NCBI GenBank assembly: GCA_001801885.1
Contig: MGYU01000084.1
Location: 1 to 46,159, forward strand
Direction of reading: 5' to 3'
Source of the DNA: Gammaproteobacteria bacterium RIFCSPLOWO2_12_47_11
GTDB lineage: Bacteria > Pseudomonadota > Gammaproteobacteria > Eutrophobiales > Eutrophobiaceae
DNA: 46,159 nucleotides
The notes beneath the pieces were generated by a model. It had not been told where the DNA came from. It worked only from the letters and a program-made list of their open reading frames with translations, and searched no databases. This document shows, in pieces, positions 1 to 46,159 of this stretch (the stretch's first letter is position 1; every line of letters begins with the position of its first letter). Position numbers and translations under genes: made by a program.

Positions 1-2715
1 GGTTACATCAAGAAGATCTGCATCACTATCCGGCTCAAAGTTCCTGGTCTTTGTCACATCAAGCAAATCATCGCCGGACTGCTCTTTTGTACCGGTTTCA
101 ATCTTCGGGGATTCATCTCCATTATCAAAACTGATGCCTGAAGTGACATCAAGAAGATCGACCTTTCCGGTTTTTTCATCATCAGTGACATTAAATGACG
201 TATCCAGAACATCGGGTGCAGCTTCATGCTTCTTTTCGTCTTGCTCCAGGTCAAACGAGAAATCCAGTGCGTTGTCATCGGCTACTGCAATCTCACTTTC
301 TGCCTGCGATACATCCTGTGAGATGTCCAGCGCGTCCGCAGCGGGTTCTTCCGGCTTTTTGTCTTCTTCCAGGTCAAATGAGAAATCGAGCGAGTTATCA
401 TCTGCGGACTTGGATTCTGCCGGGGCTACGCCATCCCCGGCACTTTCAATATCTGCCGCTTCAGTCACATCAAGTACTTCTTCTTCGTCCATATCGATTG
501 CAGCAGTTACATCCAGTATGTCTCCATCTTCACTTTCATCCGCTGCAACCATATCCGGAACTTCTTCAGCACCGGAGGTCATATCCAGATCGAAATCCAG
601 ACCTGAGTCGGGGGCACTTTCATCACCGGTAATATTGACTATGCCTCCGCCACTGGTCACTGTAGCCTTGTCTTCTTCATCACCTGCTGATGCCGCAAAT
701 AATGCGCGGTTTGGAGAAATTTCCTGCCACATGGCTACCGCCATACTCCAGTAGTCCCCCTTCCCATGAACCTTGTCGTGCAGAACACGTGCAGCCTGCT
801 CATATCCCTTTTTGTTATTGGCTGCATAATATACTTCGAGTAACTTGGTATGATTTTCAAGATTATCAGGATCTTTTGCGATGACTTTCCTGACCAGTTC
901 TTCGGCCTGATCATATTGCTCATAAGCCAGGAAATAATTGACCTCAGTAATTGGATCTTCTTCCTCTTCAGGTGCTGGGGCTGAGGCTGGGGCTGGGACT
1001 GGCGTCTTTTTTTCTACCGGCGGTGATACAATCTGCGTAGCATCCTGTTTTTCAAATTCCAGCTCACTTGTTTCATCTTCTGAACCGGGGAGTATGGTAA
1101 TGGCCTCGGAATCAACCAGCGCCGTGCCGAGATCGGTTGCATCTTCCGCATGGAAATCCTTTGGCTGATCTGCAAGATTATCGAAATCAGGGAAAGCACT
1201 TTGCGGGATCTCTATTGCAGTCTCACTCTGACGGCGTTTGACAACAACCATACCCAGGATAACCAGTAGCAATCCTCCCAGAACCGCACCCACATAGGTG
1301 AGATTGCTCCTGATAATGTCGATAATTCCCGCCAGGGCATGAGGGATAAATGAAGTGGCAGCGGTATCTACCGCAGTTTCAACGGCCTCTCCAGCAACAG
1401 CTGTCTCCTCTTCCTGCTCTTCCACAGGTGCTTCTTCAACTTCTGCTACTTGCACAGGTTCTTCCGGTTCTGGTGCCTTTGCCACTGCTGCTTGTTCCTC
1501 TGCAGCAGCAGCTTTCGCTGCTTCTTCAGCCGCTATCTGTTGTTGCAGGGCCGCCAGTTCACTTTCCTTGAGTACAATCAGACGCTTCAGGTCATCAATG
1601 ATGGCCTCTGTTTCGGAAAGTTTGTCCTTGAGTTCGGCGTTTTCCAGTGTCAGCGCTTCAAGCGATTCACTCACCAGCGCCAGATCGTTTGCGAGTTGTT
1701 CACTACTGGGCTCAGTCACTCCTGCTATACCTTCACCTGCTTCAGCCGGAGCGACCAGGCGCAGTTCCGGTTCTCCTTCCGGAGGAACAGCAACCGGGGC
1801 AATTTCAGGAGTGACCGTGGTTTCCGGAATTGCAGGCTCCTCGCTGATCACCGTTTCTGGTCTGGGTGTGACAGCTGTTGCCAGGGCTCCACGTGCCTCT
1901 TCCCATAATCTGTTTTGCTGTTGGGCTTGTGCAAATGCCTCATCCCTTGTGAGTGAACGTAGCTCGGATGAGTCCGGTAAATTCAGGATATGTCCACGTT
2001 TTAGTCCATTGATATTGCCATTAATAAAGGCCTCGGGGTTTGCCCGCAGCAGGGCAAACATCATCTGCTGCACACTCACAGAGCTGTCCGGACGCATTGC
2101 GCTGGCAATAGACCAAAGGGTATCTCCGGTCACAGTGGGGCCATAATCCCCACCACCGTAGGCGATGGGCCTGGATACTGTCGGCGCGGCAGACGGAACA
2201 CTTCTGCCTGGTTTATATTCAGGTGCATAAACTACCTGATTGTCTTCAATATCCCTGACAATAGCGCCGGTTGTGCTTTCTACCGGAGCAGACGGTGCCA
2301 GTCTTTTCTGTTTTTCGGGGCTGGCATAGATAGGTGGATCCAGTAACACGGTATATTCACGGTACAGGCGGCCGTTAGACCAACTCACTTCCAGCAGGAA
2401 ATTCAGGAAGGGTTCACGAATGGGCTCATTACTGTAGATACGGATAACATCAGCGCCTGATTCCGTCTCTTTTACAACAAAATTCAGAACTCTGAGGATA
2501 TTTAATCTGGGGATACCGGCACGACTGAATGCAGCCTCATCAGCCAGTCTTACATTCAGGCTGTCAAGTTCTTCTATTGTGGGTGAAAGCAGTTCAATCC
2601 GGGCATCAAAGGGTTCATTAAGGGCAGAGTCAAGATCCAGCTTACCCAGACCCAAAGCGTGTACCAGCGCAGGTGCAAATGTAATCAGTAAAAATAACTG
2701 CAGTCTCAATCTCAT
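1..2715 (-). CDS. fimV: FimV-like peptidoglycan-binding (LysM-type) protein, C-terminus beyond window edge
   Basis: Open minus-strand frame from ATG at 2715 (MRLRLQLFLLITFAPALVHALGLGKLDLDSALNEPFDARIELL...) running off the left edge, so absent from the ORF track. FimV N-terminal signature, LysM-like 'YTVTGDTLWSIA'-type stretch (GPTVTGDTLWSIASAMRPD), coiled coil, one TM (VGAVLGGLLLVILGMVVV), acidic cytoplasmic tail. Confidence 0.88.
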   Translation of the reverse strand, partial: MRLRLQLFLLITFAPALVHALGLGKLDLDSALNEPFDARIELLSPTIEELDSLNVRLADEAAFSRAGIPRLNILRVLNFVVKETESGADVIRIYSNEPIREPFLNFLLEVSWSNGRLYREYTVLLDPPIYASPEKQKRLAPSAPVESTTGAIVRDIEDNQVVYAPEYKPGRSVPSAAPTVSRPIAYGGGDYGPTVTGDTLWSIASAMRPDSSVSVQQMMFALLRANPEAFINGNINGLKRGHILNLPDSSELRSLTRDEAFAQAQQQNRLWEEARGALATAVTPRPETVISEEPAIPETTVTPEIAPVAVPPEGEPELRLVAPAEAGEGIAGVTEPSSEQLANDLALVSESLEALTLENAELKDKLSETEAIIDDLKRLIVLKESELAALQQQIAAEEAAKAAAAEEQAAVAKAPEPEEPVQVAEVEEAPVEEQEEETAVAGEAVETAVDTAATSFIPHALAGIIDIIRSNLTYVGAVLGGLLLVILGMVVVKRRQSETAIEIPQSAFPDFDNLADQPKDFHAEDATDLGTALVDSEAITILPGSEDETSELEFEKQDATQIVSPPVEKKTPVPAPASAPAPEEEEDPITEVNYFLAYEQYDQAEELVRKVIAKDPDNLENHTKLLEVYYAANNKKGYEQAARVLHDKVHGKGDYWSMAVAMWQEISPNRALFAASAGDEEDKATVTSGGGIVNITGDESAPDSGLDFDLDMTSGAEEVPDMVAADESEDGDILDVTAAIDMDEEEVLDVTEAADIESAGDGVAPAESKSADDNSLDFSFDLEEDKKPEEPAADALDISQDVSQAESEIAVADDNALDFSFDLEQDEKKHEAAPDVLDTSFNVTDDEKTGKVDLLDVTSGISFDNGDESPKIETGTKEQSGDDLLDVTKTRNFEPDSDADLLDVT

Positions 2716-2745
2716 TCCTTAAATCCCCGGCCGAAACGTCTACTC

Positions 2746-3132
2746 TTATAACTGCGGATTAATTAACAAAGAATATTCACGCTTTATGTGGCCTGTAGCC
2801 CATTTCAGTTCCAGTAAAAAATTCAGAACAGGTTCACGGACTGAATCCTTGCTGGTTAACTTCAGATAGCTTTTACCGTCTTCTACACGCACAAGTTCGA
2901 TCTTTAACTCTGGCCAGTGATACATACCAGCAGTCTGTCCGGACAATCTGGATACGGAAACATTCAAACTATTCAACTCCTCAAGCGTGGCAGAGAGGAT
3001 ATCGACTGTTGCATCAAGTGATTGATTTAACGACGAATTAAGCTTTATTTCTGAAACACCCAAGGCATAGGCTGCCGGGTGGACAGCAAATAAAAGCATC
3101 CCAAAAATTATAATCAACAGTTTTTTATTCAT
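2746..3132 (-). CDS. Small secreted FimV N-terminal-domain paralog
   Basis: 128 aa with signal peptide; 'ALGVSEIKLNSSLNQSLDATVDILSATLEELNSLNVSVS...REPVLNFLLELKWATGHIKREYSLLINP' parallels the adjacent FimV N-terminus, but ORF ends after this domain. Confidence 0.8.
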   Translation of the reverse strand: MNKKLLIIIFGMLLFAVHPAAYALGVSEIKLNSSLNQSLDATVDILSATLEELNSLNVSVSRLSGQTAGMYHWPELKIELVRVEDGKSYLKLTSKDSVREPVLNFLLELKWATGHIKREYSLLINPQL

Positions 3133-3318
3133 GTTGCATCCGTAAAACTTTAATTTTCAATTAGTTAGAAATTGCACCACTATAAACATTGCTTCAGGTA
3201 TATCCCGACTCAATTGATGGCCATGCATTAAAGTTCGGCCAGTTTTGGGCCAAACCACACCATTCGGGTTATATTAAAAACCTGCGAATGTTCTTTACAA
3301 TATCTCTTTAACTATAGT

Positions 3319-4341
3319 TTATAAGTAGTCTTTTACCAAAATTTCAGCGATTTGAACACTATTTAATGCGGCCCCTTTACGGACATTATCGGACACCACC
3401 CACAGGTTAAGGCCCCTGGGATGAGAGATATCTTCACGGATCCGGCCAACAAAGACCGGATCCTGTCCCGCGGCCTCGGTCACTGCTGTCGGATATCCAC
3501 CATTGTCACGCTCGTCAACTACAGTCACCCCGCTGGCCTTTTCAAGCAATTTTCTGGCCTGATCAGCGCCCAGTTTGTCCCTGGTTTCGATGTGCACGGC
3601 CTCCGAATGGCCATAGAACACCGGAACCCTCACCGCCGTAGGGTTGACCAGAATAGTATCGTCTTCAAGGATCTTGCGTGTCTCCCACACCATTTTCATC
3701 TCTTCCTTGGTATAACCATTATCCTGAAAAGCATCAATGTGGGGCAAAACATTAAAGGCGATCTGTTTAGGATAAACCTTTATCTCAACCGGTTTGCCAT
3801 TCAGCAGTGCCTCTGTCTGCCGGGCCAGTTCGTCGATGGCCTTCATACCGGTGCCGGACACGGCCTGATAAGTACAAACATTAATACGCTCTATGCCCAC
3901 CGCATCGTAAATCGGTTTTAATGCCACAACCAACTGCATGGTGGAACAGTTCGGATTGGCGATAATGCCTCTGTTTTTGTATTGCGCGATTGCATGTGGA
4001 TTGACCTCGGACACGACCAGCGGGATATCAGCGTCATAACGGAAACGTGAAGTATTGTCGACCACAATACAACCGGCCGCTGCAGCACGCGGGGCATGAA
4101 TATCAGACACCGAGGCGCCGGCCGAAAACAGGCCAATATGGACATCCTTGAAATCAAAGGATTCAAGTTCTTCGACAACGATCTCCTTGTTACCAAATTG
4201 TACGGTCTTGCCCACAGACCGGCTGCTGGCCAGGGCATAGATTTTGTCTACAGGAAATTCCCGTTGCGCCAGTATGGATAACATGGTTTTACCCACGGCA
4301 CCGGTGGCGCCGGCCACTGCTACATTGAATTTTTTACTCAT
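3319..4341 (-). CDS. asd: Aspartate-semialdehyde dehydrogenase
   Basis: 340 aa; VAGATGAVGKTMLSIL nucleotide-binding start, NPNCSTMQLV active-site Cys motif. Confidence 0.96.
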   Translation of the reverse strand: MSKKFNVAVAGATGAVGKTMLSILAQREFPVDKIYALASSRSVGKTVQFGNKEIVVEELESFDFKDVHIGLFSAGASVSDIHAPRAAAAGCIVVDNTSRFRYDADIPLVVSEVNPHAIAQYKNRGIIANPNCSTMQLVVALKPIYDAVGIERINVCTYQAVSGTGMKAIDELARQTEALLNGKPVEIKVYPKQIAFNVLPHIDAFQDNGYTKEEMKMVWETRKILEDDTILVNPTAVRVPVFYGHSEAVHIETRDKLGADQARKLLEKASGVTVVDERDNGGYPTAVTEAAGQDPVFVGRIREDISHPRGLNLWVVSDNVRKGAALNSVQIAEILVKDYL

Positions 4342-4379
4342 TAACTCCTCACCACTCTGTTAAATAATTCCAAATAAAT

Positions 4380-4443
4380 GTGATTGGTGAATAGTGATAG
4401 TTTGGTTTTACTAATCACCAATCACCAGTCACCAGTCACTAAT
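4380..4443. repeat. Heptamer repeat hairpin (GTGAYTG/GTGATTA family)
   Basis: tgattggtgaatagtgatag ... ctaatcaccaatcaccagtcaccagtcacta; two arms of complementary 7-mers, right arm includes the leuB stop codon. Confidence 0.8.
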
Positions 4444-5515
4444 CGAGTGCAGATAGAACCGCATCACCCATCCCGGAGGTCGAGACACTGCGCATCCCTG
4501 GTGTAGCGATATCTGCTGTTCTTACGCCGTCTGCCAATACCCGTTTCACCGCAGTTTCAATACGTGCCGCTTGTTCCGGCTGATCGAGCGAATAACGCAA
4601 CATCATCGCTGCAGACAAAATAGTAGCAAGCGGGTTGGCCTTGTTCTGTCCGGTAATATCCGGGGCAGAACCATGTATGGGTTCATAGATCCCCTGGCCA
4701 GTCTCATTGATCGAGGCAGAAGGTAACATGCCTATTGAACCGGTCAGCATGGAGGCCAGATCAGACAGAATATCGCCAAACATGTTCGTGGTAACAATGA
4801 CATCAAACTGCTTCGGCTGCCGCACCAGTTGCATCGCGGCGTTATCTACGTACATGTGCTGAAGTGAGACATTCGGGTAATCTGCAGCCACTTTTGTCAC
4901 TACTTCCCGCCAGAGTTCCGTCGCTTCAAGCACGTTCGCTTTGTCGACAGAACACACCTTGCGGTCGCGTTTTTGAGCAATAGTAAATGCTACACGTGCA
5001 ATCCGTTCAATCTCGGATTCAGAGTAGACCAGTGTGTTAAATCCTTCTCTCTGACCATCTTCCCTTACTCTGATCCCGCGTGGTTGACCAAAATAAATAC
5101 CCCCAATCAGTTCACGTACGATCATAATGTCCAGATTGGAGACAATCTCCGGTTTTAATGTCGAAGCATCTGCCAGTTCCTGGTAAAGCAATGCAGGCCG
5201 GAGATTCGCATACAAACCCAAAGCGGAGCGGATTGCAAGTAAGCCACGTTCAGGCCTGAGGGCCCGTTCAATGTTTTCCCATTTCGGGCCACCGACTGCG
5301 CCGAGTAGTATTGCATCACTGACTTTTGCTTTTTCCAAAGTTTCAGCAGGCAAAGGCGAACCCGCAGCATCCACAGCACTGCCACCAATCAGACCATGTT
5401 CGATTTCGATCTCGAGATCATGTCTTTGAGATAACGCATTCAGTATCTTTTCAGCTTCGGTAACGATCTCGGGACCGATACCATCACCGGGCAGTATCAG
5501 AATTTTCTTTTTCAC
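4439..5515 (-). CDS. leuB: 3-isopropylmalate dehydrogenase
   Basis: 358 aa; [12 protein letters not shown] start, [38 protein letters not shown]. Confidence 0.97.
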
Positions 5516-5549
5516 CGGGTATTTCCACTTTCAGAAAAACAATTAATCA

Positions 5550-5905
5550 ATCGCCGCTCGACAACTTGTTCCTGACGTTGTCTCGGTCTCTAGTTCCAGA
5601 CTCGACTCTACCGATTCCTTCCATGGAATCGTACCACCTACTTCCCTGTAGGCGTCTCGCGCAGTCGCTATCAGCATCGTGCTTCACGCGACACTAATAC
5701 ATCCCTGTATGTCGTCTTGCGCCTGCGGCCACGACCGCAACGGAGGCGGAAATATCGAAATAGACACAACTTTCGACCAGTACTTCCTGTACATCGCCGC
5801 TCGAAAACCTGTTCCTGACGTTTTCTACCGCCTACATCCATGTAGGCGTCCTGTGCATCCATGCGCCCGCGGCATACCGTACTTCCTGTACATAAAAAGG
5901 TTGCA
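5550..5905. repeat. Intergenic cluster of short palindrome-rich repeats
   Basis: Two near-identical ~34-bp copies (atcgccgctcgacaacttgttcctgacgttgtct at 5550 and atcgccgctcgaaaacctgttcctgacgttttct at 5793) plus small palindromes ttccatggaa, tacatccctgta, ctacatccatgtag, gcatccatgc, tacttcctgtac. Confidence 0.7.
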
Positions 5906-5920
5906 CAGCATACCTCAACT

Positions 5921-6820
5921 TCAGGACTTCTTCGAGGAAACAACCGGCTGCAAGGTTTCCATCGCCGTTATCCATGCTGCCAGCACCACCAGCAACCCAC
6001 CTGCCCATTCCTTGAGTGTCACAATTTCGTTCGTCAATAAGGCCGCTGATACGGCACCGACCACAATTTCAAACAAAAATATAACCGCTGATCGATGCAC
6101 CGGGAGATGCGTTACACCATATTGGGCAGTGTAAGTCATGGCAAGCATGCCGATACATCCGACACCCATGGCAAAACCCAGTGTCGCAGAGGTCAACACG
6201 GGAGGAGGCGGTTGCATGACAAGAATTCCGATAGCCGCCAGGAACAGTACGCCCAGGCAGGCCGGACCCATTTTCAGCACGATCGGTATATCGCCGGTCT
6301 TGCGGACCATGACATTCATAAAGGCAAAGGCAAAACCGGCAGTAATAGCCAGGATATCAGCTGCATTGGTCGGAAGCAGAATGCCGGTGTCAGGCTGCCA
6401 CAGCATAATAACGGCCCCACACATCGCCATCATAATCGAGAGCCATGCCAGGATTGATAAGTGTTCTTTTAACAGGAGTTTACCCAGCAGCACGGTCCAG
6501 ATGGGTGAGAGATAAAACAGCAAGAGCACCCGGACGACATTGCCCTCAAGCAGGGCCAGTATAAACCCGAGATTCGCCCAGCCGGCCGTAATACCAATCA
6601 GGAGCAGGGCCAGCGGTCGCTGCATGATTCCGGAACGGTTTATCCAGAGCACTGGTAACAGGGGTATTAACGTTGCAGTGTATATCAACACAGAGGCCCA
6701 GAGACCCGATACGCCCATCTCTTCCATGAGCCGCAAGGGATACCAGAGCAGGCCCCATAAGGTAGCTGCAATCAGACAACTGATAACTGGAAAAAACGCA
6801 TGCGGTTTTTTGGTTGGCAT
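5921..6820 (-). CDS. DMT superfamily (EamA-type) permease
   Basis: 299 aa, about 10 hydrophobic segments, two EamA-like halves. Confidence 0.85.
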   Translation of the reverse strand: MPTKKPHAFFPVISCLIAATLWGLLWYPLRLMEEMGVSGLWASVLIYTATLIPLLPVLWINRSGIMQRPLALLLIGITAGWANLGFILALLEGNVVRVLLLFYLSPIWTVLLGKLLLKEHLSILAWLSIMMAMCGAVIMLWQPDTGILLPTNAADILAITAGFAFAFMNVMVRKTGDIPIVLKMGPACLGVLFLAAIGILVMQPPPPVLTSATLGFAMGVGCIGMLAMTYTAQYGVTHLPVHRSAVIFLFEIVVGAVSAALLTNEIVTLKEWAGGLLVVLAAWITAMETLQPVVSSKKS

Positions 6821-6868
6821 AAGCAGATGGCCTATACTAGCGGTTTCACTGAAAAAATAATTAAAAAG

Positions 6869-8080
6869 ATGAATCCCGGTCTTGCCTCTTTACAACCATA
6901 CCCGTTTGAAAAGCTGGCCCGGCTCAAACAGGGTTTATCACCTCCGGCAAATAAATCAGCCATAGACCTATCCATCGGTGAACCCAAACACAAAACGCCG
7001 GATTTCATACTGGATGAAATCAAGGCGCATTTGCCATCAACGGCTGCATACCCGAAAACCCGTGGCCAGGAAAAATTGCGGGAGGCCATAACCAGGTGGT
7101 TGTGTAAACGCTTCAGACTGACTGAAAACAGCATACATCCGGACAAACATATTCTACCGGTGAATGGCACCCGCGAGGCCTTGTTCGCCTTTGCCCAATG
7201 TATTGTTGATCATAGAAAATCCAGGCCGGTTGTGATTTCACCCAATCCGTTTTATCAGATCTATGAAGGCGCTGCCCTCCTCGCCGGGGCACATCCTGTT
7301 TTTGTAAATTGTACTGCTGAAAATAATTTCATCCCGGATTTTTCCTCTGTCACAGCGGATACCTGGAACGATTGTCAGTTGATATATATCTGCACACCGG
7401 GTAATCCTACAGGCGCCGTGCTGGATCATGTGACACTTGCAAAACTGATGGATCTTGCGGACAAATATGATTTTATCATCGCCTCGGATGAATGTTATTC
7501 CGAGATATACCTTGATGAAGACCATCCTCCAATCGGATTGCTTCAGGCTGCTGCTGAAGCAGGCCGCGATGATTACCGCCGTTGTATCGTATTTCACAGC
7601 CTGTCCAAACGTTCCAATGTCCCCGGATTGCGTTCCGGTTTTGTTGCCGGTGATCAGGAGTTGATTGAGTCTTTTTTCAAATACCGTACTTATCACGGTT
7701 GCGTGATGCCGGGTTTTACACAAGCGGCGAGCATTGCCGCCTGGCAGGATGAAATCCACGTCATCCAGAACAGAAAATTATACCGTGAGAAATTTGCTGC
7801 AGTGCTTGAGATTCTTGCCCCGGTGATGAACGTATATCGCCCCGAAGCCGGGTTTTATCTGTGGCCTGAGGTCCCAATCTCTGATCAGACGTTTACACAA
7901 CAACTGTTTTCCAAGCAAAATATCACCGTACTGCCGGGCAGTTTTCTCTCACGCACGGCCAATGGTATAAACCCGGGGAATAACAGACTGCGGATTGCCC
8001 TGGTAGCCTCCCCGGAGGAATGTGTTGAGGCAGCTGTCAGGATTCGTGATCAAATACATACTCTATCAACAGGAAATTAA
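6869..8080 (+). CDS. dapC: Succinyldiaminopimelate transaminase (PLP aminotransferase)
   Basis: ORF track start 6800; likely start [16 protein letters not shown] at 6869. Fold-type I aminotransferase ([16 protein letters not shown] lysine motif), directly upstream of dapD. Confidence 0.9.
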
Positions 8081-8082
8081 TA

Positions 8083-8904
8083 ATGAACAAGTTTGAAGCC
8101 ATCATTAATGAGGGATATGAAAACATCAGAAATCTGACCCTGGCGGCTGCCAGTTGGGAATTAAAAGATGCCGTACAACAGGTATTAACCGGCCTGGATC
8201 TGGGCAAGGTGCGTGTTGCGGAAAAGATTGATGGTAAATGGGTTGTGCATCAATGGTTGAAAAAGGCAGTATTGCTTTCTTTTGTACTGGAACAAAACAA
8301 GGTAATAGATGGTGGCTACACTAATTATTTCGACAAAGTGCCAAGCAAGTATTCCGGGCGCGGTAAAGTAGATTTTGAAAAATTCGGCGTCCGCGTTGTA
8401 CCACCTGCCACTGCCAGACGTGGCAGTTATATCGCACCTAATGTGGTATTGATGCCAAGTTTTGTAAATATTGGTGCGTATGTCGACTCAGGCACCATGG
8501 TGGATACCTGGGTGACTGTCGGTTCCTGCGCGCAGATCGGGAAAAATGTCCACCTTTCCGGTGGCGTGGGTATTGGTGGTGTTCTTGAGCCACTGCAGGC
8601 CAGCCCGACCATTATTGAAGATAATTGTTTTATTGGTGCCCGCTCGGAAGTTGTCGAGGGTGTGATCGTCGGTGAAGGCTCCGTGATTTCCATGGGCGTG
8701 TATATCGGCCAGAGTACACGCATCTATAACCGCGAAACCGGGGAGATCAGTTTTGGAAAAATCCCGCCCGGTTCTGTCGTTGTGTCCGGTAACCTGCCCT
8801 CCAGTGACGGTAAATACAGTCTTTACTGCGCGGTCATTGTCAAACAGGTTGACGAAAAAACCCGCAGCAAGGTCGGAATCAATGAGCTTTTGCGTGATCT
8901 CTAG
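8083..8904 (+). CDS. dapD: 2,3,4,5-tetrahydropyridine-2,6-dicarboxylate N-succinyltransferase
   Basis: 273 aa; hexapeptide-repeat transferase ([40 protein letters not shown]). Confidence 0.97.
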
Positions 8905-8972
8905 GTCTTCTGTATTCTGCTATCTGGATATAACGTGATAAAAATAAAAAACATTCTTTTAGGCAATCCCTG

Positions 8973-10043
8973 ATGAATATATTCGGGAAAATCGATGTTG
9001 CCGGCCAGATGGATGTCGAGCACGTTGAACTCAAGGGTTTTTCGCGCAGTGTCGCGGAACTGGAATGGTTATTGCTGATTCTGGTCATACTCTATACCGT
9101 TGTCCCCGGTAATTTCACAGTCGATCAATGGCTGATTATCAAATCCTGCCTGTTCTTTGCCGGGTTTGTACTGGCCTTCCGTTACCTGAATTTTTATAAG
9201 CGGGAAACCCGCTGGAAACTGGCCATTGAAATCTGGGTAATGATAACGTTTATCACATGGATACTCTGGCACACGGGAAAGATAGACAGCCCATTATTGA
9301 ATCTTTATCTCCTGGTCATCATTACCAGTGGCCTCACCATGGGCAAGCTCACGACCCTGTTGGTCCTTGTGCTGATCACATCCGTATATATTTATATGGG
9401 CCATCCGGTGTATGCGGACATAACTTTTTCATTACAGAACTTCGGGCGCCTGATGACGTTATTCTCTCCGTACCTGCTGGTAGCCTATCTCACAACCATG
9501 CTGTCAGCAGACTTGCAATATGCAAGAAGAATGCTCAAACATCTTTCCGAAACAGATGATCTGACCGGCCTTGATAATATCAGGTCATTCAATAATATCC
9601 TGGCGCTGGAGATAAAAAAATCGATCCGCTATCAACGTGTGTTTTCCATGCTGATGATAGATGCGGATAATCTGAAGGAGATAAATGACAAGTACGGTCA
9701 TGAAGCAGGCGATCGGCTGATCAAGGCCATGGCAACTGCTATCCAGGAATGTATGAGAGAGTCAGATACCCTGGCCAGATATGGGGGTGATGAATTTATC
9801 GCCTTGTTAACTGAAACTGATCAGCAACATGCAATCGAAGCTGCCGAACGCATAAGACGGGCCGTGGAAAATACCGCGTTTGATAAGGACGGTCAGCAAA
9901 TCAGGTCAACCGTCAGTATCGGCATTGCCAGCTTCCCGCAACAGGCCGGAAATACGATAGATCTGCTGCGCAAAACTGATCAGGCACTGTATGCGAGCAA
10001 AAATGCAGGACGTAACAGGGTCACGATCTTTGATGGAGTTTGA
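8973..10043 (+). CDS. Membrane-anchored GGDEF diguanylate cyclase
   Basis: Several N-terminal TM segments; ARYGGDEFIALL with RESD (RxxD I-site) five residues upstream. Confidence 0.92.
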   Translation: MNIFGKIDVAGQMDVEHVELKGFSRSVAELEWLLLILVILYTVVPGNFTVDQWLIIKSCLFFAGFVLAFRYLNFYKRETRWKLAIEIWVMITFITWILWHTGKIDSPLLNLYLLVIITSGLTMGKLTTLLVLVLITSVYIYMGHPVYADITFSLQNFGRLMTLFSPYLLVAYLTTMLSADLQYARRMLKHLSETDDLTGLDNIRSFNNILALEIKKSIRYQRVFSMLMIDADNLKEINDKYGHEAGDRLIKAMATAIQECMRESDTLARYGGDEFIALLTETDQQHAIEAAERIRRAVENTAFDKDGQQIRSTVSIGIASFPQQAGNTIDLLRKTDQALYASKNAGRNRVTIFDGV

Positions 10044-10070
10044 TAATATATCAGGTTATCCGGATTTTAT

Positions 10071-11417
10071 TCAGGCAGCCCTAGCCACAGCAGTTTCTAT
10101 CTCATCAGCAAGCTGTCTGACTATCTGACTGACCTGTACTTCATCCGGGCCTTCAACCATGACCCGGATGACAGGTTCAGTCCCGGAAGACCTGATCAGG
10201 ACACGCCCATGCTCACCGAGTTGGTGCTCGGCACTCTCAATCACATCCGGAATCCCGTCCAGTTGCAATGGATCAATAGGCCTGTGCATTTTCACGTTAA
10301 TCATCTTCTGCGGGTATTTCATCAAACCGGCTTTGAGTTCATGCAGCTTTTTACTACTTCTGATCATCGCTTCAAGCACCTGGAGCGCTGAGACTATCCC
10401 GTCACCGGTCGTGGTCTTGTGCAAATTAATAATATGCCCTGAGGTTTCTCCGCCCAGGATGAGATTATCCTGATAGAGTTTTTCCATAACGTACCGGTCA
10501 CCCACACTGGTACGCAGAAATTCCAGGTTTAATGCGTGTACGGCTTCTTCAAGTCCGAGGTTGCTCATGACTGTTCCGACTATTGCACCATTGAGTGCAG
10601 TCGGTTTTACACTGGCAATGATAAAGAGTATTTCATCACCATCGATGATCTCGCCTTTATGGTCCACCATAATCAGCCTGTCACCATCACCATCGAAGGC
10701 TATGCCGGCATCTGCCCCTGTGTTTACGACCTGTTGCCTTAATTTTTCCGGGTGGGTTGCACCTACTTCATGATTGATATTAAACCCGTCAGGATTGATA
10801 CCAATAGTGCTGATATTTGCCCCAAGTTCTTCAAAAACATTCGGTGCGATATGGTAGGTTGCTCCGTGAGCACAATCGATAACCAGTTTGAGTCCACCGA
10901 GATTTAACCGTGATTCAATGCGAGTCTTGCAGAATTCAATATAGCGCCTGGGAGCATCGTTCATGCGCCTGACCTTGCCCAGTTGATCAGAGTTGACCAC
11001 CTTGAACGGTTGATCGAGTTCTTTTTCAATCGCAAGCTCAATTTCATCGGCCAGTTTTTTACCGTCACCTGAAAAAAACTTTATGCCATTATCCTGATAG
11101 GGGTTATGTGATGCGCTGATGACGATACCCGCCTGGGCGCGGGTATTCTGTGCAAGAAAGGCGATACCCGGTGTGGGCATGGGGCCCAGTAAACGAATAT
11201 CCACACCGGCAGCAGAAAGACCGGCTTCCAGTGCAGATTCAAACATATAACCGGAGATACGGGTGTCCTTGCCGATCAGTACCGGGCCTTTGCCCATACC
11301 GGCCAGGGTGCGGCCTGCGGCCCAACCCAGCTTCATGACAAAATCGGGTGTAATCGGTGGATCACCAACACAACCTCGAATACCGTCAGTGCCGAAGTAT
11401 TTGCGTTGAGTGGTCAT
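10071..11417 (-). CDS. glmM: Phosphoglucosamine mutase
   Basis: YFGTDGIRG, GIVISASHNPYQDNGIKFF, DGDGDR; probable start MTTQRKYFG at 11417 (track start 11444). Confidence 0.96.
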   Translation of the reverse strand: MTTQRKYFGTDGIRGCVGDPPITPDFVMKLGWAAGRTLAGMGKGPVLIGKDTRISGYMFESALEAGLSAAGVDIRLLGPMPTPGIAFLAQNTRAQAGIVISASHNPYQDNGIKFFSGDGKKLADEIELAIEKELDQPFKVVNSDQLGKVRRMNDAPRRYIEFCKTRIESRLNLGGLKLVIDCAHGATYHIAPNVFEELGANISTIGINPDGFNINHEVGATHPEKLRQQVVNTGADAGIAFDGDGDRLIMVDHKGEIIDGDEILFIIASVKPTALNGAIVGTVMSNLGLEEAVHALNLEFLRTSVGDRYVMEKLYQDNLILGGETSGHIINLHKTTTGDGIVSALQVLEAMIRSSKKLHELKAGLMKYPQKMINVKMHRPIDPLQLDGIPDVIESAEHQLGEHGRVLIRSSGTEPVIRVMVEGPDEVQVSQIVRQLADEIETAVARAA

Positions 11418-11477
11418 GATTGGTGATGACGTGCATGGATGCACTAATGCCGCGAGGTCAGGATGACCAGGAGCGGC

Positions 11478-11567
11478 GGGTGATTGGTGATTGGCAAAGA
11501 TTTTGACAATATGATTTACCAGTTACAACCCACCAATAGCTAATTACTATTCACTAATCACCAGTTA
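11478..11567. repeat. Heptamer repeat hairpin (GTGATTG/GTGATTA family), more degenerate
   Basis: gggtgattggtgattgg ... taattactattcactaatcaccagtta; right arm abuts the ftsH stop codon (11565-11567). Confidence 0.7.
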
Positions 11568-13484
11568 TGCCGGTTTTGCCGGTGGTTCGCCCCGTGGGGC
11601 ACCCGCCGCCCGCTTTGCCTTACCGGAATCATTGACCTTGTCCACGGTACCGGAGTCGTCATCATCCCAATCCGCTGGTGGAGACGGTATTTTCCCCTGC
11701 ATGATTTCATTGATCTGATCAGCATTGATGGTCTCATACTTGATCAACGCCTCTGCCATCATGTGCAATTTATCCAGATTGTCCTTTAATAATTTCTCGG
11801 CACGCTTGTAGTTGCGATCAATGATGTGCTTGATCTCCTCATCGATCATATGGGCAGTCTCATCCGAAACGGCCTTGTGCTTGGTCACCGAATGACCGAG
11901 GAAAACCTCGCCCTGCTCTTCACTGTAAGTGAGCGGTCCGAGTTTTTCTGACAGGCCCCAGCGTGTGACCATATTACGTGCAATCAGGGTCGCACGTTCA
12001 ATATCATTACTGGCACCGGTAGTGACATTTTCCTTACCGAAAATCAATTGCTCCGCGATACGCCCGCCAAACATGGACGAAATCATACTCTCCAGCTGTT
12101 CTTTACTCTGACTGTAACGATCTTCTTCAGGCAGGTACATGGTGACACCCAATGACCGGCCACGCGGAATAATCGTCACCTTGTAGACCGGATCGTGAGA
12201 CGGAACCAGACGCCCGATAATCGCATGGCCAGCCTCGTGATAAGCGGTCAGCTTTTTCTCTTTCTCGCTCATGACCATGGAACGGCGTTCAGCACCCATC
12301 ATGATCTTGTCCTTGGCCCGTTCGAAATCATCCATATCAACATGTTTCTTGTTGCTGCGGGCAGCAAACAGTGCTGCTTCATTCACCAGGTTGGAAAGAT
12401 CAGCGCCTGAAAAACCCGGGGTACCACGGGCGATAATCGCAGGCTTTACATCATCAGACAGCGGGACCTTGCGCATGTGCACCTTGAGGATCTGCTCACG
12501 GCCACGGATGTCCGGTAAGGGCACGACCACCTGACGATCAAAACGGCCCGGCCGTAATAATGCCGGATCCAGCACATCCGGACGGTTGGTTGCGGCAATG
12601 ATGATGACCCCTTCATTACCTTCAAAGCCATCCATTTCTACCAGCAGCTGATTTAATGTTTGTTCGCGTTCATCATGACCACCGCCGAGACCGGCGCCGC
12701 GATGACGGCCAACGGCATCAATCTCATCAATGAAAATAATGCAAGGTGCATGTTTCTTGGCCTGCTCGAACATATCACGCACACGGGACGCACCAACACC
12801 CACAAACATCTCGACGAAATCAGAACCGGAGATAGTAAAGAACGGGACCTTGGCTTCGCCGGCGATGGCCTTGGCCAGGAGTGTTTTGCCGGTACCGGGC
12901 GCACCCACCATCAAGACACCACGCGGAATTTTGCCGCCGAGTTTCTGGAACTTGCCCGGGTCACGCAGGAACTCAACGAGTTCGCCGACTTCTTCCTTGG
13001 CCTCTTCCACACCGGCGACATCATTGAACGTCACCTTGACCTGATCTTCTCCCATCAGGCGCGCACGGCTCTTGCCGAAAGAAAGTGCACCACGGCCGCT
13101 GCCACCGCCCTGCATCTGGCGCATAAAATAGATCCAGATACCGAGCAATAATAAAATGGGGAACCACGAGATGAGCGCATGGGCCCAGAGTGAGTTGCGA
13201 GGCTCTGCCCCTTCAATCTCGACCTTATGCTCCAGCAAGGTGCCAATCAGCGCATCATAACTGGTCTCCGGGTTATACGTCTTGAACCGTGAGTCATCGG
13301 TGCGTTTTCCGGTGATGGTATTACCCTCCATGGTCACTTTTTTCACGATACCGCTCTTCACTTCACTGATGAACGTTGAATAGGTGACGGAGCTTACCAT
13401 GGGCGTGGACATGTTCTTGAACACCAGCATTAATACCAGTGTTATGACCACCATCAGAATCAGGGTTCTTGCTGTTTCGTTCAA
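11565..13484 (-). CDS. ftsH: ATP-dependent zinc metalloprotease FtsH
   Basis: 639 aa; [18 protein letters not shown] Walker A, SRH region, HEAGH zinc motif. Confidence 0.98.
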
Positions 13485-13546
13485 TTCAAATTCCTCGTCT
13501 GAAATTGCATACTCATTATATCCACTATAGCACTATCTCTTGTTGT

Positions 13547-14167
13547 CTAGCACCTGAAGGTACGTGCCAGAATGTAAAATTCACGTGAACTGTCACGGGA
13601 GGCCCTGGGTTTTCGAGTCAGTATCTGCCGGAAATGTTCCTTCAGACCTTGCCGGAATTCAGTAACACCCTCGCCTTCAAAAATCTTGATCAGTACATCA
13701 CCACCGGGTCTGAGCACCTGGCAGGCAAGATCCCTGGCTGTTTCGGCGAGATGCATGCTGCGCGCCTGATCGCTGGACTTGATACCGGATATATTGGGGG
13801 CCATATCGGAGATTACAAGGTCTGCATTTTGCCCATCCAGACTATACAGGCACTGTTTATAAATTGCCTGCTCAGTGAAATCTCCCTTGATAAACAATAC
13901 GTTATCTATACTATCCAGAGGCAGGATATCGATCGCAATCACTTTCCCCTGTGGTCCCACTTGCCGGGCAACATATTGTGACCAACTCCCGGGTGCTGCA
14001 CCCAGATCAATGACAGTCTGGCCTTTGCGGAACAGGTGGTCTTTTTCATCGATCTCCTTAAGCTTGTAAACGGCACGGGAGCGGTATTCAGACTGTTGTG
14101 CCTGCTTGACGTAGGGATCTTTCTTTTGGCGCTGGAGCCAACGTGTGCTGCTTGGGCGTTTACTCAT
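13547..14167 (-). CDS. rlmE: 23S rRNA (uridine 2'-O) methyltransferase RlmE/FtsJ
   Basis: 206 aa; DLGAAPGSWSQYVARQ, SDMAPNISG, adjacent to ftsH. Confidence 0.96.
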   Translation of the reverse strand: MSKRPSSTRWLQRQKKDPYVKQAQQSEYRSRAVYKLKEIDEKDHLFRKGQTVIDLGAAPGSWSQYVARQVGPQGKVIAIDILPLDSIDNVLFIKGDFTEQAIYKQCLYSLDGQNADLVISDMAPNISGIKSSDQARSMHLAETARDLACQVLRPGGDVLIKIFEGEGVTEFRQGLKEHFRQILTRKPRASRDSSREFYILARTFRC

Positions 14168-14174
14168 TGGAAGT

Positions 14175-14268
14175 ATGCAGAAGTCAGAAGACAGGAGTCA
14201 GAATAATAACCCCTGATTGCAATTTTCATGGTTTGGATTCTGAATTCTGTATTCTGAATTCCAGATCA
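14175..14268. repeat. Heptamer repeat hairpin (CAGAAGT/ATTCTGA family)
   Basis: cagaagtcagaagacaggagtcagaataat ... gattctgaattctgtattctgaattc; lies between the greA stop and rlmE. Confidence 0.75.
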
Positions 14269-14742
14269 TTCATAGCGTACTTCCAGTATCTCATATTCTA
14301 CCGTGCCACCCGGCGCCTTGACTTCAACCACATCACCTTCCAGTTTGCCAATGAGTGCTCGCGCAATTGGAGAACTAATGGAGATCAGCATTTTTTCAAT
14401 ATCTGCTTCCATTTCACCAACAATCTGATAGGTCACTTCCTCATCATTGGCGAGATTCATCAGGCCTATAGTGGCACCGAATACCACCTTGCCATCAGTA
14501 TTCAGTGAGGTGACATCGATAATCTGGGCATCAGCCAGTGCGGTTTCTATCGCTGCAATTCGGCCTTCGAGAAAACTCTGTTGTTCACGTGCTGCATGGT
14601 ATTCGGCGTTTTCACTCAGATCACCATGGGCCCGGGCCTCGGCAATCGCACGTGTAATACGCGGACGATCAACGGTCTTCAGTTCCTTCAGTTGTTCACG
14701 CAAACGCTGTGCGCCCCTGGCTGTAATGGGTGGTTTGCTCAT
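14266..14742 (-). CDS. greA: Transcription elongation factor GreA
   Basis: 158 aa; [48 protein letters not shown]. Confidence 0.97.
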
Positions 14743-17700
14743 GGTATTTCCCCGTGTAAATCCTGTAACCGGTTAACTTCTCCGGAATCTTTCTGTTTCA
14801 GGGCCAGTATCGTCGCAGTCGCGCCGGCCATGGTAGTAGTATAAAACACCTTGTGTTGCAGGGCCGTGCGCCGGATGGAATAGGAATCCGCAATCGCCTG
14901 TTTGTCTTCTGTCGTATTCACTATGAGATCAATTTCATCATTTTTCAACATATCAACAATATGCGGTTGACCTTCCCGCACCTTGTTTACCCTCTGACAT
15001 TCCAGACCTGCTGCCCGTATGGTCTTCGTTGTACCATCTGTCGCACACAACAAAAATCCCAACCGCAATAACTCACGTGCAATATTTTTCGCCTGTTCCT
15101 TGTCTTCATCACGCACACTGATAAAGGCCAGTCCGGAACGCGGAATGATCTCGCCGGCGCCAAACTGTGCCTTGGCAAAGGCCTCGGCGAAGCTGCGCCC
15201 TACTCCCATCACTTCTCCAGTGGATTTCATCTCCGGTCCCAGCAAGGAATCAACACCCGGAAACTTGATAAAAGGAAACACAGATTCCTTGACTGAGAAA
15301 TAAGATGGAACCCTTACAGTGGTTATACACTGCTCAGCCAGACTCCGGCCCACCATACAGTTTGCAGCTACCCATGCCAGTGAAATACCAGTGGCCTTGG
15401 ACACAAAGGGGACTGTCCTCGAGGCGCGCGGATTTACCTCCAGCACATAGATATCATTACCCTGAATGGCGAACTGTGTATTCATCAGACCTATGACGTT
15501 CAGTTTCCTTGCCATGGCGCGTACCTGATCGGTAATACGCCGCTGGGTGTCTATACTGAGACTGTAAGGTGGTAAAGAGCAGGCGGAATCACCCGAGTGC
15601 ACCCCGGCCTGTTCGATATGTTCCATGATGCCACCAATGACAACATCCGTGCCGTCTGCGATCGCATCGACATCGACTTCAATTGCATCGCGCAGAAAAC
15701 GATCCAGCAAAACCGGCGATTCATTGGAAACGGCGATGGCATCCCGCATATAGGTGCGCAATTCTTCCTTGTCATAAACGATCTCCATGGCGCGGCCACC
15801 CAGCACATAGGATGGCCTCACTACCAAAGGATAACCTATTTCATCTGCAAGCCTCACCGCCTGATCCGGATCGCGCGCAGTACGATTCGGGGGTTGTTTC
15901 AGATCCAGTTCCATCAGCAATTTCTGAAAACGTTCGCGGTCCTCAGCCAGATCTATTGAATCCGGCGTAGTTCCTATGATCGGGGCCCCGGCAGCTTCCA
16001 GTGGTCGTGCGAGTTTTAATGGTGTCTGCCCGCCATATTGCACAATCACGCCAAAAGGTTTTTCGAGATCGATGATCTCCAGTACATCTTCCAGTGTGAG
16101 TGGTTCAAAATACAGACGATCAGAAGTATCGTAATCCGTAGAGACGGTTTCCGGATTACAGTTGACCATGATGGTTTCATAACCTGCGGCACGCATGGCA
16201 AGTGCCGCCTGCACACAACAATAATCAAACTCAATACCCTGGCCAATCCGGTTGGGACCGCCGCCCAATACCATAATTTTCTTTTTATCGGTAGGTTTTG
16301 CCTCACATTCCTCTTCATAAGTGGAATACATATAGGCGGTGGTCGCAGCAAACTCGGCAGCACAGGAATCCACCCGCTTGTACACCGGGCGGATTTTGAG
16401 TTTATGCCGGAGCTGGCGGATATCTTTTTCAGATGTTCCAACCAGGGTTGCCAGCCTGCTGTCGGAAAATCCCTTGCGCTTGAGGTCACGCAACCGATCA
16501 TGTGTCAATGCAGATGAACCCTGCTGCCTGACAAGTTTCTCTTCATCCACGAGATTTGCAATCTGTGCGAGAAACCACGGATCGATATGTGAATACTGAT
16601 GCACTTCACCGATACTCATACCGTAACGAAAGGCTTCGGCCAAATACCATAGCCGGTCTGCACGTGGCACACGCAGTTCACGCTGGATCAATTCAACAGC
16701 ATCTTCGTGACTCATACCGGCCGGTATACATTCATTCAAACCATCACGCCCGATCTCAAGCCCGCGTACCGCCTTCTGCATGGATTCCTGGAAGGTGCGG
16801 CCGATGGCCATCACCTCACCGACCGATTTCATCTGTGTGGTCAGACGATCGTCGGCCCTGGGAAATTTCTCAAAGGTAAATCTTGGAATTTTGGTGACGA
16901 TATAATCAATCGTCGGTTCGAACGATGCCGGTGTGGCTCCGCCAGTGATCTCATTTGCAAGTTCATCCAGTGTGTAACCCACAGCGAGTTTGGCCGCCAC
17001 TTTTGCAATCGGAAAACCTGTCGCTTTGGAGGCAAGGGCGGAAGAACGGGATACGCGCGGATTCATCTCGATAATGAACAATTCACCATTGTCCGGGTTA
17101 ACGGCAAACTGCACATTGGAACCACCAGTATCCACACCGATCTCGCGCAATACGGCGATCGAGGCATTGCGCATGATCTGGTATTCCTTGTCAGTCAACG
17201 TCAATGCGGGCGCAATAGTAATGGAATCCCCGGTATGCACGCCCATCGGATCAAAATTCTCAATCGAACAGATAATGATGCAGTTATCGTTATGATCACG
17301 CACCACTTCCATTTCATATTCCTTCCAGCCGAGTACCGATTGCTCCAGCAATATCTCACTGGTCGGTGAGGCATCGAATCCGCGTTCACAGATCTCCAGA
17401 AATTCTTCGCGGTTATAGGCAATACCGCCACCACTTCCACCGAGTGTAAATGATGGCCGGATAATGATCGGGAAGACGATCTCTTTCTGGGCTTCTTTCG
17501 CCTGTTCCATGTTATGTGCCAGAATAGAATATGGCATCTTGAGTCCGATCTTTTTCATTGCATCGCGGAATCGCTCACGGTCTTCAGCCTTGTCGATGGC
17601 ATCTACCGAGGCGCCGATCAGTTCGACACCATACTTCTCAAGCACACCTTCACGTGCCAGATCCAACGCACAATTTAATCCGATCTGCCCACCCATGGTC

Positions 17701-17963
17701 GGCAGGATGGCGTCCGGACGTTCCTTCGCAATAATCTTCTCCACCACCTGCCAGCGCACGGGTTCAATATAAGTGGCATCGGCCATGCCAGGATCGGTCA
17801 TGATCGTGGCCGGATTGGAATTGACGAGAATAATGCGATAGCCTTCCTCGCGCAGTGCCTTGCAGGCCTGCGCACCGGAATAATCAAACTCACAGGCCTG
17901 CCCGATCACGATTGGGCCAGCGCCTATGATCAAGATGGACTCTATGTCGGTTCTTTTGGGCAT
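14739..17963 (-). CDS. carB: Carbamoyl-phosphate synthase large subunit
   Basis: 1074 aa; duplicated ATP-grasp halves, [30 protein letters not shown]; overlaps greA start by 4 nt. Confidence 0.98.
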
Positions 17964-18017
17964 TTCAATCAGTCAAACATTATCAATTTCAATCAAAAGT
18001 AATCCGGATAACAGTTC

Positions 18018-18096
18018 TGAGGACTGAGTGCTGAGGACTGAGTAAAAATTGATGCATTATACTCAGCACTCAGCACTCGTCACTTTTCACAGTTCA
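18018..18096. repeat. Heptamer repeat hairpin (TGAGGAC/TGAGTGC family)
   Basis: ctgaggactgagtgctgaggactgagta ... tactcagcactcagcactcgtcac, between carA stop and carB start. Confidence 0.8.
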
Positions 18097-18107
18097 CTAT
18101 TTCCTGC

Positions 18108-19238
18108 TCACTTCCGTGCATTCATCAATTCAATAAAGTGATTAAACAAAGGTCTCACATCATGCGGGCCGGGACTGGCTTCAGGGTGCCCCTGAAAACT
18201 GAATGCGGGAAGATCAGTATGGTGCACACCCTGTAATGTGCCATCGAACAGTGAGCGATGTGTCGCCTTCAGCATTGCCGGTAGTGTATTTTCCTCCACG
18301 GCAAAACCATGATTCTGACTGGTGATCATGACCTGCCCTGTTGCGAGGTCCTGCACCGGGTGATTGGCACCATGATGACCGAATTTCATCTTGGTGGTTT
18401 TTGCGCCAACAGCCAGTGACAACAACTGATGTCCAAGACAAATACCGAATACGGGTATTTTTGTGGGGAGGATCTCCTGTATAGCTGCTATTGCATAATC
18501 ACAAGGATCGGGATCGCCAGGACCATTAGAGAGAAAAATTCCGTCCGGTTTTCCCCTGAGTATTTCCTTTGCCGGTGTTTTGGCCGGGACTATTGTCAGC
18601 CGGCATCCGCTGTCCGCCAGGATGCGCAGAATATTCTGCTTTATCCCGTAGTCATAGGCAATGACGCGAAAACGCTGTTCAATTCTGGCTGCTGCCTGAT
18701 CATTGAGTTGCCAGCTTCCTTCTGTCCAGCCGTAACTTTTTGCGGTTGTTACCTCCTGGGCCAGATCGGCCCCTTTCAGACCAGGGAATGCGCGTGCAGC
18801 TGCAATAGCAGCATTTTGATCAACCGTATGCCCCGCAACAATACACCCGTTCTGTGCACCCTGGTCCCGCAATAACCGGGTCAGACGCCGCGTATCAATA
18901 TCGGCAATCGCCACCACCTTGCGGCGCCTGAGATAATCCTGCAAGGGTTCTTTAGCCCGCCAGTTGCTGACTGCAAATGGCAGATCACGGATAACCAGTC
19001 CGCTGACATAGGCAGCGGTGGATTCTTCATCTTCAGGATTAACGCCCACATTACCGATATGTGGCTGGGTGAGTGTGACGATTTGTTTGAAATAAGAAGG
19101 ATCGGTGAGAATTTCCTGGTATCCGGTAATGGCCGTATTAAAAACAACTTCCCCTACCGCCTGACCCGCGATCCCGATAGAACTGCCATGCAATACAGTC
19201 CCGTCTTCCAGTGCCAACAACGCCGGTTGTTTCAACAA
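18108..19238 (-). CDS. carA: Carbamoyl-phosphate synthase small subunit
   Basis: 376 aa; class I GATase [15 protein letters not shown]; apparent TTG start. Confidence 0.96.
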
Positions 19239-19270
19239 ACTCTCCGAAATGCAGACTACACACGTACAAA

Positions 19271-19297
19271 ACGGGAGTACCGCATGGCTACTCCCGT
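19271..19297 (-). terminator. Stem-loop upstream of carA (terminator or leader attenuator)
   Basis: acgggagta-ccgcatggc-tactcccgt: perfect 9-bp stem, 9-nt loop; on the minus strand followed by TTTTGT. Confidence 0.6.
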
Positions 19298-19374
19298 CAG
19301 ATTTTCAGTGTGCAAATTTTACTGGCAACTCCCGGCAATGTCTATGCATTATCCATGAACACTGCAAAGATTTC

Positions 19375-20232
19375 TCAGGCTGCGCGCTTTTGATGCAGTT
19401 CACCGCAGGGGATAAGGACTGGTGACTGGCCACGGCTCAATATTATCAGATGGTTGGGCGGCACCGGTTGCCAGCCGGGATCATTCGTCAACCTCTCGGA
19501 GCTGACGACCACCTCATCGTATATCTGTTGTTCTTTGCCACCGGTCTCATACAAATCTCCACAAAAATAATAAAGTGACTCCGGAGGGTGTTCTCTGTCA
19601 TTGTTATAACGTGAAATGACTGCATTTTCCCCATCGGTAACCGCCACATTCAGATAACTGGGCGCGTTATCGCCAAATTGCTCTACTATTACGGCAACCC
19701 GTTGAATGGCAGTGTCGAGTGCAGCGGCTAGCCCCAGCGCCCCGTTCCCCTGTTTTTTCAGTAATTCATCGATGATAACCGCAAAAAAGTGCTCTGAATC
19801 CGTGCTGCCGAAAACATTACTGAATGCTTCGTCACAAACAGTTTCAAGTAATTTGCGCCGTATTTTCTGGAAATTGCCTACATCACCATTATGCATGCAG
19901 AGATATTTACCAAAACGGAAAGGATGGCAGTTGGCTTCATTGACACCACTCCACTGGGTTGCAGCACGGACATGTGCAAGCACACAGGAACTGGCAATGA
20001 CACGGGACAGGTTATGCAGGTTACGGTTATTCCAGGCCGGCGTAATAGAACGGAACACGGCGGGATCATTGGAAAATTCCGAGGCATACCAGCCAACACC
20101 GAAACCATCACCGTTCAAGGGTTCTTCCCTTTCGTGACTATTGGAACTCTGCCGGATCAGGGAATGCGCAGGTTCAAGCAAAAGAGAACTCAATCGTAAC
20201 GGCGGTCCCAGATAGAGTGTGAATCGACACAT
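19375..20232 (-). CDS. Class II glutamine amidotransferase (EgtC/YafJ-like, Ntn hydrolase)
   Basis: Likely start MCRFTLYLG (Cys2 nucleophile) at 20232; GDGFGVGWY, LAHVRAATQ, NCHPFRFGKYLCMHNGDV. Confidence 0.9.
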   Translation of the reverse strand: MCRFTLYLGPPLRLSSLLLEPAHSLIRQSSNSHEREEPLNGDGFGVGWYASEFSNDPAVFRSITPAWNNRNLHNLSRVIASSCVLAHVRAATQWSGVNEANCHPFRFGKYLCMHNGDVGNFQKIRRKLLETVCDEAFSNVFGSTDSEHFFAVIIDELLKKQGNGALGLAAALDTAIQRVAVIVEQFGDNAPSYLNVAVTDGENAVISRYNNDREHPPESLYYFCGDLYETGGKEQQIYDEVVVSSERLTNDPGWQPVPPNHLIILSRGQSPVLIPCGELHQKRAA

Positions 20233-20457
20233 AGCAGACTCCTGAATGGCAGAAAGACAAGGCAACCTGTTCGCCCGGACAGCACGATACGATCACACTA
20301 AGTATTGTAGGTTTTTCCGGGTTTGCAAATAAAGCCCCAGGCAAACTGGCTCTATTATCAACCTGAAAGTCAGCGTAGTATAATCAATTCATTAAAACTG
20401 CAAGCATAAATACTGCCCTGTTACCTGTGAATTCATTTTGCTGATCCGGATTTGCTG

Positions 20458-21174
20458 ATGGACATCGAATTACCCATACCCATCCTGCCCCAACCCGATG
20501 ATACAACCTGCGGGCCGACCTGTTTGCACGCGGTATATAACTATTATAATGATGCCATTTCACTGGAAGCTGTCATCGCCGATACCACGAAGCTGGAAAA
20601 CGGTGGCACCCTGGCCGTCTTTCTCGCCTGTTCCGCACTGCGACGGGGATACCAGGCCACGATATATACTTACAACCTGCAGATGTTTGATCCAAGCTGG
20701 TTCAGTTCACCTGACATTAATATTGCCGAACGCCTGCAACGTCAGACAAAGGTAAAACAAAATAAAAAACTGGAACATGCTACACAGGGTTATCTGGAGT
20801 TTCTGGAACGTGGCGGCAAATTACGTTTTACTGATCTGAATACCCGCCTGTTGCGCAGTATTATCCGTAGAAAAATGCCGATTTTGACGGGACTGAGTTC
20901 AACTTATCTTTATCGCAGCGAACGTGAATTTGGGCCAAGAGACGATCCGGATGATATTCGCGGGCTGCCGGGCGGACACTTTGTGATCCTGAGTGGTTAC
21001 CACAGACAAGACCGTACCATATTGATCACCGATCCCTATCTGAAAAACCCGGTCGCACCGGGCCAGTTGTACCCGGTGAACATCGATCGTGTTATCTGTG
21101 CCATTTTACTGGGTGTATTGACTTATGACGCCAACCTGCTGGTGATCCATCCGCGGCGAGAAAAAATTATATGA
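20458..21174 (+). CDS. C39-like peptidase family protein (DUF3335-like)
   Basis: PQPDDTTCGPTCLHAVYNYY (Cys) and GGHFVILSGYHRQDRTILITDPY (His/Asp); stop overlaps next start (ATGA). Confidence 0.82.
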   Translation: MDIELPIPILPQPDDTTCGPTCLHAVYNYYNDAISLEAVIADTTKLENGGTLAVFLACSALRRGYQATIYTYNLQMFDPSWFSSPDINIAERLQRQTKVKQNKKLEHATQGYLEFLERGGKLRFTDLNTRLLRSIIRRKMPILTGLSSTYLYRSEREFGPRDDPDDIRGLPGGHFVILSGYHRQDRTILITDPYLKNPVAPGQLYPVNIDRVICAILLGVLTYDANLLVIHPRREKII

Positions 21175-22643
21175 CAATTCTGTTGGTCGTAAACAACCCG
21201 AATAGCTGGCCCCTGCATATTCCGGGGGTAGTCGTGACCTCGGCCCGTTCCTACCTGACTGACCCCGCATTCAGTGAGGACCGCTCAACCAAGGTATTCA
21301 ATCTGTGCCGTTCCTATGCTTATCAAAGCAGCGGTTATTATGTTTCACTGCTGGCGGCCGCCCGGGGACATAAACCGTTGCCGGACATCAACACCATCCA
21401 GGACCTGAAATCACAGTACGTAATCCGTGCATTGTCAGAAGAAATGGAAGAACAGATCCAGACCGCATTCAGGCGGTTGCAGTCCAAAAAATTTACATTG
21501 AGTATCTACTTTGGCAGGAATACCGCAAAACATTACAACAGCATAAGTTTGCGTTTGTTTGATATTTTCAAGGCCCCGTTACTGCGCGCGCAATTCGTCA
21601 AGGACAAAATCTGGCAACTGGACTCCATACGCACGATAACCGTAAGCGATATTCCGGAAAGCCACCGTAAATTTGTAATTGACTGTGCAACGGATTATTT
21701 TTCCGGCAGAAAGCGGCGTGTCAGAAAACGGACTACACCAAGATTTGATCTGGCACTTCTGTATAACCCCGAGGAAAAGGAGCCCCCTTCAAACAGCAAG
21801 GCAATCAAAAAATTCCAGAAAGCGGCTGAGGCGGTAGGTCTTGATCTTGAATTAATAACGAAAAACGACATGCATCGCCTGGCTGAATTCGATGCGCTTT
21901 TTATTCGCGAAACGACTGCGGTCAACCACCATACTTTCCGAATCGCACAACGCGCAGTTGCAGAAGGACTGGTTGTCATGGACGACCCGGACTCCATGCT
22001 GAAATGCTCCAACAAGGTGTATCTGGCTGAATTATTTACACGGCATTCCATCCCTATTCCTAAAACCCTGGTTATTCATCGAAACAATATTGATGAAATC
22101 CAAAAAAACCTGGGTCTGCCATGCATACTCAAACAGCCCGACAGTGCATTTTCAATGGGAGTTACCAAGGTTGATACTGTGGATGAACTGAACCAGGAAG
22201 TCACACGCCTGTTGTCAAAATCCGACCTGATCGTAGCACAGGAATTTCTGCCAACAACTTTCGACTGGCGAATTGGAATTTGTGACAGGCGTCCATTATA
22301 TGTCTGCCGTTACTATATGGCACGCCGACACTGGCAGGTTTATAAACGTGATGAATCCGGTAATGCGCATAGTGAAGGTGAATCCGACACGATATCAGTC
22401 GGCGAGGCACCGGATGAGGTCATTAAAACAGCACTCAAGGCGGCAAATCTGATTGGCGATGGTCTTTATGGCGTGGATTTGAAACAGATCGGAAACAAGT
22501 GTTATATCATTGAGGTCAACGATAACCCGAATATTGACACAGGGACTGAAGATGCTGTTTTGAAAGATGCCCTTTACCGGGAGATTATGGGAATCTTTTT
22601 AAAACGCATTGAAGCACGTAAACGCGGCCCGTCACTGGTATGA
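21171..22643 (+). CDS. RimK-like ATP-grasp ligase with N-terminal extension (RLAN type)
   Basis: 490 aa; C-terminal ATP-grasp with GLYGVDLKQIGNKCYIIEVNDNPNID metal-binding motif; about 180-aa N-terminal domain typical of this RimK subfamily. Confidence 0.88.
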   Translation: MTILLVVNNPNSWPLHIPGVVVTSARSYLTDPAFSEDRSTKVFNLCRSYAYQSSGYYVSLLAAARGHKPLPDINTIQDLKSQYVIRALSEEMEEQIQTAFRRLQSKKFTLSIYFGRNTAKHYNSISLRLFDIFKAPLLRAQFVKDKIWQLDSIRTITVSDIPESHRKFVIDCATDYFSGRKRRVRKRTTPRFDLALLYNPEEKEPPSNSKAIKKFQKAAEAVGLDLELITKNDMHRLAEFDALFIRETTAVNHHTFRIAQRAVAEGLVVMDDPDSMLKCSNKVYLAELFTRHSIPIPKTLVIHRNNIDEIQKNLGLPCILKQPDSAFSMGVTKVDTVDELNQEVTRLLSKSDLIVAQEFLPTTFDWRIGICDRRPLYVCRYYMARRHWQVYKRDESGNAHSEGESDTISVGEAPDEVIKTALKAANLIGDGLYGVDLKQIGNKCYIIEVNDNPNIDTGTEDAVLKDALYREIMGIFLKRIEARKRGPSLV

Positions 22644-23893
22644 TGGAAACCATTGGAACGCTCCCGCTGTTTGCGGGTTATGGTATTGAACTCGAATATA
22701 TTATTGTTGACCGCGATCAACACAATGTCCTGCCTGTTACCGATCAGTTACTCAAGGCCGCTGCCGGTGACTATGTCAGTGATTATGAAGAAGGATCCAT
22801 TGCCTGGTCGAATGAACTGGTACTGCATGTCATCGAGTTAAAGACCAACGGCCCGGTCAGTACGCTTACCGGTTTACCGGATCTTTTTTCAGCCAATATC
22901 CATCGTATCAACAAAATCCTCGCAAACATGAACGGCAGGCTGATGCCGGCAGCCATGCATCCCTGGATGGATCCTTTTAAAGAAACCCGGTTATGGCCGC
23001 ATGAGTCTTCCGAGATCTATGATAGTTACAATCGTATATTCAATTGCCAGGGACATGGCTGGTCGAATCTGCAAAGCATGCATATCAATCTGCCGTTTGC
23101 AGATGATCATGAGTTTGCACTATTACATGCTGCCATTCGTATCTTGTTACCGATCATGCCGGCACTCGCCGCGAGTTCACCGATCATGGATGGTCAATAT
23201 AGCGGCTTGCTGGATACGCGGCTGGAAGTCTACCGGCGAAATGCCGAAAAAATCCCCAGCATCACCGGCCTGGTGATCCCGGAACCAGCAGATAATTATC
23301 TCGATTATCAAAACATGATCCTGCAGCCCATGTATGCGGCCATTGCCCCGCATGATCCGGAGGGCATTTTGCAATATGAATGGCTCAATTCCAGAGGGGC
23401 CATTGCCCGCTTCGACCGTAATGCCATTGAGATACGTGTGTTGGATACACAGGAAACGCCACAGGCCGATATCGCCATTGCCGCCATGATCATTACCATC
23501 CTCAAGAAGCTGGCGGCTGCTATATGGTCTGATGTTACTGAACAGAATCAGCTCGACACGGAAGCTCTGGCAGAACTCTTGATGTTGGTCATCAAAGAAG
23601 GTGAATTGGCTACAATTGCAAATAAATCCTATCTTGAATTATTTGAATTCCCGGATCGCAAAGGCCAGGTACAGGAACTCTGGCGATACTTGCTTGAATC
23701 AATATCAGCAGATGATACGGATTTAATCCCGGAACTCAGAAAGACGATTGAATATATCATTCATTGTGGGCCACTGGCACGGCGCATCAAACAATCGATC
23801 GGCAAGGAATGCAAGCGTTCCCATATGGAAGAAACTTATCGCCAACTTTGTGATTGTTTACATGACGGACAACTCTTTGAAGGCATCCGCTAG
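22640..23893 (+). CDS. GCS2 family carboxylate-amine ligase (glutamate-cysteine ligase-like)
   Basis: 417 aa; FAGYGIELEYIIVD start and MHINLPF, overlapping ATGA with the RimK-like gene. Confidence 0.85.
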   Translation: MMETIGTLPLFAGYGIELEYIIVDRDQHNVLPVTDQLLKAAAGDYVSDYEEGSIAWSNELVLHVIELKTNGPVSTLTGLPDLFSANIHRINKILANMNGRLMPAAMHPWMDPFKETRLWPHESSEIYDSYNRIFNCQGHGWSNLQSMHINLPFADDHEFALLHAAIRILLPIMPALAASSPIMDGQYSGLLDTRLEVYRRNAEKIPSITGLVIPEPADNYLDYQNMILQPMYAAIAPHDPEGILQYEWLNSRGAIARFDRNAIEIRVLDTQETPQADIAIAAMIITILKKLAAAIWSDVTEQNQLDTEALAELLMLVIKEGELATIANKSYLELFEFPDRKGQVQELWRYLLESISADDTDLIPELRKTIEYIIHCGPLARRIKQSIGKECKRSHMEETYRQLCDCLHDGQLFEGIR

Positions 23894-24593
23894 AAAAATT
23901 ATTATCTCCTGTGAACATGGTGGAAACCATGTGCCATCGGAATATCATCATTTGTTCAAAGGCAAACAAGCTGTTTTAAATTCTCACCGTGGTCGGGATG
24001 CGGGCGCACTGATGATTGCCAGGGAGCTTGCCAAAAAACTGAATACGCCGCTCACTGTTTCTGAAATTACCCGGCTACTTGTCGATCTGAACCGTTCTTC
24101 ACATCATAGAGCTCTCTTTTCGGAATTCACCAGAAATTGTGATAAAGACACCAGGCATAAAATACTTCGGGAGTATTATTTTCCATACCGGATGCACGTC
24201 GAGAATGAAATCACAAAAGCATTGAAAGTGAAAAAATCAGTGGTCCATTTTTCTATCCATTCATTCACACCCAGACTCGGCAGTGAAACACGTAATGCGG
24301 ATATCGGTTTGTTATATGACCCGGCAAGGAAAGGCGAACGCGATCTCTGCATGAAATTACAGTCGATCCTCCAGGGACAATCGAAAAAGCTGGTGATCCG
24401 GCGCAATTATCCCTATCGGGGCAACGCAGATGGTTTTACCACCTACCTGAGGAAAAAATTTGCAGCTACAAAATATATCGGGGTCGAGATCGAAATTAAC
24501 CAGAAGCATGTCAATCATACTGATCACTGGAAAAGTTTACGCAAGCACATAATTAATTCTGTTATAAGACTAAAACATCTCTCAGGTTATTGA
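23862..24593 (+). CDS. N-formylglutamate amidohydrolase family protein
   Basis: Track ORF starts at 23748, but homologous start MTDNSLKASARKIIISCEHGGNHVP is at 23862. SHRGRDAGA, VHFSIHSFTP, GVEIEINQ motifs; overlaps preceding gene by 32 nt. Confidence 0.88.
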   Translation: MTDNSLKASARKIIISCEHGGNHVPSEYHHLFKGKQAVLNSHRGRDAGALMIARELAKKLNTPLTVSEITRLLVDLNRSSHHRALFSEFTRNCDKDTRHKILREYYFPYRMHVENEITKALKVKKSVVHFSIHSFTPRLGSETRNADIGLLYDPARKGERDLCMKLQSILQGQSKKLVIRRNYPYRGNADGFTTYLRKKFAATKYIGVEIEINQKHVNHTDHWKSLRKHIINSVIRLKHLSGY

Positions 24594-24621
24594 GTGGCTA
24601 AATACTTATAAAACATAAACT

Positions 24622-24963
24622 ATGTCTGCAATTTATAATCTTTGCGCACTCAATGATATTCCGGACCAGAAAGCAAGAGGATTTACACTGGAAACTGAAG
24701 GAAACAAGCTTGAATTTTTCATCGTGCGTAAAGGTGACCAGGTCTATGGTTACATCAATCGTTGCCCGCACACCGGCGTGAATCTCGATTGGCAGCCGGA
24801 TCAGTTTCTGGATTTAACCGGTTACCAGATACAATGCTCCACACATGGCGCTTTATTCAGGATCAGGGATGGTCTTTGTGTTTATGGCCCCTGTCAGGGC
24901 CAGCATCTGACTTCAGTCAATCTGTTACTGGAAAACAACCGGGTGCAGCTTATAACAGGTTAG
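24622..24963 (+). CDS. Rieske 2Fe-2S domain protein
   Basis: 113 aa; CPHTG ... CSTHGALF cluster motifs. Confidence 0.9.
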   Translation: MSAIYNLCALNDIPDQKARGFTLETEGNKLEFFIVRKGDQVYGYINRCPHTGVNLDWQPDQFLDLTGYQIQCSTHGALFRIRDGLCVYGPCQGQHLTSVNLLLENNRVQLITG

Positions 24964-25109
24964 CCGATCGATATTCAGAGACAAACTGTTTTATACACCC
25001 AAAACATTTTGCTCCGACTTTATCATTTTCATATATTGAGTCAGGTGGTTTATATGAAGCCTATCGATCCGCCACTTTCTGCGCACCTTATACTGGATAT
25101 CTCTATTAC

Positions 25110-27332
25110 TTAACGATCCTCAAGAGCACGGAGTTCGGTGTCAGTCTGGCGGATATGAAGCGAAACTGCACGTGCAATTCGCGCAAAAACACGCACTCCA
25201 AGAACAGCGTCTTTATATACATGCGTATTGAACTCTTTCCTGGAGAGAACATAGAGTTCGCAATCGGTCCTGGCTTCAGCGTCGGCGGAACGGCGGCCAC
25301 GATCAAGAAATGCCATTTCTCCAAAAAAGTCACCGCGTCCGAAGGTAGCGAGATGGTGACGTTTGCCCCCCTTAAGCGGGAGCAGAATACGCACAATACC
25401 ACGGCGCACCAGAAAGATTTCATCGCCTTTATCGCCATGTCTGAATACCAGCTCATCGGCCCGCACTGATCGTTCATGCACGCACTGACGTAATTCGTCG
25501 AGTACCCTGTCATCAAACTCACGTAACAATTCAATCTGTTTGAGATCCAGGGCATCTTCTTCTGTGCCTTTTACCCAACCCGCCGCTTCAAGGATATGGG
25601 TTTCCATCCACTCCAGAGCATCGTCCCTGATTTCAAATATGCGTATACCTCCACCGTCTTCACTGACCAGGCCGACACGCAGCATATAACGGTAGAGGTC
25701 CTGGCGGCTGGGCAGGCTGGATGGCATACCACTGAAAAGCAGTCCGCCACCGTGTTCCTTGAGTTGATCGTGTATCTGTGTAAAAAGGTGTGCGGCAGTG
25801 TAATCCATTGATTGCACGCGGCGCATGTCGAGGAGCAACCATTTACGTGTCTTCAGATCAGGTTCGATCTCCATGAACAAGTTGTCCGTCGTGCCGAAAA
25901 ACAGGTTCCCCTGCAACTCATAAACTGCCGCATCATCACCGTTTTCCTGCAGGATCGCACGTTCAGATTCGAGGCGATGGGTCTTGGATGAAATTTCCTT
26001 GAGCGTGGCCCGTCTGCGTAACACCGAACCGCGGATCTGGTCGCGGATAAACAGCAGGATGGCAAGCCCTATGCCGGTCGCGGAAGCCGAGATAAGCCCT
26101 ACTGTTTCAGCGACAATAACAACCGCAGCGATTACGACAAAGTCCAGACGAGTTTCGGCATGTTTCAGTAATCCGAATGCCTGCCAGTCGAACATTCGAA
26201 ATGCAACCACGAGCAGGATACCGGCCAGGGATCCAATCGGTACCCAGGCAATCAACGGGGCCAGAAACAAGATGGCAAGTATCACGAATATCCCTTCAAT
26301 AAAGCCTGATTGTGACCTGCGCCCTCCGCTTGTTACATTCACTAGAGTCGGCCCCATGGTGCCGGCACCGGGCATACCACCTGCGCCGAAGGAGGCAAGA
26401 TTGGCGACGCCCTGCCCGAACAGCTCGCGGTTGGAGTTATGCCTGCTCCTGGTCAGGGCACCGAGCACAACGCAGGTTTTGAGGGTATCGATGGAAAGCA
26501 GTACTGACAGGGCCATTGCAGAATAAATGACAAGGCGCAGGTCATCCATTTGTATGTCCAGCATGGAACCGAAACGGTCACTTATCGTTTGCAGGAATGA
26601 TGCCGTAGATCGAATAGGCCCGATTACGAGCGGGTTGGCTTCAATGGTCAACAATGAAGGATTAAACAGGCCCAGTATCAGGTAACAAAAAATACCTCCC
26701 ATCAGGCCCAGGATGGCAGCAGGTACTTTGCGTGTTACCCGCTGGGCAAGCAGCATCACGGTAATGGTGACAATACCGACGATAATACCCGGCCACTGCC
26801 ATAGCTCCGGGGACCGCAGCCCGTGCAGGAGACCGGTGTCCTTTGGCAAACCGAGTAGTTTGGGTAGTTGCCCGAGTGCAATAATCAATCCAACACCGGA
26901 CAGGTAACCGCTTACCACAGGATACGGTATGTACTTGATAAGTTGGCCACCCTTCAATAACCCATAGAGTACTTGCAGTAATGCCGATAAAAGTGCAGTC
27001 AGGGCAAGCAATCCCGGGATACGCTCAAGTTCTACTCCTGCACTTACCAAGGTAATGGCAAGTCCGGACAGGATCGCGGCGGCAGGAGCACAAGGCGCCG
27101 TGATCAGTGCCGGTGTTCCGCCAGCAAAGGGGGCAACCAGGCCCAGTGCGGCAGCCCCGATCATTCCTACGAGTGCACCCTGGCCAACCATTTCCGGTGA
27201 GATAGCTGAAAATACGAGGACACCAAAGGCTATGGATGAGGGCAAGGCGACAAGCATCGACGCCAGTCCACCCCAGACTTCGTTGGCGAGATTATGACTT
27301 AATGTGCCTGCTGTGGGAGATATGTGTACCAT
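25110..27332 (-). CDS. SulP anion transporter fused to STAS and cyclic-nucleotide-binding domains
   Basis: 740 aa; SulP TM domain, STAS region (AVYELQGNLFFGTTDNLF...LLLDMRRVQSMDYTAAHLF), C-terminal cNMP domain with FGEMAFLDRGRRSADAEARTDCELYVLSR. Confidence 0.92.
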   Translation of the reverse strand: MVHISPTAGTLSHNLANEVWGGLASMLVALPSSIAFGVLVFSAISPEMVGQGALVGMIGAAALGLVAPFAGGTPALITAPCAPAAAILSGLAITLVSAGVELERIPGLLALTALLSALLQVLYGLLKGGQLIKYIPYPVVSGYLSGVGLIIALGQLPKLLGLPKDTGLLHGLRSPELWQWPGIIVGIVTITVMLLAQRVTRKVPAAILGLMGGIFCYLILGLFNPSLLTIEANPLVIGPIRSTASFLQTISDRFGSMLDIQMDDLRLVIYSAMALSVLLSIDTLKTCVVLGALTRSRHNSNRELFGQGVANLASFGAGGMPGAGTMGPTLVNVTSGGRRSQSGFIEGIFVILAILFLAPLIAWVPIGSLAGILLVVAFRMFDWQAFGLLKHAETRLDFVVIAAVVIVAETVGLISASATGIGLAILLFIRDQIRGSVLRRRATLKEISSKTHRLESERAILQENGDDAAVYELQGNLFFGTTDNLFMEIEPDLKTRKWLLLDMRRVQSMDYTAAHLFTQIHDQLKEHGGGLLFSGMPSSLPSRQDLYRYMLRVGLVSEDGGGIRIFEIRDDALEWMETHILEAAGWVKGTEEDALDLKQIELLREFDDRVLDELRQCVHERSVRADELVFRHGDKGDEIFLVRRGIVRILLPLKGGKRHHLATFGRGDFFGEMAFLDRGRRSADAEARTDCELYVLSRKEFNTHVYKDAVLGVRVFARIARAVSLHIRQTDTELRALEDR

Positions 27333-27554
27333 TTAATTATATTTTTTCTGGATATAAGAGTACAAAAAACCGATCTGTCGTGGCCATATAGCAACTGAAT
27401 AAAAATTATGTGCATGGCAAATCCGTAATCCGGGCAAAATGGACGTTTAACGTATCAAAATCATCAATTCTTTTATATAAAACTCATCTGTAGTGATTCA
27501 TATATTATATATACCCTGAATCCGGTCAAACAGTTATACAATAACAACAACTAA

Positions 27555-28802
27555 TCACGGAATAAACTGCCGGTGGCCATAGGGTTTCCAGGCGGGCGCA
27601 ATCACATTCGGCATGGACGATCGATTCAATAATTGCGCGGGCGCCAGCGTAAATTCACCGTAGCGCATGTTCACTGCATCCATTACGGCATTGATATGCT
27701 GTTGTTTGTTTTCCTTGACCGGATCATCCACAAACATTTCCATCTGTTGTTGCGCAGGCATCGGATCCAGCGCCGTGACCTGCACACCGTGCACACCTTC
27801 CCCTTGCCAGTAGTCAGCAATTACCTGTTCACACAGATCGATGATGACATGGCTGTCACTGGTGGGCATTGCACAACTGAAATGATCACCCAGCCAACCG
27901 TCGTTAACACGCAATGTTATGGAAAAATGTTTGGCCTGCAGGTGATGCCGTCGGAGCCGCGCCGCGAGTTTCTCACTCATGTGCATCAAGTAAGTGCGGA
28001 TCACCTCTTCATCGCGGGTATTGGGCGGCATGACCTTGCCGTGGCCCATCGACTTCGGTGCGGCAATACGGGTTTAGACTTTGGCCGGATCCAGACCCTG
28101 GCACATGTGCCAGATGCGCCGCCCCGGATCACCAAAACGCTGCGCCAGAATACTGATCGGCAATTTCGCCATATCACCACAGGTATGCACACCGTATTTC
28201 GCAAGAAATACACCAATCCCACGGCCAATGCCGCATAACTTTGTTACCGGCACTTCGCACAATGCCTCCCGCGCCTCCCACGGCGGAATCACATTGAAAC
28301 CATCCGGCTTGACCTGCTTTGCGGCGTACTTGGCCGTGGTCTTGTCACCGCTCAGGCCGGCGGTGCAGGTCACTCCCGCAGCTTCGTATACACGTTCCTT
28401 CGCGAGCCGTGCAATATATTCCGGCCCTTTTTTCCAGAACCGCTGGCAATGCGTGACATCAATGAATGCTTCATCAACAGAAAACACCTCCACATCCGGA
28501 CTGATGTCCTGTAATGCCGTCATGACCGCAGTGGAGACTTCGGCATAACGCTGCGGCCGTGCCGGACGCTGGATGATATCCGGACACAACTTCCGCGCCT
28601 CCCTGAGCCGCATGCCGGTGTGTATGCCGTAAACACGCGCCTCGTAGGAAGACGTGATCAGACAGGTGCCTTGTACACCATTGGTGATGCCGACCGGTCT
28701 TCCGCGTAATTCAGGATGATCCATCTGTTCAATCGATGCAAAAAAAGCATCCATATCGATAAAAACAATCGCCCGGGGCCAGTGTTGAGTTTGCGGAATC
28801 AT
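27555..28802 (-). pseudogene. Y-family DNA polymerase (DinB-like) interrupted by an in-frame TAA
   Basis: N-part IVFIDMDAFFASIEQMDHPELRGRPVGI...GLDPAKV* and C-part TRIAAPKSMGHGKVMPPNTRDEE...GHRQFIP* are in the same frame, separated only by TAA at 28076-28074. Confidence 0.85.
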
Positions 28803-28812
28803 GATCAAAATA

Positions 28813-29016
28813 TTAAGCCCGGAACGGGCCAACGCGACACCGGGTTATGTTGCTTATATTCGGCATGGTCTCTGATTTGAACGGCTCAAATATTTTCATC
28901 CCTTTCTCGTCCATAAATCTCTTTGCATAATAGTCTTTACACACTGACTTTTTTCTCTCTGCATCTTCCATACGAACACCGCAACAGTACCAGGCAGTAT
29001 TGGATATTGTGTTCAT
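28813..29016 (-). pseudogene. N-terminal remnant of a class I SAM methyltransferase (leucine carboxyl methyltransferase-like)
   Basis: 67 aa: ISNTAWYCCGVRMEDAERKKSVCKDYYAKRFMDEKGMKIFEPFKSETMPNISNITR resembles the family N-terminus, then stops before the SAM motif. Confidence 0.5.
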
Positions 29017-29055
29017 TCGTGTCAGCTGCTTATCACCAATGAGATAAAACCGGTT

Positions 29056-29367
29056 TTATTTTCCTTTTTCTTCGATCGGTAATGAGGGCACGACGTTGGT
29101 ATCGCTGCGGAATTGCAGTACTTCATATTTGATACCGGCATCGGGTGGTCGGTCGGAGATCTGCCATTGTCCGCTGGCATCCCGCCATTTATACATCTGT
29201 GTTACTGCGGGCGCGGGTGCCAATGGTGTCCCTTTTACCCATTTGTTCCATATTTCAGGATTCATATAAAGATATACGCCTGCCACAGCCAGAATCACGA
29301 GCACAAACAGAATGGTCTTGAGTGCCTTCCATACTGGATGTTGTGCCCTGCCGGTAACAAACGCCAT
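29056..29367 (-). CDS. DUF4124-type membrane-anchored protein
   Basis: 103 aa; one TM; MYKWRDASGQWQISDRPPDAG motif. Confidence 0.7.
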   Translation of the reverse strand: MAFVTGRAQHPVWKALKTILFVLVILAVAGVYLYMNPEIWNKWVKGTPLAPAPAVTQMYKWRDASGQWQISDRPPDAGIKYEVLQFRSDTNVVPSLPIEEKGK

Positions 29368-29603
29368 CTGATCACCTCGCTTTGTACGTATTAGCTTAAA
29401 ATTATTAAATCCGCCTTAACCTGTCAATTTTGGGGAGAAACAGTATTATTTGGGGTTGTTTTCTGTCTCTTTATCAGATATTTATGTCAATTATCTTGTA
29501 ATTTTTCTAAATAACGTAAAAGATAAGTATATCAGTGGATTACCTTATTTTAGTAAAACTATAAAAAATGGCTATTTCCTTAATTATCTACATGTGCTGA
29601 TAC

Positions 29604-31292
29604 ATGGCAACTGACAAAAAACACAGGCACCTGAATGCACTCAAGCCTGGTCATAAAATACACTGGTACGAGATCAGTGATATTCTGGGGCTGGGTGGTT
29701 TCGGCATCACCTACCTTGCCCACGACCTCAACCTGGATCATCAGGTGGCCATCAAGGAATATCTCCCGGTGGATCTTTCAACGCGCGACAACGCGGGGAA
29801 TGTGCAACCTGTTTCGTCTGAACATGCTGACAGATATCTCTGGGGTCTCAGCCGTTTTCTTGACGAGGCGCGCACCATCGGGCAATTCAAGCACCTGAAT
29901 ATTGTCCGGGTCCGGAATGTATTTGAGGCAAATAATACGGCCTACATGGTGATGGATTATGAGTTGGGGGAAAGCCTGCAGGAGATTCTGAGCCGCCGCA
30001 AGACATTAAGCGAGGAAGATATTAAAAGCGTCATTCTGCCTATTATTGATGGTATGCGGCATGTCCATGCAGCCGGGTTTATTCACCGGGATGTCAAGCC
30101 GGCAAATCTCTTTATTCGTGTTGATGGTGATCCGGTGCTTCTTGATTTTGGTTCGGCCCGCAAATCCCTGGAAGATTCAAACAAATCACTGACCAGTATT
30201 TTTTCACGGGGTTATGCACCTATAGAACAGTACAACACTTCGGAGGATACCCAGGGTCCATGGACCGATATTTATTCACTGGGCGCTACATTGTACCGGG
30301 CCATTGCCGGAGTACCACCCACAGATGCCGTTGATCGAAGTGCTGCTATCAGTCATACCTCGCGAGATACCTATGTTCCTGCTGTCGTGATTGGCAAGGA
30401 CAAATATTCTCTGCCCCTGCTTGAGGCCATCGATCATGCACTGCAATTCAGGCAACAGGAGAGGCCACAATCCATAGCTGACTGGAAACTGGAATTCAGT
30501 AGCCCCATGGAAGAAACATCTCTGCCAGCTGAACAATTTGATCTTGATACTACAACAGAAAAGAAAACCGCTTTTCAGCTGGCCAGGGAAGCAGCAGAAA
30601 ATGGGGATGTTATTGCCATGTCCAATCTGGCTTTCATGTATGCAAAAGGCGCCGGGGTAGAAAAAGATGAAAAGCTGGCCATGCAGTGGTATAAAAATGC
30701 AGCAGAAAAAGGCCACCTTAATTCTCTGTATAACCTTGGTGTTATTTATGCCAAGGGCCGTGGTGTAACACAGGATTACACCGAATCATTCAGATGGTAC
30801 AAAATGGCGGCAGAACAAGGTGATGTCTTTGCCCAATCAACAGTGGCAATGATGTTTGCCAAAGGGATCGGCACTGCAAAGAATGAAAAGGAAGCCGTGA
30901 ACTGGTATCACCGCGCTGCGATGCAGGACCATACCAATGCACAGTATATGCTCGCCAATATGTTTCTGAAGGGACGTGGTGTCCCCCAGGATGAACTGGA
31001 AGCCTTTGAATGGTTCCAGAGGGCCGCCGAAAAAAACCATATAAATGCGCAGGTTACTCTGGGATATATGTATGGAAAAGGATCAGGGACGGAGCGTAAT
31101 GATGTTGAAGCATTTAACTGGTATCTGAAAGCGGCGGAACAGGGGCATCCAAATGCACAATATAACCTTGGGGTCATTTATGCCAAGGGCAGAGGTATAA
31201 AACGTGATTTGGATGCGGCAAAAAAATGGTACCGCAAAGCGGCCGATCAGGGCGATGAAAATGCACTCAAATCACTGGAACGTCTTGGGTAA
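29604..31292 (+). CDS. Ser/Thr protein kinase with C-terminal Sel1 repeats
   Basis: 562 aa; GLGGFGITYLA, VAIKEYLP, HRDVKPANL, DFGSAR; then about six ~36-aa Sel1 repeats (NAQYNLGVIYAKGRG...AxxWYxKAA). Confidence 0.95.
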   Translation: MATDKKHRHLNALKPGHKIHWYEISDILGLGGFGITYLAHDLNLDHQVAIKEYLPVDLSTRDNAGNVQPVSSEHADRYLWGLSRFLDEARTIGQFKHLNIVRVRNVFEANNTAYMVMDYELGESLQEILSRRKTLSEEDIKSVILPIIDGMRHVHAAGFIHRDVKPANLFIRVDGDPVLLDFGSARKSLEDSNKSLTSIFSRGYAPIEQYNTSEDTQGPWTDIYSLGATLYRAIAGVPPTDAVDRSAAISHTSRDTYVPAVVIGKDKYSLPLLEAIDHALQFRQQERPQSIADWKLEFSSPMEETSLPAEQFDLDTTTEKKTAFQLAREAAENGDVIAMSNLAFMYAKGAGVEKDEKLAMQWYKNAAEKGHLNSLYNLGVIYAKGRGVTQDYTESFRWYKMAAEQGDVFAQSTVAMMFAKGIGTAKNEKEAVNWYHRAAMQDHTNAQYMLANMFLKGRGVPQDELEAFEWFQRAAEKNHINAQVTLGYMYGKGSGTERNDVEAFNWYLKAAEQGHPNAQYNLGVIYAKGRGIKRDLDAAKKWYRKAADQGDENALKSLERLG

Positions 31293-31427
31293 GCGTTCAG
31301 CATCATGATAATGCTGTGTATTGAATCTACTGCTTGACTGCATTGGGTCACTGTCTCACCTGCACTGATTGGCCAGGAACGTACGTTGGGTAAAGTACAA
31401 AGTAACCCACTGCAGCGATGTCATAAC

Positions 31428-31955
31428 CTAGCGAGGAGGCTCACATGGCTCATGTAAATTTAATGTTGGTGGATCAATTTGTGTCATACCAGCATCACAT
31501 TCATGGGGTGGACCATCACTATTAAGGGCCATGTAAATAAGACCACCAGCACCTATCCCGAGGACCACCAAGGCAGGATCAATCACAGGTCCACTTCCCT
31601 CGCCATTAGCATGTAATACATCATCGTAAACAAGCGCGTTAATACCACCAAACGCAAACCTCGACCAGCGTCGATCTGTCAGATCGAATTGAATATCAAA
31701 TAATGCTTTCGTGGTCGGATTGTTCAGCAGGGGATTGAAATCATTCACACTACCGAAGATGGTATCTGTTGGGGTCTGTCCAATAGCAAAACCAAACGTA
31801 GGTGATGAATGGCCATGATTGCCACCAAACGGGATATTAATATACGCAAGACCACTTAATTCTGAGTCGTAGAGTTCTTCAGCTGAATAAGTACTAGTTG
31901 ATAAAACAAGGCAATAAATGGCCGTAACTACATGTTTAACAGTACGAATGTTCAT
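31428..31955 (-). CDS. Hypothetical secreted protein
   Basis: 175 aa with signal peptide; no family recognised. Confidence 0.6.
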   Translation of the reverse strand: MNIRTVKHVVTAIYCLVLSTSTYSAEELYDSELSGLAYINIPFGGNHGHSSPTFGFAIGQTPTDTIFGSVNDFNPLLNNPTTKALFDIQFDLTDRRWSRFAFGGINALVYDDVLHANGEGSGPVIDPALVVLGIGAGGLIYMALNSDGPPHECDAGMTQIDPPTLNLHEPCEPPR

Positions 31956-32413
31956 GCTCCCTCCCCCTATACTTTTTCTTGGTGAGCATACAAAACTTTA
32001 CCCTAAGGACGATAATGACATATCAAGTTATAAAATCAATATTTTCCAGCTAATTACTACAAGAATTTTTATTCATAAGACATGCGAAGTTCCCCCACAG
32101 TGCGAAAACCGGAAACTGCATTCATTTGCCCTGACATTAGAATTGTGTATGCCCGGTAATGCAGTCTTCAAGTGTGTTACTTTAATGTATGCGACTACGC
32201 AATCATCATTAAAGATTTTAATAATATTTAAACTGGTCTATATAAACCAGAAAAGTGGTTGTAACTGTTTATATGTAACCAAGACCTGGTCTGGTTTTAT
32301 TACAAGTCTAGAAAGCACATCTTATTTAATTAACTGATGGCCATGATAATTCATCTTTTACACATGACTTGAGTCGAAAAATCACTCAACATACTGAATT
32401 ATTTAAAACTGGT

Positions 32414-32427
32414 TTGATCTAGATCAA
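32414..32427. promoter_or_regulatory. FNR/ANR-type binding site
   Basis: TTGATctagATCAA, exact match to the FNR consensus TTGATN4ATCAA, 125 bp before the TonB-receptor start. Confidence 0.75.
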
Positions 32428-32551
32428 ATAATTTATGATTTCTGATTTGTCTGTCGGCCACATGGCATAACAGTTGCCACAAGCTTTGTATTTTATGAGT
32501 TAACCATTCAAATAAAACCGGAAATATTACTTAAATCGGCAGGGGGAAAGA

Positions 32552-34726
32552 GTGAAATTATCAATCGTTTATACAACATTAATAACCGCGGGACTGTTAT
32601 TCTTCCCGTTCAGTCCTGTTATCTCCGCGGAAGAGACCTCTGCTGATGAGACCCCCGCTGAGAAAATTGCCAAACAGGCAGAAAGGCTGGAAGACATCAC
32701 CGTACAGGCGACCCGTGTAGATAAATCACTCTATGAAATCCCGGCCTCCGTCGGGTACGTTGACAAAGATGATATTCAGTATGGCCGCCAGCAGCTGGGC
32801 CTGGATGAATCGCTACTCAAGATTCCCGGTCTGTGGATGCCTAACCGATATAATTTCAATCAGGATCTCAGTATTTCTATCCGGGGTTTCGGGAAACGAT
32901 CCACTTTCGGGATCCGTGGTATAAGAATTTATGTGGATGGTATCCCAAATACCTTGCCAGATGGTCAGGGTGGTATTGATACGATAGATATTGGATCAAC
33001 CGATCGTATGGAAGTCATACGTGGCCCCTCCTCTTCACTCTATGGCGCTGCTGCGGGTGGTGTGATCAACATTTACACTGAGGATGGACCGGTTGATGCA
33101 CCGTTTATTGAAGGCCGTGCGAGCATGGGTTCCTATGACTTCAGTAAATTCCAGCTTAAAACCGGCGGGCAGAAAGACCGGCTGAACTATCTGGTGAATC
33201 TGTCCCGGTTTAATCTTGATGGTTACCGGGACCATACTAAAATTGAGAATACCTTGTTAAATTCAAAATTTCGCTACGATATCGATGCCACTTCTGACCT
33301 GACATTGACGGCCTCCGTCCTGGATAAACCGATTGCTGATGATCCGGGAGGATTATGTAAAACTAGTACTGTAGGGCCTACCTGTACCGGCGTTACACCG
33401 GATCGCCGTGCAGCACAATTCAATAACAACAGGTTTGATGCCGGAGAAACGGTGGAGCAGCAACAATTCGGTCTCCTTTACCGGAAGAGCATCGGCGACA
33501 AACATGAAATTACCGCACGAAATTACTATCAGTTTCGTGATTTTGACGCAAAACTCCCTAATGGTCCTGCCATTGGAGTCAATGGTGGGATGATCGAACT
33601 GGACCGTTTTTTTCTTGGCGGGGGTTTGCAAGACGCCTATACGGACAGCTTTTTCGGTCACCGGAACCGCCTCACCGTGGGATTTGATATAGACTCACAA
33701 ATGGATGAGCGTAAAAATTTCGATAATTTACTTGGTGCAATGGGCGCCTTGACCCTGGACCAGGATGAAGATGTATTCAGCTGGGGGGTTTTTCTCCAAA
33801 ACGAATTCAGCATCACGGATAACCTGGAATTGACGTTAGGTGTGCGCTACGACGAGGTTGAATTCGAGTTTACGGATTATTTCCTGGCGGATGCTGATGA
33901 ATCAGGTTCGGCAAAATTCAGTGAATGGAGCCCGCAGGCCGGTCTGCTGTGGAAAGTGCACGAAGCGATCAATCTTTTCGGCAATGTTTCAACATCCTTC
34001 GAAACACCCAGTACCCGTGAATTTGCATCACCGGTCGGGCCCGGAGGTTTTAACGCATCTCTCAATGCACAAACCTCGACCAATTATGAAATCGGCGTGA
34101 AGGGCTTATTGCCCGGACGGACCAGTTACCAATTATCCATCTTCCGGATCGATACGGTAGATGAGCTGCTCCCCGCCGGGGAAAATGCCGGCGGATCAGT
34201 GTTTTTTACCAATACCGGTGAAACGGAGCGCAATGGTGTTGAAGCAGGACTGGTCTTCCGCCCATTACCCGGACTCGATGTTACCCTCAACTACACCTAC
34301 TCTGATTTTGAATTTACGAAGCTGATTGTACCTGGTCCTGGTGGCGGATCATTTTCTGGTGAAAAAATACCGGGCATTCCTGAGCAAACAGGCTACGCCG
34401 AGATAGCCTATTATGCCCCTTCCGGCTTCTATGGGATTCTCGATTTTCAATATGTAGACAAGGTTTACACCAACAATGCATTCAGGAGGAATTCCGGTGC
34501 GTTGGTAACTCAGGGCGATGCTGCTGATGACTATGCCCTGCTGAATTTCAGGATGGGATATACCACGAATATTGGTGACACTGAGTTCACGCCATTCTTT
34601 GGGGTTAATAATATTACCAATCAGGAATATATCGGGAATATCCGGGTCAATGAGGGGAATCTGCGCTTTTTCGAACCCGCACCGGAACTGAATGTTTATG
34701 CCGGTATATCGTTGACCTTCCGCTAA
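32552..34726 (+). CDS. TonB-dependent outer membrane receptor
   Basis: 724 aa; signal peptide, plug (ITVQATRVDKSLYEIPASVGYVDKDDI...MEVIRGPSSSLYGAAAGGVINI), C-terminal ...LNVYAGISLTFR. Confidence 0.94.
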   Translation: MKLSIVYTTLITAGLLFFPFSPVISAEETSADETPAEKIAKQAERLEDITVQATRVDKSLYEIPASVGYVDKDDIQYGRQQLGLDESLLKIPGLWMPNRYNFNQDLSISIRGFGKRSTFGIRGIRIYVDGIPNTLPDGQGGIDTIDIGSTDRMEVIRGPSSSLYGAAAGGVINIYTEDGPVDAPFIEGRASMGSYDFSKFQLKTGGQKDRLNYLVNLSRFNLDGYRDHTKIENTLLNSKFRYDIDATSDLTLTASVLDKPIADDPGGLCKTSTVGPTCTGVTPDRRAAQFNNNRFDAGETVEQQQFGLLYRKSIGDKHEITARNYYQFRDFDAKLPNGPAIGVNGGMIELDRFFLGGGLQDAYTDSFFGHRNRLTVGFDIDSQMDERKNFDNLLGAMGALTLDQDEDVFSWGVFLQNEFSITDNLELTLGVRYDEVEFEFTDYFLADADESGSAKFSEWSPQAGLLWKVHEAINLFGNVSTSFETPSTREFASPVGPGGFNASLNAQTSTNYEIGVKGLLPGRTSYQLSIFRIDTVDELLPAGENAGGSVFFTNTGETERNGVEAGLVFRPLPGLDVTLNYTYSDFEFTKLIVPGPGGGSFSGEKIPGIPEQTGYAEIAYYAPSGFYGILDFQYVDKVYTNNAFRRNSGALVTQGDAADDYALLNFRMGYTTNIGDTEFTPFFGVNNITNQEYIGNIRVNEGNLRFFEPAPELNVYAGISLTFR

Positions 34727-34763
34727 AAGCTGCTGTTACTGGATAACGGACACTCTCATTAAG

Positions 34764-34854
34764 CTGTCATTCCGAACGTATGAGAGGAATCTTTGAGTTA
34801 CTTGTTTTTTTTGTAATAAGAACCACAGATTTCTCGCTTTGCTCGAAATGACAG
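34764..34854. repeat. MITE-like dispersed inverted repeat
   Basis: ctgtcattccga ... tcgaaatgacag, ~12-bp terminal inverted repeats with one mismatch over ~91 bp. Confidence 0.65.
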
Positions 34855-34855
34855 A

Positions 34856-35316
34856 TTATTCAGTGTGTTCCTGAATATATTCGAAATCCATGATTTCCAT
34901 TTCCTGATCGCCGGAAGGTTTTTTCCAGACTACAACATCACCCTTTTGTTTACCGATCAGTTCGCGTGCCAGGGGTGACACCCAGCTGAGCAGGCCCCGC
35001 TCAGGATCTGCCTCATCTTCACCGACTATTGTAAATGAGCATTGCTGAGCATTTTCATCCAGCAGATTCACCGTGGCGCCAAAACGGATATCGGTGAGCG
35101 CAGATCCGCTTCAATTTTTTTCAACTGGTTTTTTGAAGCGAGATCATCTTCATTTAATTTCAATTCCCGGTACAGCTTTCTCAACTCCTCGAGGTTGTCT
35201 TTTAACCTCTTGAGACCGGCACTGGTGATATAATTAGGATGCTCGCTCTGCGGCCGCTCAATGACATCATCATCTGCCTGATCAACATCCAGTTCTTTCA
35301 TAAATGCTCGGCTCAT
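34856..35316 (-). pseudogene. GreA/GreB-family elongation factor, frameshifted
   Basis: N-part MSRAFMKELDVDQADDD...KKIEADLR, then frame changes; C-part DIRFGATVNLLDENAQQCSFTIVGEDEADPERGLLSWVSPLARELIGKQKGD is in another frame. Confidence 0.8.
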
Positions 35317-35391
35317 ATGATGATTCCAGAATATTAATATGTGAGTGAATTTATAAATAATAATTATAGTCAAAATTTCACGTAATTGAAT

Positions 35392-36018
35392 TCAGAGCAG
35401 GCTGATATCATCAATCAGGACAAGTTCACAGGCACCATCACCGGTATCATTACGTGTGGTCGAACTGATCCAGCGCCAGCCATCAGCAGCATCCACCCTG
35501 ACCAGATAACCCTTGAATTTTATTTCGTCATTGTCCCTGATTTGTCTTAATTTCTTTCCCACTTCAGGCGTGGCCGGGATGAAATGCATATTCGCACTGT
35601 TGGTTTCGATATCACGTCTTGGTATGGGGAAATTATCCGTACGCCAGTAGTAAAAGCGCCCGGATTGACTGATAGATATCGCATTGAGTACTTCCCGCTT
35701 TGCCATGGGGCCCCATCCCAGCGCCAGATCAACCGGGGCCAGACTGGCCTCTCGATCCATGCTGTAATGCTTTGTACCCAATACACGGGCTGCGGCCTGA
35801 AACCGGGCCAGCGGGGTGAATGTATATTCACCTGTAGAAAAAGGTTGAAAAGCATTCTTCACTGGTTCCTGCAGGGGTGGTTTCTTAATGGAAAGTTTTA
35901 CATCATAAATAATGCCAAGTTCAGGTATTTCCCCAAGCTCCAGGATAACACTACTCTCCTGCTGCCAATAATATACAGCGCCAATGACCAGTAAAAAGAC
36001 AATCAGATTTCTGGTCAT
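35392..36018 (-). CDS. Hypothetical membrane-anchored/secreted protein
   Basis: 208 aa, N-terminal hydrophobic segment, no family recognised. Confidence 0.6.
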   Translation of the reverse strand: MTRNLIVFLLVIGAVYYWQQESSVILELGEIPELGIIYDVKLSIKKPPLQEPVKNAFQPFSTGEYTFTPLARFQAAARVLGTKHYSMDREASLAPVDLALGWGPMAKREVLNAISISQSGRFYYWRTDNFPIPRRDIETNSANMHFIPATPEVGKKLRQIRDNDEIKFKGYLVRVDAADGWRWISSTTRNDTGDGACELVLIDDISLL

Positions 36019-36092
36019 AAAATCAATAATAGTATCTGCTAATCAAATCAGTCATTATTAATGGTAAATAACCAGTATTCAATTGGCAAAAT

Positions 36093-37445
36093 ATGTTCAG
36101 AAAAATCGCACTATTACTCCTTGTCTTTCTGGCAATATACCTGATTCTGCCGGACGTGCATTTATCACCAGATGCTGGACTGTGGGTGGTACAGGGAAAC
36201 AATCCGGTATCTGACAAGAACAATCTATTCAATGCGCTCGTCGGTCTGTCCGCAGCAGCGGATGAAAATATGACCACAGCGGGCATTAGTCAGGTACAGG
36301 AAGCGAATACAAAACTTGCAGAATTTCTGGGTTCGGATGAACATTTACAGACTGGTGCGAAACCGGGGATTGATATTCACTGGACAGAACCGGCCCTGGT
36401 ACCGACTGAAGGGGTCATTATCCTATGTGAACCGCGGGCACAGGATTGCCGTGATATCTGGATGTCCCAGAAAGATACCATTGAACAGTTACTTGCCGAG
36501 AATAAAATCCTCCTGAATCGTTACCAGGAATTGCAAACATTTCACGAATACCGTAACACACTGGCAATCGATATACGATCACCTTTCCCGGATTATTCCA
36601 CGCTCATGACCCTGAATCGTCTTTATGGTGCCGGAATTGCACTGCGCTACATGACTGAAGAACCTGCGGCCGCATTAATTGAATTAAAAAAGGATATGGT
36701 GTTTCTCCGCAGATTAATCAGCCGGGCGGATACCATGATTATAAAAATGGTTGCATTGTCCATGCTCAAACATGATCTCTATCTCTATGCATCACTTATG
36801 GATACACGGCCGGCAGAGATATATCAGTTTGATGAGATCCCTTTCCTGACAGAACCGGAACGTTCATTTGAAGAACCTATCAAATATGAATTCCGGATGA
36901 ATATGAATCTGGCCCATGAAATCAAGACCTACCCGCAGTTAATTACGGGCGATCTTGGTGTACCGGCATGGCTGCCATTCCCATTATACAGGGTGAACCA
37001 TTCCATCAATATGATCCATGCAGCCCTGGCAAATTCTCTCCATAAAAGCCAATTATCTGCCGGTGAATTCAATCAACTATCATTTTCTGATCAGAATGAC
37101 ATCCGGGAATTCAGACCAGGTTGGTTGTCCTATATGTACAACCCGATAGGATGCATTCTGTTTTCCATATCCTTACCGGACTTTAACAAATATATCATCC
37201 GCATCCATGATATGGATGGCCTCACCAGCATGATAAACCTGAAACGGCATATCAAACGCGAAAATCTCGGTCCAGGTGATATTGAGAAATATCTGAAGCA
37301 GGCAAAGAGTAAACATTTTAATCCCTATACCGGACAAAATATAGACTGGAATCCGGGAGAACAAACCCTGTCTTTTCAGAGTCCGGGAAGTGATTTCGTT
37401 AACAATAAACTGAATCTTGTCTTCGTAGAAACTCCCGATGAATGA
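36093..37445 (+). CDS. Hypothetical membrane-anchored protein
   Basis: 450 aa, N-terminal hydrophobic anchor; no family recognised. Confidence 0.65.
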   Translation: MFRKIALLLLVFLAIYLILPDVHLSPDAGLWVVQGNNPVSDKNNLFNALVGLSAAADENMTTAGISQVQEANTKLAEFLGSDEHLQTGAKPGIDIHWTEPALVPTEGVIILCEPRAQDCRDIWMSQKDTIEQLLAENKILLNRYQELQTFHEYRNTLAIDIRSPFPDYSTLMTLNRLYGAGIALRYMTEEPAAALIELKKDMVFLRRLISRADTMIIKMVALSMLKHDLYLYASLMDTRPAEIYQFDEIPFLTEPERSFEEPIKYEFRMNMNLAHEIKTYPQLITGDLGVPAWLPFPLYRVNHSINMIHAALANSLHKSQLSAGEFNQLSFSDQNDIREFRPGWLSYMYNPIGCILFSISLPDFNKYIIRIHDMDGLTSMINLKRHIKRENLGPGDIEKYLKQAKSKHFNPYTGQNIDWNPGEQTLSFQSPGSDFVNNKLNLVFVETPDE

Positions 37446-37453
37446 CAGTTTAT

Positions 37454-38278
37454 TCAATGGTTTCCTAATCTGAACATAATAAATGTCAGATCATCAGGGT
37501 GATAGCCTCGATTGGATACCGGTTGTACCATGTACTTGTTGCTTTCTGTTGCCAGCTTTCTTGAACAAGCCTGTAACGGGCCCTTACGGCAGATTTCGAC
37601 GATTTCATTATCATAGAGATTATCTGACAAACCATCACTGGCGAGGAGCAATGTATCCCTGGGCGCCATCTGAATAACCGGGCTTATCTCAACGCGCATG
37701 TCCGTGCTGCCTACATAATTTGATATCAAATGTCGATGTTCGTGCGACATTGCTTCAGCCTCATTGATCATGCCGGCTTCAAGTGCATAGCCTGTAGGCG
37801 AGTGTGCTATTGCAGAATACTTTATCTTGCCCCTGTTTCCCATCAACATGATCATGGAATCACCGGCATGATAGGTGCGCAGAATATTTCCCTGCAATTC
37901 AGCGACCACCAGAGTCGTGCCGGAACCATTCTTACAATCCAGTATTGCATTATTCGCCTGTTCGATCCCATCGAGTATTGCTTCGCGTACACTTATGTCT
38001 TCTTTATTTACACGCATGAGTGATTTTATCAATCGTTTGATGACCGTGCGGGAGGCTTCTTCTCCTGCCGGCAGACCACCCATCCCGTCTGCAATCACCA
38101 ATACCAATGAAGACTGATTAACCGGGATCAATGCGAGGGAGTCTTCATTGGCTGTTTCCTTGCCGGGTGCACGCGCAGAAAAAATCGCTGCAAAACCTGA
38201 ATGCATGGAATAAAATTCAGGGCCATCCAGACTGGAATTAAAATATTTTATTGGCATTGTGATTATTTCACCGGACAC
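37454..38278 (-). CDS. PP2C-family Ser/Thr protein phosphatase
   Basis: IADGMGGLPAGEEAS, GSGTTLVVAEL, ASDGLSDNL, HPDDLTFI metal-binding motifs. Confidence 0.93.
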   Translation of the reverse strand: MSGEIITMPIKYFNSSLDGPEFYSMHSGFAAIFSARAPGKETANEDSLALIPVNQSSLVLVIADGMGGLPAGEEASRTVIKRLIKSLMRVNKEDISVREAILDGIEQANNAILDCKNGSGTTLVVAELQGNILRTYHAGDSMIMLMGNRGKIKYSAIAHSPTGYALEAGMINEAEAMSHEHRHLISNYVGSTDMRVEISPVIQMAPRDTLLLASDGLSDNLYDNEIVEICRKGPLQACSRKLATESNKYMVQPVSNRGYHPDDLTFIMFRLGNH

Positions 38279-38281
38279 GGT

Positions 38282-39025
38282 CTAGTCCCATTGCATCAAT
38301 TCGAGATATTTACGCAGTTTTCCTGCTGTCCTGAATTTTTTTGTTATCTGTGACCTTTTAAGTCCGCAGCAAATACTCTTGACCTCCACTGGCAGTTTTG
38401 CGTAATGTTTTTTCCCGCCAAGCGCATCGTAGAATATACGAACAAGATTAATCACATCATCACGGATATTTTCTGCGCTCGGTGCACCCCAATGGAACAT
38501 ATCAAGCAATTTCAATTCAAAATCCAGACCAACACGCTGGACAATAATATTGTCTGTATGCAGATCGCCATGATAATCACCGACAGAATGTATACATTCA
38601 ATACCACGTGCCAGTGCATACAAGAGATGCAGGGCCTGAAATGGAAATATTCTTTTCCCCGGTTGCCTTTCCAGATATTCAGACAATAATTCGCCTTCAA
38701 CAAACTCAGAGACCAGAAACGAGATGGGATATTTACGATAAATAATCGTGTCCTGTGTAGAATATTGAATAATGAAAGGACATTTACGCAATTTGTGAAG
38801 TTTGCGTGCATAAAATTTAAGCGCACGGTCCCGCAGATTACGTTGCGGGAAAAAGAATTTGGCGGTACGTTCAATCCCGGTGGCCAGTTCCCTGACCAGA
38901 TAGACCTCGCTTTCCCACCCTGATCCAAGCAGGGATTTAATCTCATATTTTTTTGCAATGATTCTGCCTGGCGGCAAATCAAATGATTCAATTACAGGTG
39001 GCTTTCTGGCTATGTTTCCCGGCAT
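38282..39025 (-). CDS. Protein kinase-like protein
   Basis: 247 aa; LLGSGWESEVYLV glycine loop, YHGDLHTDNIIV catalytic loop; directly upstream of PP2C. Confidence 0.85.
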   Translation of the reverse strand: MPGNIARKPPVIESFDLPPGRIIAKKYEIKSLLGSGWESEVYLVRELATGIERTAKFFFPQRNLRDRALKFYARKLHKLRKCPFIIQYSTQDTIIYRKYPISFLVSEFVEGELLSEYLERQPGKRIFPFQALHLLYALARGIECIHSVGDYHGDLHTDNIIVQRVGLDFELKLLDMFHWGAPSAENIRDDVINLVRIFYDALGGKKHYAKLPVEVKSICCGLKRSQITKKFRTAGKLRKYLELMQWD

Positions 39026-39094
39026 GTTTTTATTCTACCTGCAATTTACCAGACAGAGATATATCCAGACTGCGTCAGATTACCTTGCTAACAA

Positions 39095-39799
39095 TTAACA
39101 CCAGCTGGCCTGGTTTGAAGGGTTGTCCAGTATCTCCCTGATATTGGCGCTGATAATCTTGTAGCCGACATTGCCATATAATTTCTGCCGGCCTTCATTC
39201 AGTACATATGTAGGACTCCCGGCGATCCTGTATTCATCACGCAACTCCAGATCACCGCACATTGCTGCCATGGCCTCACCGCTGCGCATTTGATGAATAA
39301 TTTCATCAACGGGCAGATCCATATCCTGTGCAATTTTCATTTGCACATCCAGATCAGAAATATCCTGCAAATCACGAAAAAAGTGGAGGCGCGCCTGCCA
39401 GATGGCTTCCTCAAAGAGGGTCCTGCCCTTGCATTCCAGGTTGGGCACACAGGAAATGTGGTTTTTCTTCTCCAGCAGTTGTACCGAGGTAAGAAAATGA
39501 TGGCAACTTGCCGAGCTTTTTGGAATATTTTCCAGCCATATTCCGGGATGAACTTCAATGTGATCAAACTTTGAACAAATCCCCATCACATGTTGATGAT
39601 AACCATCAAAACCGCCCTTGTCTTTCCAGTGGCTGGTAATGCGTTTCTCGGTTGATCCGAATACGGGGATAAAATGTTGATTGAATTTTATCTGATCTGA
39701 ATATTGACTGGTCAGTTCATCTATTCTGACCTGGGCGATGTATGCCCAGATACACAAAATATCTGAAAAATAATCAATGTGTATATATGATTTTGACAT
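39095..39799 (-). CDS. DsbA/FrnE-like thioredoxin-fold protein (HCCA isomerase-like)
   Basis: Likely start MSKSYIHIDYFSDILCIWAY; DsbA-like helical insert; IAGSPTYVLNEGRQKLYGNVGY cis-Pro region. Confidence 0.8.
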   Translation of the reverse strand: MSKSYIHIDYFSDILCIWAYIAQVRIDELTSQYSDQIKFNQHFIPVFGSTEKRITSHWKDKGGFDGYHQHVMGICSKFDHIEVHPGIWLENIPKSSASCHHFLTSVQLLEKKNHISCVPNLECKGRTLFEEAIWQARLHFFRDLQDISDLDVQMKIAQDMDLPVDEIIHQMRSGEAMAAMCGDLELRDEYRIAGSPTYVLNEGRQKLYGNVGYKIISANIREILDNPSNQASWC

Positions 39800-39800
39800 C

Positions 39801-40805
39801 TTATGGAATGGCTGCACGGCCGATAAAATTGGTATCGGTCCCGAACCAGATCTCGCGGGTTTGGGGATGAAAGTACATATGTCTCACTGTACCACCACCG
39901 CTGGGAATTTCTGAAACATGGTCAAAATTCTGTGTCCATGGATTATAATTGACCAGCAGGTTCGGGTTGAATCCTGTTTCAACAATCCACAACCGGTCCT
40001 TGTCATCAACTGCCATAGCGTAAGGCTTTGATTTTTCCCCACCCGGCAATGGTCTTTCCGTATATCTCTGGTTCACCGGGTCAAAACGGCCCAGACGGCC
40101 GGTAGCATAATCTACGATCCATATTTTATCGTATGACGTGATGGCGAGGCGGCGTGGTCGTATTTCCTTGCGTGGCAAACTGTATTCCCGTAATGCATAT
40201 GTTCTAGGGTTAACTGTCGCCAGTTTGTTTGTACCGAATAATACTATCCATGGCCTGTCCTTGGAATCCACCTTGATACCATAAGGGCGTGCACCCTCAG
40301 TCTTTACCGGTATAAGTTTAATCTCGCCAGTTTCTACAGTGAGCTTGCCGATGACATTACTGAACTGAGCGGTAAACCAGATATCACCCTTGCTGTCGAA
40401 TTCCAGGGTATGCGGATCAGAAACGGCAGGATCGGGCATCTGGAATTTTTTAATCTTGCCACTTTTTGGTGACAATCTGCCAATATAGCCTTGCAGATTA
40501 CCGGCAAACCAGACATAGCCCTTTTTATCAACGATCAGGTTATGCGGAGCGGAACCTTCACCAAGATCAAATTTTTCAAATTTTTCCGTGGCAGGATTAA
40601 AATAGGCAATATAATTACCCGCCTGACCACAAAACCAGACACGACCCTTTGCATCTACATAGGGATCTCTGGGCCGGGTCTTTTCCCACGGCACCAGCCA
40701 TTCCCTGATCTCTACACTTTTTACTTCGGCATATACCGGAGCACCGGAGAATATCAGAATAAAGAAAATACAATATTGAGATAAATAACCTGGTGAAAAT
40801 TTCAT
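39801..40805 (-). CDS. Secreted Vgb-like (streptogramin lyase family) beta-propeller
   Basis: 334 aa with signal peptide; repeated G.VWF.G..., DIWFTAQFSNVIGKLTVETGEI, EIWFGTDTNFIGR. Confidence 0.85.
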   Translation of the reverse strand: MKFSPGYLSQYCIFFILIFSGAPVYAEVKSVEIREWLVPWEKTRPRDPYVDAKGRVWFCGQAGNYIAYFNPATEKFEKFDLGEGSAPHNLIVDKKGYVWFAGNLQGYIGRLSPKSGKIKKFQMPDPAVSDPHTLEFDSKGDIWFTAQFSNVIGKLTVETGEIKLIPVKTEGARPYGIKVDSKDRPWIVLFGTNKLATVNPRTYALREYSLPRKEIRPRRLAITSYDKIWIVDYATGRLGRFDPVNQRYTERPLPGGEKSKPYAMAVDDKDRLWIVETGFNPNLLVNYNPWTQNFDHVSEIPSGGGTVRHMYFHPQTREIWFGTDTNFIGRAAIP

Positions 40806-41105
40806 TTGAACTCCTATGGGATACTTCTTGGTTATCTTGCTGTATATACTCTATTATTTTGCCGGTAGGTACAATGTCTATCCAGTCCCGGTAATTAAGA
40901 CAAGGGTAAAACTTCTGCTGGAAACAGCCCCATCAGATTTGTCACTCTGGTAGGATTGACACTATTCAGGCTTGGAGGTTTCAACACATTTTACTTCGTA
41001 CCATTTCGCGGAATCATTTGTGACCGGCGCTACTAATTTACATGAGCCAGGGAAACTTGATACCGGATGCAACTCTAAACAGACTGACAACTATATAAAG
41101 ACCAG

Positions 41106-42332
41106 ATGAATACAAAAACAAACGATTCTGTTACGCGTCTCGAAATTCCGGGACCAGTCTCTGCACCCCGGCGTTCCACATCCAAACCGCGCCGTAACAG
41201 GTGGCCGTTCCTGATCGTCCTGCTTTTGATAGCAGCCGGTACAAGTGTTTATTATTTCAGGACTCAAGGTGAAACCAGTACCGATAATATCATCAGTATT
41301 ACTGTAAAACGTGGCGATATCGAACGCACCGTTACTGCACTCGGCAACCTGCAACCCCGTGATTATGTGGACGTCGGCGCCCAAGTCTCGGGACAACTCA
41401 CGAAACTGCATGTGGATATTGGCGATACAGTCCAGACTGGTGATCTGCTTGCCGAGATCGATCCTGATGTGCTGCTTTCCCGTGTCGAAGCCAGCCGCGC
41501 ACAATTACAGGCACAAAAAGCCCAACTGGCGGAACGGCAGGCACAACTGGAACTTGCGGAAAAACAGTATGAACGGCAACAGCGGTTGCTGGATGAAGAT
41601 GCAACCAGCGAAGATGCCTTTCAGATCAGTCTGGCCACTGTCAAAACTACCAAAGCACAAATCGCTGCATTAAAAGCGCAAATCGAACAGACCGAGTCTT
41701 CGCTTAAGGGAGATGAGGTTACTCTGAGTTATACCAATATCTACGCGCCAATAAGCGGCACAGTAGTACAACTGCTTGCAAAACAGGGGCAAACCCTGAA
41801 TGCCAACCAGGTGACACCGATCATCCTGCGTATTGCAGATCTCTCCACCATGACTGTCTGGACGCAGGTCTCCGAGGCCGATGTCCCGAAACTGGAATTG
41901 GGTATGGAAGCTTATTTCACTATCCTCGGCAAATCTGATCAACGGTGGAGCGGAACCTTACGCCAGATACTGCCAACGCCGGAAATTCTTAATAATGTTG
42001 TGTTGTATACCGCGTTGTTTGACGTACCCAATCCGGATCAGGAACTCATGACCCAGATGAGTGCACAGGTTTTCTTTGTGATTGCATCTGCACATGATGT
42101 TGTTATGGTACCAATGTCGGCCTTACGTCCTGTAGATGAAAAAACCGGGCGCTATATCGCAACTTTTATCGGTGATAACAATCTGCAAACAGAACGTGAA
42201 GTGCAGATCGGTATCAGTAACCGGGTAAATGCGGAAATCATATCCGGCCTGAGTGAGGGTGAACGTATCGTGGATAATCCACCCAAAAAGGAAATAGCTG
42301 CTCAACGCCGTTCACCGTTCCGGATCTTCTGA
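41106..42332 (+). CDS. MacA-like periplasmic adaptor (HlyD family)
   Basis: TM, VKRGDIERTVTALGNLQPRDYVDVGAQVSGQL, coiled coil, IYAPISGTVVQ. Confidence 0.93.
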   Translation: MNTKTNDSVTRLEIPGPVSAPRRSTSKPRRNRWPFLIVLLLIAAGTSVYYFRTQGETSTDNIISITVKRGDIERTVTALGNLQPRDYVDVGAQVSGQLTKLHVDIGDTVQTGDLLAEIDPDVLLSRVEASRAQLQAQKAQLAERQAQLELAEKQYERQQRLLDEDATSEDAFQISLATVKTTKAQIAALKAQIEQTESSLKGDEVTLSYTNIYAPISGTVVQLLAKQGQTLNANQVTPIILRIADLSTMTVWTQVSEADVPKLELGMEAYFTILGKSDQRWSGTLRQILPTPEILNNVVLYTALFDVPNPDQELMTQMSAQVFFVIASAHDVVMVPMSALRPVDEKTGRYIATFIGDNNLQTEREVQIGISNRVNAEIISGLSEGERIVDNPPKKEIAAQRRSPFRIF

Positions 42333-42347
42333 CGGGTTAATAATTTC

Positions 42348-44315
42348 ATGGATAACACCACTCCGCTGATCAAACTCGTTGATATCACAAAGACCTTCTA
42401 CACCGGTGGTGAAGTGGCGATTGATGTGTTGCATGGAATTTCGCTGGAAATCCATGCCGGTGAATTTGTTGCCCTTATGGATGCTTCGGGCTCCGGCAAA
42501 TCCACATTGATGAACCTGATTGGCTGCCTTGACCGGCCAACCGGGGGTAATTATTATTTTGTCGGGCAGAATGTGGCCGGTTTTGATCGTGATCAACTTG
42601 CCCGCCTTCGGCGTGAAGCTTTTGGTTTTATTTTCCAGAGTTATAACCTGATTGGCACAGCAACAGCCACAGAGAATGTAGAAGTACCTGCCATTTATGC
42701 CGGTGTTGGTGCGGAAGACCGGCGGGAACGCGCTGAATTATTACTCGAATCCCTGGGACTGCCGGATCGATTAACCCATCGTCCCAACCAGCTCTCAGGC
42801 GGACAACAACAACGTGTATCGATTGCACGGGCATTGATGAATGGCGGCAAGATCATTCTCGCCGACGAACCCACCGGTGCACTGGACAGTCGCAGCGGCG
42901 CTGAAGTCATGAAACTCCTGCATCAACTCTCGGACCAGGGTCATACCGTAATTCTCATTACACATGACCGGGAAGTTGCCCAACATGCAAACCGTTTAAT
43001 CGAGCTCAAGGACGGCATGATCATTAATGATAGTGTCCCACATAAAAAAATTACTCCTGCAAACCAGTTTTCGATCGGGTCTGTTACTGAACATGATAAC
43101 CATACTGCCTCATTCATCGGGGAATCGGCTGAAGCAATGAAAATGGCATTACGTTCACTGCGTGCCAATCTGTTTCGGACCTTTCTCACCCTGCTCGGAA
43201 TTATGATCGGTGTCGCTGCGGTGATTGCCATGCTGGCGCTCGGTGAAGGTGCAAAACATTCCGTACTGGAACGCATCGGTTCCATGGGCACCAATTTATT
43301 ACTTGTACGTCCCGGCGCACCCAATCAACGCGGACCCGGCCCGGATACTACTGTGGCCACATTGATCCCGGCTGATGCCGTCGCGCTTGCGGAATTACCA
43401 AATGTTGAATCCGCTGTACCGGAATCAAACGGCTCTGTCACTGTCCGCTTTGAAAACCGGGATGTGCAAACCCAGGTCACTGCAACATCACCGGAATATC
43501 CGGATACCCGCAGCTGGCCAGTGGCGAAAGGCACATTTTTTAATGATGCCGATGTGCAAAGCTATGGCACTGTAGTAGTGCTCGGTCAGACAGTAGCGAA
43601 TAACCTTTTTGGCCAGAATACCGAACCTGTAGGTCAATTCGTGTTGATAAACAATGTGCCATTTATGGTGATTGGTGTACTCACCGCGAAAGGGGCGACT
43701 GCCTGGGGGCAGGATGCCGATGATGTAGTCTTTGTTCCGCTCACTACCGGCAGTCTGCGTTTATTCGGTTACAACTATCTGCGCTCGATCACAGTTGCGG
43801 TGAAAGATATTGGCACTATTGATGCGGCACAGGAACAAATTACAACCCTGCTCAGCGCACGGCATGGCAGGGAAGATTTTCAGGTACGTAACCAGGCAGC
43901 ACTGCTTGAAACAATCACCGAGACCTATAACACACTGACATTATTATTGGGGTCGATTGCAGTAATTTCATTGCTGGTCGGTGGTATCGGTGTGATGAAC
44001 ATCATGCTGGTTACCGTTAGCGAACGAACGCGCGAGATCGGAATACGCATGGCCACCGGTGCACGTATGCGCGATATCCTCCAGCAGTTTTTAACTGAAG
44101 CCACCCTGGTCTCGGCACTGGGTGGTGTTATAGGTGTTGCCGCTGGTCTTGCAGCTGCTGAAATGATCCGCCGCTTCGACATGCCGGTATTGTTTACCTT
44201 GCCTCCTGTAATCCTGGCATTCAGTTGTGCTGTTGCAACTGGCCTTATCTTCGGTTTTGCCCCGGCACTCAAGGCTGCACGACTTGATCCGGTTGTGGCA
44301 CTGGCAAGTGAATGA
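42348..44315 (+). CDS. MacB-like ABC transporter (ATPase plus permease)
   Basis: [34 protein letters not shown]-terminal FtsX-like permease. Confidence 0.95.
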
Positions 44316-45724
44316 TCATGCATAGATATGAACTCTATATTCTGACGCTTTTGTCTTTATTGTTTGCTGGTTGCCAAATCCAGCCCGTCAATGGTTCCGT
44401 TGCAATTGATATACCCGCCAACTGGGATCAACAAACAGAAAATGTATCAACCTGGCCTGCACAGGACTGGTGGAAAGGTTTCGGCAATACCGAACTGAAT
44501 CAGTTGATGATAAGCGCACAGAATAACAATTATGATCTTGCTGCCGCTGCCACACGGGTATTACAGGCAGAAGCACAGGCACGTCTCGCAGGTGTGGCAT
44601 TGCTGCCGAATGTTGATTTATCTGCAAGCAGTGGCCAACAGGGTGTTTTTGGTGGAGAGAATAATGTGGATGCCAGCAACAGTTTTGGTATTTCACTAGG
44701 AGCAAGTTACGAGATCGACTTCTGGGGAAAAAACCGCGCAAACCTCACTGCTGCACAGGAATCCTTGCACGCAAGTCAATTTGATCGTGAAACTATCGCC
44801 ATCACCATCACTTCCAATGTTGCCATCGCTTATCTGCAAGTGTTGTCCCTGCGTGAAAGGCTGGCCATCGCACAGCTTAATCTTGCCAATGCAGAACGGG
44901 TTCTGAAGCTGGTTGAATCCAGAGTAAAATATGGCGCTGTCTCACCACTAGACCTTGCACAACAACGTGCCGTAGTTGCCCGGCAACGCACCAGCATTCC
45001 TCCACTCGAACAACAGGAGCGTGATGCGCGGTCTGTGCTTGCCATATTGCTCGGCCGGCCACCGCAGGGATTTGATGTAAACAATACTTCATTGGAAAGT
45101 ATTGCATTGCCTGAAGTTGGAGCAGGCATGCCATCCGAATTATTAACTCGCAGACCGGATATTCAAACTGCGGAAGCACAACTTCGTGCGGCCAATGCCA
45201 ACATCGCGGCAGCACGTGCTGCCTACTTTCCCAGCATACGTCTGACCGGTTCAAGCGGTGTGCAAAGCACTGCACTGGCCGCATTATTTGATGGCGGTCT
45301 CATTTACAACCTCGTTGCTTCATTGGCACAGCCGATTTTCGATGCGGGAAGACTCGAAGCGGAAGAGGATCTGGCCCTTGCCCGGCGCGAGGAACTCATA
45401 CAATTCTATCGCTCAACGATTATCAATGCCTTTGCGGATGTGGAAACAGCATTAGGCACCATCCAGAGTACAGCCGAACAACAAAATTACCAGACAGAAG
45501 AACTGGAGCAAGCAGAGATCGCCTTTCAGCTTGCGGAACGCCGTTACCGGGAAGGCGCTGAAGATTTACTGACGGTACTGGATGCCCAACGCACCTTGTT
45601 CAGTGCACAGGATCAATACCAGCTAATCAGATTTGCCAGACTGCAATCTCTGGTGACGTTGTTCCGTGCATTGGGCGGCGGCTGGCAACTGGAAAACGAA
45701 TCCTACGCCCAAAGCCTGCAGTAA
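44312..45724 (+). CDS. TolC/NodT family outer-membrane efflux lipoprotein
   Basis: Lipobox [29 protein letters not shown]-type motif; overlaps macB-like stop. Confidence 0.94.
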
Positions 45725-45820
45725 ATCCCTGCCTGTATTTCCCCAAAACACACAACACCCTGATCCACCTGCCAAATCTGCACCTGCAGATAATTTATAA
45801 AATTAATGTTTGAAAATACT

Positions 45821-45839
45821 AATGATAATAGTTATCATT
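45821..45839. promoter_or_regulatory. Fur box
   Basis: AATGATAAtagTTATCATT: perfect 8-3-8 palindrome close to the Fur consensus, ~90 bp before a TonB receptor. Confidence 0.8.
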
Positions 45840-45929
45840 TAGATAAAGAACCTTCAATATATAAAACACCTTCTGCCATTGACGTCTGATGGACAAGAAG
45901 ACCGCCAACTTTATAAGGGGAAATGTGTT

Positions 45930-46159
45930 ATGCAACAACGTTATATCCAGTCGCGCGTCTTGCCGGTTATTGCAATCACGGCATTATTTACCGGTCATCT
46001 CCAGGTTGCCCTGGCGGAAGAAGAATCCGTCATGCGGGGAGTATTGTCCCAGGTGAATGTCATCGGCGATCCCGCCGCCATCTATACCATTCCGGGTTCG
46101 GCCCATTACATCGATTATGCCTCCCTGAAGGAGTTCTCCTACGACGACATCAATCGGGT
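45930..46159 (+). CDS. TonB-dependent receptor (FecA-like), truncated by right window edge
   Basis: ATG at 45930; MQQRYIQSRVLPVIAITALFTGHLQVALAEEESVMRGVLSQVNVIGDPAAIYTIPGSAHYIDYASLKEFSYDDINR; signal peptide plus plug start. Not in ORF track because it is open-ended. Confidence 0.85.
   Translation, partial: MQQRYIQSRVLPVIAITALFTGHLQVALAEEESVMRGVLSQVNVIGDPAAIYTIPGSAHYIDYASLKEFSYDDINR

What the first reader, a model, noticed from the sequence alone, without database searches (positions are those of the whole stretch)
19375..24963. Candidate peptide/amide biosynthesis operon: C39-like peptidase, RimK-like ATP-grasp, GCS2 ligase, N-formylglutamate amidohydrolase, Rieske, with a divergent EgtC-like amidotransferase
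Sequence: four genes overlap at start/stop (ATGA, ATGA, 32-nt overlap) and the Rieske gene follows after 28 nt, so they are probably co-transcribed. Knowledge: similar RimK/GCS2/peptidase/NFGA neighbourhoods have been predicted by comparative genomics to make unknown peptide metabolites or modify proteins; EgtA (GCS2)/EgtC form a gamma-glutamyl add/remove pair in ergothioneine synthesis. Inference: two ligases build a Glu-containing amide, and the EgtC-like enzyme, NFGA-like hydrolase and C39-like peptidase trim or release it. The Rieske protein hints at a redox step or partner. Product unknown.
Basis: partly seen in the sequence, partly recalled or inferred. Interest (0 to 1): 0.85.

Follow-up and report, generated by a model that had tools for sequence, protein, structure and literature searches.

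The report
Unknown-product amide-ligase cassette plus EgtC-like hydrolase
A four-gene bacterial cassette that probably builds and trims a small glutamate-containing amide turns up in the same gene order in at least ten phyla; here it travels with a fifth, glutamate-removing enzyme, while the neighbouring Rieske iron-sulfur gene is only an older resident of the insertion site.

Summary
In detail: coordinates, ATGA/ATGA/32-nt overlaps and all six family assignments hold. C39-like – RLAN/RimK ATP-grasp – GCS2 – N-formylglutamate-amidohydrolase-like (NFGA) is a real operon: C39/ATP-grasp and ATP-grasp/GCS2 pairs are on one strand in 76 of 76 loci each, GCS2/NFGA in 46 of 46, with median gaps of 0, -4 and -8 nt, in at least ten phyla. 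Predicted catalytic residues are conserved. The outer two genes differ. The Rieske gene is a bystander: 14 relatives carry carA–Rieske with nothing between, including cassette genomes whose cassette lies elsewhere. The window carries a 5.3-kb block, EgtC-like plus cassette, inserted there; relative G321 has the same five-gene block at another site and an uninterrupted carA–Rieske locus. The EgtC-like gene's clade tracks the cassette (7/10 cassette vs 0/30 other relatives; 0/298 other Pseudomonadota), not ergothioneine EgtD, and recurs beside the cassette in Acidobacteriota and Planctomycetota. Best reading: cytosolic synthesis of a gamma-glutamyl-capped peptide; two ligases build, papain-fold, zinc and Ntn enzymes transfer or trim. 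Product and step order are inference. Related cassettes were, from memory, predicted in 2009; new here are the EgtC link, Rieske exclusion and insertion.

The parts
19375..20229 (-). EgtC-like class-II (Ntn) amidohydrolase, fifth member of the inserted block
   Evidence: GATase_4/GATase_6, TIGR03442 197.5 bits under cut-off; Cys2 and HNG motif in all 12 close members printed; co-occurrence; tree
20355..20384 (+). possible sigma-70 promoter of the cassette (TTATCA-18-TATAAT)
   Evidence: number of such sites in the region not clearly above chance (16 found, 11.0 +/- 4.0 expected)
20458..21174 (+). C39-like papain-fold thiol enzyme, no signal peptide seen
   Evidence: Pfam C39_2/C39; invariant Q12, C18, H174, D192 in 31 homologues; fold match to papain-like enzymes
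21171..22643 (+). RLAN domain fused to RimK-like ATP-grasp amide ligase
   Evidence: PF14401, PF08443; invariant K282, K321, D436, E448, N450; fold match to LysX/ArgX/RimK/Ddl
22640..23893 (+). GCS2-family (glutamine-synthetase-fold) carboxylate-amine ligase
   Evidence: PF04107; invariant E17, E19, H148, R260, E264, R266; the only PF04107 match in the genome
23862..24593 (+). N-formylglutamate amidohydrolase-like zinc hydrolase (NFGA)
   Evidence: PF05013; invariant E18, H19, D46, H129, H133, E209, E211; nearest solved relative 2odf
24622..24963 (+). Rieske [2Fe-2S] protein: flanking resident gene, not part of the system
   Evidence: PF00355; carA-Rieske neighbours in relatives without a cassette there

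Best explanation
The system is a five-gene block inserted between carA and a Rieske gene: an EgtC-like amidohydrolase divergent from a four-gene operon, C39-like / RLAN-RimK ATP-grasp / GCS2 / NFGA. Proposed mechanism: (1) the RimK-like ATP-grasp enzyme activates a carboxylate as acyl phosphate and joins it to an amine (its nearest solved relatives add glutamate or aminoadipate); (2) the GCS2 enzyme makes a second amide, most likely capping an amine with gamma-glutamate; (3) the papain-fold thiol enzyme transfers or cleaves one amide through an acyl-enzyme; (4) the zinc NFGA-like enzyme hydrolyses an N-acyl or glutamyl amide; (5) where present, the EgtC-like Ntn enzyme removes the gamma-glutamyl cap. 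Net result: a small gamma-glutamyl-containing peptide built and trimmed in the cytosol. Shown: gene identities, conserved order, conserved predicted catalytic residues, co-occurrence and insertion. Inferred: the reactions, their order and the product.
For: Order and near-zero gaps over many phyla. Two unrelated ligase folds with invariant predicted catalytic residues. Cleaving enzymes with invariant residues. EgtC-like clade tracks the cassette and lies in the same inserted block. Independent hint that this clade acts on GCS2 products: in a Planctomycetia genome the EgtC-like gene starts 29 nt after another GCS2-family (YbdK-type) ligase. No precursor-peptide ORF shared by three or more loci, and no other conserved neighbour.
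Against: EgtC-like is absent from most cassette genomes (6 of 50 sampled have the close form), so it is an accessory. NFGA is missing from 30 of the 76 loci with GCS2, some of them truncated by contig ends. No substrate-binding residues could be compared with a solved glutamate-cysteine ligase (one search found none). Nothing distinguishes a free peptide from a tag on a protein.
Confidence: 0.5

Rival explanations
1. Reversible protein tagging: the RLAN/RimK and GCS2 ligases add amino acids to a cellular protein, as RimK does to ribosomal protein S6, and the C39-like, NFGA and EgtC-like enzymes remove them.
For: The closest solved ligases include RimK and LysX/ArgX, which act on protein carriers or tails. 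Ligase-plus-protease pairs are typical of tagging systems. No transporter is conserved next to the cassette.
Against: No conserved target or tag gene in the neighbourhood; three different cleaving enzymes is a lot for one tag; the system is patchy among related genomes.
Confidence: 0.25
2. A thiol metabolite related to glutathione or gamma-glutamylcysteine: GCS2 makes gamma-glutamylcysteine, the ATP-grasp adds a third residue, and the papain-fold enzyme acts like phytochelatin synthase.
For: The GCS2 family includes glutamate-cysteine ligases; the C39-like model matches the phytochelatin synthase Alr0975 among others; the genome has gshB but no PF04262 gshA.
Against: Glutamate-cysteine ligase equivalog models score far under cut-off. 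Other GshA families were not searched, so glutathione supply may be normal. The fold match is low (TM about 0.45) and not specific.
Confidence: 0.12
3. The EgtC-like gene belongs to ergothioneine biosynthesis, and its place beside the cassette is accidental.
For: TIGR03442 scores 197.5 bits; the genome has egtB and egtD on another contig.
Against: Close EgtC-like genes show no association with EgtD (3 of 7, p=0.68) but a strong one with the cassette (p=6e-6). Seven of eight relatives with the same EgtB type have no EgtC homologue. The EgtC homologues that lie beside EgtB/SenA-like genes form a separate clade. Adjacency recurs in two other phyla.
Confidence: 0.08
4. The Rieske protein is a redox partner in the pathway.
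For: 28 nt downstream on the same strand; also follows the cassette in relative G310.
Against: carA-Rieske with nothing between in relatives without a cassette there; in G309, G313 and G321 the cassette and the Rieske gene lie on different contigs; absent beside the cassette elsewhere.
Confidence: 0.03

Closest known systems
Predicted ATP-grasp/GCS2 amidoligase neighbourhoods (Iyer et al. 2009, PMID 20023723)
   Same: Comparative genomics linked RimK-like ATP-grasp and other amidoligases with peptidases in predicted peptide-making operons (title and citation seen; contents recalled, paper not held).
   Different: EgtC-like member, block insertion and Rieske exclusion come from this work; whether the 2009 paper lists this exact four-gene set could not be checked.
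RLAN/RimK plus GNAT-DUF3335 (C39-like) pair of Proteobacteria
   Same: Same RLAN/RimK ligase family beside a C39-like domain (profile match 96.2% probability).
   Different: N-acetyltransferase fused to the C39-like domain; no GCS2, no NFGA in the loci surveyed.
Mycobacterial EgtA/EgtC gamma-glutamyl add/remove pair
   Same: A GCS2-type ligase with an Ntn gamma-glutamyl amidohydrolase (roles as described in PMC4621440; EgtA as GCS2 family from my own knowledge).
   Different: No EgtB or EgtD nearby; EgtC-like in another clade; GCS2 not matched by an EgtA model.
LysX/ArgX/RimK ATP-grasp ligases
   Same: Fold and catalytic residues of the ligase domain.
   Different: Extra N-terminal RLAN domain, and a different gene context.

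Membership tests
C39 / RLAN-RimK / GCS2 / NFGA cassette | four collinear genes with near-zero gaps | tested here: met
C39 / RLAN-RimK / GCS2 / NFGA cassette | intact predicted active sites in all four enzymes | tested here: met
   roles of the residues assigned from family knowledge
EgtC (ergothioneine) | TIGR03442 equivalog cut-off | tested here: not met
   197.5 of 218.65 bits; an EgtC next to an EgtB-like gene also just misses it (217.2), so the cut-off alone is not decisive
EgtC (ergothioneine) | co-occurrence or linkage with EgtB/EgtD | tested here: not met
EgtC (ergothioneine) | N-terminal catalytic Cys2 of Ntn amidohydrolases | tested here: met
EgtA / glutamate-cysteine ligase | passes a GshA/EgtA equivalog model | tested here: not met
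EgtA / glutamate-cysteine ligase | makes gamma-glutamylcysteine | not testable with these tools
   needs enzyme assay
RimK (S6 modification) | passes the RimK equivalog model | tested here: not met
   25.9 of 331 bits
RimK (S6 modification) | glutamylates ribosomal protein S6 | not testable with these tools
   needs enzyme assay
Graspetide/RiPP pathway | conserved precursor-peptide gene nearby | tested here: not met
   none shared by three or more loci among 22-90-aa ORFs with a Shine-Dalgarno-like motif within 1.5 kb
Rieske as pathway component | conserved linkage to the cassette | tested here: not met

The most novel reading that the evidence does not exclude
The cassette makes an undescribed gamma-glutamyl-protected peptide metabolite used across at least ten phyla, with the EgtC-like enzyme as an optional deprotecting step.
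Probability: 0.3. Interest if true: 0.75.

Novelty: new variant of a known kind. Interest (0 to 1): 0.5.

Why it matters
A compact four-enzyme cassette kept in the same order across distant phyla almost certainly makes or edits one defined product, yet I found no product described. The survey fixes what belongs (four core genes, EgtC-like as accessory) and what does not (Rieske), and names cultured hosts in which the product can be sought.

Tried and rejected
Rieske as partner (rejected). EgtC-like as ergothioneine EgtC (rejected as the main reading). RiPP precursor (none found; very small ORFs and ORFs without a Shine-Dalgarno-like motif would be missed). Another conserved neighbour such as a transporter (an MFS-like family lies near five loci at differing positions; one member confirmed as MFS, not followed further). 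Foreign base composition of the block: GC 0.43-0.50 against 0.51 for carAB, not clearly foreign. Sequence search of GCS2 against solved structures gave nothing usable. Contexts of EgtC-like genes away from the cassette show no shared partner. The 2009 amidoligase paper could not be read; literature searches found no experimental study of the cassette.

Full report
Observation. ATGA overlaps join C39-like to RLAN/RimK (21171) and RLAN/RimK to GCS2 (22640); NFGA overlaps GCS2 by 32 nt from ATG 23862; the Rieske gene starts 28 nt after NFGA. Each family assignment is supported by Pfam. NCBIfam places the ligase nearest the RimK/LysX families and the GCS2 nearest YbdK, all under cut-off.

Is the core real? 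RLAN occurs in 56 of 299 genomes of the phylum and 12 of 40 relatives. A search of 85,488 species genomes returned the best 80 RLAN loci. With profiles grown from the window genes, 82 loci hold RLAN with C39 or GCS2; 45 of them hold all four genes and 25 lack only NFGA, several because a contig ends (one genome, L043 = L145, is counted twice). C39-RLAN and RLAN-GCS2 are on one strand in 76 of 76 loci each, GCS2-NFGA in 46 of 46, with median gaps 0, -4 and -8 nt. Record titles include Gamma- and Betaproteobacteria, Desulfobulbaceae, Planctomycetota, Verrucomicrobia, Acidobacteriota (Vicinamibacteraceae), Spirochaetes, Nitrospirota, Bacteroidetes, Balneolaceae, Ignavibacteria and Omnitrophota. 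This order cannot be chance.

Active sites. Over 21-31 homologues per family, these residues are invariant: ATP-grasp K282, K321, D436, E448, N450; GCS2 E17, E19, H148, R260, E264, R266; C39-like Q12, C18, H174, D192; NFGA E18, H19, D46, H129, H133, E209, E211. Their catalytic roles are assigned from knowledge of the families. The YbdK-type HxH motif reads HxN (H148, N150) here, in the one pairwise alignment made. The RLAN/RimK model (pLDDT 85) matches LysX, ArgX, RimK and D-Ala ligases. The C39-like model (pLDDT 92) matches papain-fold proteins: bacteriocin-transporter C39 domains, an isopeptidase (PeiR) and phytochelatin synthase Alr0975. So 'peptidase' is not proved; an acyltransferase is as likely.

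Rieske. Homologues occur in 24 of 40 relatives whether or not they have the cassette. In 14 relatives (G332, G308, G313, G320, G305, G321, G306, G309, G319, G301, G307, G329, G304, G316) carA and the Rieske gene are direct divergent neighbours, in 11 of these followed by the kinase gene that lies further downstream in the window. G309, G313 and G321 have the cassette elsewhere. So the gene was most likely there before the block. The only other genome in which it follows the cassette is G310, a close relative with the same insertion.

The inserted block. In the window, G310, G322 and G311 the cassette lies beside carA. G311 has no EgtC-like gene at this site and no Rieske homologue. G321 has EgtC-like plus all four core genes at another place (L143, no carA, Rieske or kinase detected) and an uninterrupted carA-Rieske-kinase locus (L188). 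The simplest account is that EgtC-like and the cassette form one unit that moved at least once. Base composition gives no independent support.

EgtC-like. Close homologues (over 200 bits) occur in 7 of 10 cassette relatives, own genome included, and 0 of 30 others (Fisher p=6e-6), with three on contigs away from the cassette; there is no association with EgtD (p=0.68). In 298 other Pseudomonadota the best score is 180 bits. Of 50 cassette genomes over many phyla, 6 have a close form; in Planctomycetota it is 4 of 9 cassette genomes against 10 of 199 random ones, whose cassette state is unknown (p=0.0014). These tests treat related genomes as independent. In L064 and L072 the gene lies convergently right after NFGA, a different layout from the window, so the adjacency is not one inherited arrangement. 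The tree has three main clades: homologues beside EgtB/SenA-like genes, a second clade mostly from Pseudomonadota, and one with 13 of the 15 cassette rows that are not beside EgtB, plus 12 others. The own genome has egtB-egtD on another contig, and seven of eight relatives with that EgtB type have no EgtC homologue, so ergothioneine does not explain the gene.

Sister context. The other RLAN/RimK clade pairs with a GNAT-DUF3335 fusion whose C39-like part is related to ours. A published survey notes that DUF3335 is often fused to GNAT domains that might act as peptide ligases or acetylate (PMC10318531). Both settings thus join this ligase to a papain-fold domain and to an enzyme able to modify an amine. 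That is inference.

Mechanism and limits. The best-supported reading is build-and-trim of a gamma-glutamyl-containing small amide. Protein tagging remains open. Which amine and carboxylate are used cannot be read from sequence, and MAG incompleteness (own genome 91.8% complete) weakens absences.

Noticed in passing
L123-L142, L146, L153-L162: Sister RLAN/RimK clade sits beside a GNAT-DUF3335 (C39-like) fusion in many Proteobacteria, sometimes on the opposite strand.
   Followed up: partly
L288:263-2916: In a Planctomycetia genome with the cassette elsewhere, an EgtC-like gene starts 29 nt after a YbdK-type GCS2 ligase with a long N-terminal extension.
   Followed up: partly
L226:8378-10556 (own genome, contig C114): Adjacent egtB and egtD genes, so the organism probably makes ergothioneine.
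   Followed up: yes
window:27555-28832: Two adjacent minus-strand ORFs (28074-28832, 27555-28049) look like one Y-family DNA polymerase broken by a frameshift or an assembly error.
   Followed up: no
L056:12725-15190: A GH57/DUF3536 gene follows GCS2 by 20 nt in place of NFGA in one deltaproteobacterial cassette.
   Followed up: no
L085:12707-13504: A divergent FGase-family gene missed by the window-derived NFGA profile overlaps GCS2, so NFGA absence is somewhat overcounted.
   Followed up: partly
G000:C45:22594-23532: gshB present with no PF04262 gshA found in the genome and no gshA among the genes checked beside gshB; other gshA families not searched.
   Followed up: partly
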